Positions 1 through 64,000 of a stretch of 64,000 bases of DNA are shown one piece after another. A program made the position numbers and the translations under genes. Where the stretch lies: the NCBI RefSeq assembly GCF_007993045.1, contig NZ_VOOR01000032.1, forward strand, positions 1-64,000, in the 5' to 3' direction. Numbering within the stretch: the first letter of the stretch is position 1; each line of letters opens with the position of its first letter. Source of the DNA: Phaeodactylibacter luteus. Lineage in GTDB: Bacteria; Bacteroidota; Bacteroidia; Chitinophagales; Saprospiraceae. The notes under the pieces were generated by a model. It was not told the origin of the DNA. It saw only the letters and a program-made list of their open reading frames with translations, and searched no databases.

Positions 1-1181
1 TTATCGATGTATTCATCTAGCTCATTATTAGCCAAGTATGAATACAAACTACTTTGGTTCCGATATAATTTTTCTAAGTTTATATTTGACCTCACTTTAG
101 GAGAAAAGCCCCAGTAATTTAATTCATAGGGTATTCTAAATTTGGCTAACTGAAGTAAATCAACTCCAAATTTGGCTTTAGACACTATCAGCTCTTTACT
201 GTTGTTATTAGTCTTTTTTGCAATATCCTTAACTATATAGTCACCTATTGTACTATAAATTAAATATTTTATTTCGTTTGGTACTCCTAATTTTAAATTG
301 TAACTATCTACTATCATATCGTCAGAATCGTGAGTAATAGGAGGATAATCAAGAGTTTTATACTTTTCAATATTAGTAAGCTTTAGTACACTATCCATTT
401 TATGTGCAGTTTGCTCATCTAACTTACTGAATAATGAAGAAAGAAAAGAATTATCTAAGTAGCTTTCGACATAAACATCCGCACTGTTTTGATGATATGT
501 TCCTTTTATTAAGTAAACTCCTTCATATTCTTTTTTTAGAGAATCTAAATTTAAATCCTTTGGTGATATTTCTAGTGGCTTTATTGGAAGTTTCATTTTT
601 CGAACTTCCATCTCAATATCATTTTGAAAGTTATTAGCAAAAGCTAACGATTCATCATCTAAATTATCTAATTTCATGAGATTGATAACTGCCCATTTAC
701 CTCCTTTGTCTTGATTACTATTTAATACTCTTTGAGGATATTCCTTTTCACTTCTGGTATCAACCATTGCTTTAAGATTTAAGCGGTTGAAAAAGTCAAA
801 CGAAGCTCTTAACAAAAGAGTAGAGAATAAAACAAAAAGAGAAATATAAAAAATATATCTTATTAGATACTTAATATTAACCTCTCCTAAAGTAATCAGC
901 CATTTTTTTCGCTTAAATTTGAAAGGAGGTAAAGATTTAATCTTGTTAAATAGTCCTCTAGCAAAGAGGAATAATATAAACAAAAAGGCTAAAGAAAAAA
1001 TAGTGAACTTCACAATTGCACTTTCAAAACTCTCGAAGCTCCAAGATAATGATTGGTTCAAATAGTTTATGCAAAGTCCAATCAGCCCCAATCCAAAGTA
1101 CTCGTATAATGTTTCCGGTTTAAAAAGCTTAGAAAAAAATTTGGGGAAGTTCATTTCTGATTTTTTGTTATCCATTTTCAT
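1..1181 (-). CDS. Membrane protein of unknown function, truncated by window edge (cassette A)
   Basis: An open frame of about 393 codons starts at the ATG at 1181 and runs off the left end of the window with no stop. I do not recognise the family. The N-terminal 130 residues hold about three hydrophobic segments (roughly residues 28-42, 56-74 and 103-125) separated by a basic stretch rich in Lys/Phe. The remaining visible part is hydrophilic, rich in Asn, Asp, Lys and Leu, and probably forms a soluble domain. The gene is very AT-rich compared with the chromosome at 8-34 kb. Its start lies 62 bases beyond the R' box of the attC-like site at 1243-1434, so it reads as the next cassette gene in a leftward array, in the same direction as the site. 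The matching attC would lie outside the window. The coding call is firm; the function is unknown. Confidence 0.75.
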   Translation of the reverse strand, partial: MKMDNKKSEMNFPKFFSKLFKPETLYEYFGLGLIGLCINYLNQSLSWSFESFESAIVKFTIFSLAFLFILFLFARGLFNKIKSLPPFKFKRKKWLITLGEVNIKYLIRYIFYISLFVLFSTLLLRASFDFFNRLNLKAMVDTRSEKEYPQRVLNSNQDKGGKWAVINLMKLDNLDDESLAFANNFQNDIEMEVRKMKLPIKPLEISPKDLNLDSLKKEYEGVYLIKGTYHQNSADVYVESYLDNSFLSSLFSKLDEQTAHKMDSVLKLTNIEKYKTLDYPPITHDSDDMIVDSYNLKLGVPNEIKYLIYSTIGDYIVKDIAKKTNNNSKELIVSKAKFGVDLLQLAKFRIPYELNYWGFSPKVRSNINLEKLYRNQSSLYSYLANNELDEYID

Positions 1182-1242
1182 GTTTTACCAAATGTACTAT
1201 TCAATTTAACTAGAGATTATAATTTTTCAATATTCAATAATC

Positions 1243-1434
1243 GCGCAGAACGGCCCGGCTACGTGACGTGCCGGACTCTAAATTTACCATTTTCGTTCCG
1301 TTTCAAAAATGCTAGCGCAGGCAGCAAAAGACCAAATTGGCGCAGCTTGGCTTTTGCTGCCTGCGCGGGTTTCTCCATCTCTATTTTCCTCTCGAAGATT
1401 TTTACCGGCATGGCATGTAGCCATTGTTAGGTGC
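1243..1434 (-). other. attC-like recombination site of cassette B
   Basis: The arms GGCTACGTGACGTGCCGG (1257-1274) and CCGGCATGGCATGTAGCC (1405-1422) are inverted repeats matching at 15 of 18 positions. Outside them lie AGAAC (1247-1251, spacer GGCCC) and GTTAGGTGC (1426-1434, spacer ATT). Read leftward, the R'' box is GCACCTAAC (1434 to 1426). It is the exact reverse complement of GTTAGGTGC (2715 to 2707), which begins cassette B, as expected for a cassette and its own attC. The loop holds a perfect 16-bp hairpin (1315-1330 with 1351-1366) that would be the variable terminal structure. Two of the three arm mismatches are G-T wobbles on the plus strand and A-C on the minus strand, so the plus strand, the bottom strand of a leftward array, folds better. 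Confidence 0.7.
1315..1366. repeat. Perfect 16-bp hairpin inside the attC-like site
   Basis: GCGCAGGCAGCAAAAG at 1315-1330 is exactly complementary to 1351-1366, with a 20-base loop. It occupies the centre of the attC-like element, where integron attC sites carry a variable terminal structure. It could also stop transcription between cassettes, although no clear T tract follows it. Confidence 0.7.
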
Positions 1435-1437
1435 ATT

Positions 1438-2655
1438 CTATTTAACTAATTTATCTAATGGTTTTAATATTTCAATTGCTTTAACTAAATAACCTGTTTT
1501 TTCATCTTTGTGATCATATATTTTAATAAACTCTCCTGTCTCTGACAAACCATTTAATATCTCATAAGTATTTGAAATATCATAGCCTTTTTGCCCTAAG
1601 ATATTTGTTGCAAAGTTCTTCAAACCAATATAGGTGATATCATTTTTCTCTGCCCATCTTCTAGTCTTCTCTAATTCTTCGGCTAGCTGACTCAACGTGA
1701 TACTTGTATAATTTTCACTAGTTTGAACTATTCTTTCTTTAATCAGTTCGATTTCGTCTTCATTTATTTTTAAATCACTAATATCGGTACAAGCCTCTCT
1801 CAAAAAATCCACTAACTCACTAATTACTTCTTTTCCCTGAGTAAAATCCTCATCTGAAAATAAATTATTGTGTGCAATCTTATTTCTAATCGCTTTTAAA
1901 AACTCCCATTTCTTTTGAAATTGAATTTCTTCAAATTCAACAAAGTATTTCTTTATATTAGTCCTTAAATCTTTCTTAAAATTATCTAGATCCTCTAATG
2001 TTGTTAAATTGTTGACCTGATTAACAATATCATCTTTAGTTAAATACCCAGCTGACTTTTTATAAATCATGCTACCTAAGTCATCAAAATCAATTAGAAA
2101 TGCTTGATTTTCAATAAGCCTCTCTTCTTTGCCCTCTATTTTAATCTTTTTTGAGAAATCCTTTTCGTTATTCACTCTGAGGTTTACTTTTTTTTCCACA
2201 TCACTGTCTGCCATCATTTTCCACCACTCAGGTCCAAGTTTCGTGGTTGAATATAATACTAGATATTTCCTCAATAAGTTTTCAAGTTCATTCAACTTTG
2301 GATATAGCTCTGATGCTATGAAATGTGATACTTCATCATTTAATATATAGATATAGTCAAACTTTTCTTCTTTTAATGACTTAACTAAATCTAACCTGAA
2401 TTTTTGTAGCGAATCGTATTCGCCTTCTACTATCAAACCATAGCTCGATTTTACAGTTTCCTCATCTGCTTCTATTTTCTTTGCTCTTAATATTAAACCA
2501 TACTCTTCATCTGTGATTGTACCAGCTTGTTCAATTATTCTCGGTTTTTTCCAAAGTTTGCCTAATCCATATAACCTATACAATAAATTTTCAACTGTAT
2601 TGAAGCGCGTTCGATCTCTTGAATCAATGCAATGTAACTCAAATATCATAGACAA
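1438..2655 (-). CDS. HEPN-domain protein, predicted RNase-type toxin or defence protein (cassette B)
   Basis: This protein of 405 residues has no signal peptide. The middle segment (about 113-270) is all-helical and resembles the Swt1/Apea-like HEPN class. It contains a helix with LENLLRKYL near residue 126 and an RNKIAH motif with Arg257 and His262. That motif matches the Rx4-6H signature by which HEPN domains cleave RNA. The N-terminal 110 residues look like a small alpha/beta domain and the C-terminal 100 residues are helical and charged; I recognise neither. HEPN proteins of this kind serve as toxins, abortive-infection effectors or RNA-processing factors. No partner antitoxin lies beside it, but it is the only gene in a cassette bounded by GTTAGGTGC and GCACCTAAC, next to a restriction-modification cassette. 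The start at 2655 lies about 52 bases inside the cassette boundary. The domain call is good; the role is inference. Confidence 0.7.
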   Translation of the reverse strand: MSMIFELHCIDSRDRTRFNTVENLLYRLYGLGKLWKKPRIIEQAGTITDEEYGLILRAKKIEADEETVKSSYGLIVEGEYDSLQKFRLDLVKSLKEEKFDYIYILNDEVSHFIASELYPKLNELENLLRKYLVLYSTTKLGPEWWKMMADSDVEKKVNLRVNNEKDFSKKIKIEGKEERLIENQAFLIDFDDLGSMIYKKSAGYLTKDDIVNQVNNLTTLEDLDNFKKDLRTNIKKYFVEFEEIQFQKKWEFLKAIRNKIAHNNLFSDEDFTQGKEVISELVDFLREACTDISDLKINEDEIELIKERIVQTSENYTSITLSQLAEELEKTRRWAEKNDITYIGLKNFATNILGQKGYDISNTYEILNGLSETGEFIKIYDHKDEKTGYLVKAIEILKPLDKLVK

Positions 2656-2706
2656 TCAGACTTAAAAAGTTATACAACTATGATACGAAGAAGTGTTGAA
2701 ATTGTT

Positions 2707-2841
2707 GCACCTAACGGTCTAGTGTATGAGCAGTAGCGGATTTTATGCACTTACTGTTCAGTTAAGCACAAATATAGTTAAATGTAATGAATTTTGATTT
2801 AGCACTTTCCCCGCTATTGCTTATACACATTGTTACCACAC
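2707..2841 (-). other. attC-like recombination site of cassette C
   Basis: The arms GTGTATGAGCAGTAGCGG (2722-2739) and CCGCTATTGCTTATACAC (2811-2828) pair at 16 of 18 positions, with both exceptions being G-T wobbles on the plus strand. They are flanked by GCACCTAAC (2707-2715, spacer GGTCTA) and GTTACCACAC (2832-2841, spacer ATT). The spacers have the same form as in the site at 1243-1434. Read leftward, the R'' box GTGTGGTAAC is the exact complement of GTTACCACAC (6065 to 6056), where cassette C starts 3.2 kb away. The R' box GTTAGGTGC fits the GTTRRRY consensus and opens cassette B. This is the layout expected of integron cassettes. Confidence 0.72.
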
Positions 2842-2880
2842 GTACTTTTTTTGTCCTGTCTGTGAGTCAGCCTAGGCGAA

Positions 2881-2957
2881 GACATACTCTTTTGCAATTT
2901 TTGGTTTTCGCTTCGGCTGTTGCGAATTGCAAATGTGTATGGCTTTTAGCGTTGGAT
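2881..2957. repeat. Second attC-like or cassette-remnant hairpin
   Basis: The segments 2881-2899 and 2925-2943 are inverted repeats that share the TTTGCAATT and CATAC blocks (15 of 19 positions). They are followed by GTTGGAT at 2951-2957, which fits GTTRRRY. The opposite end of the same cassette (about 5955-6050) also carries a GCGTTGGA box and TTGGTTTTT/AAAAACCAA arms. These may be remnants of an older cassette boundary nested inside cassette C. No matching R'' box was found, so the call is tentative. Confidence 0.4.
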
Positions 2958-3019
2958 TTTATTCAGAGTGTTACTTATAGTCTTTGATTTATAGTCAACA
3001 AATCCTCAACTTTGCATTC

Positions 3020-3256
3020 GTGGAAATAAAATCTAAAATAGGAAATCGTATCAAAGAATTAAGAGAAGTCAAGCAGATGTCTCAAAAGGATTTAGCATAT
3101 GCGTCCGATTTAGATAGAAGCTACATTGCGAGTGTTGAAAATGGTCAAAGAAATATTTCAATTGTCAATATTGAAAAAATCGCTGTTGCACTTGGAGTAT
3201 CACTAAAAGAATTTTTTGGAAATGACAAATTTGATAACGATTCAACAAGCAGTTGA
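3020..3256 (+). CDS. XRE-family controller protein of the restriction-modification cassette
   Basis: This is a small helix-turn-helix protein of the Cro/C1 (HTH_3) type and likely binds an operator in front of itself to time expression of the endonuclease. The pattern IGNRIKELREVKQMSQKDLA, a recognition helix with DLDRSYIASVENG, and then IEKIAVALGVSLKEFF is characteristic of restriction-modification C proteins. I prefer the GTG at 3020, which gives 78 residues beginning VEIKSKIG; an ATG at 2984 would add 12 residues. Its last 41 bases overlap the start of the endonuclease gene in another frame, as is usual for C-R pairs. The stretch between 2842 and 3019 holds the attC-like hairpins and presumably the C promoter. 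The family is clear; the regulatory role follows from context. Confidence 0.85.
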   Translation: MEIKSKIGNRIKELREVKQMSQKDLAYASDLDRSYIASVENGQRNISIVNIEKIAVALGVSLKEFFGNDKFDNDSTSS

Positions 3257-4037
3257 TGGATTTAAAGAACTAATCGAAACTTCAATTATTGAAGGTGGAA
3301 TTAAAGCAAAAGAAGCAATGATTAGGTCTTCTCGACCAATCAACTTTATACACGAAGCTGTTAAAGCTGATTTTATTAGAAAAGGAATATCTCCTGATAG
3401 AATTCATCCTCCACTTGGTGCTTCAAAACCTGAACTAAAGTTAGCTGGATTTATTAAACAAAAGCATCAAGATGTTTGCGTTTCTCCTGAAGGTTATATT
3501 CCCGATTCTGAAATAATGACCGAAGGAATTTTAAGAGAAGCAACTGATTATTATGGCAAAGATTATACAGAACGTACAATTTCTGTAAATATTCGTAGTC
3601 AAATGAGTTCACTTGCTAAAAATTTTGATACGCTTTACGAAAGAACTATTGCAGAAGCACAAAACCTACACGTTAGATGCCCTAAAATGGTATTAGGAGA
3701 AGTCTATATGATTCCTGTGAAAGAATATGATGCCGCAGTTATGGATAATAATGTAGTTCAATTTATTGATAAAGTAGGTGCTGTCGAAAAGTATATAAAG
3801 TCCTTTCAAGCAATTAATGGACGTTTAGATTATACTCGTGAAGATTACAAATACGAAAGAGTTTGTTTATTACTTGTTGATTTTGAACAATCACCGGCTA
3901 AAATTTATAGTACAAATCAAGAATTAATAAATGACGGGCTATTAGACGAAAGTTCTACTGCTAGTATTGATGAATTGTCTTGGGAAACTTTTACTAACAA
4001 TATTTTATCAAACTACGAAACGAGGTTTGGGAGTTGA
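3216..4037 (+). CDS. Putative type II restriction endonuclease
   Basis: This protein of 273 residues has no signal peptide or membrane segment. I do not recognise its exact family. Position identifies it best: it overlaps the C-protein gene by 41 bases at its 5' end and meets the adenine methyltransferase gene tail to tail with a 25-bp overlap, the standard arrangement of a type II system. The segment with PELKLAGFIKQKHQDVCV (near residues 70-90) has acidic and lysine residues that could belong to a PD-(D/E)xK active site, but I cannot align it confidently. Cleavage specificity cannot be read from the sequence. The coding call is strong; the endonuclease function is inferred from neighbours. 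Confidence 0.7.
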   Translation: MEMTNLITIQQAVDGFKELIETSIIEGGIKAKEAMIRSSRPINFIHEAVKADFIRKGISPDRIHPPLGASKPELKLAGFIKQKHQDVCVSPEGYIPDSEIMTEGILREATDYYGKDYTERTISVNIRSQMSSLAKNFDTLYERTIAEAQNLHVRCPKMVLGEVYMIPVKEYDAAVMDNNVVQFIDKVGAVEKYIKSFQAINGRLDYTREDYKYERVCLLLVDFEQSPAKIYSTNQELINDGLLDESSTASIDELSWETFTNNILSNYETRFGS

Positions 4038-5890
4038 ATTTTGACTTGATATTTCTCAATTAAAAATTCGTCAATTTCTAATTTATCATTTAGACTTTTA
4101 AGTGTATTGATTTCTTCTTGTGTGAAAATAGGAATTGTGAATTTTTCAATGAAATTCTTTTGATAACAAGGGAAGCCGCCTTGAATAGAAACACTTGTGT
4201 TACTTACATAATAATCCATTAAAATTGAATTCAAGATTTTCTGAACGACCAAAATATTTTCTTCTTTTGACATTGGGTGAGTAGCATCTTCAAACAGCGA
4301 AACAGTGTTTGAGTTATCTCTGTCAAAATATATCCCATATCCATTAGTGTAATACGCATCTTCTTCTGGAACAAATAAAAATCTTGGATGCTTACTAAAT
4401 GTAGGGTTTAATATTTTTTTTCCAAACCTTGTAATTCCTTGGGTTCTACCCCAAGAATAGAAAGGAGTAAACACTTCTTTTCCTTTCCCACGACTTTCTA
4501 ACTTCTCCTTTTCTGAGAGTAGGTATTCGTAGCATTTAGGATATTTTGAAATGAACTCATCTTCAAGAATTGGTACTGCACTTTTATTATTAGTATGGTA
4601 GGGAGTTATAATTCTTAAAGTATTATTTTCAATGTCTTTCTGTGTTTTAAATTGTGAAATTTTATAAACAGGACGAGTTATTTCCTTTTCAATTTTAAAA
4701 GTACCGTTTTCTGTAGTTTTAGTAAGATAACCATTTTTTTCGTTTGCAGAATCTATAAAAAACACCTCGTCTTTTAATGTTGCAATACCAACAGCTATAT
4801 TAAATAATTGCTTAATAGGTGTTCCAATGGTTTCTATGATTCTAATATTTTCTTGCTCCTGTGTTTTTAATAAACGCCATTTATTTACGTTAAGATTTTT
4901 TAAATAATTTGGAGAACCATTAGCTGAAATTAAGAAGTTTGAACAAGTCTGTTCGTCTTTAATTTTATCAAACAAAATTGATTCATTTTTCTTATTATCA
5001 AGAAAAGTTATAGCTGTGTATGTTTGAGCGTCAAAGACTTTTTTATGTCTAAAATCTACAATTCTTGTAACACATTTATTATGTAAAAAATATTGACGAA
5101 GTGATAATCCTGCCAAAGAAGTGAAATAATTATTTGGTGTGATATAGCCTAACTTTCCGTTTGTAGTCAATAATTTATGTCCTAACTCGAAGAATGCAAA
5201 ATATAGATTAAATGTTCCGTTATCTATACTTTTCCAATTATTAATTAAATAGAGCCTATTATCGTCACTCAAATCTTGAAATTTTACGTAAGGAGGGTTG
5301 CCTACTACTATTTCAAATTTATTATTCCAATTAGCTTTTAAACTATCTTGATTGTAAATATTGAAGTCAGACTCTTCAATGATTTCATTGTTCAATAATC
5401 CAAAAAGTGATAAAATTATTTTTGAGCGTTTCACATTGTAATCCAAAATGTCAGAACCATAAATGTTTTCCTTGATGATTTTCTTAACACTTTTATTAAA
5501 AGTCTTTTGGTAATATTCCACCAATCCAATTAAAAATGCGCCACAACCACAACTAGGGTCTAAACATTTGTCATTGTTTTTTGGAGCTACTTCTTTAATA
5601 ATAAAGTCTACAACGTAAGTAGGTGTAAAAAAAGCACCATTAACTTTTCGGTCATTTTTAGGGATTAAAAGTTCAAGATAATTTTCTAATAGTTTTAAGT
5701 CCTTAATTTCGAGAGTTGAAACAAGTAAATATATTTTTGGGTCAACGCTAAAATCGGCTAAAATGTTTGAAATAATAGGGCTTTTTGAAGTCTCTAAATT
5801 ATTATTATCGATAAAAGCATAAATGAGATGTTTCTCAATGAGGTTTATCTCGTGAGATGTAAGAAGGTCATTTATAATGCTTTTATTCAT
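4013..5890 (-). CDS. N6-adenine DNA methyltransferase, TaqI/Eco57I-like, of the type II R-M system
   Basis: This enzyme of 625 residues should transfer a methyl group from S-adenosylmethionine to adenine in the recognition site and protect the host from the adjacent nuclease. The SAM-binding motif I reads LDPSCGCGAFL (from about residue 110), and the catalytic motif IV is NPPY at about 198-201. A GAFFTPTYVVDFII segment just before motif I is typical of TaqI-class and Eco57I-class enzymes. The C-terminal 300 residues fit a TaqI-like target recognition domain with SKYPKCYEYL and NGYGIYF-type segments. I chose the ATG at 5890. The frame stays open back to 6127, but that part crosses the cassette end and the recombinase gene and is not protein-like. 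No second subunit is visible. The family is certain; the subclass is approximate. Confidence 0.88.
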   Translation of the reverse strand: MNKSIINDLLTSHEINLIEKHLIYAFIDNNNLETSKSPIISNILADFSVDPKIYLLVSTLEIKDLKLLENYLELLIPKNDRKVNGAFFTPTYVVDFIIKEVAPKNNDKCLDPSCGCGAFLIGLVEYYQKTFNKSVKKIIKENIYGSDILDYNVKRSKIILSLFGLLNNEIIEESDFNIYNQDSLKANWNNKFEIVVGNPPYVKFQDLSDDNRLYLINNWKSIDNGTFNLYFAFFELGHKLLTTNGKLGYITPNNYFTSLAGLSLRQYFLHNKCVTRIVDFRHKKVFDAQTYTAITFLDNKKNESILFDKIKDEQTCSNFLISANGSPNYLKNLNVNKWRLLKTQEQENIRIIETIGTPIKQLFNIAVGIATLKDEVFFIDSANEKNGYLTKTTENGTFKIEKEITRPVYKISQFKTQKDIENNTLRIITPYHTNNKSAVPILEDEFISKYPKCYEYLLSEKEKLESRGKGKEVFTPFYSWGRTQGITRFGKKILNPTFSKHPRFLFVPEEDAYYTNGYGIYFDRDNSNTVSLFEDATHPMSKEENILVVQKILNSILMDYYVSNTSVSIQGGFPCYQKNFIEKFTIPIFTQEEINTLKSLNDKLEIDEFLIEKYQVKIQLPNLVS

Positions 5891-6050
5891 TCTGTATTTT
5901 ACTTGTTGACTATAAGCAACAAAATTAGACTTTTTATTTGAACTATCCAAATTGCAGCGTTGGAAAAAGACAAGCTCTTTTGGGTTTTTTAGAATAGGCT
6001 TGTGTTTCGGCAAAAAAACCAAATGTGCTTGGCTGTGCGGTTGGTTTTTC

Positions 6051-6065
6051 AGTATGTGTGGTAAC
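6051..6065 (-). other. Start boundary of cassette C, next to the recombinase gene
   Basis: Read leftward, GTTACCACACATACT (6065 to 6051) repeats 14 of 15 bases of the plus-strand sequence at 2832-2846, giving an inverted repeat that brackets the R-M set. In integron terms this is the G/TT crossover at the 5' end of the first cassette. It lies 15 bases past the stop codon of the recombinase gene at 6081, where an attI-like site would be expected. Confidence 0.65.
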
Positions 6066-6080
6066 TCTTTTATATACGAA

Positions 6081-7841
6081 CTATTGAGAGGATTTGTTGC
6101 TCTTTTCAACCTCCTCATCCCCATCAAACAAACTGTCCAATGGGCTGCGCACCGACATCAACGACCGCTTGCTCACATGCGTGTAAAGCAAAGTCGTCTT
6201 GATGTCCGAATGCCCCAATAGCTCCTGAATCAAACGTACATCTGTACCCGTCTCTAGCAAGTGCGTCGCGTACGAATGCCGCAAAGTATGAAACGTAGCC
6301 TGCTTGTCGATGCCCGCTTTTTCCTTGGCACGGCGGAAGACTGCCTGCAAACTGCGCGGGGAGTAGGGCTCCCCGCCCTGCTGCCCTTCGAATAGCCATT
6401 CCTTAGGCTTGTATTTCTGAATATACTCCGCAAACAGACATATCATCTCCTCGCCCAAATGCACCACACGGTCCTTGCCGCCCTTAGAGTTATTGATGAA
6501 TACCTGAAGGCGATCTAAATCTACATCTTCTGGCTTTAAATAGCAAACCTCGCTCAGCCGTAATCCACTGCTGTAGGCAAAATACACCATCAAACGGTGC
6601 TTCAAATTGTGGAGCTGCTTGAATATCCGCTTCACCTCGCCTTTCGATAATACCTTAGGCAGCCGGTCCTGCTTCCTCGGACGATTAACCGCGTATACCT
6701 TGCGCGGCCGGTTCAGCACCCGCTCATAGTAAAACTTTACCGCGTTGATGTACTGATTCAAGGTGGACAAGGAGATGTCTTCCTTTGCCAACTCATTAAA
6801 GTAACCCTGAATGCTGGCATACTCCAAATTAGGCAATTCCGCTACCCCGAAAACCTCTGCAAACCGCCGGAAAAACGAAGTGTAAGTCTTTACCGTCTGC
6901 CAGCTGTAGCGCATGCCAATCAGAAAATCCGTGTACTCCTTGACCAGCGCTGCCATCGGGCCGTCTAGCTTGTCTAGCAAGTGAGATTGCCGCTCCGGCC
7001 AGCTTTTCCGCTTCAGCGGCACATTGAGCACCTTGCCGCGCACCTCTACCTCCACGCCAATCGCCCGCATCTCTTCAGACAGCCCCTCCAATAACTGCTG
7101 ATTGTTAGGGATCAGCCAGCAACCGTTAGCGCGGGAATAGCGCCTGCCCGATACGCGTTTGATCCTGGCAATCGCCTCGCTCGTGTGATTGGGTATCCAT
7201 ACCCGCAGCCATTCCTGATTGCCCTTCAAGGGCCAAACGGCCATCGTCTTCTGCGACTCCTTAGCATTACGCACTTCCAACAGCTCTGCCAGTTTAGCGT
7301 ATTCTTCCTCGCTCCAATAAGAACAATAAGCCTGCAAATCCTTCAGATTGGCTTCCGAAAATTGGCAAACCCATACCTTATCTTCCTCCTGCCAAAACGA
7401 GCGGACCAATGACTTCATGAATGCTACCCCTTCTTTAGTGTAGCGCATCCGTATCGCGAAACGTCCTCCTATTAGCTCGATAGACTCAATGCCTTTTTGG
7501 CTTGATATGCCGGCCTTATGCGCTTGCTCGCTCCCCGCAGCCGCCGGAGTAATTTGTACGTCCGCCTTATCGGGTTGATCGGGAGTGAACCCGGTGCGGA
7601 ATTCGCCTATAGGAGGTAAAGCCACAAATGGAAATGCCGCCCGAAATACTTGAAGCGCCTGCTCCTCTACCGGAATATGCCAACACCTCATAGTCTCGCT
7701 CCACCTGCGCCCCGGCACCTGCTTGATACGGTCAATATACGCTTGATCATAGGCAAAACTGACCGCCAACCGCTGCGATCCGCGGTGTTCAACGCATTTT
7801 AAGGTGATAGCCGGAGAAGCCGCTGTTTCCACAAAAAACAC
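6081..7841 (-). CDS. IntI/XerC-like tyrosine recombinase with three N-terminal HARP-like repeats
   Basis: This protein of 586 residues has a GTG start at 7841. Residues 290-586 form a complete tyrosine recombinase: a SAM-like core-binding domain (about 297-380), then Arg428, Lys456, His518-Arg521, His544 and the nucleophile Tyr553. The sequence RPRKQDRLPKVLSKGEV and the tail YTHVSKRSLMSVRSPLDSL closely resemble integron integrases, which end in YTHV and VRSPLD. The extra helix domain that marks IntI between the third patch and box II is absent. The first 265 residues hold three related units (about 24-70, 121-170 and 209-260). Each has a hydrophobic strand, a basic IKxVxGRR(W/Y) segment and a W-x-(I/V/C)-x-P/F element, resembling HARP domains. 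The gene points into the attC-like array and ends 15 bases before the first cassette. It probably integrates or shuffles those cassettes. Confidence 0.82.
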   Translation of the reverse strand: MFFVETAASPAITLKCVEHRGSQRLAVSFAYDQAYIDRIKQVPGRRWSETMRCWHIPVEEQALQVFRAAFPFVALPPIGEFRTGFTPDQPDKADVQITPAAAGSEQAHKAGISSQKGIESIELIGGRFAIRMRYTKEGVAFMKSLVRSFWQEEDKVWVCQFSEANLKDLQAYCSYWSEEEYAKLAELLEVRNAKESQKTMAVWPLKGNQEWLRVWIPNHTSEAIARIKRVSGRRYSRANGCWLIPNNQQLLEGLSEEMRAIGVEVEVRGKVLNVPLKRKSWPERQSHLLDKLDGPMAALVKEYTDFLIGMRYSWQTVKTYTSFFRRFAEVFGVAELPNLEYASIQGYFNELAKEDISLSTLNQYINAVKFYYERVLNRPRKVYAVNRPRKQDRLPKVLSKGEVKRIFKQLHNLKHRLMVYFAYSSGLRLSEVCYLKPEDVDLDRLQVFINNSKGGKDRVVHLGEEMICLFAEYIQKYKPKEWLFEGQQGGEPYSPRSLQAVFRRAKEKAGIDKQATFHTLRHSYATHLLETGTDVRLIQELLGHSDIKTTLLYTHVSKRSLMSVRSPLDSLFDGDEEVEKSNKSSQ

Positions 7842-8372
7842 AATTGATTTTAAATAAACGCAATATAAAACATATAAAACTAAAAATCAAGCCCCCCATC
7901 GGATGTGCCTAGAGCAAAGGTGCCAATTGCCTGAACGGCTTCGCCGACCATAAGTCGCAGAGGCTTTTCCCAAAACAGACCCCTACGATGGACAGACCGT
8001 ACGTCATCGCTTAAACATTGTCAAAATACACCTTTGATTCCACCTGCACAAAAAATCCCCTGACAAAATTTGGCAACAGCCATAGACAACCAACCGCCTT
8101 GCCCATCCGAGCCCGGCATTCGCGCCAGCCACATAAAGCACTAAGTGCACCTATCTCCCACTTGCCGTTAGAAGGGGCCTACCCCTGCCTGAGGGCAGGG
8201 GTCGCTATGCTGCGGGGCTCGCTGACCGCTCGGCCCTACCGGGCTTACACCCCTCCGCAGCGCTAGTCCGGCGCCATCCTGAAGCTAAGCCTGGGCGTGG
8301 CAACTCCCAGCGCACATGGCAAAATGCCGCCCCCCGCTTTTGGAAAACCTAAGTAGAAAACAAGAGGCAGTG
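7842..8372. other. Intergenic region upstream of the recombinase gene
   Basis: No convincing gene is present. The AT-rich stretch next to 7842 (to about 7890) probably holds the recombinase promoter. A partial match to the palindromic element at 25331-25517 occurs at about 8060-8082 (core ACAAAATTTGGCAA), and copy 1 of the dispersed repeat occupies about 8174-8273. The remainder is GC-rich and featureless. Confidence 0.6.
8174..8273 (+). repeat. Dispersed chromosomal repeat, copy 1
   Basis: The shared blocks are CCCCTGCCTGAGGGCAGGGG, CGCTATGCTGCGGGGCTCGC, CCGCTCGGCCCTACCGGGCT and CCCCTCCGCAGCGCTAG. Other copies lie at 10740-10845 (-), 14199-14340 (+), 25235-25553 (+, interrupted) and 34140-34243 (-). 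Inner palindromes such as CCTGCC/GGCAGG suggest a structured REP-like element. Confidence 0.85.
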
Positions 8373-9377
8373 TCAATCAGGAGCAGAGCCCGGAAAACCT
8401 GTGGGCGGTACAGCCGGAGCCTGCAGCCGGTAGCCTACGCCCCTGATATTGACAATCTTCACCTCAGGGTCGGCAGACAGTTTTTTGCGGAGGCGAGAGA
8501 TGAAAACGTCCAGGGTGCGGCCTACATAACCGCCTTCGTCCCCCCACACGGCCTGCAGCAGCACATCCCGTTCCAGAGTCTGATTGGGAGAGGCGTGCAA
8601 CACTTGCAGTAGCGCGGCTTCTTTGCCGGTCAGCTCCGTGCGCTGCCCGTTGAAGGCTAGCAGCAGCTGCTCAGGGTCAAAATGGAAATTGCCCAGATTG
8701 GGCTCGGCAGCAGCAGTTCCTGCAGTAAGGCTAGACCTTGCTGAGGTTTCGCTTTTGGAGCGGACCCCGCCCGAAGTGCGAAATCCAAACAAGCCCTTAA
8801 TGGGCCGCCCGCGCCAGTACAGCCACCCCATCAGCGCTAGGGCAAGGGGCAGCAGGGCTTTGGCGAAGTTGCCGGCTGTGCTCGCACCCTTCACCGCTGC
8901 AGTGGAGTAGCCCGTTTCCGGAAAGGTAAATAGCAGGGCGTAGCAATCTTCTGGCAACAGGCGGTCTTGGCAGGGGATGATATCTGAAGCTTCCGATTGC
9001 CCAACCTTGAAACCGTAGACGGCTTCCTGCTCCCCGCACACGGCTACCTCCACCAAGTAAGGCCCTGTGAGCCCGGCCTTTTGTGCAGATGCCTCCACCA
9101 CTGCCGCAAGCCTCCCGGGCTCGAAAGCAAAGGGGGCCGCAAAGGATAAACGGTAGCGCTGTGGCTCCTCTTGCACCACGGGCATAACGCGGGAGGTGCT
9201 GTCCCCCGTGCTCAGCAGCAGCTCATGGCCCACCATGCGCAATGCGATCGATGTTTGCACGGGCCCCGCAGCTTGGGCGTACAGCGCAAAGCTGTGGGCT
9301 GAAAGGGCAATCAGGCTGGCGATGAAGGCGGCCCGGGCAGAAAACCGGCTCAGGGCAAAAGGTTGTAAATAGCACAC
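8373..9377 (-). CDS. ToxR-like membrane winged-helix transcriptional regulator
   Basis: This protein of 334 residues starts with GTG at 9377. A signal-type hydrophobic segment (about 14-36) leads into an extracytoplasmic domain (about 40-168) with two Cys pairs. One transmembrane helix follows (about 171-188), then a cytoplasmic linker and a C-terminal OmpR/PhoB-type winged helix (about 238-318) with LTGKEAALLQVL, RTLDVFISRLRKKL and IVNIRGVGYRL. The topology is like ToxR turned around, with the DNA-binding domain at the C terminus. It would sense an envelope signal and act directly on DNA. The linker (residues 194-211) is encoded by a palindromic repeat element at about 8745-8799. The gene is divergent from the propeller lipoprotein at 9478, which may be its target or its sensory partner. 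The fold is certain; signal and targets are unknown. Confidence 0.85.
   Translation of the reverse strand: MCYLQPFALSRFSARAAFIASLIALSAHSFALYAQAAGPVQTSIALRMVGHELLLSTGDSTSRVMPVVQEEPQRYRLSFAAPFAFEPGRLAAVVEASAQKAGLTGPYLVEVAVCGEQEAVYGFKVGQSEASDIIPCQDRLLPEDCYALLFTFPETGYSTAAVKGASTAGNFAKALLPLALALMGWLYWRGRPIKGLFGFRTSGGVRSKSETSARSSLTAGTAAAEPNLGNFHFDPEQLLLAFNGQRTELTGKEAALLQVLHASPNQTLERDVLLQAVWGDEGGYVGRTLDVFISRLRKKLSADPEVKIVNIRGVGYRLQAPAVPPTGFPGSAPD
8745..8799. repeat. Palindromic element lying in frame within a coding region
   Basis: The core CGCTTTTGGAGCGGAC and CCCGAAGTGCGAAATCC, followed by AAACAAGCCCTTA, matches the two ends of the element at 25331-25517. The outer arms GG(A)TTTCGC and GCGAAATCC pair with each other. 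On the minus strand it encodes KGLFGFRTSGGVRSKSET in the linker of the ToxR-like regulator, between the membrane helix and the winged helix. Confidence 0.7.
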
Positions 9378-9447
9378 ATTCAGATAGTTTTACAGTTTCG
9401 TTTACACTAATTTACACGGAATTCGTGCCTGCCCTGGCCCTTGCGGG

Positions 9448-9455
9448 TAGTTTTG
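9448..9455 (+). promoter_or_regulatory. Candidate Bacteroidota -7 promoter element
   Basis: TAGTTTTG fits the Bacteroidota TAnnTTTG consensus and lies 22 bases ahead of the ATG at 9478. No convincing TTG -33 element is seen at the expected distance, so the promoter may depend on an activator such as the divergent regulator. Confidence 0.45.
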
Positions 9456-9477
9456 TGAAAACATTAACCTAAAGATT

Positions 9478-10614
9478 ATGGAACGACTACCTAAAAAAAA
9501 CATGAGGAAAGAAATCGGCACAGCGGAGAAGCAGTACAGCCGTGTACAGCGGCCGCTTTTGATGGCCCTTTGCCTGGCGCTTGCCCTCCTGCTGCCACCG
9601 GGCTGCACCGGACAGGAAGCATTGCCCTACCCGGTGAAAGGGGAGCAAAATGGGGGCGCCTGCCTGCCCAACAACGATCTGTTGCATGTATTTCAGATGC
9701 AGGCGCCCCTCCCCCGCGAAAAGGATAGCCAGATTGGGGAGTATGTCCGCCGGGTATATCAGGACTCAAAGGGGCACCACTGGTTTGCTACCAATAAATA
9801 TGGCGTGGCGCGCTACGACGGGGAGGCCCTTCAGTACTTCAGCGTAGACGAAGGCCTGGGCGGCCCCGTAGTGACGAGCATCGTGGAAAGCCGGAACGGG
9901 CACATCTGGCTGGCGACCAACGGGGGCATTTCCCGTTACGACGGGCGGGCCTGGTTGAATTTTGACAAAGCTGACGGCCTGCCTCACAGCTGGGCATGGA
10001 GCGTCTTTGAGGACAGCAGGGGCAATATCTGGGCAGGCACAGAGCAAGGGCTGGCCCGTTGGGAGGGCAATGGCTTTACCGCTGTGGCTGCGCCTGGCAT
10101 GGAGGGCCGTACCGTTTGGAGCATAGCCGAAGGGCCCGATGGCAGCCTGTGGTTTGGCACTCAGGATGCGGGGCTGTTCCGTTACGATGGTGCGGAGTAT
10201 GCCCGCTTCACCAAATCGGACGGCCTGCCGGACGAAGGCGTGACGAGCCTTTCCTTCGACAAGGAGGGCCGGCTTTGGCTGGGGACCATGTTCGGGGGGC
10301 TCAGCGCTTTCGATGGGCAGCATTTTACGAATTATGCAGAGCAGGCCGATTTCGGGGGCAAGGAAGTCTGGGCCACTTTAGCTGGCCGGGATGGCGAAGT
10401 GTGGTTCGGCGTGGAAGGGCAAGGGCTTTTCCGTTTCGACGGCAAGCATTACATTCAGTATGGCCCAGAGCATGGGCTGGAGGTCCGCGCAGTACAAACC
10501 ATATTCGAAGACCAGCAGGGGCGCTTGTGGGTCGGCGGAGGCGGCGGGCTCTATCAGCTGGCGGGGCATCAATTTTTCCATGTCAGCAAGGAAGGCCCCT
10601 GGGACGGCTGCTAA
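9478..10614 (+). CDS. Reg_prop beta-propeller lipoprotein (two-component sensor-like)
   Basis: This protein of 378 residues begins with a lipoprotein signal peptide: a hydrophobic core at about 31-42 and a PPGC lipobox with Cys43. The rest consists of repeated units with an (I/H)W(L/F/A)(A/G)T..G(L/I)(S/A)RYDG pattern of about 40-45 residues each. These match the two-component regulator propeller family that forms the periplasmic input domain of hybrid two-component sensors. About seven repeats are visible, enough for one propeller. Unlike the hybrid sensors, no kinase or DNA-binding domain follows. It is divergent from the membrane winged-helix regulator at 8373-9377, so the pair could be a hybrid sensor split into two proteins. 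A second possible start is ATG 9502. A strong terminator follows at 10650. Confidence 0.85.
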   Translation: MERLPKKNMRKEIGTAEKQYSRVQRPLLMALCLALALLLPPGCTGQEALPYPVKGEQNGGACLPNNDLLHVFQMQAPLPREKDSQIGEYVRRVYQDSKGHHWFATNKYGVARYDGEALQYFSVDEGLGGPVVTSIVESRNGHIWLATNGGISRYDGRAWLNFDKADGLPHSWAWSVFEDSRGNIWAGTEQGLARWEGNGFTAVAAPGMEGRTVWSIAEGPDGSLWFGTQDAGLFRYDGAEYARFTKSDGLPDEGVTSLSFDKEGRLWLGTMFGGLSAFDGQHFTNYAEQADFGGKEVWATLAGRDGEVWFGVEGQGLFRFDGKHYIQYGPEHGLEVRAVQTIFEDQQGRLWVGGGGGLYQLAGHQFFHVSKEGPWDGC

Positions 10615-10649
10615 TGCTGCAGCCCTCTGGCCGCCTTATGGGGGCAGCT

Positions 10650-10687
10650 AGCCCGGGAGCAAGCATTGGCTTTGCTCCCGGGCTTTT
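10650..10687 (+). terminator. Rho-independent terminator after the propeller lipoprotein
   Basis: AGCCCGGGAGCAA (10650-10662) pairs perfectly with TTGCTCCCGGGCT (10672-10684) and is followed by TTT. It lies 36 bases after the stop at 10614. Confidence 0.85.
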
Positions 10688-10739
10688 CTGGGGTGGCCCT
10701 AATGCTTTGCACGCTGAATGCCGCCTGGCTTGAAGGCTG

Positions 10740-10845
10740 GCATCGGCCTAGCGATGTGTAGGGGTGTGCAAGCCCGATAGGGCCGAGCGGGCAGCGAGCC
10801 CCGGAACGTAGCGGCTCCTGCCCTCAGGCAGGGGCAGGCCCCAAA
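10740..10845 (-). repeat. Dispersed chromosomal repeat, copy 2
   Basis: This is the reverse complement of the family described at 8174. It includes GCATCGGCCTAGCG, GATAGGGCCGAGCGGG, CAGCGAGCCCCGGAACGTAG and CCTCAGGCAGGGGCAGGCCC. It lies between the terminator and the cytochrome operon. Confidence 0.8.
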
Positions 10846-11132
10846 ACATCAATATGGCTTGTGCCTGTACTGGATTACGTGGAGTGCGGGGATGAAGGTG
10901 CCATTCGGTTGGCCCTAGCAGCCAGCTATCCCCTCTGAGTGCCCATTTCATACAATATATGTATCTATATAGAAATATTCTTGATTGACAAATCAGCTAT
11001 TTACATGGGATAAAAGCCTTTATTATTGGTTTTTTTGCTTTTTCCTGCCTTGACAAAGCGATAAAATCGTAATTGTATATACTGTGCTGCGGCCCCACCT
11101 TTGCACTACAGGAATCAAAAACGCGCTTAGTC

Positions 11133-11783
11133 ATGATAAAAAAAATGTTTTACAGCATCTTATGCACAGCGGTGCTATGCGGTTGCAGTGCTGAATACCT
11201 ACAGCCGGTATCTGGGGTCTGTTTTGAGTCTGAAGTGCTCCCAATTTTTGTATCGAACTGTACGCAGAGCGGCTGCCACAACAGCATAGACCGAGAGGAA
11301 GGTTATGACCTGACCGCTTACGAGCAGATTGTCCGCAAAGGGATTGTACCTGGCGATTTCCGCGCAAGCGAGGTGTACAACGTATTGCTCGAGCCATTGG
11401 GGGAAGAGCGTATGCCCCCTGCCCCAAACCGCATGCTCTCTGCTACAGACATACAGACGATCGCACTTTGGATAGAGGAAGGGGCACGGAACACCACCTG
11501 CGAGCCTGCAGACTGCAGCACCGCCGCAGTCTCCTTCGCCCAAGACATACAGCCGATCATGGCGAGCTGGTGCAATGGCTGCCACAGTACAGGTGCGCCC
11601 TCAGCGGGTGTTGTCACCTCAACCTACACTGGCATGAAAACCATTGCAGACAATGGCAGCTTGGCCGGCACAGTAGCCCACGAGCAGGGTTATCCCCCTA
11701 TGCCAGACAATGGCGGGCAGCTCTCTGCCTGCGAGATAGCCCTCATCCGCCAATGGGTGGCAGATGGCGCGCCGAACAATTAA
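11133..11783 (+). CDS. Lipoprotein with two c-type cytochrome-like motifs
   Basis: I chose the ATG at 11133 (217 residues) because MIKKMFYSILCTAVLCGCS is a clean lipoprotein signal with the lipobox Cys near residue 18. The frame extends upstream to 11073 without good signals. Two homologous halves follow. The first contains CTQSGCH, a spaced CX4CH motif, and the second contains CNGCH, a standard CXXCH haem-attachment site. Each half also has an MPP(A)P or PPMPD segment and ends in a WI/WV..GA helix. This resembles the planctomycete-type cytochrome c domain seen in Bacteroidota envelope proteins. Axial ligands would be His plus a Met of the MPP segments. It starts an operon with YceI, DUF5777 and a second, similar cytochrome protein. 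Whether the CX4CH half binds haem is uncertain. Confidence 0.85.
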   Translation: MIKKMFYSILCTAVLCGCSAEYLQPVSGVCFESEVLPIFVSNCTQSGCHNSIDREEGYDLTAYEQIVRKGIVPGDFRASEVYNVLLEPLGEERMPPAPNRMLSATDIQTIALWIEEGARNTTCEPADCSTAAVSFAQDIQPIMASWCNGCHSTGAPSAGVVTSTYTGMKTIADNGSLAGTVAHEQGYPPMPDNGGQLSACEIALIRQWVADGAPNN

Positions 11784-11869
11784 AACCTGCTCTGCCACTG
11801 GCATAGCCAAAGGGGCCATGCAGGAGTTTTGTAAAACCAAGGGGAAGGCCTCCCCAAAATAAGAATAGT

Positions 11870-12454
11870 ATGTACCAGATATTTAGCTGCCTGATGGGGG
11901 TGCTGTTGCTGTGCGCTTCCCATAGTACCGGGCATACCCAAGAGCGTTTCTTCACCCGCGCAGGCACAGTCGCCTTCGATGCGGAAGGGGCAATGGACGA
12001 TGTAGAAGAGATCAAAGCCATAAACCGGCAGGCCCTCTGTGTGCTTGACCTGGGGAGCGGGCAGATGGAATGGGCTGTATTGATGAAAGGGTTTCAATTT
12101 AAAAACGCGCTGATGCAGGAGCACTTTAATGAGAACTACGTGGAGAGCTCCCTATACCCCAAAGCACACTTCAAAGGGAAGGTGCTGAACCTGCCTGAGC
12201 GGAAAGCACTGGAAAAAGGAGGCGAATGGCCGGTGACCGTCAAAGGGGTGATGGCCCTACACGGCGTTTCGAAGGAAGTAGTGGCCAAAGGGCTACTGCG
12301 TTCCAGAGCGCAAGGCCAGCAGATAGGGCTGGAGTCTGACATTGAGCTTGCGCTGGCCGACTATGGCATACGCATCCCCAGTGTAGTAGGCAGCAAGGTA
12401 GCGGAGGTGGTTGCTATAGCCATCCAAGGAGATTTGGACCCATTTAAAAAGTAG
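11870..12454 (+). CDS. YceI family periplasmic protein
   Basis: This protein of 194 residues has a signal peptide (cleavage near residue 23, after a Gly-His-Thr-Gln stretch). The sequence FKNALMQEHFNENYVESS and YPKAHFKGKV is characteristic of the YceI fold, a lipocalin-like barrel that binds polyisoprenoid chains. Later segments (VKGVMALHGVSKEV, then LADYGIRIP) match the strand that closes the barrel. It lies 86 bases after the first cytochrome gene and 4 bases before the DUF5777 gene, so it belongs to the same operon. In Bacteroidota these three families often occur together. The physiological role there is not established, though an envelope electron-transfer or quinone-related function would fit. 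Confidence 0.9.
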   Translation: MYQIFSCLMGVLLLCASHSTGHTQERFFTRAGTVAFDAEGAMDDVEEIKAINRQALCVLDLGSGQMEWAVLMKGFQFKNALMQEHFNENYVESSLYPKAHFKGKVLNLPERKALEKGGEWPVTVKGVMALHGVSKEVVAKGLLRSRAQGQQIGLESDIELALADYGIRIPSVVGSKVAEVVAIAIQGDLDPFKK

Positions 12455-12458
12455 ACCG

Positions 12459-13352
12459 ATGAAATACTTATGGATTATCCTCACGGGCATGCTTCTCGCG
12501 CGCACCGCAGCTGCACAGGAAGAAAGCCTGCTAGAGTTGATAGAGGAAGAGCCTGTAACGGAGGTGGTGACCAACGCGTTCAAGGGCAGCCGGGCCATCA
12601 ATGCCCATAGTATGGAAATGATAGGAGCTGGCGTGTTGGATTTCCGGATATTGCACCGTTTTGGGCGCATCAATCAAGGGTATCAGCAGTTTTTTGGGCT
12701 CGACCAGGCTGCTATGCGCATGGGGTTTGACTACGGCCTCACGCCCAACCTGACGGTAGGTGTGGGCCGGTCTACCTATCTCAAGGAGCTGGACGGCTTT
12801 GTAAAGTGGCGTATCCTATCCCAGAAAGCGGGCAGCCGCCCGTTCCCTTTTGCGCTGATCGGCGTGAGCGGAGTGACGTACAATGGGCTCGAAAACCCAT
12901 TTGCTCAAGCGGAGGTAGAGCCCACTGCGGCCCGCAGGATGGCTTATTACCATCAGGTGATCATCGGGCGGAAATTCAGCGAGCGCCTTACGCTCCAATT
13001 GGCCCCCACACTGGTGCACCGCAATTTAGTAGAAAACCGGCTACAGCCCAACCAACTGCTCGCGCTTGGTGTGGGAGGGCGGTTTAAGATAACCAAGAGG
13101 CTGGCCCTGGTCGCTGATTATTCGCATGCCCTAAACCGCTTTCCAAACAGCTGGGCCTACAATCCGCTCTCTATCGGTGTGGACATCGAGACCGGAGGGC
13201 ATGTTTTCCAATTGCACTTTTCAAATACCAGCGGTATGAACGAGCGTGCTTTTATTGCCGAGCCCAATGGATCTTGGCTGCAAGGCGACCTACAGTTCGG
13301 CTTCAACTTGTCGAGGGTATTCCAGGTGCACAAGCCCAAACGCCCTTTTTGA
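12459..13352 (+). CDS. DUF5777 family beta-barrel protein
   Basis: This protein of 297 residues has a signal peptide ending after residue 19 (TAAAQ). It fits the DUF5777 family of Bacteroidota outer-membrane barrel-like proteins. Typical segments are NAFKGSRAINAHSME, LDFRILHRFGRINQG, FFGLDQAAMRMGFDYGLT and NLTVGVGRS. Alternating hydrophobic strands continue to a C-terminal segment with LQFGFNLSRVFQV. It follows the YceI gene by 4 bases and precedes the second cytochrome gene by 53 bases, which indicates co-transcription. It may provide an outer-membrane component for the cytochrome proteins; that is inference. The family call is firm. Confidence 0.88.
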   Translation: MKYLWIILTGMLLARTAAAQEESLLELIEEEPVTEVVTNAFKGSRAINAHSMEMIGAGVLDFRILHRFGRINQGYQQFFGLDQAAMRMGFDYGLTPNLTVGVGRSTYLKELDGFVKWRILSQKAGSRPFPFALIGVSGVTYNGLENPFAQAEVEPTAARRMAYYHQVIIGRKFSERLTLQLAPTLVHRNLVENRLQPNQLLALGVGGRFKITKRLALVADYSHALNRFPNSWAYNPLSIGVDIETGGHVFQLHFSNTSGMNERAFIAEPNGSWLQGDLQFGFNLSRVFQVHKPKRPF

Positions 13353-13405
13353 CCCCCCACATTATCCAATTGGGGCAGCTCGCCTGCCAAGATAAAATTA
13401 AAAGT

Positions 13406-14137
13406 ATGATGAAAAAACGATTTAAACTGCTCGCAAGTACGGCGCTGGCCCTGTTTTCCCTTCTCAGCTGCCAACGCGAGCCCATCACTGTCGGAAACGG
13501 CAACAGCCCTGATGGCACAGGGGGCACTACCCCCACAGTAGGGGAAGGCCCTGTTTGCGACCCTGACTCTGTATACTTTGAGCAGCAATTGTTGCCCATA
13601 CTGGTATCCAATTGCGCCATGTCGGGCTGCCACGATGTGGCTTCCCGCCGAGACGGGGTGATCCTTACGAGCTATGACTATGTGCGCAGCACTGGGGAAA
13701 TCCGGTTGAACAACCCCACAGAAAGTGAAATCTATGAGGTGCTATTTGATAGCGACCCGGAAGACCGTATGCCGCCAGCCCCCCGGGCACCTTTATCGGC
13801 TGAAGAAAAAGCCTTATTGCTCAAATGGATAGAGCAGGGGGCACAAGACTTGTACTGCGAGGCAGCCTGTGATACCTCTGCCGTCCGGTTCAGTGCCAAT
13901 ATAGTCCCGCTCATACAATCGCAATGCCAAGGCTGCCATCAGGGCGGGAGCCCAAGCGGGGGCATAAGGCTAGACAGCTATGAACGGATAAAGGAGCAAG
14001 TAGATAATGGCCAATTGTGGGGTGCAGCAGCTCGCCTCTCGGGCTATGCCCCTATGCCCCCGGCAGGCACAGGCCTTTCAGCTTGTGAGCTTCGGCAGCT
14101 GGAAATTTGGATTCAGGCTGGAGCCGAAAACGACTGA
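13406..14137 (+). CDS. Lipoprotein with two c-type cytochrome-like motifs, paralogue of the gene at 11133
   Basis: The ATG at 13406 opens a lipoprotein of 243 residues with signal MMKKRFKLLASTALALFSLL and lipobox SC. A Gly/Thr-rich linker follows. The body repeats the architecture of the protein at 11133. An N-terminal half contains CAMSGCH (CX4CH) and RMPPAPRAPLSAEEKALLLK. A C-terminal half contains CQGCH (CXXCH), YAPMPPAGTGLSACELRQLE and a final WI..GAEND. The two proteins are clear paralogues flanking YceI and DUF5777, so the operon encodes two di-haem-like lipoproteins. The frame reads back to 13274, but that part overlaps the DUF5777 gene and lacks signal features. A repeat and a convergent terminator follow. 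Confidence 0.87.
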   Translation: MMKKRFKLLASTALALFSLLSCQREPITVGNGNSPDGTGGTTPTVGEGPVCDPDSVYFEQQLLPILVSNCAMSGCHDVASRRDGVILTSYDYVRSTGEIRLNNPTESEIYEVLFDSDPEDRMPPAPRAPLSAEEKALLLKWIEQGAQDLYCEAACDTSAVRFSANIVPLIQSQCQGCHQGGSPSGGIRLDSYERIKEQVDNGQLWGAAARLSGYAPMPPAGTGLSACELRQLEIWIQAGAEND

Positions 14138-14198
14138 GGCGGCCCGGGCCCAAACCAGATTGTCGTTTTTGTTTTTGCCTGACCAGACTGCTTCGCGG

Positions 14199-14340
14199 CA
14201 GGGGCCTGCCCCTGCCGCAAGGAGGGGGCCAGCAGGCAGGTGCCGCTATGCTGCGGGGCTCGCTGTCCGCTCGGCCCCTCGCCCTACAGGCGTCGGGTCT
14301 GGCCTTCGGCCACCCCTGCGCAGCGCTAGGCCAATGCCAG
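14199..14340 (+). repeat. Dispersed chromosomal repeat, copy 3
   Basis: This is a longer form of the family. The blocks GGGGCCTGCCCCTGCC, GGCAGGTGCCGCTATGCTGC, GGGGCTCGCTGTCCGCTCGG and CGCAGCGCTAGGCCAATGCC are present. The middle (about 14280-14315) is diverged and longer than in the other copies. Confidence 0.8.
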
Positions 14341-14409
14341 CCTATTGCCCAGAAAGCTTAAGACCTGCCTTGCTCGTGAGCTTGTACAGAAAAAGTTAGT
14401 GTGTAAGCT

Positions 14410-14456
14410 GCGCCCGGCAAACTGTAGTGTGCATTGCTACGCCGGGCGCTCCTTTT
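14410..14456. terminator. Terminator between convergent genes
   Basis: GCGCCCGGC (14410-14418) pairs with GCCGGGCGC (14441-14449) and is followed by TCCTTTTT. It suits the rightward operon. In the leftward direction the hairpin has no clear T run directly after it. Confidence 0.75.
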
Positions 14457-14461
14457 TGCCC

Positions 14462-15187
14462 TTACCACACCCCGGTAGAATGCCAGCCCCCGCCTTCGCG
14501 TTTTTCAGCTTCCCGCTCTGCTTTGGTCTTTTGGAAAGCGTCCCTTTCCAAAAAATAGCTGCCCGGCTCTTCAGGTGCATCCTCCCAGCTCCATTTTTTG
14601 CGCCGGTCTTCGGGCTCCTGCTTGTTTTTGAACCAGAAGGCCACAAAAATGCCCACGAGGGCACCGGCCAGGTGGCTTTCCCAAGAGACCCGCTCATCTG
14701 ACGGGAGCACCCCCGCGAACATGCCGCCGTAGTACACCACGACGATGAGCGACAGCACAATGGAGCGGATGTTGCGCCGGAAGATGCCCGACCAGAACAC
14801 GAAAGCGACCAGCCCGTAGATGACGCCGCTGGCGCCGATGTGGAACGCATTGGCACGGGCGAACACCCATACCGCCAGCCCGGTGAGCAAGTAGATGGCG
14901 CTCAGGCTGGCCACAGCTACACGCCGGTAAAAGAAGAACAACAGCCCCGATAGGACGAACAGCGGGGGCGTATTGGCCAGGAGGTGCTTCCAGCCGGAGT
15001 GGAGCAAGGGGGCGAAGACCACCCCTTTGAGGCCGAACTCCCGGCGCGGGTAGATGCCCCAAGTGCCCCAGTCCTGGCCGGTGAGCAACTGCAGCAGGTG
15101 GATGGCCCAGATGATGCCCACCGCCCAAAGGGCTACGGCCAGGCTTTGCTTAAACTTGAGGGAGGCTCGGTCGATGGCGGTGCTCAT
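14462..15187 (-). CDS. Rhomboid family intramembrane serine protease
   Basis: This protein of 241 residues has about six transmembrane helices. The catalytic serine lies in HIGASGVIYG (Ser120) and its partner histidine in ESHLAGALVG (His172). An HSGWKHLLAN segment (61-72) supplies the oxyanion-side His/Asn. It should cleave membrane helices within the bilayer. The C-terminal 50 residues form a charged cytoplasmic tail rich in Glu, Arg and Lys. The gene lies 31 bases downstream of pfkA in the same direction, so it may be read with it, although the functions are unrelated. The family call is firm; substrates are unknown. Confidence 0.93.
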   Translation of the reverse strand: MSTAIDRASLKFKQSLAVALWAVGIIWAIHLLQLLTGQDWGTWGIYPRREFGLKGVVFAPLLHSGWKHLLANTPPLFVLSGLLFFFYRRVAVASLSAIYLLTGLAVWVFARANAFHIGASGVIYGLVAFVFWSGIFRRNIRSIVLSLIVVVYYGGMFAGVLPSDERVSWESHLAGALVGIFVAFWFKNKQEPEDRRKKWSWEDAPEEPGSYFLERDAFQKTKAEREAEKREGGGWHSTGVW

Positions 15188-15218
15188 GCGGGCAGTTTTG
15201 AAAATTCAAGGCTGGAGA

Positions 15219-16187
15219 TCAGGACAATATATCAACCATACCGAGCATCATAGGGTTGATGGCATTGTGGTGTTTTATAGCCTGGCTAAAAGGGGTGTAG
15301 GCAATCTCCCCCTTGACCTCCCCTATCATAACCCCGCTTTTACCGTCGAGCAGGGCCTGTACGGCGGCCACGCCCATACGGCTGGCCCTCACCCTTTCCA
15401 TACAGGTCGGGCGGCCGCCCCGCTGCAAGTGCCCGAGTATGGTCACTTTCGTTTCGTAAGGGCAATGCTTCTGCACTTCCTCTGCTATTTTGAACGCGCC
15501 CCCGGCATCGTCCCCTTCTGCCACTACTACGATACTAGAGTTTTTCTTATTGGTATAGTTGGTATTGAGGGTATGTATGAGCTGCTGAATGTCTGTCTTG
15601 CTTTCTGGGACTAAGACAGCCTCTGCCCCGGTGGCCAGGCCAACGCTCATGGCAATGAAGCCCGCATCCCTGCCCATCACTTCCACAAAGAAGAGGCGGT
15701 CGTGGGCATTAGCCGTATCCTTGATGTTGTCGATGGCCTGCATAGCGGTATTGATGGCCGTATCGTAGCCTATGGTATAGTCCGTGCCGAAGAGGTCGTT
15801 GTCTATAGTGCCCGGGCAGCCCACCATTTTGATGTCTGGGTATTCTTCCATAAAAATGCGGGCACCGGTGAAAGTGCCATCGCCGCCAATGGCTACAATG
15901 CCGTCAATATCGTTGGCTTTCAGGTTGGCATAAGCCTTGGCGCGCCCCTCAGGTGTGCGGAAGTCTTTGCTGCGGGCAGAGCGCAGTATGGTGCCGCCCA
16001 GTTGGATGATGTTGCTGACAGAATACGGGTACATAGGCTGAAAGTCGCCTTCGATCATCCCTTGATAGCCCCGGAAAATGCCAATGGCTTCATGGCCTTT
16101 GTGGATAGCGGTGCGCACCACAGCGCGTATGCAGGCGTTCATGCCGGGGGCATCCCCTCCTGAAGTGAATACAGCAATTTTTTTCAT
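15219..16187 (-). CDS. pfkA: ATP-dependent 6-phosphofructokinase
   Basis: This enzyme of 322 residues phosphorylates fructose 6-phosphate to fructose 1,6-bisphosphate, the committed step of glycolysis. The N terminus KKIAVFTSGGDAPGMNA, the nucleotide site IGGDGTF (100-106), the catalytic PGTIDND (125-131, with Asp129 as base), the MGRDAGFIA segment and the ILGHLQRGG fructose-phosphate site are all present. The GGDGT form is that of ATP-using rather than pyrophosphate-using enzymes. The length matches the bacterial PfkA norm of about 320. It lies upstream of the rhomboid gene. Confidence 0.96.
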   Translation of the reverse strand: MKKIAVFTSGGDAPGMNACIRAVVRTAIHKGHEAIGIFRGYQGMIEGDFQPMYPYSVSNIIQLGGTILRSARSKDFRTPEGRAKAYANLKANDIDGIVAIGGDGTFTGARIFMEEYPDIKMVGCPGTIDNDLFGTDYTIGYDTAINTAMQAIDNIKDTANAHDRLFFVEVMGRDAGFIAMSVGLATGAEAVLVPESKTDIQQLIHTLNTNYTNKKNSSIVVVAEGDDAGGAFKIAEEVQKHCPYETKVTILGHLQRGGRPTCMERVRASRMGVAAVQALLDGKSGVMIGEVKGEIAYTPFSQAIKHHNAINPMMLGMVDILS

Positions 16188-16267
16188 AGTGCAGCTCGCA
16201 GTTTTGCGTGATGAAGAAAAGAAGGGCTAAATATCGGATATCTTGCCGGAAGGCGGGATGATGTAGG

Positions 16268-17722
16268 TCATTTGGGGGTATTCAGGCCAGGCTGTAGGCG
16301 ATAAAAAACGCCGAGCAGCCATTTCTTAGCCATGCAAGGGGTAGTTGACAGCTCCTGCAAGAGGGCTGCCTTGCCCCTTGATGGCTTAGCGGAGTGCAAG
16401 AGCTCCGCCAACAGCCGTGTGATAAAATACTCTAATGCGAGGTAGCGCTGTAAGCGATTATCTGGCAGCTCGTGAGTGTTGCGCAGAAAAAAGGCACGGT
16501 AGGCTCGGCAACGGTTCTGCAGGTTCTCCAGTTCTTCCTGCCCTGAAAGGTAGAGCTCTAATGCAGTCCTGAGCAAAAGAGACTGCCTGCGGACGGCAAA
16601 ATCTGCATTGACTTTGCTGCTGATCAGCTGCAGTTGTTGATGGGCCTGGGTATATTGCTGCCGATGAAAAAAGGCATAAGCTTGACAAAGCGCGATGGTG
16701 TCACCTTTGAAATTTACAGGAAGCAGTCCCTCGTACTTATCTTCAAGCAATTGGATCAGCATTTGGTGCCCGCTAAGAACGCCGCTGATATAGATGTTGA
16801 GGTAAAGCGTGTAGCTGAATGGGCTGCTTTTGGGAAAAGCCCCCTTTTGGCTGCAGGCCCAATAGTAGAAATCAGGCAGCCCCCCCGGAAATTGATCATC
16901 TGTCTGCAGGTAAGCCTGTATCGCATAATTACTGATGTACCGGATGATGATAAGCCGCTCTGCCTGCCCGATATCGGCATAGACCTTTTTAAATGTGGTA
17001 ATGAGCGGCTCAACTAGAGCTGAGGTTGTCTGCTCTCGGAAACAAGCATACAACTGCGCCAACAGTAGCAGCAGGGGGTCCTCGGAACTCACCCTGCTAA
17101 GCAGCGCTTCTTCTTCTGATGTAAACCCGAGAAGGGTCGTACTGTTGTGCCTGAACCCTTTAGAAGAAAGGCTTTCGATATTGAATAATAATTTCCAAAG
17201 TAGGTTGTTTTTAAGCAGTGCGCTGTGGAGCTGGTCAAGTGTAAGCTGATCAGGGGTGTTAGACTTTGAATCTGGGTTGTACTGCTCTCGAAGATGCTGG
17301 CGAAAACGCCACCAATACTGCTCTATCTGATGTACAGATTGCTGAAGATGATGGGATAACAAGGCGTTATATTCCTGCCAAAGGAAGGGCTGTTGCCTGA
17401 CAGCCATAGCCTTCAGCAGCAGATGATGGTAACTAATAGGGGAGGCTTTGAGCTGCCGGAATACGATTTGGTCTTCGATGATGCTTTTCAGCTTGTATTT
17501 AGCCGTGTTCAGTTTTTGTTTATCGTTGGGGCGGCCTGGGAAGGTATGCTGGAAAATCAGCAGATCATCCATTGCTTCAGGAGAGAAATCGGGCTTATAT
17601 AAAAGCAATGCGCCGAGCAGGCGGTTATGAGTGGGGTAGTTTTTGCTCAAGTGGCGGCGAAGGCTGATGATTTCGCTTTGCGACAGGCTGCGCAGAAGCC
17701 TTAGGAGAGAGCTATCTTTCAT
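16268..17722 (-). CDS. Helical protein of unknown function in the ECF sigma factor operon
   Basis: I place the start at the ATG at 17722 (484 residues). It overlaps the preceding gene by 11 bases and begins KDSSLLRLLRSLSQSEII. The frame is open upstream to 17914 but would run inside the neighbouring gene. The protein is all-helical and rich in Leu, Gln and Ser, with no signal peptide or membrane helix. Repeated helix pairs near the C terminus (about 340-430) look like TPR units. I do not recognise a named family. It is the third gene of a run: sigma factor (18488), membrane TPR protein (17712) and this one. All overlap, so it is surely co-transcribed and may take part in the same signalling. 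Confidence 0.75.
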   Translation of the reverse strand: MKDSSLLRLLRSLSQSEIISLRRHLSKNYPTHNRLLGALLLYKPDFSPEAMDDLLIFQHTFPGRPNDKQKLNTAKYKLKSIIEDQIVFRQLKASPISYHHLLLKAMAVRQQPFLWQEYNALLSHHLQQSVHQIEQYWWRFRQHLREQYNPDSKSNTPDQLTLDQLHSALLKNNLLWKLLFNIESLSSKGFRHNSTTLLGFTSEEEALLSRVSSEDPLLLLLAQLYACFREQTTSALVEPLITTFKKVYADIGQAERLIIIRYISNYAIQAYLQTDDQFPGGLPDFYYWACSQKGAFPKSSPFSYTLYLNIYISGVLSGHQMLIQLLEDKYEGLLPVNFKGDTIALCQAYAFFHRQQYTQAHQQLQLISSKVNADFAVRRQSLLLRTALELYLSGQEELENLQNRCRAYRAFFLRNTHELPDNRLQRYLALEYFITRLLAELLHSAKPSRGKAALLQELSTTPCMAKKWLLGVFYRLQPGLNTPK

Positions 17723-18491
17723 CTGTGAATATTTGAAAATACAGCTCACGTGCTTCATGATGGAAGCGGTGCCCTGGGCTGGAAAGGAGTTTTTGCCCAA
17801 GTATTTGGGCGCCTTCCTGATGATGGTCCTGTGCGAGCAAACTGAGCCATTGAAAGAATTCCGCAAACGAGCGGAGGCTGTCGCCGGGCTGTGCATGTCC
17901 GGCGACTTGGCCAAAGGATTGGGCTGCGGCCTGGAAATCTCCGCTCAAAAAGTAGAGGTGCCCAAGAAGGTAGCTTGTATTGTGCGCTTGGCCGGATTGT
18001 GCCGCTTTATCTAACAGCATAGACGTTAGCGCTTGGAGCTCCTCCTTATTGAGGGTTTTGAGCTGCTCGTAGGACTGTAGCCCAACGTCAGCGGAGAGGA
18101 AGCCAATGGTAGCACTATCTCCCCTTTGAACAGATGACAGCGTAAGAGGCGCGCCCTCATAGGCTTCTATGGCCAGCGCTCTGGCATCAGGAGCGGGCAG
18201 GGCCACCCCACGATAAAGAAAAAACATAGCGGCTAAGAGTAGGGCAACCGCCGCCACTGCCCACCATAGACAGTACCCCTGCTTGCTGTTTCCGGCCTGG
18301 GCGTAGGCTTCGCTGACGTCTGCCGCTATCCGTTTTCCTGCTACCGTAGATATCAGCTGCTGTTCCAGTTGGTATAACGCTACCTGGGCACGGAGCTCTG
18401 AGCTTCGTGCCAATTCTGACTTGAAGGTCTCTAATTCCTGGGCAGTCATATCCCCGTTGAGGTATTTCCTGATCCGGAGCAGCTCTTTCAT
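17712..18491 (-). CDS. Membrane-anchored protein with TPR-like C terminus, likely anti-sigma partner
   Basis: This protein of 259 residues has a cytoplasmic N-terminal part (about 1-74) with MKELLRIRKYLNGDMTAQEL, resembling the short zinc-less anti-sigma regions found after ECF sigma factors. One transmembrane helix follows (WWAVAAVALLLAAMFFLY, about 75-92). A periplasmic part (about 100-259) contains a TPR-like pair (SYLLGHLYFLSGDFQAAAQS). The start codon overlaps the sigma factor stop by 4 bases, the usual coupling of a sigma factor to its inhibitor. It likely holds the sigma factor at the membrane until a signal arrives. That role is inferred from context and topology, because no canonical anti-sigma motif is present. 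Confidence 0.72.
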   Translation of the reverse strand: MKELLRIRKYLNGDMTAQELETFKSELARSSELRAQVALYQLEQQLISTVAGKRIAADVSEAYAQAGNSKQGYCLWWAVAAVALLLAAMFFLYRGVALPAPDARALAIEAYEGAPLTLSSVQRGDSATIGFLSADVGLQSYEQLKTLNKEELQALTSMLLDKAAQSGQAHNTSYLLGHLYFLSGDFQAAAQSFGQVAGHAQPGDSLRSFAEFFQWLSLLAQDHHQEGAQILGQKLLSSPGHRFHHEARELYFQIFTDER

Positions 18492-19102
18492 AAAAATTGT
18501 TTGATGAATTGAGCTGCAGCAGCATTCTCCCTTACGTATTTCCGCAGTCTATTCAGGCATTTATGCAAGCCCGACTTAGCACTGTCATAGCTGCTATAGC
18601 CTAGCTCAACCCCGATTTGTTCTAAAGAATAGTTGCTGAGGTATAAAAGCTCCAGCCCTTTTTGACAACGATCGCTCAGCAAGGCAAGCAGACTGCTTAC
18701 CAGTTCGTCTAGTACGTGTTGATCAAGCCGGTGTTCCGTCTCTGATGTGGGGCCATCGGCCACTGCCAGGGCAGCTATAGGTTCAAGCGGCAGGTGGGGC
18801 GGCTTATTCTTTTGGGCTCTGCCCCTGTTGGCGTGCAAGTTTTTACAGACCCCCACAAAATAGGTACTGAGCTTACTGCGGCTTTCATAGGCCCCGGTCT
18901 GCACCGCCTTTACCATGATCACTGTCGCATCTTGTACTATTTCTTCTGCATCTTCTGGGCGGCACTTTAGCCGGTAAAGTACTCGCCGTGCCTTTTGAGG
19001 GATACCAGAGTACCTACAAAAGGAGAGCAAGGCCTTTTGATAAATTTTTCTTTCCCCGGTCTGTTTGACATCACGAAGAAAGCGTGCTTCAGTAAAATAC
19101 AT
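18488..19102 (-). CDS. ECF-type RNA polymerase sigma factor
   Basis: I prefer the ATG at 19102 (204 residues); a TTG at 19126 would add eight. Region 2 is visible as RPEDAEEIVQDATVIMVKAV followed by SKLSTYFVGVCKNLHANRGR, which contacts core polymerase and the -10-like element. Region 4 is visible as ELLYLSNYSLEQIGVELGYS followed by SAKSGLHKCLNRLRKYV, the -35-binding HTH. The linker between them is short, as in group 4 sigma factors. The stop overlaps the next gene by 4 bases. Targets are unknown. The adjacent envelope genes at 19416-21625 and the CHAT protease at 21704 are candidates because they lie in the same cluster. Confidence 0.88.
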   Translation of the reverse strand: MYFTEARFLRDVKQTGERKIYQKALLSFCRYSGIPQKARRVLYRLKCRPEDAEEIVQDATVIMVKAVQTGAYESRSKLSTYFVGVCKNLHANRGRAQKNKPPHLPLEPIAALAVADGPTSETEHRLDQHVLDELVSSLLALLSDRCQKGLELLYLSNYSLEQIGVELGYSSYDSAKSGLHKCLNRLRKYVRENAAAAQFIKQFL

Positions 19103-19415
19103 TGGGCAAAAGACTGCTTGATACAATGCTGAAATATAGCGTATTCCCTTTGTTCTGAGGCATTATTGCCCTAAAATTTTGGCAAACAGCAATTTAGCAG
19201 AAAAAGATAGAATGAATATTAACTCGTTACTGTGCAGAGGCGGAGGCGGCAGAAGGGCTTAAAGTAGAAGGGTGTTTCGATAAAAAACAAGCGGACAGCT
19301 GGTAATAATACTGGTTTTGTGTGATTGGAAAACAGAGCAGAAGAGGGTACTTTCCTTGCATAGAATCTGAACATCACCTGTTGAGTGGCTTGCTCCTTAC
19401 CTTAAACCGAAAAGA

Positions 19416-20003
19416 ATGAAGCCTTTTTCCTTCAAATATGGCCTTTTCATAATTTTAGCGGCATGTGCAGGCTTGTCTGCATGCACCCCTAATGATGATC
19501 CCCCCCCTACGTCTGGCCCAATTACAGAAACAAAAGCTTCCTGTAGTTTTTCTTTCCAAGGGCAGGGATATGGGTTTGAGGGCAATGGAAGCGCCACTAT
19601 TTCAAACGATGATATGCCATTGCTGACTAATAGCGGGCTGGACACATTCAATTTTGACTTGCTGTCTTTTAGCATAGGCAGAGTAGAAACAGGCAGCCTT
19701 CTCCCATCAGAGGTATTTTCCGGCTCTATCCTCAACTATTCTGGGCCAGGCACTTACCCACTCTTAGATGCCGGATCAGTAGCAGAGGGAGGGGTATTCA
19801 CTCTTTTATATACCGACTATGAATCCTCCGATAGCCTATACGCTATAGGCTATTTTTATAGCCCCTCTAGCCCTCAACAAGGCTCCATTACCATAACCCG
19901 AGATGACAGCCAGTTATTGGAAGCAACGTTCTCCCTGCCTTCGGCTGATACCTTTGGCGAGACCGGGCTCATGGAAGGAGCGTTCAGTATTGAAGTAGAC
20001 TAA
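19416..20003 (+). CDS. Lipoprotein of unknown function
   Basis: This protein of 195 residues has a lipoprotein signal (LSAC lipobox, Cys near residue 23) and then a Pro/Asp-rich linker. The mature part is mostly beta-strand, rich in Gly, Ser and Asp, with phrases such as GYGFEGNGSATISND and GSITITRDDSQLLEATFSL. These resemble small beta-sandwich lipoproteins found widely in Bacteroidota, but I cannot name the family. It opens a rightward run of three envelope genes and is divergent from the sigma factor operon. The 313 bases between the two starts show no clear promoter motif beyond AT-rich stretches. Confidence 0.8.
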   Translation: MKPFSFKYGLFIILAACAGLSACTPNDDPPPTSGPITETKASCSFSFQGQGYGFEGNGSATISNDDMPLLTNSGLDTFNFDLLSFSIGRVETGSLLPSEVFSGSILNYSGPGTYPLLDAGSVAEGGVFTLLYTDYESSDSLYAIGYFYSPSSPQQGSITITRDDSQLLEATFSLPSADTFGETGLMEGAFSIEVD

Positions 20004-20045
20004 ACCACTTTTGGGCGATCATAGCCCACTAAACCCCAATTTATT

Positions 20046-20798
20046 ATGATGCACTACTTTTTACGAATGCACTTGTGGCAGCGTATTTTAGCACTGTCGA
20101 TGCTTACCGCTGCGCCCGGGCTAGCCCAAGGCGAATTCAACCTCGATCTTGCGCTCGGGGGTACAGCTAGCTTGCCATACGGTGAATTAGTTGATCATTA
20201 CCGATCATTTCACAGTGTCTCTGAATCAGGGACCACATTTGAGGGCAGTATCAAGCCACTGTTTTTTGGGACAGCCGGGCTTCGGGCCCGGTACTATCCA
20301 TTTAGGGAAGGCCCACTGGAAAAGCTGGGGTTCATGGCTGGCATACAATACCTTCAGCGAGGCCTTGTCAATCACTTCCAAATGGAACACATACCAACAA
20401 AAGGGTATACGGATGTTACTTTTTATAAAGAGACGTACCGCCATCACTATGCAATGGTCCCATTCCAAGTCTCTTGGGGGTGGAACTGGTTTGCGACTAT
20501 GGGGGTTGCCTACACCCGGCACATCAGCAGTGCCAAAAGCCAGTTGTTGGAGCGCTCTCAGTCTGGCGATAACGCTCTGAATGGTGGTTTCGAAAACACA
20601 TCCAAGGAGCGCTCTGGCTTAGCGCCAAGCATAATGGCCGATTCTACTACAGACTTTCTGATCGGCGGAGGGTGCCTGATCGGCAACGGGGCTACCCTCG
20701 AGCTGAGGGCTAACATTGGAGGAGAGATATTCCAGAGCGAGCTCAGCAACTACCGAACGGTTACAGTTGACCTGACTTTCTTCATTGCAATAAACTAA
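20046..20798 (+). CDS. Outer-membrane beta-barrel protein
   Basis: This protein of 250 residues has a signal peptide (cleavage near residue 28, GLAQG). Alternating amphipathic strands run from FNLDLALGGTASLPYG onward, with strands such as LRARYYPF, LGFMAGIQYLQRGL and ELRANIGGEIF. The C-terminal strand TVTVDLTFFIAIN ends near an aromatic pair, as in small porin-like barrels. It fits the general outer-membrane-beta-barrel class (OMP_b-brl type) of Bacteroidota. It lies 42 bases after the lipoprotein and 5 bases before the next lipoprotein gene. No function can be assigned beyond location. Confidence 0.8.
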   Translation: MMHYFLRMHLWQRILALSMLTAAPGLAQGEFNLDLALGGTASLPYGELVDHYRSFHSVSESGTTFEGSIKPLFFGTAGLRARYYPFREGPLEKLGFMAGIQYLQRGLVNHFQMEHIPTKGYTDVTFYKETYRHHYAMVPFQVSWGWNWFATMGVAYTRHISSAKSQLLERSQSGDNALNGGFENTSKERSGLAPSIMADSTTDFLIGGGCLIGNGATLELRANIGGEIFQSELSNYRTVTVDLTFFIAIN

Positions 20799-20803
20799 AC
20801 CCC

Positions 20804-21625
20804 ATGAAAAATATAGGTTACATCATTTTGATAATGATGACTGTTTTCGCATTTAGCGCTTGTGAAAAAGAAGAAACGGATAGCCTTGAATATGGCCTCG
20901 CACCAGAAAAACAACTGGATATGCTTTGTAGGGCGCTCCGCCTCGATGGGCAGAACATCGAAGGGGAGATGCCTTCAGGGACAGGGCAGGGCAACGCACT
21001 GATCGTAAGCCACCCTGAAGCGGTAGAGATCAGTGCCGGCGTACTTTTGTTCATACCTTACACAGTACGCGACACCAATGACGTTTGCAAGGTCTTCCTG
21101 CAGGTAGACGGAGCCAATAATTACTGGGAAACCCGCCTTATTCAAGACCCGAGCTCAGGTCAGCCCTTTTTCGAAATACTTATCCCCAAATTTGTACAAG
21201 AAGGGGATTTCGACCTTGTGTTTTCTATAGAGGATTGCAATGGCAATGTGTCTCCGGTATACAGTACCCTGACCTCTGTACAGCCTGCTGGCGATTGCGA
21301 CTCCGCTATAAGTGGAAGTGTAGGCATTACCGTACGGACTTTCGATTTGGGCGAGAAAAAAGGGGAAGCTCGTTTCCTGTACGAAATGTATAGTATCCGC
21401 GACCGGCTGGATATCCGCTATAATGGAGATTGGGTAGCATCTACGGGCTCACTGTTTTCTGATGCAGTGCGCATCCCCAATTGCGATGTCATGGATGGCT
21501 TTGTGAGCGGAGCTGGAATACTCACACTCAACTATGACCCTAGCGTAAGCCGCACCGTGGAGGTATATATATCCGGCTGTTTTAGCGGCACTCTTTGGGA
21601 CTTAAGGGTCGACTGTCCAGAATAA
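20804..21625 (+). CDS. Lipoprotein of unknown function with Ig-like beta domain
   Basis: This protein of 273 residues has a lipoprotein signal (FSAC lipobox, Cys20). The mature part begins with an acidic stretch and continues as beta-rich sequence. Several Cys residues (CNG, CD, CDV, CFSG, DCPE) could form disulfides. Segments such as LLFIPYTVRDTND and FDLVFSIEDCNGNVSPVYS recall immunoglobulin-like or calcium-binding sandwich domains, but no family is recognised. It closes the run of three envelope genes, 5 bases after the barrel gene, so the three products probably act together at the outer membrane. Two terminator-like hairpins follow. Confidence 0.8.
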   Translation: MKNIGYIILIMMTVFAFSACEKEETDSLEYGLAPEKQLDMLCRALRLDGQNIEGEMPSGTGQGNALIVSHPEAVEISAGVLLFIPYTVRDTNDVCKVFLQVDGANNYWETRLIQDPSSGQPFFEILIPKFVQEGDFDLVFSIEDCNGNVSPVYSTLTSVQPAGDCDSAISGSVGITVRTFDLGEKKGEARFLYEMYSIRDRLDIRYNGDWVASTGSLFSDAVRIPNCDVMDGFVSGAGILTLNYDPSVSRTVEVYISGCFSGTLWDLRVDCPE

Positions 21626-21635
21626 AAGAGCCAGC

Positions 21636-21658
21636 GCAGTGCTCCGGCACTGCTTTTT
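21636..21658 (+). terminator. Terminator of the envelope operon
   Basis: GCAGTGC (21636-21642) pairs with GCACTGC (21647-21653) over a TCCG loop and is followed by five T residues. Confidence 0.8.
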
Positions 21659-21668
21659 CCAGTTTTGT

Positions 21669-21704
21669 GCACCTGGCTGCAGCTTTGCAGCGGAGGTGCA
21701 TTTT
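21669..21704 (+). terminator. Second hairpin after the envelope operon
   Basis: GCACCT (21669-21674) and AGGTGC (21694-21699) enclose an inner CTGC/GCAG stem and are followed by ATTTTT. It lies immediately before the stop codon of the convergent CHAT gene and could act as a backup stop for rightward transcription. Confidence 0.65.
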
Positions 21705-24700
21705 TATTTTGAGCCGCTCTTCCTGAGCAGGGCAAGCATCGAGACGATCAAAAAGATGAGCCCCCATGGCCAGAGCGGTGGTTGGCTCAGGGGCTCAGGG
21801 TTGCCGGTAAGCGTAAAGGCTGCCCAGAAACAGGGCTCCTGATAGGGGGAATTGATCAGGTCTTTTTTGGCTTGTTGGAGTGCTAGGTGCTTTGGCTTGC
21901 CCTCGCTGAGAAGTGTGTAAAAAGTGTGCATAAAGCGGGAGGTCGATTGGTCAGGGATCGCCCAAAGGCTGGAAACAACGCTGCCTGCACCTGCATAAGC
22001 GAACCCCCTGGCCAGAGAAATCATCCCCTCTCCGGGCTTTAGCTCTCCACTTCCGGTTTCACAGCCCGAAAGGACAACCAGCTCGGCGGGGATATCTGCA
22101 TGGTACAGGTCATTAGTGTACAGCCAACTTTGGCGGGAAGTATCATTGGGCTCCGGGGCAAGGGCTGCAAAACCTAAATGCCCCGCTTGAGGGTTGCCCT
22201 TACTGTGTGTCGCTAGATGCAAAGCTTGCCATTTGGAAGACATACTGTGAAAGGCGGACGCAGATGCGGCATGACCGGTAATGGCTTCCCCTCCTAATAC
22301 CTCAACTGCCAAACGGGCTTCTTCCACAGCAAACGGTAGTTGCGCGAGAGGGCCAGGTGCCATTCTTGCCTGAGTTAGGCCATTAGCAGTAGTATCCCCA
22401 GGAGTAAAATCAGGGGCGAAGGCAAGCACTCCCCATTTTAACCCCGGGCGTTCTTGCCGCAATAGCATATCTTGGTAGGCGCTTGGAGAGAAGGCATAGC
22501 TTATAGGGTGCTGCTGAATAAGATAAGGAATGGCCCGCCAATTCTTATAGCGTTCAGGCGGGCCAGGTGCAAGGGCCTCAAAGGGCAGCTGCCATAAGAT
22601 ATCATCTGGCACAATCAGCAGTCGCTGCCTGGGCTTGAATGCCCTGCCCACCGGCTCGATCAGCAGCTCATACAGCCGAGCTGCTGATTGAACAAAGCGG
22701 GGCAAATGAGAAGTATCCTGGCCCGGGGGCATGCTCACAGCCTGTAAGAAGGAAGCCGCGAGCGCTGGCACTTTCCCTGCACCGCCCACTGCTACAGCCA
22801 GAGCGGTATCCTTTGTAACCGCAAAAATAAACAGGCTGCTGTCTCCCAAAAAGTAGTCCAAAAGGAGGTCATGTGGGCTATCCCTGAGGAGCTGCCGAAC
22901 TTCCGAGAGCCCTAGTAGCGGTGAGGCCGCTCGGGCTTTAGTGTATCCGGGATAGGTATCATGCAGGTATTTGTCGTATGAAAGTTGTTCTTGCCTAAGG
23001 CCAAACAGGACTGAAGTAAGGCTATCTGCCAACGGAGCAGGAACATTCCTCAACTGCTGCTGCAACAGGGCTTGCTCAGTCATGGCAATACGCTGTTGCA
23101 ATGTATCTAGCTTCTGCTGGTCCGCTGCATTTAGATTTTGCTGATTGGAAGAGGACAGCGCAAGCTGTGCGCTAATTTGCCGGGCACGGCTTTGGCCTGC
23201 CCACAGAAAGGCTTTTTCAAGATCTCCAGGGGCAGCCCGGCTTAGCAGCAGCCTGATGCCTTTTTCAAAAATAGGTTTACTAAGGCGGGTAAATTCAATT
23301 TGACGCCCTGGGTTGATACGGCTGCCCTGCAGGTACTTATCAAGTGCAGCAAGCGTTTCATATACTTCCAGCTGAGCGCCAATTGTATCTGTATGGCCGG
23401 GGTAGCGCCCTAGAAAATTTGCATAGATATTGAGCGGTTGGAGAAGGGATACTGGTAGGCGCACTTGTTTGAATGCCCGGGGCAAGGCAAGCAGGTCGTA
23501 ATTTAGCCCGCTACAAGCTCTGGAGAGCCAGTAAACGGCCGAGTCAGGGGCTCCATTTTTAAAATGAGCTTCCCCTAGATTGCACATGGCATCAAAAGCA
23601 CTGACGGCAGCAACTGGCTTAGCCCAGTCAAGGCTATTGAGTGCTGCATGATAGTATTGAAAAGCCAGCTCTAGGTCTCCTTGCTGAACGGCGGCTGTCC
23701 CCAGGTTGTTGAGGCTGATGTGCACTTGAAGATGCTTAGTGCCAAATAGTGCCAAACGGACGCGGAGGGCTTCCTGAAAACAAGCCTTCGCTTCATTTAG
23801 CCTGCCCTGTTCAAGCAGAATGCTGCCTTTATAGTTTTGATGGGTGCCGATCTCCGCGTGGACACTGTCAAATGAAGCATAAAGCGTGGCAAGGTTCTCA
23901 TCCAGGATAGCAAGAGCGGTATCGCTCTGCCCCAGCTCATGGTGGAGTATCGCAAGATTGCTTTTTGACTTCAGGGTGCTCCTGTGGCCCGGGCCGCTCT
24001 TTTTTTGGTGAATCCGGATTGCTTCTTGCGTATGGTGGAAGGCGATTTCCGTTTCCCCTGCTTTTCTCCACTGCTGCCCGGAATTGTTGTAAAGATCGGC
24101 AAGGATACGGTCCTCTCTTTCTCCAGCAGCCAACATTTCGCTAATCCCTTTTTCATATAAAAGAACTGCCTTTCCCACTTCTCCCATTTCACCGTAGGCC
24201 TGCCCCATATTTAAGCGGAGCATGGCGATGTTGGGGTGCCCAGGTGGCAAGGTTTGGAAACGATAGGCCAGCGCTTCCCTAAACAGGGGGATAGCCCTTT
24301 CCTGTTGCCCAAGTTCTGTGTACATCGTCCCCATATTCGACAAAGCATTGCTGAGGCTCAGCCGGTCTTGCAACGGATGCTGTGCACGGAGTATAGCCGC
24401 CGCTTTCTCATAATTTTCCAAGGCTTTTTGATAGTTGCTTAGCCGCTGCCAACACCCACCGATATTCGAGTAGCTGCCGCCGATAAGCCCTGTATCGGGC
24501 TGCTCCGCCTTCGCCCTGATATTGAGGCTCCGAGTATAGGGGGCTATTGCCCGTTCAAATTGCCCAGCGTAGAAGTAAGTGGCGCCCAAGTTATTGAAGA
24601 GCTTGGCCACGTCTTCGCTCTCTGCCCCAAAAATAGTGCTGTCCATGGCAATCGACTTCAAAAGGTACTGTTCCGCTTGGTCAAACTGCCCCCGGAAAAG

Positions 24701-25141
24701 ATGGGTAATCCCCATCGTGCCGTATGCACCGCTTGCAAGGGTATGGATTGAGTCTATTGATGCATAGCTGCCGGTAATGCAGGAATCCATCGCACGGTCT
24801 GCCTCATCAAAACGCCTCAATCGCCACAAGAAATCTCCACGGACCAAAACAGAGTAGAGCGTCATGGAATCAAGTGGGCCTAGCGCTTGTGCAAAATGGA
24901 AGGTAGCCCGGTTGGCAAGTGCCAAACCCTGCTCCAACTTGCCCTGACTGCCAAAGGCCTTAGAGGAGTCAAGCAGGGCGGTAGCGAGGGCTGTACCCAC
25001 TAGATCCGGTTGTGCTGAAAAAGACGGGGCTGCTGGTGCACCAGGGGGGCTTGCTGGATAAATGCCCGCTAAAAGGCTTGCGCATAAAATTAGCGCAAAA
25101 AGGGGCAAAAGAAGCTGATGGGGTTGAATGCCTTTTTGCAT
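21704..25141 (-). CDS. TPR-CHAT caspase-like protease
   Basis: I use the ATG at 25141 (1145 residues) because a signal peptide (LLLPLFALILCASLLAG) follows directly. Residues 60-560 are a long array of TPR units of the Kinesin-light-chain type, with repeated NNLGxxYxxxGQxxxAI and LNMGQAYGEMGEV patterns. A coiled-coil-like stretch follows (about 630-720). The CHAT peptidase domain occupies about 790-1115. It keeps the catalytic His979 in LHLATHS and Cys1027 in LSGCETG, with the downstream FAYAGAGSVVSSLW strand. A C-terminal transmembrane helix (WGLIFLIVSMLALL) precedes a short basic tail. The topology suggests an envelope-located caspase-like protease regulated by its TPR array. It is convergent to the envelope operon that neighbours an ECF sigma operon. 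Substrate is unknown. Confidence 0.88.
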   Translation of the reverse strand: MQKGIQPHQLLLPLFALILCASLLAGIYPASPPGAPAAPSFSAQPDLVGTALATALLDSSKAFGSQGKLEQGLALANRATFHFAQALGPLDSMTLYSVLVRGDFLWRLRRFDEADRAMDSCITGSYASIDSIHTLASGAYGTMGITHLFRGQFDQAEQYLLKSIAMDSTIFGAESEDVAKLFNNLGATYFYAGQFERAIAPYTRSLNIRAKAEQPDTGLIGGSYSNIGGCWQRLSNYQKALENYEKAAAILRAQHPLQDRLSLSNALSNMGTMYTELGQQERAIPLFREALAYRFQTLPPGHPNIAMLRLNMGQAYGEMGEVGKAVLLYEKGISEMLAAGEREDRILADLYNNSGQQWRKAGETEIAFHHTQEAIRIHQKKSGPGHRSTLKSKSNLAILHHELGQSDTALAILDENLATLYASFDSVHAEIGTHQNYKGSILLEQGRLNEAKACFQEALRVRLALFGTKHLQVHISLNNLGTAAVQQGDLELAFQYYHAALNSLDWAKPVAAVSAFDAMCNLGEAHFKNGAPDSAVYWLSRACSGLNYDLLALPRAFKQVRLPVSLLQPLNIYANFLGRYPGHTDTIGAQLEVYETLAALDKYLQGSRINPGRQIEFTRLSKPIFEKGIRLLLSRAAPGDLEKAFLWAGQSRARQISAQLALSSSNQQNLNAADQQKLDTLQQRIAMTEQALLQQQLRNVPAPLADSLTSVLFGLRQEQLSYDKYLHDTYPGYTKARAASPLLGLSEVRQLLRDSPHDLLLDYFLGDSSLFIFAVTKDTALAVAVGGAGKVPALAASFLQAVSMPPGQDTSHLPRFVQSAARLYELLIEPVGRAFKPRQRLLIVPDDILWQLPFEALAPGPPERYKNWRAIPYLIQQHPISYAFSPSAYQDMLLRQERPGLKWGVLAFAPDFTPGDTTANGLTQARMAPGPLAQLPFAVEEARLAVEVLGGEAITGHAASASAFHSMSSKWQALHLATHSKGNPQAGHLGFAALAPEPNDTSRQSWLYTNDLYHADIPAELVVLSGCETGSGELKPGEGMISLARGFAYAGAGSVVSSLWAIPDQSTSRFMHTFYTLLSEGKPKHLALQQAKKDLINSPYQEPCFWAAFTLTGNPEPLSQPPLWPWGLIFLIVSMLALLRKSGSK

Positions 25142-25234
25142 AGTGCTTTGATAATTAGACAAAAAGGTACGAAAAAATATTGCACTATAGTAACCTAACT
25201 TTCGCCGGGCGCAAACCAAGCTGTCCTTTTTGGG

Positions 25235-25553
25235 CTTGCCCCTGCCGCAAGGATGGGGGGCCTGCCCCTGCCGGCGGGCAGGTGCCGCTATGCTACGGGG
25301 CTCGCTATCCGCTCGGCCCTATCGGGCTTAGAACTGTTCGGATTTTGCTTTTGGAGCGGACGCAGCCAAATTTTGCCCTGATCAAGGCGTGATATATTCA
25401 AGAATGGGACAAAGGGCCCCATTCTTGAATCCAATAGCCTAGCTACATGACCGAAAAACAACGAAGTGCAGGACAAAATTTGGCAAGAGCAGCCCGAAGT
25501 GTAAAATCCGAACAGCTCTTAAACCCCTTCGCAGCGCTAGGCCAATCCCAGGC
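25235..25553 (+). repeat. Dispersed chromosomal repeat, copy 4, interrupted
   Basis: The left part (25235-25330) runs from TGGGCTTGCCCCTGCCGC to GCCCTATCGGGCTTA. The right part (25522-25553) resumes with AACCCCTTCGCAGCGCTAGG. In copy 1 these two parts are contiguous, so 187 bp plus a duplicated CTTA were inserted. Confidence 0.8.
25331..25517. mobile_element. MITE-like palindromic element with CTTA target duplication
   Basis: The element has three nested inverted repeats: CTGTTCGGATTTT (25334-25346) with AAAATCCGAACAG (25503-25515), CCAAATTTTGCCCTG (25366-25380) with CAGGACAAAATTTGG (25469-25483), and a perfect inner hairpin TTCAAGAATGGG (25397-25408) with CCCATTCTTGAA (25418-25429). CTTA is present on both sides (25327-25330 and 25518-25521). 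It encodes no transposase, so it would need an enzyme supplied from elsewhere. A shorter relative lies inside the gene at 8745-8799. Confidence 0.75.
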
Positions 25554-25838
25554 TAAAGCCCGGAAAGATTGAATGCCTGCGATATTTTGGTTTACGCCCC
25601 TTTCGCCTTTTGATTCGGCCCGCAAAAAAGCCGCCTTCCTGGGTTACCTGAGCCGATTTCTGTACACCAATAGCAGTAGAGCCAGCCCTACTCAGCTTCA
25701 AGCATTGGCAAAGGCTCCACTATTCTTTCATGCAACCTTTTATGCAATGCTCTACAAAATAAATGTTGTGCTTTTCAGTTTGGGCGGAGGAGAAGAGGGC
25801 TTTGGGTCCGATGATATGCTCGATGGGTAAAACCAAAC

Positions 25839-25890
25839 AAGCCCTAACAGCAGAACCCGGGAGCTTACTCCAGATCTGCCATTAGGGCTT
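25839..25890 (-). terminator. Terminator of the hmgA-hppD operon
   Basis: AAGCCCTAA (25839-25847) pairs with TTAGGGCTT (25882-25890). The stem extends inward through CAGCAGA/TCTGCCA. Leftward, GTTTGGTTTT follows the stem. It lies 58 bases past the stop of hppD. Confidence 0.75.
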
Positions 25891-25947
25891 GCCTTTAGAG
25901 GGCTACAGCCCGGTATTCATTTTTTTGCCGAAAGGCGGCCGGCCTGC

Positions 25948-28276
<2,329 letters not shown>

Positions 28277-28359
28277 GTACGCTGGTTTTGATTTGGTAAA
28301 TGGACTGCCCCTTTGGGCTGAAAATGCCGGGCAGGAACAGGGCGGTAGCCAAAAGGGCC

Positions 28360-28830
28360 TTACCCTTCCTCCGGAGCCAGGTTGTCGAACAGCTGGTTGA
28401 GCGTATCCATGAGCTGGTCAATTTGCTGGTTGCCAAGCCCATCCCATGCCTTGCGCCGGGCATGCTGAATGATGGGGAGGACTTCGTCGATCTTCTGCCG
28501 CCCTCCAGCTGTGAGCTCAATGCGGAACTTGCGCCGGTCATTCGCGTCGGTCACCCTTTCGGTAAACCCCTTTTTGCAAAGCAAGTCGATGATGCGGGTG
28601 ATGGTGGGCGCATCTTTGTACGTGGCCCTGGCAATCTCCAGCTGGCTCAGCCCATTCTGCTGATTGAGCACCTGCAGCACCACCCATTGGTCAATGGTGA
28701 TACCTGTGCCGGCTGCAGCCAGGGTCTGTTGGAAAAACTGCTTCATCCGCTTGGCTGTGCGCTCGAGCGTAAAGCCCGGCATGTCCTTGCGCTCAACGGA
28801 CGCTCCTCTTGATTCTTCTACCTTTGGCAA
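28360..28830 (-). CDS. MarR family transcriptional regulator
   Basis: The frame opens with TTG at 28830 (156 residues); an ATG at 28782 would give 140 residues beginning MPGFTLERTAKRMKQFF. The winged helix shows DQWVVLQVLNQQNGLSQLEI, the recognition helix KDAPTITRIIDLLCKKGF, and the wing RVTDANDRRKFRIELT, which is the standard MarR DxRxxxxxLT pattern. It leads the operon with hmgA and hppD and most likely controls it, with homogentisate or a related aromatic acid as ligand. Upstream, ATAATTGTTAT (28856-28866) is a near-palindrome in an AT-rich stretch and a possible operator. The family is certain; the ligand is inferred. Confidence 0.88.
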   Translation of the reverse strand: MPKVEESRGASVERKDMPGFTLERTAKRMKQFFQQTLAAAGTGITIDQWVVLQVLNQQNGLSQLEIARATYKDAPTITRIIDLLCKKGFTERVTDANDRRKFRIELTAGGRQKIDEVLPIIQHARRKAWDGLGNQQIDQLMDTLNQLFDNLAPEEG

Positions 28831-28855
28831 TAGTCAAAAATTAATTTCTGTAAAA

Positions 28856-28866
28856 ATAATTGTTAT
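28856..28866. promoter_or_regulatory. Possible MarR operator
   Basis: ATAA and TTAT arms surround TTG within an AT-rich region between the MarR gene start and the convergent patatin gene end. It lies where the operon promoter should be. The evidence is weak and based on position and symmetry only. Confidence 0.3.
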
Positions 28867-28897
28867 ACGAACTAAAAGCAAGGGCTGCCACAGATAA

Positions 28898-30301
28898 TTA
28901 CCGCAGGGCACTGCGGATAGCCGCCCGCTGCAGGTAAACGACATACTTCCCGCTCAGCAGGAGGAGCTCTTGCTCGGGCTCTGTAATGGTGTACTTGGTC
29001 CCGATATGGGTAAGCAAATCATAAAGGATTTGTTCATCCCCGTCCGTCAGCGGACCGCCCGCCCGCAGCAGCCCGATGAGCCGGGCCTGCTCTTGGGCAA
29101 CATCTATTTTTTCTGGCAATGGGGCTTCGTTCCCTTCTATCAGTGCATTGAAACTGAAAAAAACCGGGCAGATCTGAAAAGGGCCGCAGGCGTCGGCTAT
29201 GTCCCTGCGCAGCGTAGCCCGGCGGGCGTCCAGCCCGCTCGAAGGCAGGCGCACCGCTACGCCAAGGGAGAACAGCGCGCCTTCTTTTGCTGAAAAGGTG
29301 TACCGGTTGCCGGCAGCATCGGCATCAACTACAAAGATGACCTTCCTCCTGGCCGCTTCCTGCTTGAGCACCTGCAGGGCCGTATAATAGCCGGTGTTGT
29401 CGGTCATAGCCCCGTCAAAGAGGTGGAGGAAAGGCCGGTCGGAGCTGTAGGCGCTGCTGAGCGTGGTATTCGAAATCAGGACCGGGAAGCTGCCGCTGGA
29501 TTTGATGCCTACAGATAGCGGGATATGGAAAGTACTGTCTGGGCTGACCCCCTGCTTGCGCATGCGGTGGGTATAGCCATCAATTTGGTACCGGGCGAGG
29601 ATATCTGGCGTAAAAGGGAAAATGTTCATCGTGCTGACCGTAGAGCTGTTGGTGATGTGCATGGGGAACAGCACAGGTGCAGGGCTGCCGGCAGGAATGA
29701 ACAAATCGCCCAGCCGTATGCTCGAGGCAGAGCGCCCCAATTGCCGCTTCCGGTTTTTGTAGCCGAGCACCTGGTCGTCTATAGCCCGCTCCAGGGCATC
29801 CCCATCGTCCACATGGCTGAACCACAGCAGGGGGTTGAAATTGGCCCGGATCAGGGGGCCAGCATAAGAATAAGCCAAAGCGCTGGCCACTCGTTTTTCC
29901 ACCGCCTGCTCAAAGGAAAAAGGGGTGCCCGGCCGCTGCCGTTGGTGATCAAACAGGGCTGAGATATAGCCGCCCCCTGCGAAACCGCCCCCCGAAACGG
30001 TCGAGAGGTAGTCTACTTCCCGGAGCAGATTGCTGGCCTCTGGGCTTTGGAAGGCCTCCAGCCCCAGCATGACCCCGGTGCCAAAATTCGCTGCCCGGGA
30101 GCCGCCCCCCGAAATCGCTAAGGCTAGGGCCAGGGTGGAATCTTGGCCCGCCCGCAACTGGACACTCTTGTAATAGGACAAGTCAATTGTAGGGGCCAGC
30201 TCGCCATCTTTGATGAACTGGCTTCGGTCGGGGTAAATGGCCTTGCTGCAGGCGCTGGCCAACATCAGGAGCCCGGCCAAAAGGAGCAATGTGTGCCGCA
30301 T
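28898..30301 (-). CDS. Patatin-like phospholipase lipoprotein
   Basis: I choose the ATG at 30301 (467 residues), which gives a signal MRHTLLLLAGLLMLASAC with lipobox Cys18. The patatin fold is shown by the oxyanion glycine-rich loop ISGGGSRAANFGTGV, the serine elbow LSTVSGGGFAGGG and the aspartate in LFDGAMTDNTG, the DG(A/G) motif of the catalytic Ser-Asp dyad. The elbow reads STVSGGG rather than the usual GxSxG, but the serine is in place. It probably hydrolyses acyl chains of membrane lipids from the envelope. Frames open further upstream to 30376, but the promoter-like TATTTTTG at 30325-30332 argues against them. A convergent 67-bp gap separates it from the MarR gene start region. Confidence 0.85.
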   Translation of the reverse strand: MRHTLLLLAGLLMLASACSKAIYPDRSQFIKDGELAPTIDLSYYKSVQLRAGQDSTLALALAISGGGSRAANFGTGVMLGLEAFQSPEASNLLREVDYLSTVSGGGFAGGGYISALFDHQRQRPGTPFSFEQAVEKRVASALAYSYAGPLIRANFNPLLWFSHVDDGDALERAIDDQVLGYKNRKRQLGRSASSIRLGDLFIPAGSPAPVLFPMHITNSSTVSTMNIFPFTPDILARYQIDGYTHRMRKQGVSPDSTFHIPLSVGIKSSGSFPVLISNTTLSSAYSSDRPFLHLFDGAMTDNTGYYTALQVLKQEAARRKVIFVVDADAAGNRYTFSAKEGALFSLGVAVRLPSSGLDARRATLRRDIADACGPFQICPVFFSFNALIEGNEAPLPEKIDVAQEQARLIGLLRAGGPLTDGDEQILYDLLTHIGTKYTITEPEQELLLLSGKYVVYLQRAAIRSALR

Positions 30302-30324
30302 TGGGGGTTGATTTAAGTGCATGG

Positions 30325-30332
30325 TGCAAAAA
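30325..30332 (-). promoter_or_regulatory. Candidate -7 promoter element for the patatin gene
   Basis: Read leftward the sequence is TATTTTTG, a perfect TAnnTTTG, 23 bases ahead of the chosen ATG at 30301. It favours that start over the ATG at 30322. The -33 element is unclear. Confidence 0.5.
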
Positions 30333-30495
30333 TAACAATTCTTGCAGCCCTTACAGCTGGGTTTTGGTTTTGTCAAAATCGGGATACTGTCGCCAAGAGT
30401 GCAGTAGGCAGCCCCGTGCAGCCCGCCCGATTGGCTTCCGCATACCTATATTTAGGTTCTTTGCAAACCATGCCTAATCACATTACAACATTAAT

Positions 30496-33400
30496 ATGAA
30501 AAAGAGACTTTTACCTCTGTTGTCCATCGTGGCAGCAGCCATCCTTCCGCTGGCCCTTCCAGCACAGCTTAGCCAGCCTGAAGAGGCAGCCCGGGCCATT
30601 CTGGCACGCCAGGCAGAACAGCTGGGGCTTACGCCCAATGATATTGCTGCCGCGCGCTTGAGCCATATGACAACCTCCCGCCACAACGGGCTGTCCCACC
30701 TTTATTTCCAGCAAATGCACGAAGGGGCTCCGGTCTACAACGCTGTATTGAACGTCTCCCTGTCTGAGGAAGGCGAAGTGGTAGCCCTGGGCAACCGTTT
30801 TGTGCCGCGCCTGGCCGAGGTTGCTGGCCCTATGGCCCCGCAAATCAGCCCTGAACAAGCCTTGCTCGCCGTGCTGCAGTACCATGGCTTGCCTACCATA
30901 GCCCAACCTGCCCTGCGCAAGGGGAGCGAGCCGGGCACCTGGATAGCAGATGCCCCGGGCATTGCCCTACAGCCGGTTGAGATCTACCTCGCCTACCAGC
31001 CGGTCAGCGAAAAAGAGGTGCGCCTGGCCTGGAATGTCAACCTCTATGAAACCGCTGCCCAGCATTGGTGGGACGACCGCGTAGATGCTCTGACCGGCAA
31101 AGTCCTGAATAGCCAGGACTGGGTCGTGCATTGTGCATTTGACCAGCCGCACGCCCATTGCGAAAGCCACCACCGCCTTGGGCTGAATGCCCCCAATAGT
31201 GCTGAAGAATCCCCGCTCGATGGCAGCGCTTACCGCGTTTACCCGCTCACTGTGGAGAGCCCCAATCATGGCAGCCGGGCTTTGATCGCTGAGCCGGCCG
31301 ATTCCACAGCTTCCCCCTTTGGCTGGCACGATACAGATGGGGTGCCCGGGGCTGAGTTCACCATCACCCGAGGCAATAATGTGCATGCTTACCATGATAT
31401 TTTCAACCTCAACAGCTCTGCCGGCGATGAGCCGGACGGGGGCGAAGCCCTTCAGTTCGATTTCCCGCTTGACCTCGCCGCCAGCCAGCCCTACACTCAG
31501 ATAGACCCGCTAGTGACCAACCTGTTCTATTGGAACAACCTCATGCACGATGTCTGGTACCAATACGGCTTTGACGAGGCATCGGGCAACTTCCAAGCTA
31601 CCAACTATTCTGGGCTGGGCGACGCCGGAGACCATGTCCGCGCTGAGGCCCTCGACGGCAGCGGCACCAACAATGCCAACTTTGCTACGCCTCCAGATGG
31701 CAGCAACCCTCGTATGCAGATGTACCTGTGGGGAGGCACCCTGCCCAATCTGAGCACCGACTCCCGCTTCCAAGTTAGCGATTCTGCAGGCGTGCTCGAC
31801 AGCTACCTCTTCGTGCAGGCAGGCTTTGGCGGAGACCTCCCTGCTGCAGATGAACCCCTGAATGCAGCCCTCGTGCTGGTGGAAGACGATACCGACCCTG
31901 CCAGCGATGGCTGCGATGGCCTCCTCAATGCAGAAGCCCTTGCGGGCAAAGTAGCCCTTATCGACCGCGGCTCCTGTGAGTTTGGGCTGAAAGTGCTACA
32001 GGCAGAAAATGCCGGGGCGATCGCGGCCATCATTTGCAACAACGCCCCAGGAGACCCTATTGTCATGGGCGCTGGCCAGGTAGGTGGCCAGGTGGGCATC
32101 CCCAGCATCATGATCACGCTCGAAGATTGCAATGCCATAAAAGCAGCTATGCCGGGCCTCAGCGTATCCCTCAGCGCACCAGAGCTGAACGTGCCCAACC
32201 CCGGGCCGAGCGGGCTCAGCAGCGACCTGGACAACGGGGTGATCGTTCACGAATATACCCATGGCATTTCCATACGCCTCACCGGCGGTGCGGGCAACAG
32301 CGGCTGCCTTAGCAATCAGGAGCAGGCCGGGGAAGGCTGGAGCGACTGGTTCGGGCTGGTCATGACCACTACTGCGGATATGACCCCCGGGCAGCCTCGT
32401 GGCATTGGGACCTACGTTACGGCTCAGCCTACTAACGGCGACGGCATCCGCACGTACCCTTATTCCCGGGATATGGAGGTCAACCCTCATACTTATGCCA
32501 ATATCAACGGCGAATCTGTCCCCCATGGTGTAGGCTCGGTCTGGTGCGTCATGATCTGGGACCTCTACTGGAACCTCGTCGAAGAATATGGCTATGATGA
32601 AGACCTCTACTTTGGGCAAGGCGGCAACAACATCGCCATGCAGCTCGTGCTCGACGGGCTGAAGCTGCAGCCTTGCAACCCTACCTTTATCGAAGCCCGG
32701 GACGCTATCCTGCAGGCTGACCTGGCCAACAACCAGGGGGCCAACCAATGCCTCATCTGGGAAACTTTTGCCCGCCGTGGGCTTGGCTTCTCTGCTCAGG
32801 CCGGCGGACAGGAAGCCTTTGATATACCTGATGCCTGCAACTTCACCTTCCGGGTCAACAAAACCGCGGTGGCAGAAGCCAATGCAGGCGATATCATCAC
32901 CTATGAGCTCGAGATCATCAATGGCCGCACTGCTGCCGTTGACAATGGCACGGTGACCGATATTTTGCCGCAAGGCGCCACCTTGGTCGAAGGCAGCGCA
33001 ACCTGCCCCGTCAGTGTGGCCGACGGCGTAATGACCATTGGCCTGGGCGAGGTGCCCAGCGGCCAGGTCATCAATTGCAGCTATCAGCTTCAGCTGCCCG
33101 AGGCGCCCTTCACCTACGCCAGCTTTACGGATGGTGCGGAGAACGGGCTCGCCAACTGGAATGTAGATGCCCCTACCGGCAGCCAAAACTGGCTGGCGAC
33201 GGCCAACGATTCGTACGCCGGTGCCTCCTCTTTCTTTGCCCGCAATCTGGCAACACCGACAGAGCAAGTCCTGACCATCGCTGCCCCCCAAAGCCCAACG
33301 GGAGAAGTGCGGGCCATCTCCTTCTGGCACCGCTACAATACCGAAGACAGCTGGGACGGGGGGATCGTAGAAATTTCCCCCAACGGTGTATTCTGGCTCG

Positions 33401-33993
33401 ATGCGGGCACAGCTATGATACAGAACGGCTATGAAGCACCGCTCAACGATAGCGAAGACAACCCCCTGGCCAACCAACCGGCTTTCCACGGCAATAGCGG
33501 GGGCTGGGTCAAGACCATCATCTCCCTGGAAAATTTGAGCTGGCCCAACGTGTTCATCCGCTTCCGCTTTGGCTCCGATGGTGCCGTAGGCGGAGAAGGC
33601 TGGTATGTGGATGAGGTCGAATTCCTGAGCGACTTTACCCAGGCCCGCAACATCGCCTGCGTGGGGGATGAGGCAGAGCAATTGTGCAGCGAAGCGGTGA
33701 CCATCGTGTATGGCGAAGCTCCGGTCAATACCCGGGAGCAGCTTTACGAAGGGGCATGGACCGTTTCGCCCAACCCTTCCCCTGGCAAGCTAGAAGTGGC
33801 CTTTGCTGAAGTGCTGCCCGCAGGCGCTAGCCTGCAAGTGGCCGCTTCCGATGGCCGCATCTTGGGCACCTATCAGGCGGCTGGGCAGCCCGTGCTCGGC
33901 CTTGAGCTAGGGCACTTGCCGAAAGGCGTTTATTTCTTAAGGCTGAGCACGCCTCAGGGGCAGGCAGTGAAGCGCGTTGTACTACAACCGTAA
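30496..33993 (+). CDS. Secreted M36 (fungalysin) metalloprotease with T9SS sorting domain
   Basis: This protein of 1165 residues has a signal peptide (cleavage near 23, LPAQL). It contains an FTP-type propeptide (about 30-210) and an M36 catalytic region. The catalytic region is interrupted by a PA domain (about 430-560, with VALIDRGSCEFGLKVLQAEN). The zinc site is HEYTH at 585-589, with the third ligand in EGWSDWFG about 30 residues later. After the protease come a DUF11-like beta domain (VNKTAVAEANAGDIITYELE) and a jelly-roll-type region. The last 80 residues are a type IX secretion sorting domain: VSPNPSPGKLEV, an (A/S)DGRILGTYQ strand, LPKGVYFLRLST and a basic end. The protein is therefore exported by T9SS to the cell surface or medium to degrade protein. 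It is single-gene, with a terminator at 34021. Confidence 0.93.
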   Translation: MKKRLLPLLSIVAAAILPLALPAQLSQPEEAARAILARQAEQLGLTPNDIAAARLSHMTTSRHNGLSHLYFQQMHEGAPVYNAVLNVSLSEEGEVVALGNRFVPRLAEVAGPMAPQISPEQALLAVLQYHGLPTIAQPALRKGSEPGTWIADAPGIALQPVEIYLAYQPVSEKEVRLAWNVNLYETAAQHWWDDRVDALTGKVLNSQDWVVHCAFDQPHAHCESHHRLGLNAPNSAEESPLDGSAYRVYPLTVESPNHGSRALIAEPADSTASPFGWHDTDGVPGAEFTITRGNNVHAYHDIFNLNSSAGDEPDGGEALQFDFPLDLAASQPYTQIDPLVTNLFYWNNLMHDVWYQYGFDEASGNFQATNYSGLGDAGDHVRAEALDGSGTNNANFATPPDGSNPRMQMYLWGGTLPNLSTDSRFQVSDSAGVLDSYLFVQAGFGGDLPAADEPLNAALVLVEDDTDPASDGCDGLLNAEALAGKVALIDRGSCEFGLKVLQAENAGAIAAIICNNAPGDPIVMGAGQVGGQVGIPSIMITLEDCNAIKAAMPGLSVSLSAPELNVPNPGPSGLSSDLDNGVIVHEYTHGISIRLTGGAGNSGCLSNQEQAGEGWSDWFGLVMTTTADMTPGQPRGIGTYVTAQPTNGDGIRTYPYSRDMEVNPHTYANINGESVPHGVGSVWCVMIWDLYWNLVEEYGYDEDLYFGQGGNNIAMQLVLDGLKLQPCNPTFIEARDAILQADLANNQGANQCLIWETFARRGLGFSAQAGGQEAFDIPDACNFTFRVNKTAVAEANAGDIITYELEIINGRTAAVDNGTVTDILPQGATLVEGSATCPVSVADGVMTIGLGEVPSGQVINCSYQLQLPEAPFTYASFTDGAENGLANWNVDAPTGSQNWLATANDSYAGASSFFARNLATPTEQVLTIAAPQSPTGEVRAISFWHRYNTEDSWDGGIVEISPNGVFWLDAGTAMIQNGYEAPLNDSEDNPLANQPAFHGNSGGWVKTIISLENLSWPNVFIRFRFGSDGAVGGEGWYVDEVEFLSDFTQARNIACVGDEAEQLCSEAVTIVYGEAPVNTREQLYEGAWTVSPNPSPGKLEVAFAEVLPAGASLQVAASDGRILGTYQAAGQPVLGLELGHLPKGVYFLRLSTPQGQAVKRVVLQP

Positions 33994-34020
33994 GCCTCGT
34001 TCGACTGCTCATTGCTACTT

Positions 34021-34060
34021 ACTGCCCGGGCCGGCTCAGATGCTTGCCCGGGCAGTTTTT
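34021..34060 (+). terminator. Terminator of the M36 protease gene
   Basis: ACTGCCCGGGC (34021-34031) pairs with GCCCGGGCAGT (34046-34056) and the stem runs into TTTTT. Confidence 0.88.
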
Positions 34061-34139
34061 GCCAAGGCTTGTTTTTCCATTGCGGGCCATCGGTTTTCAC
34101 AGGGCACAAAGCTGGCTTAGCGGGCGTAGGCCAAGCTTT

Positions 34140-34243
34140 GCATCGGCCTAGCGCTGCGGAGGGGTGGGAAGCCCGTTAGGGCCGAGCGGTGAGCGAGCCC
34201 CGCAGCATAGCGGCACCTGCCATCCGGCAGGGGCAGGCCCCAT
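34140..34243 (-). repeat. Dispersed chromosomal repeat, copy 5
   Basis: GCATCGGCCTAGCGCTGCGG, GTTAGGGCCGAGCGGTGAGC, GAGCCCCGCAGCATAGCGGC and CCGGCAGGGGCAGGCC mark it as a reverse-orientation copy. It is the last copy before the island. None is found from 34.3 to 64 kb. Confidence 0.82.
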
Positions 34244-34551
34244 CACATTGTGCAGGGGCAGGCACCAAGTTTACTTTGCGATGGGCTATATGGCCGCTCG
34301 TACAACGAAAAAAGCAGCCAAGACCTAACTTGACTGCTTTTATTCGAATCTTTTTCACTTAACGGCTGCTGAAGCTTTTTATCTTCGTAACTCGTTGGGT
34401 AGCAGTTATTCCGTATGATTTTTAGTAGACCTACTAGGTCCACATTTCGATACAATTATACGGGGTTTTCCGGTATTTCGCTGAAAAAATGGCAGATTTT
34501 AGCCGATTTTTTGCAAAAACGCTTAGTATGGCGGAAAAGACTGGAACACTG

Positions 34552-34573
34552 ACGACTGCTAAAACGACTGCTA
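34552..34573. repeat. Tandem direct repeats upstream of the integrase, possible arm sites
   Basis: ACGACTGCTA occurs twice with a 12-bp period, 49 bases before the integrase start. Arm-type binding sites of CTnDOT-like integrases are short direct repeats near the element end, so this is a candidate. Confidence 0.4.
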
Positions 34574-34621
34574 GGAATTAAGGCTTCGGTTGGAATATTT
34601 TGGTGGTAAACCCAAAAAAAT

Positions 34622-35956
34622 ATGGGCAAATTACCAAAACCAAGATTCAACCTCAAAGCCCCAAATGCCGATTCGGAAACGCTTATCTTCCTTGTTTTAC
34701 GCTACAAAGGAAAGCGGCTCCAATACTCTACCGGACTCAATATCCATCCCCAAGATTGGGATGGTAGGGCGCAACGTCCTTTCGCCAGAGAGCGACGGAA
34801 TGACCTCTTTGTCATCAAACGCAAGTTGGATGACCTAGCGACCTATTGTATGGACATATTTATTGCCTCAGAATATGGTCGAATTTCGCTGGAAGCGTTC
34901 AAAGAGGAGTTAGACATCAAAATCGGCAAAACGGAAACTCCTGAGCAGGAAGAGGGCGATTCAGACGATAGAATTCCCTTCCTTAAATTCCTCGACCTCG
35001 AAATAGCCGAAATGAAAGCTGCCAAGATGAAACGCGGTAGCTGGAAGGTCTTTGAGACCCATGCAGGCCGCATCAAGAAGTTTGCCGCTGAGGTGTATGG
35101 AACTCGCGGCTTCACTTATGAGGATGTAGACTGGAACCTTCGCCTCAAGCTGATCGATTGGCTTGCCAAGCAGAATACTCAGCTTGCCTACGGCAACAAG
35201 ACACTGAAAGTATTGAGGCAATTTTTGGAGCGGGCGCGACGGAAAAAGCTGCACTCCCATACGGACTACCTCGGAGAAGGGTGGGTGGTATCCAGAAAGA
35301 AAGCGGAAGGCCAACTGGTCACGCTTTCTAATGATGAACTTGGTATTCTGGCAGAAATGAAACTCGCTGGCTTTTTGGCGAAAGTCAGAGATATATGCCT
35401 GATCGGGGCAGGAACGGGGCAACGATGGAGCGACTTTTCGCGCTACAGCCAAGACCACTTCTACCGCACCCTAAAAGGTGCAACCATTCTTTCGGTCATC
35501 TCTACTAAGACCGATACGCCGGTCAAGGTTCCCGTTAATCTCTTCCCCTGGCTACTTTCAGTTTTGGAGCGGAACGATTACGCTACGCCCAAGATGTCGA
35601 TGCAGAAATTCAATGACGGCCTGAAGCAGCTTTGCAAGCTGGCAGGCTTCGATGAACGCTTGCTCATCGTGGAGCAATATATCGGGCGCAAGGCAACGGT
35701 AACCAAGTCTTTTGCGCATAAATATGAACTGGTTTCCTCTCATATCTGTCGTCGCAGTTTTGCGACCAACCTCTACCGCATGGGCTACAGCCTTGCCCAA
35801 ATTATGCCGATGACCGGCCACGCTACCGAATCGCAGCTACGACAATATATCGGCATAGACGGCGAAATGAACGCTGAGGAAATTGCCCTCAACATCATGG
35901 CACAGCAAAGCCGTCAACCCGACGGCGGTGCTAAGGCAAAAGCACTGGGTGCTTAA
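34622..35956 (+). CDS. CTnDOT-family tyrosine integrase of the island
   Basis: This protein of 444 residues has the three-domain form of Bacteroidota conjugative-element integrases. An arm-binding N terminus (about 1-100, FLVLRYKGKRLQYSTGLNI) is followed by a SAM-like core-binding domain (about 118-215) and a catalytic domain. Catalytic residues are visible in GAGTGQRWSDFSR (Arg), in HICRRSFATNLYRMGY (His and Arg), in MTGHATESQLRQYIG (His, and Tyr as nucleophile). It would insert and excise the element by site-specific recombination. It marks the left end of the foreign segment: it faces inward, composition changes here, and metal-resistance and mobile-element genes follow. It is unrelated in sequence to the recombinase at 6081. 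Confidence 0.92.
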   Translation: MGKLPKPRFNLKAPNADSETLIFLVLRYKGKRLQYSTGLNIHPQDWDGRAQRPFARERRNDLFVIKRKLDDLATYCMDIFIASEYGRISLEAFKEELDIKIGKTETPEQEEGDSDDRIPFLKFLDLEIAEMKAAKMKRGSWKVFETHAGRIKKFAAEVYGTRGFTYEDVDWNLRLKLIDWLAKQNTQLAYGNKTLKVLRQFLERARRKKLHSHTDYLGEGWVVSRKKAEGQLVTLSNDELGILAEMKLAGFLAKVRDICLIGAGTGQRWSDFSRYSQDHFYRTLKGATILSVISTKTDTPVKVPVNLFPWLLSVLERNDYATPKMSMQKFNDGLKQLCKLAGFDERLLIVEQYIGRKATVTKSFAHKYELVSSHICRRSFATNLYRMGYSLAQIMPMTGHATESQLRQYIGIDGEMNAEEIALNIMAQQSRQPDGGAKAKALGA

Positions 35957-35986
35957 TTATTCATTGCTCTTGAAAAGAAAAAATCC

Positions 35987-36694
35987 ATGCAAAACATACT
36001 CTTCAATAACGACTTCGGAAAGTCCATCAAGAAACTGCGGGCGATACTCCCGAAACTGTGCTTTAGCTTGCTTATTGCTACCTATCTTATCTCGGCCATC
36101 ATCATGGGCATCTTCCATGCTCAGAATGCGGCAAATATTGGCTTTATGATAGCGGCTTTTCTAGTGCCGCTGGCTATCCAAGCGGGCAGGGGAACGCTGG
36201 TATTCTTCTTCCAGCTTAACCCCGCTCAGATTCAGGGCAAGTTGTCATTCGGGATAATTGCCGCTACTGCTTTGCTTATCCTTTCCCTGATCGAGGCGGT
36301 GTTGGTACTCAAGCCTTATGGCTATACCTGGATAGTTTCCGTTTCTACCCTCATGCTAATCGGTTGGGTGATTGAAATAATGATACTGCGCGAAACTATA
36401 CTAGCGACACAAATGGAGCTATTTTCGGATAAGGAACGGTGGCAGGAAGTAAAAGCTTTCTACTTGGCAAAGGCAGAGCTTAAGCACTTCATCGCCGAAC
36501 TAGAGGCAGGAAAAATGCCGGAGATAACACCACAGGTATTGCTGCCAGTAAGCGATGAACAAACCTATCCTCAAGAACCGGAAGCGCCAACCGAACAGGA
36601 AAGCGACCCAGCCGCTGATTTGCTCAAAGAGTTAAACGAGCATTTGCGGGGAAAGGGGAACCGCCCTTTTCCATCGATGGGGAAGGGCGAATAA
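35987..36694 (+). CDS. Island membrane protein of unknown function
   Basis: This protein of 235 residues has four predicted transmembrane helices (about 22-42, 51-70, 80-100 and 108-128). A cytoplasmic helical tail follows (about 135-175, QMELFSDKERWQEVKAFYLA), then an acidic Pro/Glu-rich C terminus. I do not recognise a named family, but such genes often follow the integrase in Bacteroidota islands. It lies 30 bases after the integrase and is probably co-transcribed. Its 3' end overlaps another open frame (36619-36942), and the sequence GGGGAAAGGGG lies in the overlap. Confidence 0.7.
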   Translation: MQNILFNNDFGKSIKKLRAILPKLCFSLLIATYLISAIIMGIFHAQNAANIGFMIAAFLVPLAIQAGRGTLVFFFQLNPAQIQGKLSFGIIAATALLILSLIEAVLVLKPYGYTWIVSVSTLMLIGWVIEIMILRETILATQMELFSDKERWQEVKAFYLAKAELKHFIAELEAGKMPEITPQVLLPVSDEQTYPQEPEAPTEQESDPAADLLKELNEHLRGKGNRPFPSMGKGE

Positions 36695-36942
36695 GTGCCA
36701 CCTTTTACGGGGTTCTGCTGGATAGTGATGACCCGTTCCTTGGCCATAATCTCGACCGATTAGAAAAACGATTTAGGGAAAGATACACGGCCTCACTCGA
36801 AAAGCACCAAGCGCGGGAAGCAGAAAGCAAACCACCTCACCAGACCGTTTTGAAATCCATGCAGGAGAATGAAAAACGGCTGCTTATGGTACGAATATTA
36901 CGACATCAGCTACTAGATGAACCGCTTAATTTGGAGATTTGA
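36619..36942 (+). CDS. Open frame without start codon, possible frameshifted extension
   Basis: An open frame of 107 codons overlaps the end of the membrane protein gene in a different frame and ends at TGA 36940-36942. It has no ATG until midway, yet reads protein-like: GEGRISATFYGVLLDSDDPF, then HNLDRLEKRFRERYTASLEK and KSMQENEKRLLMVRILRHQL. It may be expressed from a rare start or by frameshifting in the GGGGAAAGGGG stretch near 36648-36658. It could equally be a decayed second gene. No function is recognised. Confidence 0.4.
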   Translation, partial: FAQRVKRAFAGKGEPPFSIDGEGRISATFYGVLLDSDDPFLGHNLDRLEKRFRERYTASLEKHQAREAESKPPHQTVLKSMQENEKRLLMVRILRHQLLDEPLNLEI

Positions 36943-37183
36943 AAATAGCCCTTCCACTTCGGGAGGGCTTATTTTTTGCCCTAAAATGTTAAAAAGTGTT
37001 AAAGTTTGCTTTGGATGGAATTTCCCAGATTATCCCATTTGATTTCACTTAGTTCCAAGTGATATTCCAGATGATTTCATATCGTTTCAAATCGGCACAA
37101 CATGGACACAAGTCGCTGTTTTATAGTTATTTGTGCGCAATTGTTCTTTTCTATAGATTGCCAAAAATTAAACAATTCACGAT

Positions 37184-37495
37184 ATGGAAATCAGAGATAA
37201 CGGGGTCGTGCTACATTCCGTCACCCCACACCAATTGAAGGAGATTTTGCGGGAAATGATCCGCGAAGAATTTACCAATGTTAACGAGGAAATTCAGCGG
37301 GTTATCGGGGAAGATGACCTGGTTAGCACCGGCACGGCTTGCCGCTTGCTCGGTATGTGTTCTAAGCAACTCCGTTATTTGGTCAATGAAGGGCATTTTA
37401 CAGTGTTTCACCACATGAAGGAAAAAAGATATATTCGGGCAGAGTTACTTGAGTTTCGCAATAAGCAACGAATCAGTAAGCTATACAAGAAATAG
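37184..37495 (+). CDS. Excisionase-like helix-turn-helix protein
   Basis: This protein of 103 residues has an N-terminal amphipathic helix (LKEILREMIREEFTNVNEEI) and a C-terminal MerR/excisionase-type HTH (HTH_17). The HTH shows LVSTGTACRLLGMCSKQLRY, NEGHFTVFHHMKEKRYIRAE and a final basic stretch. Proteins of this shape occur near integrases of Bacteroidota mobile elements and act as excision or regulatory factors. The 241-base gap before it contains several TGATATT/ATTTCA-like motifs but no further gene. It is transcribed towards the convergent metal-efflux operon. Confidence 0.82.
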   Translation: MEIRDNGVVLHSVTPHQLKEILREMIREEFTNVNEEIQRVIGEDDLVSTGTACRLLGMCSKQLRYLVNEGHFTVFHHMKEKRYIRAELLEFRNKQRISKLYKK

Positions 37496-37593
37496 CTGCA
37501 TTGACCGTCAAGTAATATTGCCGACTTTAAGATGATTTATCTTTTATTCCCGCTAGCAACGAAAACTCTTCCTTTATATGAAAGAAGAAGAAT

Positions 37594-40041
37594 CTAACGG
37601 GGATATGCTAGCAAACGCAAGGCATTTGCAACTACAACCAGGGTCGACCCTTCATGTGCAACGACCGCCGGTCCGATTTGTGCGACACCAAACAGAGTCA
37701 GAGGAACCAGAATAGCCACCATGCCAAGGCTGATCCAGAGATTCTGCTTAATAATCCATTTTGCTTTTCTACTCAACCCAATCGCAAAAGGTAGATTATC
37801 CAATCGGTTTGCCATGAGCGCAATATCTGCTGTTTGAAGTGCTACATCCGAACCCGCCGCTCCCATTGCTATACCAACCGTACTTTTTGCCATAGCAGGG
37901 GCATCATTAACACCGTCACCGATCATTGCTACTTTCCCTTCTTTCTGCTTCAAATCTTCAATAGCATTGACCTTGTCTTCAGGTAATAGATTTCCCATAG
38001 GATCAGTAATGCCGATGTTTTTTGCCACGGCATTTGCTACTTTTTGATTATCGCCAGTGAGCATTATCATTCGTTGAATGCCAATCTCCTTTAACTTGCC
38101 TAGCGTGGCAGCAGCTTCCGGGCGAGCAACATCCATTACTGAGATTATTCCTAAATATTGACCATCACGATGGACAATCATCGCAGTATGCCCTTCCTCC
38201 TCAAGCTCTGTCATCTTCTGATCTATTCCCTGTGGTATTTCAGCCCCCGTTAGTTCTTTGAATAATCTGCGATTACCAATGTGAACGATTTTATTCTCAA
38301 GCGTTGCCTTAATGCCGCGTGCTGTGAGAGCTTCCAGATTCTGTGCCTTTGGAAGGTTTATATTTTTCAATTCTGCCTGTCCACCTTCTACTATAGCTGC
38401 TGCCAAAGGATGATCGCTCAGTTCCTCGACGGCAACAGCAACACTTAGCAAAGTTTCCTTATCTATCGAATCAAATGGTATGGAGTGAGTTAACCTAGGC
38501 TTTCCTTCCGTCAATGTTCCGGTTTTATCGAAAGCAAGTGCATTCAAGCTACCCAAATCCTCTAACGGACGACCTCCTTTTATGAGTACGCCCTGTCGGG
38601 CTGCCCTTGCTACTCCGGCTAACACAGCACTGGGTGTAGATATAGCTAAGGCACAAGGTGATGCGGCAACCAGCACTGCCATTGCCCGGTAGAAACTATC
38701 GGCAAAGGTTTCATCCAGTACTAAAAAAGCAAACAATAATATTACCACCAAGATCAGTACGGCAGGTACGAAATAGCGTTCAAACTTATCGGTCAACCGT
38801 TGCGTAGGTGATTTCTGAGTTTCGGCTTCCTTAACGAGTTCGACTAGTTTAGAAAGAGTGCTATCTTTCGCCAATTTCAAGACTTTTACCTCCAGAGCAC
38901 CACTACCATTTATCGTCCCCGCAAAGGCTCTGTTTTCAGCCGGGAGCTGATCAAGTTCGTAGGTTACGGCAGTATCAGCAACCGCATTTTTATCAACGGG
39001 TACGCTTTCTCCCGTTATTGGCGCTTGATCAACAGCACTGTTTCCGTTGATGATCACCCCATCAGCGGCAATCTTTGTATTAGGTTTGACGATTATGACA
39101 TCCCCAATTTCTAGTTCCTCGACGCCAAGCTCTACTACCTCATTATTTCGTCGGACTAACGCCGTGGGAGGAGCAAGATCAGAAAGAGCTGCTATGGACT
39201 TTCGGGCCCGACTCATCGCATAGTTTTCCAATGCATGCCCCAAGCTGAATAAAAACAGCAATAAAGCTGCCTCTTCCCATTTTCCTAGGGAAGCTGCTCC
39301 GGCACCAGCAACCAGCATTAAGAAATCAATTTCAAATTGCCCCTTACGAACGGTTGCTATCGCTTCCAGAAGTGTAAAATATCCACCCAGGAGTAATGCT
39401 ACGACGAAAAGTCCAATATTGAAATGTTCGGCAACACCAGATTGAAATGAGAGGATCAAGCCCGCTAACCAGAACACACCGCTTCCAATGGCAAAATACA
39501 ATTCGGTGTTCTCACCCAGTATTCCACCGTGAGTATGGCCGTGGTTGTGATCCTGGTCGTGCTCATGGTCTTTTTCACCATCATGAGGGTGGTTAATTTG
39601 TGAAAGGGTCTCAATTTGGAGTTTGGCACTTTCAATTGTTTCAAACACCTCTTTTTCGCCGATAATTTCACTATCCCACTCTAGGCGTAGGACGCCAGAT
39701 ACGGAGACGACCGCTTCCAGAATACCTGCTTTTTCAAGCAAAGCCACTTCGATTCGGCGTGCATGTCTTTGATGCCGGACTCCTTTTACATTCAAAAGAG
39801 TATGCCGAAAACGGTGCGTTAAAGCTGCTCCCGTTCTACTAGCGATTTGCTTGACTTTACTCAAAGTGATCAGTTCCGGCTGATAATGTATACAGATAAG
39901 CGATGGTTCTGCTTGCTCGATATGAACATATTCTATCCCCGCTTCACCTGTCAGGCTTTCAACCAGACGATCAACACAATTATCCTTTTGATCAGGAAGG
40001 GAAGGTAATAATACTGGTATTTTAATCTTTAGTTTTTTCAT
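37594..40041 (-). CDS. P1B-4-type heavy-metal ATPase (Co/Zn/Cd exporter)
   Basis: This protein of 815 residues has two degenerate N-terminal HMA-like domains (about 1-135) and a His-rich stretch (HDGEKDHEHDQDHNHGHTHGG). The core is a P-type ATPase: the TGES actuator motif, the phosphorylated Asp505 in DKTGTLTEG, the GDGVNDAPAM hinge, and a membrane metal site SPC (461-463) in place of CPC. The last helix carries HEGST and NALRLL. SPC with HEG(G/S)T defines the P1B-4 subgroup, which exports Co, Fe or Zn/Cd ions. It is the last gene of a leftward run behind the CzcB-like adaptor, 95 bases away across a perfect 16-bp hairpin. Confidence 0.9.
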   Translation of the reverse strand: MKKLKIKIPVLLPSLPDQKDNCVDRLVESLTGEAGIEYVHIEQAEPSLICIHYQPELITLSKVKQIASRTGAALTHRFRHTLLNVKGVRHQRHARRIEVALLEKAGILEAVVSVSGVLRLEWDSEIIGEKEVFETIESAKLQIETLSQINHPHDGEKDHEHDQDHNHGHTHGGILGENTELYFAIGSGVFWLAGLILSFQSGVAEHFNIGLFVVALLLGGYFTLLEAIATVRKGQFEIDFLMLVAGAGAASLGKWEEAALLLFLFSLGHALENYAMSRARKSIAALSDLAPPTALVRRNNEVVELGVEELEIGDVIIVKPNTKIAADGVIINGNSAVDQAPITGESVPVDKNAVADTAVTYELDQLPAENRAFAGTINGSGALEVKVLKLAKDSTLSKLVELVKEAETQKSPTQRLTDKFERYFVPAVLILVVILLFAFLVLDETFADSFYRAMAVLVAASPCALAISTPSAVLAGVARAARQGVLIKGGRPLEDLGSLNALAFDKTGTLTEGKPRLTHSIPFDSIDKETLLSVAVAVEELSDHPLAAAIVEGGQAELKNINLPKAQNLEALTARGIKATLENKIVHIGNRRLFKELTGAEIPQGIDQKMTELEEEGHTAMIVHRDGQYLGIISVMDVARPEAAATLGKLKEIGIQRMIMLTGDNQKVANAVAKNIGITDPMGNLLPEDKVNAIEDLKQKEGKVAMIGDGVNDAPAMAKSTVGIAMGAAGSDVALQTADIALMANRLDNLPFAIGLSRKAKWIIKQNLWISLGMVAILVPLTLFGVAQIGPAVVAHEGSTLVVVANALRLLAYPR

Positions 40042-40096
40042 TAGGCTAATCGGTTGAAGTGCAAAATTGGTTAGCGTTCTAAAGACATGCTTTCCG

Positions 40097-40133
40097 TTCT
40101 CTAGAGCGGGACGGAATGTCCCGCTCTAGAGAA
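40097..40133. terminator. Perfect 16-bp inverted repeat between efflux genes
   Basis: TTCTCTAGAGCGGGAC (40097-40112) is exactly complementary to GTCCCGCTCTAGAGAA (40118-40133), with loop GGAAT. It starts 4 bases past the stop of the adaptor gene. There is no T run on the leftward side, so it may be a partial terminator, an RNA-stability hairpin or a repeat rather than a full stop. Confidence 0.6.
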
Positions 40134-40136
40134 ATT

Positions 40137-41354
40137 TTAATGTTCGTGTTCAAGTTCGCCCTTCATCATCTGGGCAGCCAGATAATAGGCCTGATCGGTG
40201 ACAAAGCGCGTACCATCTGGCAAAACCTCCAGTGGTTCTACGGCAACAAATCCATTATCCTTTTCCCCCACCTTCACTGATACGCGCCGAAAATGTTTGC
40301 CATCTGGAGTTTCCTCTTCCTGAATGAAGATATAGTTGAGGCCACCTTCTGAAATGACGGCCCCTTCCGGAAGTGCCTTTACGGTGGCTGCGTCATTCCA
40401 GATTTTTGCCTCGACATAGGCTCCACGTATAAAATTTGGGTTTTTGCCGTCAATATGCCCATGTACCCTTACTGTCTTGTTTTCCATATTAAAAGAGCGT
40501 CCCACTAGTCGGACTTCTCCTGCAAACACTTCCGAACTCAAGGAAGGTAGGGTGAAGCTGATGGGCATGCCTTCCTGTACTTGAGAAATATTGCTTTCAA
40601 AGACATCCAATTCCAGATGAACATGCTGATTATTCACGATCTCGTAGAGCATTTCCGACGGCTGCACATAGCGTCCCTGATTAATGTTCAGGTTGGTAAT
40701 ATAACCTGATATAGGGGCAGTGATGCCAATCGTTGAGAAGACCTTTCCACTGGAGACTTGTTCAGGATCGATTCCCAAATAGCGAAGTTTGGCTGCCAGC
40801 CCTTTGGCTTGCGCCTCTTGTCTTTTTAATACACTGGTGGCCTCCTGCAAACTTTTCAATACACCTGCATTAGCACCACTAAGTTCCTGCTGGCGGGATA
40901 CTTCCTGTCGGGAAAATTCCAGTTGAGCCACTACTTCCAGATAATCCTGCTGTAGTTGCAGATAGTCTGGATGTTCCAGGCGGGCTAGTACCGTTCCTTG
41001 TTTCACATAGCTTCCTATGAGATATTCTCCTTTGGTAGACTGTACAAAGCCGTTAGCCGGTGCAGTAACAGTAGCGATTTCATCAGGAGGAAGGTCTAAA
41101 ACACCGTTAGCCTTAATAAACCCAGTGATCTTCAACTCTTCCATTTTTCCAATAGTAAGACCGATGGTTTTTATCTGCTCATTGGTTAATTCCACTTCTG
41201 TATCTGAATGAGATTCTTCTGCTATCTCTTGCTGCTCTGTGTGGGGTTCTCCGTGGTCATGGCCATCTTCAGCATGGGTGTGATCTGAACTGCACGCAAA
41301 TGCAAAAATGACTATGGAGAGAAGAGGTAATAAACATTTATATGTAATAGACAT
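40137..41354 (-). CDS. RND periplasmic adaptor lipoprotein, CzcB/CusB family
   Basis: This protein of 405 residues is a lipoprotein (lipobox FAC near residue 21), followed by a His/Glu-rich segment (HTHAEDGHDHGEPHTEQQ) likely to bind metal. The membrane-fusion fold follows: a barrel-sandwich half (IATVTAPANGFVQSTKGEY), a coiled-coil hairpin (about 145-205, rich in Gln/Glu), the second half of the lipoyl-like domain (STIGITAPISGYITNLNINQ), and beta-barrel and membrane-proximal domains. It connects the CzcA pump to the outer-membrane channel. It lies 12 bases downstream of the CzcA-OMF fusion gene. Substrate is inferred from the partner pump as Zn/Co/Cd. Confidence 0.9.
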   Translation of the reverse strand: MSITYKCLLPLLSIVIFAFACSSDHTHAEDGHDHGEPHTEQQEIAEESHSDTEVELTNEQIKTIGLTIGKMEELKITGFIKANGVLDLPPDEIATVTAPANGFVQSTKGEYLIGSYVKQGTVLARLEHPDYLQLQQDYLEVVAQLEFSRQEVSRQQELSGANAGVLKSLQEATSVLKRQEAQAKGLAAKLRYLGIDPEQVSSGKVFSTIGITAPISGYITNLNINQGRYVQPSEMLYEIVNNQHVHLELDVFESNISQVQEGMPISFTLPSLSSEVFAGEVRLVGRSFNMENKTVRVHGHIDGKNPNFIRGAYVEAKIWNDAATVKALPEGAVISEGGLNYIFIQEEETPDGKHFRRVSVKVGEKDNGFVAVEPLEVLPDGTRFVTDQAYYLAAQMMKGELEHEH

Positions 41355-41366
41355 GGTATTTCAAGA

Positions 41367-44300
41367 TTAGAGGTTGAGATAATTGATGAGCACTACTGTA
41401 CGATTGTACCGCCTGAGATCTTCCAGATATTGGAGTTCCAGCAAAAACGCCTGTTCGAGTGCCTGCACGAATTCGACATAGCCGATTTCTCCTGCTTCGT
41501 AACGAAGCCGTCCAGTGCGCAGTAGCTCTTTAGCGTATTGCTCTCCCTGCTCATCATAGAAATCAAGCGCCTGCTCCGCTTGTCGCAAATCTTGCTGTAA
41601 CTCCAGCAATTGCCTTTGCAAAAGAACGCGACTCGTCTGTTGTTGTGAGCGGGCGATCTGTTGCTGGGCCTCAGCGGCATCTATTCGCTTGCGCTGTGCA
41701 CCCTGGAAAATGGGAATACTCACCCCCAGACGCACGCCACTCAAGCCGTTTACACCACCGAATTCTTGATAAGCATAACCGATGTTAAATTCCGGTAGGA
41801 GTTCATTGCGCTCTACTTCCAGCTGCTGCCCTGCAACTACTTGCAATTGCTCATTATAGGCAAGCAGTGGGTGATCCGTTAAACTATCGGTATTATTGAT
41901 AGGAAAGCGTTGACTTTCATTTACACTGGGTATTAGGTCATCCGCAGAATTGAGCAACAATTGCAATTGTTGTTCCAGCATCACTACCCCTTCATTATTC
42001 TGCCGATACCCGAGCCGCAGATTTTCCAGTTTATTTCTGGCCGTCAGCAATTCAAGCGGTGAGGTAGCACCGGTTTCCACTCGAACCGTTGCCATGTTCA
42101 CAAAGGATTGATAAAGCGTATCGAAATGATCGTAGAGTTCGACTCGCTTATAGAGGCTGAACCAGTCTGCATAGATGGTAGCTGCCATTTGCTCGACTTC
42201 TCTTTCGGTGAGTGCCTGACGCTGTCGGGCTAAGTCCGTTTGGCTCGACAATAAGTTGTTCCTTGCACGGTAGACCTTGGGTAAGGCAAACGATTGCTGC
42301 ACACCAAAACCGTGTTCGGCCAAACTATTCGTTCCTCCCAAGCCGTCACCATTGTAGAAGAACTGTGTTTTGGGTAGTTCAAAACCGCTGCCCTCCAACA
42401 TTTGGCGTTGCATCACCGCCAATTCAGCCGCTTCCAACGCAGGATAATTGGATTTCGTTTCGTTCACCACTTCTTGCAAGGATAACGGGCGTTGTGCCTG
42501 CGCCGACCAAGGAAAGGCTAACAAACACAGACCGATCATTAGTGTCGTATTCATCCGTCGTTGCTGCCATCTAGCCAGCCAACTATATAAAATAGGTAGC
42601 ACCACCAGTGTCAGAATAGTAGCGGTAATTAGGCCTCCGATCACTACGGTCGCTAAAGGACGTTGTACTTCCGCACCACCCGAAGTAGAGAGAGCCATCG
42701 GTAAAAAACCAAGGGAGGCCACGGCTGCGGTCATTAGTACAGGGCGGAGCCTTACACTTGTTCCTTTCAATATCCGTTCACGGACATTGCTCATCCCTTC
42801 TTTTTCCAACTGATTGAAATAGGCAATTAATACAATACCGTTCAATACTGCCACTCCGAATAAGGCAATAAAACCTATTCCGGCTGAGATACTAAAAGGC
42901 ATGCCTCTGAGTGATAGCGCCCATATACCACCGATTGCGGATAGCGGAATAGCGGTAAAAATGAGCGCGGATTGGCTAAGCGAACCAAAGGTGAAGTAGA
43001 GTAGTATGAAAATGATGGCTAAAGCAACCGGTACCGCAACGGAAAGCCTTGCTTGGGCTTTAACCAAATTCTCAAATTGACCGCCGTAGGTAAGATAGTA
43101 ACCGGGCGGCAGCTGAAGCTCTTTATCAACAATGGCCTGCATTTCCTTTACCAGTGTTTCTGTATCCTTGCTGCCAGCGTTCACGCCCACTACGATCCGG
43201 CGTTTGGTGTCATCTCGCGAGATTTGCATTGGGGCCTCCTCGAAGCGAACTTCTGCCACCTCCTCCAGCGGAATTTGCTGCCCATTATCGAGCGGAATAT
43301 AGAGCTGTTGTACATTCGTTATTTCTTGGCGATAATCAGCTTGTAATCGCACCACCAGATCGAAACGGCGATCTCCTTCATAAATAGTGCCTGCACGCTC
43401 ACCGGCGAATGCCGTGCGAATGACCCGGTTAACTTCCCGAACCTGCAAGCCATACTGAGCTAGCTTATCATATTTGAAACGAATAACGATTTGTGGCATA
43501 CCGACGATCTGTTCGGTTTTAATGGAGGCAATCCCTTCAATGCTATTAAAGAGTCGCTCTGCCTCTTTTGCCTTTTGGAAGAGTACATCAAGGTCTTCCC
43601 CGTATATTTTGACGGCAATGTCCGCCCGTGACCCCGTAAGTAACTCATTGAAGCGTAGTTGGATGGGTTGAGAAAACTCATAATTGACACCGGGGATTTC
43701 GGATAACACCTCTTCAAAGCGCTCAAACATCTCGGTTCGGGAAGATGCACTGCCCCATTCTTCCTTTGGCATCATCGTAACTGCAAAGTCACCGATTTCA
43801 ATAGGCATGGGATCAGTAGGAATTTCAGCGGCACCAATGCGAGCGACAACATCGATCACCTCCGGGAAAGACTCTTTCAATTTAGTAGCTACCAAATTGG
43901 ATACTTCTACACTCTGGGATAGAGAACTGCCTGGAGCCAGAATTTGCTGTACCGCAAGGTCACCTTCATCCAATGTGGGAATAAACTCACCACCCAGTCG
44001 GGAGAATTGCCACAAACTGATGCAAAACAAAATAAGGGTCAGGGCAATGACAAGTGTTTTAAATCGTAACGCAAGTTCAATGACTGGTCGGTAGATACGT
44101 TGAAAAAAGCCCATGATCCGATCAGCGATGGTGCGCTTGTCGACGACCTCTTTGTTGAGTGCCAGGGCAGTCATCATCGGGACATAAGTGAGCGACAATA
44201 TGAGCGCGCCAAGAATGGCAAAACCTACGGTCATCGCCATGGGACGAAACATTTTTCCTTCAATGCCAGTGAGTGCGAGAATAGGAATGTAAACCATTAG

Positions 44301-45665
44301 GATAATGATCTCTCCAAAGGCGGCGGATTTACGGATACGGATAGCACCTTTTGTAATCTCCTCATCCATCTGAGCTTGAGTAAGGCGCTGTCCGGCAAAA
44401 CCAAGTTGCAAGCGATGCACCACCGACTCTACAATGATGACTGCCCCGTCAACAATAAGACCGAAATCAATAGCCCCCAAACTCATTAGATTGGCGGAAA
44501 TGCCAAAGACATTCATCATGCCCAAAGCAAATAACATTGCCAGAGGAATGACCGAAGCAACGACTAGTCCGGCCCGTAAATTCCCGAGTAAAAGCACCAA
44601 AACAAAGATGACAATGAGTCCACCTTCCAACAAATTCTTTTCCACGGTACCGATAGCGCGTTGCACGAGATTATCACGAACCAAATAAGGTTTGATGGAT
44701 ACACCTTCTGGGAGTGATTTCTGGATTTGTTCTACCCGCTTACTCACGCGCTCTGTCACTTCACTGGAATTGGCCCCTTTGAGCATCATGACCACTCCTC
44801 CGACAACATCACCCTGACCGTTAATGGTCATCGCTCCGTATCGGGGTGCATGACCGTATTGAACCAGAGCTATATCCTCAACCAAGATCGGAATATTATC
44901 TACCGTTTTAACAACGATATTCTCAATGTCGGGCAATTCCTTGACCATCCCCTCAGAGCGAATGAAATAGGTGTTAGGGTTCTTTTCGATGTATGCGCCT
45001 CCGGTATTTTCGTTACTTTGCTCCAGTGCTTGTAGTACCTCCGTTACAGTGACTCTTTGTGCGCGCAGTTTTTCGGGGTTTATCGCTACCTCGTACTGCT
45101 TTAAAAAGCCTCCTACCGTATTGACCTCTACCACTCCCGGAATTCCCGATAGCTGCCGTTTGACGAGCCAATCTTGGAGCGTTCGTAACTCCATAGCCGA
45201 ATACTGTGATTCGTAGCCAGGCTCTGCCTGAAGCGTATATTGGTATATTTCGCCTAAGCCTGTTGAAATCGGTGCCATTTCTGGGGAGCCGAGCCCATCA
45301 GGAATGGCTTCATCAGCTTCGCGGATTTTCTCGGCAACCAATTGCCGAGGCAGGTAAGTGCCCATTTTTTCCGCGAAAACAACGGTCACTACGGAGAGGC
45401 CGAAGCGACTGATCGAGCGTATCTCTTCCACCGAAGGAAGATTCTGCATCGCCAGTTCCACTGGCGTAGTAATAAATTGTTCCACCTCTTGAGTGGCCAG
45501 GTTAGGAGAGATGGTGATGATCTGTACCTGATTGTTGGTAATATCCGGCACCGCATCAATAGGTAGCTGGGTAGCCGAATAACTACCCCAACCGATCAGT
45601 GCCAATACCATGACACCGATGATGAACTTATTCCGCACGGAATAAGCAATTAGATTATCTATCAT
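41367..45665 (-). CDS. CzcA-type RND metal pump fused to a TolC-like outer-membrane factor
   Basis: This protein of 1432 residues combines two proteins. Residues 1-1037 are a complete heavy-metal RND pump with twelve transmembrane helices. The fourth helix carries DFGLIVDGAVIIVE (Asp400, Asp406, Glu413), the motif of the HME1 group that exports Co, Zn and Cd. From Met1038 a new signal-peptide-like segment (MNTTLMIGLCLLAFPWSAQA) leads into an outer-membrane factor of about 375 residues with long helices. Examples are LARQRQALTEREVEQMAATI and VETGATSPLELLTARNKLEN. The pump domain works in the inner membrane and the channel in the outer membrane, so the polypeptide must span or be cut, perhaps by signal peptidase after AQA. 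Such fusions are known in Bacteroidota. It lies upstream of the CzcB gene. Confidence 0.92.
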   Translation of the reverse strand: MIDNLIAYSVRNKFIIGVMVLALIGWGSYSATQLPIDAVPDITNNQVQIITISPNLATQEVEQFITTPVELAMQNLPSVEEIRSISRFGLSVVTVVFAEKMGTYLPRQLVAEKIREADEAIPDGLGSPEMAPISTGLGEIYQYTLQAEPGYESQYSAMELRTLQDWLVKRQLSGIPGVVEVNTVGGFLKQYEVAINPEKLRAQRVTVTEVLQALEQSNENTGGAYIEKNPNTYFIRSEGMVKELPDIENIVVKTVDNIPILVEDIALVQYGHAPRYGAMTINGQGDVVGGVVMMLKGANSSEVTERVSKRVEQIQKSLPEGVSIKPYLVRDNLVQRAIGTVEKNLLEGGLIVIFVLVLLLGNLRAGLVVASVIPLAMLFALGMMNVFGISANLMSLGAIDFGLIVDGAVIIVESVVHRLQLGFAGQRLTQAQMDEEITKGAIRIRKSAAFGEIIILMVYIPILALTGIEGKMFRPMAMTVGFAILGALILSLTYVPMMTALALNKEVVDKRTIADRIMGFFQRIYRPVIELALRFKTLVIALTLILFCISLWQFSRLGGEFIPTLDEGDLAVQQILAPGSSLSQSVEVSNLVATKLKESFPEVIDVVARIGAAEIPTDPMPIEIGDFAVTMMPKEEWGSASSRTEMFERFEEVLSEIPGVNYEFSQPIQLRFNELLTGSRADIAVKIYGEDLDVLFQKAKEAERLFNSIEGIASIKTEQIVGMPQIVIRFKYDKLAQYGLQVREVNRVIRTAFAGERAGTIYEGDRRFDLVVRLQADYRQEITNVQQLYIPLDNGQQIPLEEVAEVRFEEAPMQISRDDTKRRIVVGVNAGSKDTETLVKEMQAIVDKELQLPPGYYLTYGGQFENLVKAQARLSVAVPVALAIIFILLYFTFGSLSQSALIFTAIPLSAIGGIWALSLRGMPFSISAGIGFIALFGVAVLNGIVLIAYFNQLEKEGMSNVRERILKGTSVRLRPVLMTAAVASLGFLPMALSTSGGAEVQRPLATVVIGGLITATILTLVVLPILYSWLARWQQRRMNTTLMIGLCLLAFPWSAQAQRPLSLQEVVNETKSNYPALEAAELAVMQRQMLEGSGFELPKTQFFYNGDGLGGTNSLAEHGFGVQQSFALPKVYRARNNLLSSQTDLARQRQALTEREVEQMAATIYADWFSLYKRVELYDHFDTLYQSFVNMATVRVETGATSPLELLTARNKLENLRLGYRQNNEGVVMLEQQLQLLLNSADDLIPSVNESQRFPINNTDSLTDHPLLAYNEQLQVVAGQQLEVERNELLPEFNIGYAYQEFGGVNGLSGVRLGVSIPIFQGAQRKRIDAAEAQQQIARSQQQTSRVLLQRQLLELQQDLRQAEQALDFYDEQGEQYAKELLRTGRLRYEAGEIGYVEFVQALEQAFLLELQYLEDLRRYNRTVVLINYLNL

Positions 45666-45734
45666 GTTGCTAAATGAAAATTAGTTAAACCGAAAAAGAT
45701 ATGCCGAGGCGTACTTTGCCTGCGGATGTTTGGT

Positions 45735-46067
45735 TTAACTAAACTTTGGCGGCTGCCATATGTCATCCAAGCACAATGAAGTGTATATATCTGCTTGGAT
45801 ACGAGGTTTTTTTACAGCAGCTTTCAAAGGGAATGCAAGCTGCCAATCCAGTTTTACAGGAGGGCGAATCGTAATATGGCAACAGCTACAAGAACACAAT
45901 GGAGAGCAATGGTCCATAGTGCTTTCATGATCATGGCTGTCAGTATCAGGTAACTCAACAGCTAGAGAATTACCAATAGCAGAAGTATCCCAAGTTGATC
46001 CATCAGCACAGGGAACGATGGCTAACGCCAAAAGATAGATGCTCAATATGATACTTACATACTTCAT
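45735..46067 (-). CDS. Small secreted Cys/His-rich protein (DUF6660-like), first gene of the CzcA operon
   Basis: The ATG at 46067 gives 110 residues with a signal peptide (KYVSIILSIYLLALAIVPCADG). The mature part is acidic, then has a metal-binding-like knot CSPLCSCSCCHITI, and ends with a Pro/Trp-containing tail. This arrangement matches the DUF6660 family that precedes metal RND operons in Bacteroidota. It may buffer or hand over metal in the periplasm. A complete promoter lies in front (46076-46106). The frame is open further upstream to 46163, but that part lies above the promoter. The gap to the CzcA gene is 69 bases. Confidence 0.72.
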   Translation of the reverse strand: MKYVSIILSIYLLALAIVPCADGSTWDTSAIGNSLAVELPDTDSHDHESTMDHCSPLCSCSCCHITIRPPVKLDWQLAFPLKAAVKKPRIQADIYTSLCLDDIWQPPKFS

Positions 46068-46391
46068 GCAGGTCACAAAAGTAGAAAAATTACTAATACA
46101 ACACAATAGCAAATAAAATGAGGTTTGGCAATGCAGCATAGAACCAGGGTAGCAACCGGCCACCTCTTCTTATCAAATATTTTGGACTTTTTTATCTTTG
46201 AGAATATAATTGCGACAAGCGTTAGGGAGATCAAAGTGAAAATTACGGTACAGACCGCCGTTTAGGCGGTCGCGAGAATTTCGAATGTCACCAGATTGCT
46301 AATACAATTACTAGTGAGGCAGAACAAGAGAGACCAGCTCTCGCTCTTTACATCAAATCAACCATCAATAATAAGTGTTGAGTCTTACGGA
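46068..46391. other. Intergenic region between CzcA operon and mobile-element block
   Basis: Apart from the CzcA operon promoter, it contains a GACCGCC/GGCGGTC hairpin at about 46252-46270 and an AGTC-TTACGG-type hairpin near 46381. No coding region is convincing. Confidence 0.5.
46076..46106 (-). promoter_or_regulatory. Promoter of the CzcA operon
   Basis: Read leftward, TACTTTTG (46083 to 46076) is a perfect TAnnTTTG -7 element, with TTG 20 bases upstream as the -33 element. It lies 8 bases before the ATG at 46067. Confidence 0.6.
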
Positions 46392-46637
46392 CTAGGCTAG
46401 TGGCTCGGAAGAGGTGTATTCGTCGCCAACTGTCCAGGCTTCTATAAGTTGGTCTTTGCTATCCAGCAAAGCAACTGTAAGCGGGTAGGCGGTACAGCCA
46501 TTTTTGAGCAGGTTGAAAAACTGGCGGGCTTCGGCTTCGCTATCGAAGCACCAGTAGCAGACGGTTAACTCTTGCCCGTCTTGGTTCATTTCTACCGTAT
46601 AGGGGCTGGGGGTGGTTGTTTGGCTTGGCATGGTCAT
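46392..46637 (-). CDS. Small hypothetical protein of the mobile-element block
   Basis: This protein of 81 residues has no signal peptide. It has a compact alpha/beta look: a strand TVEMNQDGQELTVCYWCFDS, a helix SEAEARQFFNLLKNG, and a strand YPLTVALLDSKDQLIEAW. No family is recognised. It lies 58 bases downstream of the ArdC-like gene in the same direction, so it is probably co-transcribed with it. The second start codon (Met3) is equally possible. Confidence 0.6.
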   Translation of the reverse strand: MTMPSQTTTPSPYTVEMNQDGQELTVCYWCFDSEAEARQFFNLLKNGCTAYPLTVALLDSKDQLIEAWTVGDEYTSSEPLA

Positions 46638-46695
46638 AATATTATAAGGTGAAGCGGGCAGGGAGTTTTTAGGCTCCCTGCATTACCTTTCGTTG

Positions 46696-47595
46696 CTATT
46701 GCCCTAAAATGTGGTTTACGGCTTTCTGGGCATCGGCGGCAGCTTTAAAAATCAGTTTGTTATCCTCTTTCAACACTTTTAACCAGCCGTCCAGATAGGC
46801 CGCACTATTTTCTAATTCAGTTTCCCCGCATATTCCGACGTAACCCGCTAAAAAAGCGGCTCCCATCTCTGCAATCAGTTCCTCGCGGCTGTATCGCTCG
46901 CTTTTGAACTTGGCCGGCTTTACGATGCCTTCACGGTTCAGGCGGGAGGCGTGGCCGGTGCTGTGGGTGAGTTCGTGAAAGAAGGTGAGGTAATAGGCTT
47001 CGGGCGTTTGGAACTGCTCCAGCTTGGGCATATTTAGCTTATCTGCTTCGGGTACATAATAGGCGCGGTCTGCATCCTCAAACACATATTCGGGCGCGTC
47101 GGGGTAATTGCTAATAACCTGCTCACAAGCAGCTATTTGCTCGTGTGGGGTGAGGGTTATTTCAGGCGTTTCTATTTCTACGCCTTCCACATCTGCGATA
47201 TTAAAAACGTGGTAGAACTTCAAAAATGCGATGCGTTGCGTTTCCTCTCCCATGCCGCGCAGGGCTTCGGCTTGTTCGTCGCTGATGCGTTTGCCTTGCT
47301 CGTCCTTATGGTAAGAGGTATAAAAATAAACCCGCTCGGCGGTGGCTCCTTTCTTGATTTTGCCCCCCATCGCTTTGGCTTGCTTAAAGCTCATATAGTA
47401 GGGAATGGGATGCCCGCAAAACAGATTAAGGATAAAGGCATTTATTCCCGTGTAGATATGCCCCGTGGCGGCATTTCGGGCTAAACCGTAACGGCTCCAA
47501 GTAGGTTGCCACGGTTTTACGCCTGTTTCCAGTTTGGCAATAATGCGGTCGGTGAGTTCCTGATAAATGTCTCTTTTTGTGGCTTGCTTCGTCAT
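46696..47595 (-). CDS. ArdC-like antirestriction protein (ssDNA-binding plus zincin metallopeptidase)
   Basis: The ATG at 47595 opens a protein of 299 residues that starts TKQATKRDIYQELTDRIIAK. The N-terminal domain (about 1-125) matches the ArdC/DUF1738 ssDNA-binding domain, with GVKPWQPTWSRYG and a TGHIYTGINAFILNL segment. The C-terminal domain is a zincin with HELTHSTGHASRL (HExxH) and a downstream ELIAEMGAAFL helix with the third ligand Glu. Such proteins shield incoming single-stranded DNA from host restriction during conjugation. This supports transfer of the island by conjugation and is notable because the same window holds a type II R-M system. The frame open to 47676 has no better start. 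Confidence 0.88.
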   Translation of the reverse strand: MTKQATKRDIYQELTDRIIAKLETGVKPWQPTWSRYGLARNAATGHIYTGINAFILNLFCGHPIPYYMSFKQAKAMGGKIKKGATAERVYFYTSYHKDEQGKRISDEQAEALRGMGEETQRIAFLKFYHVFNIADVEGVEIETPEITLTPHEQIAACEQVISNYPDAPEYVFEDADRAYYVPEADKLNMPKLEQFQTPEAYYLTFFHELTHSTGHASRLNREGIVKPAKFKSERYSREELIAEMGAAFLAGYVGICGETELENSAAYLDGWLKVLKEDNKLIFKAAADAQKAVNHILGQ

Positions 47596-47799
47596 GGTTA
47601 CAGTCCTTTTATTAGTTGTTATTGAATGGTTCTTAACCGTTCTGCCTTTCGGCGAGAAAAGGGGGAGCAGGCGCAACGGGTAGGGGTACAGCGTGAGCTG
47701 TCACCGTTTGCACAAATGAACTTTTGAGAATGCGGAAAATGGGGATGCCCTTGCGCCTGTGGGGGAGCGATGTCCCCCTAATAGCTTTCAATGGAGGGC

Positions 47800-48291
47800 T
47801 TAATGATTGATTAGCCCTTCATCAGCAAAGGAATAAAAACCACCTTCGGGGGCTAGGATCAGGTGATCCAGCAAAGGAAGGTCTAAAGCCTTTCCAGCAG
47901 TGAATAATTTTTGTGTGAGTTCGCTATCTGCCTTTGAGGGGTATAACTGCCCGCTAGGATGATTGTGGGCAAGAATGATAGAACTTGCCCGTGCTTTGAG
48001 GGCAGTAGCAAAAATTACCTTTGCATCAACAACAGTTCCGGCCATACCACCTTGCGAAACCTTATACCAGCCCATTATTCGATTGGAGCGGTCAAGCAGA
48101 AGCAAAAAAGCTTCTTCAAAAAACTCTATGGTGTCTTCATCCCAGATTTGGCGAAAATAGCGGTGGGCATCTTCGGAGGCTCTGACCTGTGGGCGGTCTG
48201 CGGCATAAACCTTGCTTTTATAGGTTACTCTTACTTCTGCAATTTCTTTTGGCATTTGTAAACTCATGGTCTGCTGATTTATCGGATTCAT
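47800..48291 (-). CDS. RadC-like JAB-domain protein
   Basis: The ATG at 48291 gives 163 residues; a GTG at 48312 would add seven. The JAB/MPN metalloprotease-like signature is HNHPSGQLYPSKADSELTQK, giving the H-x-H-x(7-10)-D zinc site. It is preceded by a segment with LLLLDRSNRIMGWYKVSQGG and followed by LDHLILAPEGGFYSFADEG. Single-domain RadC-like proteins are frequent on mobile elements next to antirestriction genes; their role is not settled. It lies about 200 bases upstream of the ArdC-like gene. The family is certain. Confidence 0.88.
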   Translation of the reverse strand: MNPINQQTMSLQMPKEIAEVRVTYKSKVYAADRPQVRASEDAHRYFRQIWDEDTIEFFEEAFLLLLDRSNRIMGWYKVSQGGMAGTVVDAKVIFATALKARASSIILAHNHPSGQLYPSKADSELTQKLFTAGKALDLPLLDHLILAPEGGFYSFADEGLINH

Positions 48292-48427
48292 AATTAGGAA
48301 ATTCCCTTTCACGTGAGCGGCGGGTATTCCGCTGGGGCAGTTTTACTTGCTGCCGGATATCGTAATTGAGGTTGCTTCCCTTTTGCGAAAGCCGGAATCA
48401 CGCAGGATGTGGAGACGCTAGCCAAGG

Positions 48428-48679
48428 GTGGAGGGCTTATTTTTTATTGGAGCTTGTGAAAAGAAAAAATCAGTCTGGAAAGGGAGGTACGACCGACCCT
48501 TGATAGGGTTCGGAGCAGACCAGTTTCTTGGCGACAGCAAAAAAGAGGGAAGGAAACAGCAATTACGGGCTGACAAGGAAAATGACAAGACCGAGAGGGA
48601 TACCCAAAGCGAAACCATCAGCACGCCGAACATTCCCCTGGTGCCTGAACTGGCAGCGGTTTTTGATGTAAAACCGTGA
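48428..48679 (+). CDS. Weak hypothetical ORF
   Basis: A frame of 83 residues starts MEGLFFIGACEKKKSVW and ends in a Pro/Val-rich segment. The middle is highly charged and low in complexity. No family is recognised and no clear ribosome binding context is seen. It may be a real small gene of the mobile element or a chance frame. Confidence 0.25.
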   Translation: MEGLFFIGACEKKKSVWKGRYDRPLIGFGADQFLGDSKKEGRKQQLRADKENDKTERDTQSETISTPNIPLVPELAAVFDVKP

Positions 48680-48771
48680 CAGTTTAGGGGGAGTGTGAGG
48701 TGGGGTGAACATTCTGAAGAATCTTGAAAGAAGAGTAATTATCGAATGATAGCTTGATAGCTAATAATACC

Positions 48772-48807
48772 ACCAAGATTATGCAAACATCTACCAAGAT
48801 TATACAA
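48772..48807 (+). promoter_or_regulatory. 21-bp-spaced direct repeats, candidate AraC-type operator
   Basis: ACCAAGATTATGCAA (48772-48786) and ACCAAGATTATACAA (48793-48807) match at 14 of 15 positions and start exactly 21 bp apart, two helical turns. AraC-family activators bind such paired half sites. The second repeat sits about where the missing -33 element would be. The regulator encoded from 63471 is the obvious candidate to bind it. Confidence 0.65.
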
Positions 48808-48829
48808 CACCTCTATCTGTGGGATTTCG

Positions 48830-48837
48830 TACCTTTG
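48830..48837 (+). promoter_or_regulatory. -7 promoter element of the copper operon
   Basis: TACCTTTG is a perfect TAnnTTTG. It lies 22 bases after the second direct repeat and 15 bases before the TTG start at 48853. There is no TTG -33 element at the right spacing, consistent with an activator-dependent promoter. Confidence 0.6.
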
Positions 48838-48852
48838 TATAAATTTTGATAA

Positions 48853-49290
48853 TTGCTTGCCAAACTTCTCCATATAAGCCTTGCTATTTTGGTGTTTCTT
48901 AGCACCAGTGGATTAGTATTGAGTAAGCATTATTGTGGTGGGGTTCTCAAGAATGTTGCCCTATTTGGAGAAGCTGCTTCTTGTCATGAGAATAATGCAA
49001 TGGAAGCTTGCCCGCTTCATAGTAGCATGAAGATGTCGGAAGACGATACTTCGGAAGACAGCAGTAGTTGTTGTGATACGAAAAGCGAGTTACTTAAAGC
49101 CGATACTGAAAAGGCGGAAATAACTGTCGACTTTAGCCTTACGGATTATCCGGTGTTATTGGCAGTTTTACTCGTACTTAGCGGCGTAAGTCCAGTAGAA
49201 AGTGATAGTAAAACAACACATTACCTTTCCTATAAACCTCCTCTCCTAGTTTGTGATCTTCCGGTAAGGTTCCAGACTTTTCTTTGTTAG
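48853..49290 (+). CDS. HYC_CC_PP family small secreted protein, first gene of the copper operon
   Basis: This protein of 145 residues starts with TTG at 48853. A signal-like helix (LLHISLAILVFLSTSGLVLS) is followed by the HYCGG motif, a Cys/His/Met-rich region (CHENNAMEACPLHSSMKMSE), a CC pair in SSSCCDTKS and a C-terminal YKPPLL. These are the features for which the family is named. It is found in Bacteroidota in front of copper RND genes. It is probably a periplasmic metal-binding or sensing protein. It lies 111 bases upstream of the CusA gene and just downstream of the predicted operator. Confidence 0.8.
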   Translation: MLAKLLHISLAILVFLSTSGLVLSKHYCGGVLKNVALFGEAASCHENNAMEACPLHSSMKMSEDDTSEDSSSCCDTKSELLKADTEKAEITVDFSLTDYPVLLAVLLVLSGVSPVESDSKTTHYLSYKPPLLVCDLPVRFQTFLC

Positions 49291-49401
49291 CATATACTTC
49301 AGTTTTTCGCCACTGTTGCCATGAGCAGACAGGGGCTAAGCCTATTTAGGCACTTGCTTACTAACAAGTGCTAAGTATAATCGAAACTGAAGGTTTGAAA
49401 T

Positions 49402-52400
49402 ATGTTAGCAAAATATATCCGTTTTTTTCTGGAGAATAAGCTGGTCGCTTATCTCCTTCTGCTCCTCTTTGTAGGCTGGGGGTTAGTTACCGCGCCATTT
49501 GACTTTGGTGTGGAGCAGCTCCCCCGAGACCCTGTTGCAGTAGATGCGATACCGGATATCGGCGAGAATCAGCAGATTGTGTTTACTAAGTGGATGGGGC
49601 GGTCTCCACAAGATGTAGAAGATCAAATTTCCTATCCGCTTACGACGGCCCTATTGGGCATACCCGGTGTTAAGAGTATACGCAGTAACTCCATGTTCGG
49701 TTTTTCCAGTATCTACATTATCTTCAATGAAGAGGTAGAATTCTACTGGAGTCGAAGTCGGATTCTCGAAAAATTGAATTCTCTTCCGGCCAATACGCTA
49801 CCCGAAGGCGTACAACCTACCCTGGGACCAGATGCTACTGCATTGGGGCAAATCTACTGGTACACCTTGGAAGGTAGAGATGGCGACGGTAACCCTACCG
49901 GCGGGTGGGATTTGCACGAGCTGCGCACCGTGCAGGATTTCTACGTGCGCTACGGTCTGTCTTCCGCTGAAGGAGTAGCGGAAGTCGCCTCTATTGGTGG
50001 TTTCGTCAAAGAATACCAAGTGGATGTAGACCCAGACGCAATGAAGGCTAATAACATCTCACTAGAGGAGGTGATGCGAGCCATCAAGAACAGCAATATT
50101 GATATTGGCGCGCAGACGATTGAAATTAATTTGGCCGAGTATTTTGTACGTGGCTTAGGGTATGTACAGAATATTGAAGATATCGAAGCCAGCGTCATCA
50201 AGGTCAACGACAATGTACCTCTACGGATAGCTGATGTAGCTCAGGTGAACATTGGCCCGGCAACCCGCAGGGGTATACTGGATAAATCAGGAGCAGAGGC
50301 GGTAGGTGGAGTAGTAGTAGCTCGTTATGGAGCTAATCCGCTGGAAGTCATTGAGAATGTAAAAGCTAAGATCGCGGAAATAGAACCGGGCTTGCCCACC
50401 AAAACACTGGCGGACGGCACTATCTCACAGGTAAGTATAGTACCATTCTATGACCGCACCCAACTCATTAATGAGACTATTGGTACACTTCAAGAAGCTA
50501 TTACCCTTCAAATTTTAGTGACCATTATCGTGGTTATTCTCATGTTACTGAACCTGAAATCTTCGCTGCTGGTTTCAGGTACACTTCCCGTGGCGGTATT
50601 GATGTGCTTTATCGCGATGCGATATTTTGGAGTAGATGCTAATATCGTAGCCCTCTCTGGTATTGCCATTGCCATTGGCACGATGGTAGATATGGGAATT
50701 GTACTGACGGAAAGTATGGTTAAACGGCTGGAAGATGCCCCCCCCGAAGAAAGCCTAATGACCAGTATTTATGAGGCCACTGTTGAAGTGGCATCGGCAG
50801 TGATGACTGCCATTGCTACTACTGTAATTAGCTTCATTCCGGTGTTCACCATGGAAGCGGCAGAAGGTAAATTATTCCGTCCGCTAGCTTATACTAAGAC
50901 CTTTGCGCTGGTCGCCTCCATCATAGTAGCGCTTACGATAATCCCGCCACTGGCCCATTCTATTTTTTCGATCAAGACCAAAAATCGATCCCTAGCATTT
51001 ATCGCGAACTTATTGGCTGTAGCCGCCGGGATTTTCGTAGCTGTTATGTATACTCCTTTCCTTGGTGCTATTTTGATCATTGTTGGTCTTACCGGCAATC
51101 TCACACTCTGGCTACGAAATCGTGGGCAAAGCAAGCAGCGTCTGGAAATCATCAGCTGGATCACCAACATTGTTTATGCCCTGATCATAGCATGGTTATT
51201 AGCCACTGTATGGATGCCACTGGGCGTAACCAAGAGTAGTGTTACCAATTTTCTGTTCGTGACTTTGCTGGCGGGTGGCCTGATCGGATTTTTCTATATA
51301 ATCATCTACTTCTACGAAAGAATTCTCCGCTTTCTATTGCGGTTCAAAATACTCTTTCTCTTAGTAGTAAGCTTCATTGTTTATCAAGGATTCTTAGTCT
51401 ACCAGGAAACGGGAGAGGAATTTATGCCATCGCTGGATGAAGGCTCTTTTCTTTTAATGCCCACCTCTATGCCACATTCCGGCATGCAGGAAAACATAAA
51501 GAATCTACGACTGCTAGACATGGCTGTTACGGCCATTCCTGAAGTGGAGTCAGTAGTAGGGAAAGCCGGTCGGGTAAATAGTGCGCTGGACCCAGCCCCC
51601 ATGTCGATGTATGAGAATGTTATTCTCTACAAATCGGAGTACAGAACCGACGAGAGTGGTCACCGCATACGCTTTCGCTATGAGGACGGTGAGTATATCC
51701 GCGATGAGCGGGGAGCATTGATTCCCGACAAAGACGGACAATATTTTCGTCAATGGCGTGATCATATCAGTAGCCCTGATGACATCTGGAACGAAATCGT
51801 GAAGGCGACTAAGATTCCAGGCGTCACTTCTGCACCCAGGTTGCAACCAATTGAAACCCGACTAGTGATGTTGCAAACTGGAATGAGGGCACCAATGGGC
51901 ATCAAGGTACAAGGGCCTGATCTGGAAACTATTGAAGCTTTCGGCCTAGAGCTGGAAAAGCACTTAAAGGACGTGGATGGCGTAAAGGACGCCGCCGTTT
52001 TTGCCGACCGAATAGTAGGAAAGCCCTATTTGCTGTTAGACATAGACCGAGAGGCAATTGCCCGGTATGGTCTAACCGTCAACAAAGTACAGCAGTACAT
52101 CCAGGCAGCGGTGGGTGGTATGGCTATGACGACTACAGTGGAAGGTAGAGAACGCTACGCCATACGGATACGTTATCCGCGCGAGTTGCGGGACGACCCC
52201 GAGATGCTTAAACGGATTTATATTTCAACGCCCGCAAAACAGCAAATCCCGTTAGGTGACTTAGTTGAGATCAAATATGAAGCAGGGGCGCAATCCATAA
52301 AGAGTGAAGACGGCTTTCTAATCGGATATGTCTTGTTTGACCGCGAGAAAGACTACTCTGAGGTTGAAGTTGTTAATAATGCACAAGAACATCTCACGAC

Positions 52401-54321
52401 GCTTATATCACAAAGTGAGTTGCAGGTACCCGCCGGAATCAGTTATCGCTTTGCGGGTAACTACGAACAACAGGTCAGAGCTAGCAAGCGACTAGCTATA
52501 GTGGTTCCAATTGCTCTGGCTATTATCTTTTTGATCCTCTATTTCCAGTTCAGCTCCGTTACGATCTCCTTGATGGTATTCACCGGTGTATTCATTGCTT
52601 TTGCTGGAGGGTTTATCATGATTGGTCTATACGACACTTCCTGGTTTTTAGACTTCGAATTGTTCGGTACCAATATGCGTGAACTATTCCAGATTAGAAC
52701 GGTGAATCTAAGTGTGGCCGTCTGGGTAGGGTTCTTAGCACTTTTTGGTATTGCTACTGATGATGGGGTACTAGTAGCTACCTTTTTGCGGGATAGCTTC
52801 AAGCGAAACAAGCCCGATGACATTGCCGGTATTAGGGATGCGGTGGTAGAAGGAGGTTTAAGGCGTGTACGTCCTGCCATGATGACTACGGCTACTACAA
52901 TTCTTGCCCTGTTGCCGGTTCTGACCTCTACGGGGCGTGGGGCAGATATAATGCTGCCCATGGCTATCCCCTCTTTTGGAGGCATGACCTTGCAGATGAT
53001 TACGATGTTTACCGTTCCGGTATTGTATTCGCTTTGGCAAGAGTGGAGCTTGCGCATCGATCAGGGACTGAGTAAGCCTGGGAAATGGGGAAAATTCCTT
53101 GGAATAGGCTTGGTATTGATATTTGGCTTTAGTCCTATGGCAACAGCACAAAACCTGCCCCAGCTTTCTGAACAAATAAGGGAGGCTAATCCTAGTTTGA
53201 AAATGCTGCAAACGGAACATCAAGCTGCATTAGAGCGCATCCTACAAGTTGGGCAGCTACCTGATCCGGAGGTGGGAATCGGCGTTTTTCCTATGCCCGT
53301 AGAAACTAGATTGGGGGCACAACAAGCACGCCTGAGTGCTACCCAGATGTTTCCGTGGTTTGGCACCTTAAGTCAAAAGGAGTCGGTAGAAGCAGCAAAA
53401 GCAGCCGCTCTTTACGAACGAATCGATGTACAGGCACTCAATCTGATCTATGAGGGAGAACAAGCTTACTATAAGCTCTATGAAATTCAGCGTAGTCAGA
53501 TTATCATTCAGGAAAACATCGATATCCTGCGTGCTTTGGAGCAACTGTCATTGGCCAAAGTAAAGAGTGGTTCAGCAACGGCCGCTGATGTGCTACGCGT
53601 ACAGCTAAAGATAGAGGAACTGACACAGGAATTAAGTATCCTGCAAACAGCTGAAGCTGCACCCTTAGCTACAATTAATCAACTAAGGAACCAACCGGTG
53701 AACGCAGCTTGGACCATCGACGATAGCCTGTCATTTGCCATACTACCATTTGATAAGGACACTTTACTGACCAATATTTCAGCCTATCATCCGATGATTA
53801 GAATGCTGAACAAGCAGCAAGATGTAGCACGCGAAGCACTGACTTTAAATACGCTGAATGGCAAGCCTTCCTTTGGAGTAGGTCTGGACTATATAGCCGT
53901 TGGTGAACGAACAGATGCTCTTCCAGAGAATAATGGTCGTGATATTCTACAAATGCGGGCGACGGTTAAGATTCCTTTATTCCGTGAACAGTACGCGGCC
54001 AAGGAACGTGAGGAAAATCTACGTATCCAGGCGCTTAGTCAACAGGAAGAAGCCACCATAGACCAGTTTGCCGCGCAAATTGAACAGGCCTATACCCAAC
54101 ACGAAACCGCACGCTTGCAATATGAACTCTACGAGCAGCAAATAGAGATAACTGCTGCTGCGATCCGCATATTACGAGAAAGTTACAGCGCAGATGGAAG
54201 TTCATTTGATGAATTGCTTCGCCTAGAAAGCGAACTCATCAATTACGATCTTAAAAAGCTTCGGGCAACGGTACAAAGTCACCTAGCCAAGAGCAGCATT
54301 CAAAGATTTATCATCCAATAA
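49402..54321 (+). CDS. cusA: CusA-type RND copper/silver pump fused to an outer-membrane factor
   Basis: This protein of 1639 residues has a long-form RND pump at residues 1-1230 or so, with twelve transmembrane helices. The fourth carries AIAIGTMVDMGIVLTES (near 423-439), which matches the HME4 (Cu/Ag) pattern rather than the DFG type. Met-rich segments (for example SLDEGSFLLMPTSMPHSGMQ) fit Cu(I)/Ag(I) handling. An insertion near 745-800 (RIRFRYEDGEYIRDERGAL) is typical of long Bacteroidota CusA. After the pump a signal-like segment (FLGIGLVLIFGFSPMATAQ, near residue 1230-1248) leads into an OMF of about 390 residues with long coiled helices. As in the gene at 41367, the OMF must reach the outer membrane, possibly after cleavage. 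It lies 9 bases upstream of the CusB gene. Confidence 0.92.
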   Translation: MLAKYIRFFLENKLVAYLLLLLFVGWGLVTAPFDFGVEQLPRDPVAVDAIPDIGENQQIVFTKWMGRSPQDVEDQISYPLTTALLGIPGVKSIRSNSMFGFSSIYIIFNEEVEFYWSRSRILEKLNSLPANTLPEGVQPTLGPDATALGQIYWYTLEGRDGDGNPTGGWDLHELRTVQDFYVRYGLSSAEGVAEVASIGGFVKEYQVDVDPDAMKANNISLEEVMRAIKNSNIDIGAQTIEINLAEYFVRGLGYVQNIEDIEASVIKVNDNVPLRIADVAQVNIGPATRRGILDKSGAEAVGGVVVARYGANPLEVIENVKAKIAEIEPGLPTKTLADGTISQVSIVPFYDRTQLINETIGTLQEAITLQILVTIIVVILMLLNLKSSLLVSGTLPVAVLMCFIAMRYFGVDANIVALSGIAIAIGTMVDMGIVLTESMVKRLEDAPPEESLMTSIYEATVEVASAVMTAIATTVISFIPVFTMEAAEGKLFRPLAYTKTFALVASIIVALTIIPPLAHSIFSIKTKNRSLAFIANLLAVAAGIFVAVMYTPFLGAILIIVGLTGNLTLWLRNRGQSKQRLEIISWITNIVYALIIAWLLATVWMPLGVTKSSVTNFLFVTLLAGGLIGFFYIIIYFYERILRFLLRFKILFLLVVSFIVYQGFLVYQETGEEFMPSLDEGSFLLMPTSMPHSGMQENIKNLRLLDMAVTAIPEVESVVGKAGRVNSALDPAPMSMYENVILYKSEYRTDESGHRIRFRYEDGEYIRDERGALIPDKDGQYFRQWRDHISSPDDIWNEIVKATKIPGVTSAPRLQPIETRLVMLQTGMRAPMGIKVQGPDLETIEAFGLELEKHLKDVDGVKDAAVFADRIVGKPYLLLDIDREAIARYGLTVNKVQQYIQAAVGGMAMTTTVEGRERYAIRIRYPRELRDDPEMLKRIYISTPAKQQIPLGDLVEIKYEAGAQSIKSEDGFLIGYVLFDREKDYSEVEVVNNAQEHLTTLISQSELQVPAGISYRFAGNYEQQVRASKRLAIVVPIALAIIFLILYFQFSSVTISLMVFTGVFIAFAGGFIMIGLYDTSWFLDFELFGTNMRELFQIRTVNLSVAVWVGFLALFGIATDDGVLVATFLRDSFKRNKPDDIAGIRDAVVEGGLRRVRPAMMTTATTILALLPVLTSTGRGADIMLPMAIPSFGGMTLQMITMFTVPVLYSLWQEWSLRIDQGLSKPGKWGKFLGIGLVLIFGFSPMATAQNLPQLSEQIREANPSLKMLQTEHQAALERILQVGQLPDPEVGIGVFPMPVETRLGAQQARLSATQMFPWFGTLSQKESVEAAKAAALYERIDVQALNLIYEGEQAYYKLYEIQRSQIIIQENIDILRALEQLSLAKVKSGSATAADVLRVQLKIEELTQELSILQTAEAAPLATINQLRNQPVNAAWTIDDSLSFAILPFDKDTLLTNISAYHPMIRMLNKQQDVAREALTLNTLNGKPSFGVGLDYIAVGERTDALPENNGRDILQMRATVKIPLFREQYAAKEREENLRIQALSQQEEATIDQFAAQIEQAYTQHETARLQYELYEQQIEITAAAIRILRESYSADGSSFDELLRLESELINYDLKKLRATVQSHLAKSSIQRFIIQ

Positions 54322-54330
54322 GAAGAAATC

Positions 54331-56157
54331 ATGAAAAGCAACATAAAAATAATCCTCCTAGCCTTAGCCATGTTAATTGCCGGGTTGGTCATAGGGTATC
54401 TAATCTTTGGAAATTCGGGTACCCCTATGGATTCGATGGAACCAACGGCACATCAACACGACAGTGTTGAAACGGCTGCCAGTGGAGAAGAAATCTGGAC
54501 TTGTTCCATGCACCCACAGATTCGTCAAAACGAGCCGGGAGACTGCCCCATTTGCGGAATGGATTTGATTCCGCTTTCAGAGAACACATCTAATGACCCA
54601 CTGGTACTGGAAATGACATCAGAAGCCGTCAAACTGGCCAATGTACAGACTACGATTATTGGTGGAAGCACAGAGGTATCAGGACAAACCTTGCGTTTAT
54701 CCGGCAAAGTACAGGCCGACGAACGACGGGCATCCAGCCAAGTGGCCCATATTCCCGGACGGATTGAAAAACTGTATGTTTCTTTTACTGGGGAGCAGGT
54801 ACATAAAGGGCAAAGGCTGGCCGATCTATACTCGCCGGAGATGATAACCGCTCAGCGTGAATTATTGGAAGCTAAAAAAATGGCTAATGTCAGTCCGGAG
54901 CTTCTAACTGCCGCCCGTGATAAGTTACGCTATTGGAAAATACCTGAAGCTACCATTCAAGAGATCGAAGAAGACGGACAGATCAAAGAGACCTTTCCCA
55001 TTTATGCTGATGCTACGGGTATCGTCACCAATCGGCGAGTGGCCGTAGGGGATTATATTAAACAGGGAGGCGTACTTTTCGACCTTGTCAATTTGAGCAA
55101 GGTCTGGGTACTATTTGATGCCTACGAAGAGGATTTAAGGAATATCCGTTTAGGTAGCCAAATATCATTCACTACACCAGCAATACCCAATCAGACCTTT
55201 ACCGCTGGCGTTTCATTTATTGACCCGGTCATTAATCCGCAGACCAGAGTGGCGGCCATTCGGGTAGAAGTTAGTAATCCCGGTGGTCGACTGAAACCCG
55301 AAATGCTAGTGTACGGAACACTGGAAAACCGGCAAGCTTCATCCGTTGCGCTTACGATACCCAAGTCTGCGGTGCTTTGGACCGGCACGCGTTCTGTGGT
55401 ATATGTAAAGCTCCCCAACACCACCGTTCCAAGTTTTCAATTTCGTGAAATAGAACTTGGCGACCGACTGGGCCAGAGTTACCAATTAATCTCTGGTTTA
55501 GAGGCTGGTGAAGAAGTTGTCACGAACGGCAACTTTGCTATCGATGCTGCCGCCCAGCTAAACAATCAGGCCAGTATGATGAACAAAGATGTCTTGCTGA
55601 AAGGAGCAGATCATACCGAACATTTACCAGATTACACCGAAAGCACGCCAATAGACTTCAAACAACAGTTGATGGACCTCACTCAAAGCTACCTAGCCCT
55701 TAAAGATGCCTTTGTAGCCACTGCCCCTGAGCAGGCAGGCACTTTTGCGGCGACCATGATTGATAAACTTGCGCAAGTTGACATGTCACTGGTAAAAGGT
55801 GATGCTCACTTGTATTGGATGGAGCAACAAGAAGCATTGCAGGCACACGGCCAGCAAATAGTAGAGTTGACCGATGTAGAAGAACAACGCCGACAATTTG
55901 ATTTTCTGTCGCAAGCATTGATCAAGACCATCAAGGTTTTTGGCATCCCCGACGATACCCTCTACATCCAGCACTGCCCTATGGCATTTGATAATGAAGG
56001 CGCAGAATGGATTAGCATTGCGGAGCAGATACGCAACCCTTATTTCGGAGACCAGATGCTGAGCTGTGGCATTGTGCAGGAAACTATCGACAAAGACTTC
56101 AAAAACCCACCATCAGTAACGCCTGCGGCTAAGCCGATGGCTGGACATAATCATTAA
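54331..56157 (+). CDS. cusB: CusB-type periplasmic adaptor with heavy-metal-binding and DUF3347 domains
   Basis: This protein of 608 residues has an N-terminal membrane anchor (IILLALAMLIAGLVIGYLIF). A heavy-metal-binding module WTCSMHPQIRQNEPGDCPIC with GMDLIP follows at about 50-80. The adaptor core (about 100-420) shows LRLSGKVQADERRAS, HIPGRIEKLYVSFTG, a helical hairpin and beta-barrel domains. The C-terminal 150 residues are a DUF3347 domain, with the tail HCPMAFDNEGAEWISIAEQI and IRNPYFGDQMLSCG. It should deliver Cu(I)/Ag(I) to the CusA pump. The tail is closely related to the separate DUF3347 protein at 56674. Confidence 0.92.
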   Translation: MKSNIKIILLALAMLIAGLVIGYLIFGNSGTPMDSMEPTAHQHDSVETAASGEEIWTCSMHPQIRQNEPGDCPICGMDLIPLSENTSNDPLVLEMTSEAVKLANVQTTIIGGSTEVSGQTLRLSGKVQADERRASSQVAHIPGRIEKLYVSFTGEQVHKGQRLADLYSPEMITAQRELLEAKKMANVSPELLTAARDKLRYWKIPEATIQEIEEDGQIKETFPIYADATGIVTNRRVAVGDYIKQGGVLFDLVNLSKVWVLFDAYEEDLRNIRLGSQISFTTPAIPNQTFTAGVSFIDPVINPQTRVAAIRVEVSNPGGRLKPEMLVYGTLENRQASSVALTIPKSAVLWTGTRSVVYVKLPNTTVPSFQFREIELGDRLGQSYQLISGLEAGEEVVTNGNFAIDAAAQLNNQASMMNKDVLLKGADHTEHLPDYTESTPIDFKQQLMDLTQSYLALKDAFVATAPEQAGTFAATMIDKLAQVDMSLVKGDAHLYWMEQQEALQAHGQQIVELTDVEEQRRQFDFLSQALIKTIKVFGIPDDTLYIQHCPMAFDNEGAEWISIAEQIRNPYFGDQMLSCGIVQETIDKDFKNPPSVTPAAKPMAGHNH

Positions 56158-56180
56158 TTTTTTATCACAAATCAATCGAG

Positions 56181-56591
56181 ATGAACAATCTGAAATTCTT
56201 TTTCACCGCAGCTTTGCTGTTATTTTTTACGGTAGGGGCTTACTCCCAAAGCTGCCACGGCAACAAAGCCGATAATTCCTCTGCTGAAAAGATCCAAACT
56301 GTGGATACTGATGCTGATTTGGCAAGTGCCACCTTCCGCGTTTCCGGCAATTGTGGTATGTGTAAGCGCACTATTGAAGGGGCAGCTACCAGTTTGGCAG
56401 GAGTACACACTGCCACTTGGGACCAGGACGCCAAGGTAATCACCATCACCTACGTTGCTGAGACGACCACGCTCCTACAGATCAAAGAAAAGATCGCTGC
56501 CTCAGGCTACGACACAGAAAGTGTACGGGCAAATGACCAGGCTTATCAGGCACTCCATGGCTGTTGCCAGTACGACCGAGTAAAGCTGTAA
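56181..56591 (+). CDS. Periplasmic HMA-domain copper-binding protein
   Basis: This protein of 136 residues has a signal peptide (FFFTAALLLFFTVGAYSQ, cleavage near 23). After a short linker comes an HMA fold with FRVSGNCGMCKRTIEGAATS (the CxxC loop) and KIAASGYDTESVRA. Two further Cys in the tail (HGCCQYD) could take part in binding. The signal peptide places it in the periplasm, unlike cytoplasmic CopZ chaperones. It probably passes Cu(I) between the efflux adaptor and the oxidase of the same operon. It lies 23 bases after the CusB gene. Confidence 0.87.
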   Translation: MNNLKFFFTAALLLFFTVGAYSQSCHGNKADNSSAEKIQTVDTDADLASATFRVSGNCGMCKRTIEGAATSLAGVHTATWDQDAKVITITYVAETTTLLQIKEKIAASGYDTESVRANDQAYQALHGCCQYDRVKL

Positions 56592-56673
56592 CGCAGTTTT
56601 ACTATCACGAATGAATACTATTTACGAAAACGACGAACTCGTCTATCGTGTTTAATTATTAAATCTCAGGACT

Positions 56674-57243
56674 ATGACTTATTTAAATTCCAACGATTTA
56701 TCCTTTAAGATACGCCCGTATTTGATTGGGCTTGTCGCCTTGGTCTTTCTGTTTACTGCCTGCAATGGCGAAACAAATACCAATGTCGAACGGAATTCAC
56801 CGGTTGAGGTGAAATCCGAAAAAGAAAACACGCCCGATAGTTTCGATGCATCTTTTGCGGACGGCATTACGGAAGCTATTTTCCAAGACTATCTGCATTT
56901 GCGCACAGCTTTCGTGCATGCGGATATGGACGAAGCTAAAGCGGTCGCTCGGGAACTGATCGAACGTCTGACCGCTGAAGAATCGCAAGCGCTGTCAGCG
57001 GCCAAGGAAATCGCGGATGCACAGGACATCGAGAAACAACGTGCGGCTTTCTACCAATTGTCCGAAGCTTTGGCACCAATCTTTGAAGAAGGGCTGACGG
57101 GCGGAACTATCTATGAGCAGTATTGCCCTATGGCCTTTGATAATCAGGGGGCATCATGGTTCAGCGATTCGAAAGAAATTCGCAATCCATACTTCGGTGA
57201 TAAAATGCTCACCTGCGGTAAAGTGAAGCGTACCATTCAATAA
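56674..57243 (+). CDS. DUF3347 domain lipoprotein
   Basis: This protein of 189 residues has a signal with lipobox TAC at about Cys30 (LIGLVALVFLFTAC). The DUF3347 domain follows. It has an amphipathic helical part (about 65-140) with LIERLTAEESQALSAAKEIA, then a conserved Cys-containing tail with YCPMAFDNQGASWFSDSKEI and IRNPYFGDKMLTCGKVKRTI. The same tail closes the CusB protein at 54331, so this is a free-standing paralogue of that domain. The conserved Cys and Met suggest metal binding. A 14-codon frame (56611-56655) lies in the short gap before it. Confidence 0.85.
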   Translation: MTYLNSNDLSFKIRPYLIGLVALVFLFTACNGETNTNVERNSPVEVKSEKENTPDSFDASFADGITEAIFQDYLHLRTAFVHADMDEAKAVARELIERLTAEESQALSAAKEIADAQDIEKQRAAFYQLSEALAPIFEEGLTGGTIYEQYCPMAFDNQGASWFSDSKEIRNPYFGDKMLTCGKVKRTIQ

Positions 57244-57261
57244 CCAAATTAATAGCTAACG

Positions 57262-57714
57262 ATGAATCAATATGCGAAATTCGGATTAATGATGCTGACC
57301 AGCTTCATCATCATGTATGCGGTCATGTATCTGAATGTAGATCAACTCGACCATATTTACACGGCTCAAACCCGGACTTATATGACAATTCTCATGATCG
57401 CTCCGATGGCGATCTCGATGCTGCTGTTCATGTGGAGTATGTACGAAAATAAGCGACTCAATTACTTAATATTAGGAAGCGCGGTGCTCGTTGGCGTTTT
57501 CACATTTTACATTTTGCGAGAGCAGACCTTCGTAGGCGATAAAGCTTGGATAAGAGCTATGATTCCCCACCATAGCTCGGCGATAATGGTTAGTCAAGAG
57601 GCGGACCTGCAAGATCCCGAAGCTATTCAACTGGCCAAAGAAATCATTGAAGCACAAAAAAGGGAAATCGCGGAAATGAAAAAGATGCTTTATCGATTAG
57701 AACAAGCTGAGTAA
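57262..57714 (+). CDS. Membrane-anchored DUF305 protein
   Basis: This protein of 150 residues has three N-terminal transmembrane helices (about 7-26, 40-59 and 68-86). A cytoplasmic or periplasmic DUF305 segment follows, with WIRAMIPHHSSAIMVSQEAD, then EAIQLAKEIIEAQKREIAEM. The MIPHH motif is the hallmark of this ferritin-like family, often found in copper-resistance loci and able to bind metal through His and Met. It follows the DUF3347 gene by 18 bases and precedes the oxidase by 22. It probably acts in metal storage or sensing at the membrane. Confidence 0.87.
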   Translation: MNQYAKFGLMMLTSFIIMYAVMYLNVDQLDHIYTAQTRTYMTILMIAPMAISMLLFMWSMYENKRLNYLILGSAVLVGVFTFYILREQTFVGDKAWIRAMIPHHSSAIMVSQEADLQDPEAIQLAKEIIEAQKREIAEMKKMLYRLEQAE

Positions 57715-57736
57715 ATAACCACTCAAACTATCCATA

Positions 57737-60226
57737 ATGAAAAGTGTCAGTTTATTTTGTTTAAAGATTGCTCTGTTATCACTAAGCATTTTCAGTTTTA
57801 CTATTCTTACGGGACAAGCAGATCCGAGAGTTTCTTCCGTATACGATCAGATTCCCGGTCAGTCCGTGACTGCGTATCGTACGGGAAATATCGTTACTTA
57901 CCGACTTACGGTAGCGGATACCATTGTCAACTTTACGGGTAATCCCACTCCGGCTTTGGCGACCAACGGCAGCATCCCAGCACCGACTCTGAATTTTACT
58001 GAAGGGGATTCTGCGCGTATCTACGTTACAAACCGAACAAAACGCACCGTTTCTTTCCATTGGCACGGGTTGTTGCTGCCCAATGAGTACGATGGTGTTC
58101 CGCTATTGAACACGGAGTTGATCGAACCGGGAGCAACTTACTTAGCTACTTTTCCCATCATTCAGAACGGCACTTATTGGTATCACTCGCACACCGGCTT
58201 TCAAGAGCAGAAAGGTTTGTACGGAGCAATCGTCATTGAACCCCGTGAGTCTTACGCTGTACCGTCGCAGGAAGTGGTACTCTCGGATTTTACGACGCAG
58301 CGCCCGCACGAAGTACTCCGGCAAGTAAAAAAACATACCGATTGGTATGCAATACGAAGGCAAGCTGTACAAAGCTACGGAAAAGCACTAGTGACCGGCA
58401 ATCTGGGTAAACAAGCTTGGCTGGAATGGAACCGTATGCCGGGAATGGATCTCGCGGATATTTACTACGATGCTTTTTTAGCCAACGGGCAAGAAAGTAT
58501 GGACCTGCCCGAACTGAAAGCAGGGGAAACGATTCGCCTGCGGATTATAAACGGTTCAGCTTCCTCTCATTTCTGGCTTCATTTTGCCGCCGGAAAAATG
58601 CGGGTAGTTGCCGCTGACGGGATCGAAGTAGAACCCATAGAAGTGGATAAGTTGCTAATTGCGACGGCTGAAACCTATGATATTGAAGTAAGCCTGCCAG
58701 TCGAAGAAGGCGCTTATGAATTTCGGGCGACTTCCTGGGATCGTTACCGACATACGAGCGTTTGGCTGGGAAGCGGTAAAAAACACGCCGTGCAAGACTT
58801 GGGACCAATTGATTATTATCAACTGACCGAAGAAATGCGCAATATGATGAAAATGATGCCGGGTATGGTGATGGGCCGAGCTCCTGCAAGCATTCCTGAA
58901 CCAGAGGTGTTTACAGCCGGGGAAGCTCCCAGCCCGGAAATGATTCAGATGCGAGCCATGCAGGATATGGGAATGAATATGGGAGCTGAAGGAGAACAGC
59001 AGTCCGATTCCATGAATATAAAGATGGATGCTAAGCATCATCACAAAATGCCTAGGAAACACGAGCACGAAGAAGGCGTAGACATGGAAGGAAAAGTGAT
59101 AAGAGCTTCGGATGTAGACGGCATGACCATGGATATGCAAGGACAGCAAATGAGCATGAGCAAAGGCACACCTCCCATGGGGGTACAAATGACGGGATAC
59201 CAGGAGCTTACCGAACGGTTTCCGGACGACACCATCTTTGATTACACCATGCTACGCTCCGAAAAACCGACTTCTCTCAAGGCCGACAGCCCGGTGCGGA
59301 TAGTTCATCTCTATTTGGGTGGTAATATGCTACGCTATGTTTGGTTAATCAATAATATACCGCTCTCAAGAGCAGATAAGATTATGATTGAGCGGGGAGA
59401 AACCGTACGCTTTGTGTTTCATAACACAACCATGATGAGCCATCCTATGCACCTCCACGGTCACTTTTTTCGGGTCATTAATGGACAAGGTGAAAATGCC
59501 CCCTTAAAGCATACCGTAAATGTTGCCCCTATGGAAACTACCATTATCGAATTCGCTGCCACTGAAGATAAAGACTGGTTTTTTCACTGTCATCTTTTGT
59601 ATCACATGATGAGTGGCATGGCGCGCATTATTGGCTATCAGGGCTCCAAGGATTTGCTTATTGCTGACCAGAAGGACTATGATCAATTTGCCATGGAAGA
59701 CCGCAAATGGTGGGGAATGGCTAATCTTAGTATACAATCGAATGGCCTGTGGGTAGATGCCAGTTTCTTCAATATTTACAATGAGTTAAGCATAGAAGGT
59801 GACGCCAACTATGATGGTGATTTTGAAACGGTGGCAAGAGCGATCAGATATGTCGGCCCTCGCCAGTTTTTTGCTCCGTACGCAGGCCTGCGGGTTGAAG
59901 GAAAGCGAAGTTTTAACCCTGACACCGACGCAACTGAGACTGAGATAGAAACGAATGCCCAGTTTGGTTTACGTTATTTTTTACCAATGATGATTTGGTC
60001 AGATGTAAGCGTTGATCAGAAGGGTGATTTCAGGTTTGAGATCGAACGGGAAGATATTCCACTGACTAGTCGCTGGCGGGCTTCTACAAGACTCGAATAC
60101 ATCTTAGCGGAAGACACCTGGGAATATACGATCGGCACCAGTTATATACTGGGGCAGTACTGGGGGGTCAGTGCCAACTATGATAACCGCTACGGTTGGG
60201 GTGCGGGATTGAAAGTCATGTGGTAG
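57737..60226 (+). CDS. Multicopper oxidase (CopA-like) with C-terminal barrel-like domain
   Basis: This protein of 829 residues has a signal peptide (LLSLSIFSFTILTGQA). The four copper-binding motifs are visible: SFHWHGLLLP, WYHSHTGFQ, HPMHLHGHFF and WFFHCHLLYHMMSGM. The last contains the type 1 Cys and Met. A Met/His-rich insert lies between about 385 and 485 (MGMNMGAEGE, KMDAKHHHKMP, GMTMDMQGQQMSM), as in CopA/CueO-like oxidases that convert Cu(I) to Cu(II). After the last cupredoxin domain a region of about 170 residues follows, with alternating strands and a final aromatic W, resembling the small CopB-type barrel. It may anchor the enzyme at the outer membrane. Confidence 0.9.
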   Translation: MKSVSLFCLKIALLSLSIFSFTILTGQADPRVSSVYDQIPGQSVTAYRTGNIVTYRLTVADTIVNFTGNPTPALATNGSIPAPTLNFTEGDSARIYVTNRTKRTVSFHWHGLLLPNEYDGVPLLNTELIEPGATYLATFPIIQNGTYWYHSHTGFQEQKGLYGAIVIEPRESYAVPSQEVVLSDFTTQRPHEVLRQVKKHTDWYAIRRQAVQSYGKALVTGNLGKQAWLEWNRMPGMDLADIYYDAFLANGQESMDLPELKAGETIRLRIINGSASSHFWLHFAAGKMRVVAADGIEVEPIEVDKLLIATAETYDIEVSLPVEEGAYEFRATSWDRYRHTSVWLGSGKKHAVQDLGPIDYYQLTEEMRNMMKMMPGMVMGRAPASIPEPEVFTAGEAPSPEMIQMRAMQDMGMNMGAEGEQQSDSMNIKMDAKHHHKMPRKHEHEEGVDMEGKVIRASDVDGMTMDMQGQQMSMSKGTPPMGVQMTGYQELTERFPDDTIFDYTMLRSEKPTSLKADSPVRIVHLYLGGNMLRYVWLINNIPLSRADKIMIERGETVRFVFHNTTMMSHPMHLHGHFFRVINGQGENAPLKHTVNVAPMETTIIEFAATEDKDWFFHCHLLYHMMSGMARIIGYQGSKDLLIADQKDYDQFAMEDRKWWGMANLSIQSNGLWVDASFFNIYNELSIEGDANYDGDFETVARAIRYVGPRQFFAPYAGLRVEGKRSFNPDTDATETEIETNAQFGLRYFLPMMIWSDVSVDQKGDFRFEIEREDIPLTSRWRASTRLEYILAEDTWEYTIGTSYILGQYWGVSANYDNRYGWGAGLKVMW

Positions 60227-60274
60227 TTTTCACAACGGAGGTTTTATAGATTTTGAGAAAAACAACAAACTAGC

Positions 60275-60388
60275 ATGGAATCGATCATTTTTCTTTTTTC
60301 GATCTTTTTCTTCTTACTTGCTTCGATTAACCCGCTTTTGTGTCACGGAGACGATTGTCACGACGATTCACAAATAACCAAATCATGA
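60275..60388 (+). CDS. 37-residue peptide with CHxxxCH motif
   Basis: A small frame starts at ATG 60275 with one hydrophobic helix (SIIFLFSIFFFLLASINPLL) and a short polar tail with CHGDDCHDD, ending in QITKS. The two Cys-His pairs spaced by three residues suggest metal coordination. The gene lies between the oxidase and the CopB ATPase. The stop overlaps the start of the next small frame (ATGA). Such peptides are easily missed and could be membrane-anchored metal-binding accessory factors. The coding call rests on overlap, direction and composition. Confidence 0.6.
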   Translation: MESIIFLFSIFFFLLASINPLLCHGDDCHDDSQITKS

Positions 60389-60504
60389 AACAGTGTTGTC
60401 AGAATAACGGTAAGCCGTCTTTATTTCGCAGGGTTTTCAATGGAAGTGTTTATCTGATTATAATATTCTTGGTTTCAGGAATGCTAATTTCAATTTTTTC
60501 ATAA
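60385..60504 (+). CDS. 39-residue membrane peptide with N-terminal CC motif
   Basis: A frame starting at ATG 60385, overlapping the preceding peptide by 4 bases, encodes KQCCQNNGKPSLFRRVFNG followed by a single transmembrane helix (SVYLIIIFLVSGMLISIFS). The CC pair near the start and basic residues before the helix give an in-facing cytoplasmic N terminus. Small proteins of this form occur in copper loci of Bacteroidota. It lies 17 bases upstream of the CopB ATPase and could modulate it. Confidence 0.6.
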   Translation: MKQCCQNNGKPSLFRRVFNGSVYLIIIFLVSGMLISIFS

Positions 60505-60521
60505 CAGGATAATAGGTTGCG

Positions 60522-62561
60522 ATGGAACATACTAATCATAACCATACAGAGGCAATATCTGAGGGAACCGAAATGAAAGGTCATACTCATCATAAAAACA
60601 ATGGGCATCATAACCACCACGATCATCATCGCATGATGATTGAAGATTTTAAACGAAGGTTTTGGGTATCCATTTTTTTAACGCTACCCGTATTATTGCT
60701 ATCTCCCATGATTCAGGATTGGCTGGGATTGAATTGGAGTTTCTCCGGAGATAGATGGGTACTTTTCGGACTCTCTTCACTCATTTATTTCTACGGTGGA
60801 TGGCCTTTTCTTAAGGGGTTAATAGAAGAAATGAAGAAGCTAAAGCCCGGAATGATGACACTTATTGCGGTAGCTATCTCCGCCGCTTATTTGTATAGTT
60901 CCGCAGTGGTGTTTGGATTAGCAGGCAAGACCTTCTTCTGGGAATTGGCTACGCTGATCGACGTGATGTTGTTGGGGCATTGGTTAGAGATGCGCTCCGT
61001 TTTAGGTGCTAGTAAAGCCCTTGAAGCATTGGCGGCTCTCATGCCTGATGAGGCCACTGTAGTACACGATGACCATACCATGAAAGTGAAGGTCAGTGAA
61101 CTGAAAGCCGGAGATGCCATTTTAATCAAACCCGGAGAAAAGGTACCCGCCGATGGAGTGATCATCGAAGGAGAAAGTGAACTTAATGAAAGTATGCTCA
61201 CCGGCGAAAGCAAACCTGTAAACAAGGGCATTGACGACGAGGTAATTGGCGGTGCAGTTAATGGTAACGGGGCTATAAAAGTAGAAGTAAATAATACGGG
61301 TGATGAAAGCTATTTGTCAAAAGTAATTGGCATGGTGCGCGATGCACAGGGACAGAAATCGCAGACGCAACGGCTGGCCGATAAAGCTGCCTTTTGGTTG
61401 ACTATTGTGGCTTTAACAGCTGGCTTTGGTACTTTTTTCATTTGGTTAGCCTTGGGAGAAGAACTCTCCTTCGCTCTGGAGCGTATGGTAACGGTCATGG
61501 TGATCTGTTGTCCGCATGCACTTGGCTTAGCCATTCCGCTTGTTGCGGCTATCTCAACTAGTATATCAGCCAAAAACGGTTTGCTTATTCGCAACCGGAC
61601 CGCTTTCGAAAATGCGCGAAAAATCTCCACAATTGTTTTTGATAAGACCGGCACCCTCACCAAAGGTTCACACGCGGTTACCCGCATTGTATCGCTGTCA
61701 AATGCTTATTCTGAACAGGATATACTCCGCTACGCAAGCTCCGTAGAAAGTCCTTCGGAGCACCACATCAGTAAAGGTTTGGCGCGCAGAAGTGAGGCAG
61801 ATGGAGTTGAGCTATACCCAGTCTCTGATTTTAAGTACGAATCGGGAGTTGGAGTCAACGGAACGGTAAATGATAAAAAGGTGAAGGCCGGAGGTTTTGT
61901 GTTATTAGAAAAGCTTGGAATAAGCCCACCGGAAGATCAGGAGGATGGCGTAGAAACCAAGATATTCACCATCATTGATGACCAGCTTGTAGGCTTTATC
62001 ACCTTCGCTGACGAGATCCGAGAAAGCTCCGCACCGGCTATCAAAACTTTGCAGCAAAATGGCATCAAAGTATCTTTGCTTACCGGAGATAACGAAAAAG
62101 TAGCGGCTGCGGTAGCGAAGGAGTTAGGAATGGATGATTACATGGCGGAAGTATTACCCGAGGAGAAACAAGAAAAAGTAAAGGTGCTGCAAGAGAAAGG
62201 AGAATTCGTAGCTATGACCGGCGACGGAGTAAATGATGCTCCTGCATTAGCACAAGCTGATGTGGGCATTGCCATTGGTTCCGGCACCGATGTAGCCGCT
62301 GAAACAGCGGACATCGTACTCGTAGATAGTGACCCTAAGGATATTGCAAACCTGATTCTTTTCGGTAAAGCCACCTATCGTAAAATGGTACAAAACCTAG
62401 GCTGGGCAACGGGATATAACCTGATCGCTTTACCTCTGGCAACTGGCTTTGTTCCAGGGTTAATAATTAGTCCAGCTTTTGGGGCTGCACTGATGAGTAT
62501 TAGTACCATCATCTGTGCAATCAACGCACAATTGTTAAAAGGTAGCATGGTTACTCAGTAA
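60522..62561 (+). CDS. copB: CopB-type P1B-3 copper ATPase
   Basis: This protein of 679 residues has a His-rich N terminus (HNHTEAISEG, HTHHKNNGHHNHHDHH) with no HMA domain. The membrane metal site is CPH (330-332), the hallmark of the P1B-3 group that exports Cu(I)/Cu(II) or Ag. Phosphorylation occurs at Asp374 in FDKTGTLTKG. The TGES motif, the SEHHISKGLARR nucleotide-binding HP region and the GDGVNDAPALAQADVGIAIG hinge are all present. It contrasts with the P1B-4 enzyme at 37594, which has SPC. It removes copper from the cytoplasm to the periplasm, where the CusA pump and the oxidase act. Confidence 0.94.
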   Translation: MEHTNHNHTEAISEGTEMKGHTHHKNNGHHNHHDHHRMMIEDFKRRFWVSIFLTLPVLLLSPMIQDWLGLNWSFSGDRWVLFGLSSLIYFYGGWPFLKGLIEEMKKLKPGMMTLIAVAISAAYLYSSAVVFGLAGKTFFWELATLIDVMLLGHWLEMRSVLGASKALEALAALMPDEATVVHDDHTMKVKVSELKAGDAILIKPGEKVPADGVIIEGESELNESMLTGESKPVNKGIDDEVIGGAVNGNGAIKVEVNNTGDESYLSKVIGMVRDAQGQKSQTQRLADKAAFWLTIVALTAGFGTFFIWLALGEELSFALERMVTVMVICCPHALGLAIPLVAAISTSISAKNGLLIRNRTAFENARKISTIVFDKTGTLTKGSHAVTRIVSLSNAYSEQDILRYASSVESPSEHHISKGLARRSEADGVELYPVSDFKYESGVGVNGTVNDKKVKAGGFVLLEKLGISPPEDQEDGVETKIFTIIDDQLVGFITFADEIRESSAPAIKTLQQNGIKVSLLTGDNEKVAAAVAKELGMDDYMAEVLPEEKQEKVKVLQEKGEFVAMTGDGVNDAPALAQADVGIAIGSGTDVAAETADIVLVDSDPKDIANLILFGKATYRKMVQNLGWATGYNLIALPLATGFVPGLIISPAFGAALMSISTIICAINAQLLKGSMVTQ

Positions 62562-62582
62562 CTCCTACTTACATTTCGACTT

Positions 62583-63425
62583 ATGAAAAAACATTTTTAT
62601 TTGATCGGCCTATCGTGCCTATTATTTGCCGGTGTCCTACTGACTACCTGTAACACGGATAACGCTACAGACGGTTCTCCAGGACCGGTAGCCGATCCGG
62701 AAATTGTGAGCCATGATTCTACTCACAGTGCAAATATTGCGCGAGCCAAAACAATTATAGACCAAGCGGTGTCAAAAGCAGGATTGTCCGGCTTTAATTC
62801 AACTGCCGTTAGCTTTCGTTTTCGAGATAAAGAATATCGTTATCAACGTAACGCCGGTAAGTTTAGATATGAAAGATGGTGGCAGGATACGGTTAGCGGA
62901 GAACGGATTCGAGACATCTTGACCAATACCGGACTGACTCGCCTTATTAACGATGAAGAAGTAGACCTGCCCGATAAAAAAAGAAAGGCCTACAGCAATT
63001 CAGTAAATTCCGTGATTTACTTTGCTTTTATGCCTTGGGCACTAACGGACCCAGCAGTAATACCTGTTTATGAGGGACGGGAAAACATTAAGGGTGAAGT
63101 GCTAGACCGAGTTCGAGTTGGTTTTGAGGAGGAAAATGGAGGAAGTGATAATAAGGATGAATTTCTTTATTGGTTCTCACCTGAAAACCGGCAATTAAAG
63201 TATTTGGCATACTCCCATCCCGGAGGAGCGATGCCACGCTTTCGGGTGGCCTACAATGAACGAACTGTGGATGGCTTTACCGTCAGGGACTACCATAACT
63301 TTACCACCGCGGATAAATCAGCCCGCACCATTGATAAACTTTCTCAGGATTATCAAGAAGGCAAGTTGGTGCTTCTTTCGGAGATCAATCTGGAAGGGGT
63401 GCAGATAGTTCCGACTGAAGAATGA
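62583..63425 (+). CDS. DUF6503 family lipoprotein
   Basis: This protein of 280 residues has a lipoprotein signal (lipobox TTC near residue 23). The mature part fits the DUF6503 family. Segments such as VSFRFRDKEYRYQRNAGKFR, NSVNSVIYFAFMPWAL, GEVLDRVRVGFEEENGG and FLYWFSPENRQLKYLAYSH suggest a lipoprotein-localisation-like (LolA/LppX) beta fold. It lies 21 bases after the CopB gene. Its part in metal resistance is unknown. A family member in such an operon might protect or transport lipids under copper stress. Confidence 0.8.
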   Translation: MKKHFYLIGLSCLLFAGVLLTTCNTDNATDGSPGPVADPEIVSHDSTHSANIARAKTIIDQAVSKAGLSGFNSTAVSFRFRDKEYRYQRNAGKFRYERWWQDTVSGERIRDILTNTGLTRLINDEEVDLPDKKRKAYSNSVNSVIYFAFMPWALTDPAVIPVYEGRENIKGEVLDRVRVGFEEENGGSDNKDEFLYWFSPENRQLKYLAYSHPGGAMPRFRVAYNERTVDGFTVRDYHNFTTADKSARTIDKLSQDYQEGKLVLLSEINLEGVQIVPTEE

Positions 63426-63470
63426 GATTTAAAATAGGATATAAAGACTTCGCTAAAAAAAATCTGACTT

Positions 63471-64000
63471 ATGAAGAAACTACTCATTAAAAACATGGTT
63501 TGTGACCGTTGTGTGACCGTAGTCAGGGAAAGACTCGAAGAATTGGAGATTTCCTTTGCCAATATAGAATTAGGAAAAGTAACTTTTGACCAAAGCATAA
63601 CTCCTGATCAAAACGCAGCTATCCAAAAAGTTTTAGAACTAGAGGGGTTTGAATTGTTAACCGGAGCCGATGCCCAAGCTATTGAACAAGTCAAACAGTT
63701 GATTCTGGCTCATATTTATGGCCGCCAGGTTAAGCCGGAAGGGATAAATTTTTCAGATTATTTAGCTAAGTCCATTGGGACCAATTATTCTAATTTGAGT
63801 AAGTTGTTTTCCTCTACGGAAGGCATCACCATTGAAAAATTTATAATTCATCAGAAGGTGGAAAGAGCAAAAGAGTTACTGACCTATGACCAGCAAAGTC
63901 TGAGTCAGATCGCTTTCGATTTGGGCTACAGCAGCGCAGCGCATCTATCGCGTCAATTTAAGAGTGTTACTGGCCTCACCCCCAGTACATTTAAACAAAT
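63471..64000 (+). CDS. HMA-AraC metal-responsive regulator, truncated by window edge
   Basis: An ATG at 63471 opens a frame of at least 176 codons that runs off the window. The N-terminal domain (about 1-65) resembles an HMA fold with MVCDRCVTVVRERL (Cys11, Cys14), a metal-binding loop. The middle (about 66-100) is a linker. The C-terminal part is an AraC-type double HTH: NYSNLSKLFSSTEGITIEKF, then IAFDLGYSSAAHLSRQFKSV and TGLTPSTFKQ. The combination suggests that binding of Cu(I) or a related metal controls DNA binding. It is the last visible gene of the rightward copper operon and could activate it through the direct repeats at 48772-48807. Few residues are missing at the C terminus. Confidence 0.85.
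   Translation, partial: MKKLLIKNMVCDRCVTVVRERLEELEISFANIELGKVTFDQSITPDQNAAIQKVLELEGFELLTGADAQAIEQVKQLILAHIYGRQVKPEGINFSDYLAKSIGTNYSNLSKLFSSTEGITIEKFIIHQKVERAKELLTYDQQSLSQIAFDLGYSSAAHLSRQFKSVTGLTPSTFKQ

Follow-up and report, generated by a model that had tools for sequence, protein, structure and literature searches.

In the genome of Phaeodactylibacter luteus a membrane-bound regulator gene carries, in frame, a short palindromic segment that is very probably a decayed non-autonomous MITE with IS5-type ends (IS1031 group), moved in trans, through which the gene would have gained 66 nt in a tolerant linker. The gene lies in the window, by which we mean the whole stretch of 64,000 nt analysed here (contig NZ_VOOR01000032.1, positions 1 to 64,000). 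The original prediction had placed a palindromic element at 8745–8799; this was the right place, while the extent has been adjusted to an element at 8734–8796 plus presumed CTA and TTA duplications.

8373–9377, − strand: host gene of the insertion, a membrane-bound winged-helix regulator of 334 aa whose open frame is unbroken (ORF list, Pfam, homologues)
8731–8733, + strand: presumed left target duplication, CTA, one base off TTA (alignment; TNA duplications in relatives)
8734–8796, + strand: short palindromic element (probable MITE), 63 nt, in frame on the − strand (motif matches, fold, genome search, covariance model)
8797–8799, + strand: presumed right target duplication, TTA (alignment)

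The regulator consists of an N-terminal domain, a single membrane helix (helix and orientation judged by eye) and, at its C terminus, a winged helix that corresponds to a Pfam Trans_reg_C match at residues 244–318 (73 bits). In ToxR itself the winged helix is found at the N end, whereas here it occupies the C end. The net insertion, 8734–8799, comprises 66 nt or 22 codons encoding the peptide KGLFGFRTSGGVRSKSETSARS, and its omission keeps the frame and shortens the protein from 334 to 312 aa. Its location between the membrane helix and the winged helix agrees with that originally proposed.

Aligned with the short-form consensus of its repeat family, the window copy is 80% identical across 61 of the 63 nt and scores E 2.3e-9 in the genome search, bearing out the proposal that a palindromic element sits in frame within the regulator. 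It had also been taken for a short relative of a long element, then delimited as 25331–25517 and here as 25331–25518, and both core motifs of the two do match: one is common to them at 15 of 15 bases, a length at which about 2 chance matches with up to three mismatches are expected in the 64-kb window, and the other at 20 of 23 bases, with 0.00 expected. The + strand folds with a z score of −4.4, none of 200 shuffles being equally good, and the − (coding) strand with one of −2.5 (5 of 200 shuffles). The covariance model matches the window copy at E 1.8e-14, a value inflated because this copy is one of the 11 rows from which the model was built. An ordinary variable linker that merely resembles the repeat would fit the varying linker length of distant homologues; however the genome search, the longer motif match and the + strand fold all speak against such a coincidence, which we regard as extremely improbable.

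A protein search of 39 genomes, including that of P. luteus, gave a match in every one, mostly to the winged helix only; of the five other genomes from the genus, three have a full-length homologue. In an alignment of 12 homologues the distance from membrane helix to winged helix is 32–35 residues in the eight closest (37–50% identity) and 32 in one that is matched in the winged helix only. The corresponding linker of the window protein measures 56 residues, and 34 once 8734–8799 is omitted; the segment is thus absent from the eight closest homologues aligned, as the original prediction would have it, and its removal restores the linker to their length. Three distant homologues (29–31% identity) have linkers of 42, 48 and 39 residues, so that linker length is variable anyway, which tells to some degree against reading the difference as an insertion. 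So too does the search for a near-identical strain with an empty site, which found none: the 12 pattern matches in named genomes included no confirmed relative, near-own records being possibly excluded from them.

Searching the 6.0-Mb genome with the short-form consensus yields 72 match rows at E <= 10, a number that counts both arms and both strands; many of the rows represent one or the other arm of a long form, or a reverse-strand match. A family model of 11 rows, several of them long copies with the interior omitted, gives 52 match rows at E <= 10 in the same genome and, at E <= 1e-4, has matches in 19 of the 149 family genomes searched, own genome counted. The core motifs are 43 nt apart in the near-consensus short forms (C2:46578, C236:27236 and C284:7445) and 42 nt apart in the window copy, while the outer core motifs of long copies are separated by 135–139 or 167–172 nt. 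Net lengths run from 49 to 108 nt in the 42 elements listed, with long nested forms of up to about 200 nt, and no transposase gene lies inside the elements, which in both respects are like MITEs. A core 21-mer occurs in Phaeodactylibacter xiamenensis, an uncultured Phaeodactylibacter, Saprospiraceae bins and two Verrucomicrobia-type records; the latter two lack the family ends and were set aside. An Rfam gathering search of the window returned 0 matches, and two microRNA matches within 25180–25600 fell far under the cut-offs and were taken as chance. Seven pairs of the arms have changed on both sides, where shuffling gives 3.5 and a count of 7 is attained in 9 of 500 shuffles. This covariation was not counted as support for a structure-conserved RNA function, because the same would be expected of terminal repeats each fitted to a single transposase.

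Most copies are nested within a second, GC-rich repeat unit of REP-like character, as the following features of the window illustrate.

25331–25518, + strand: long relative of the window copy with the same ends and TTA on both sides, whose loop holds another palindromic stretch bordered by GCAGCC repeats
25207–25575, + strand: REP-like unit containing the long element (sequence comparison)
8174–8269, + strand: REP-like unit without the element, with the empty site GGGCTTACACCCC (sequence comparison)

Five copies of this unit are present in the 64 kb (8174–8269, 10724–10842, 14202–14359, 25207–25575 and 34134–34268), and 33 of the 37 palindrome copies of the genome have it on both sides by a loose test, which also accepts the right flank of the window copy, where by eye there is no unit. 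The nesting goes further: the palindrome lies within the REP-like unit, a second palindromic stretch lies inside the palindrome between the GCAGCC repeats, and in some long copies an interchangeable third stretch (a 32-nt palindrome, one of a GACATTCATCGTCGGG type or one of a CCTGCCCGCC type) lies inside the second. The single Y1_Tnp (RAYT) gene found in the genome (C236:103147–103491) is flanked on both sides by copies of the outer unit in opposite orientation, a REP/RAYT arrangement. RAYT was considered as the mover of the palindrome and rejected, the Y1_Tnp gene being flanked by the outer unit, for which it is retained.

The ends of the palindrome point to a different enzyme. Relatives of the window copy end in GAGC.TGTT and are bordered by 3-bp TNA duplications. 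Among 28 elements of other genomes the flanking triplets are identical in 18, where shuffling leads one to expect 9.74 (p 0.00025), and reverse complements in only 3, where 9.86 are expected; such a preponderance of identical over reverse-complementary triplets is expected of a target duplication but not of an extended palindrome. TNA stands at the left of 24 and at the right of 27 of these 28 elements. In the P. luteus genome, on the other hand, identical triplets were counted in 5 of 12 elements against 3.4 expected (p 0.18), which is not significant, and the triplets of the window copy, placed by hand, differ by one base (CTA left, TTA right); the count scores this copy as a non-match because the model sets its left end one base off. 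Both observations weigh against the transposon reading.

Transposase loci carrying such ends were found in related genomes. Among 19 PF13340 loci, drawn from 10 of 61 genomes, three have matching inverted ends with TNA flanks and so share terminal inverted repeats with the element: L144, with GAGCATGTC (TTA, GAGCATGTCTAAAA, TTA); L145, with GATCATGTT (TAA, GATCATGTTTAAA, TAA); and L147, with GAACGTGTT/GAGCGTGTT (TTA, GAACGTGTTTGG and GAGCGTGTTTGG, TTA). Similar ends, GAGGCTGTT, occur at L150, where the left one is without TNA and the right one coincides with the contig end, and none of the remaining 15 loci has such ends; these loci count against the assignment, as does the own genome, in which the PF13340 profile finds no match. 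A search with the L147 transposase as query nevertheless located there a decayed IS5-type transposase with several stops (C57:59194–59639), flanked by the inverted motifs GAGCTTGTT and AACAAGCTC about 960 bp apart. Its ends carry TGA and TAG, without a duplication, again a point on the other side, and it is the only transposase with these ends found in the genome, no intact one having been detected. An IS1031-group element is described, in the part of the source drawn on here, as making a 3-bp TNA duplication, with GAACCTGTCTAGTATCT as an example end (PMC12016507). The likeness to IS5-family MITEs of this group thus extends to ends close to a published GAACCTGTCTAG (as far as the excerpted source goes), the TNA duplications, the short length, the many copies and the transposase loci of related genomes. 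The present family differs from them in that only a decayed transposase was found in its own genome and that most copies are nested in a REP-like unit.

On these grounds a putative transposase acting in trans would have placed a 63-nt element at a TNA triplet within the codons of the juxtamembrane linker, and duplication of the triplet would have brought the net gain to 66 nt. The gene would have stayed open and gained 22 residues, since 66 is divisible by three and five of the six frames of the copy contain no stop. Five of six frames are likewise stop-free in two further copies, and four in a third. Selection would have tolerated the extra residues at a point where linker length varies among distant homologues, and later changes in the left arm would have cost it some of its base pairs with the right one. 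We take the in-frame case above all for a survivor, a 66-nt copy that would have persisted in a tolerant linker while gene-breaking insertions would have disappeared.

The original prediction had likened the insertion to a process known from Rickettsia, in which a palindrome enters a gene in frame and adds a peptide to its product (as described in the portion cited of PMC10969869); the same portion puts the RPEs of R. conorii at 44, nearly half of them in ORFs (PMC10969869). Applied here, an element shaped for in-frame gene insertion would seed peptides in many proteins of the clade. The net 66 nt and the open frames of the window copy are in keeping with this, as is the mean of 3.60 open frames per element in 42 elements, compared with 2.93 in shuffles. 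The net lengths of these 42 elements are, however, spread over the three remainders of division by three as 17, 11 and 14 (18, 11 and 13 with the window copy taken as 66 rather than 65), with no clear excess of multiples of three. Recurrence also fails to appear. Among 37 distinct both-arm copies of the own genome, an open frame of more than 300 codons runs across the element only in the window copy (338 codons); the next longest frames (264, 150 and 143 codons) belong to spacers adjoining larger ORFs, and ten more divergent copies lie in spacers (by eye). The family has matches at 46 distinct places in 18 other genomes; 28 of these loci were inspected, and by eye none is clearly within a conserved gene, nor is any of a set of ten loci, seven of which are the same places. 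Frames across nineteen copies, some of them among those just named, were rejected as in-frame cases, being chance spacer frames or lying upstream of a start as judged by eye from neighbouring ORFs. At position 547 of L190, from Phaeodactylibacter xiamenensis, an element extends over the final codons of a 197-codon frame, and this is probably a gene truncated by the element.

It had been proposed to look for the peptide in unrelated proteins of the clade. When 99 genomes were searched with the peptide as read in the regulator, 13 match rows resulted: one for the regulator gene, two for copies of the element in spacers, and ten weak ones (E 0.4–3.1). The eight of these ten whose DNA was read show no such palindrome, and the search yielded no further protein. 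A lack of other intragenic copies had been named beforehand as evidence against the idea, and as far as tested, over the 37 own copies and the 28 loci elsewhere, none was found. What stands of the comparison is the palindrome itself, in frame and missing from the eight closest homologues; its recurrence does not, and a dedicated coding-insertion process of the Rickettsia kind seems to us quite unlikely. The insertion looks like a rare accident, not a habit.

The 22 residues might alternatively have been domesticated, that is, have usefully changed the regulator, through the distance between winged helix and membrane or through an mRNA hairpin, and been kept by selection. In favour of this, the frame is intact despite about 20% divergence from the consensus and the inner stem still pairs; but the outer left arm has drifted, and substitutions in the inner stem such as C-G for T-A are present in other copies too, so that they need not have arisen in place. 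We consider domestication improbable, and the segment presumably is a transposon remnant without function.

Cases of MITEs and REPs lying in frame within genes have been published before, and the window case is a clear example of a process known from other bacteria. It resembles the RPEs in being an in-frame insertion in a gene whose closest aligned homologues are without the segment, and differs from them in its IS5-type ends and in its single in-frame copy, as far as the copies and the one peptide frame examined show. Cardinium belongs to the Bacteroidota. Its MITE lies, in the passages cited, for the most part between genes and far more rarely within them (PMC9769881). Intragenic GTAG and CGTC REPs are small palindromes in coding regions of several species, with inserts often of 20–30 residues, according to the section cited of PMC3733652. 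Those are, on the same partial account, REP units partly tied to RAYT genes, unlike the present element with its terminal repeats and target duplication. The QMITE elements of Coxiella burnetii, as far as the cited excerpt describes them, extend ORFs by insertion or sit in frame within ORFs (PMC5896051); they represent another element family from another phylum, and are likened to ours by description, not by sequence. The window provides a clean case in which a mini-transposon adds a peptide to a regulator with the frame intact, in which the pre-insertion length can be read from relatives and for which a likely transposase type has been identified. It suggests that in-frame palindrome capture in this phylum is explicable by ordinary transposition and selection, with no special coding-insertion process.

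A broader proposal is that Saprospiraceae-type genomes hold a large IS1031-type palindrome superfamily, stop-free in many frames and occasionally entering coding linkers. The lineage would then possess, in elements mobilised by a known transposase type, an equivalent of the palindromes that code for protein in Rickettsia; this we hold to be a long shot. Near position 1501 of two loci (L099 and L100) the stop codon of the upstream ORF is formed by the flanking triplet or the element junction, and some copies may thus have landed at stop codons.
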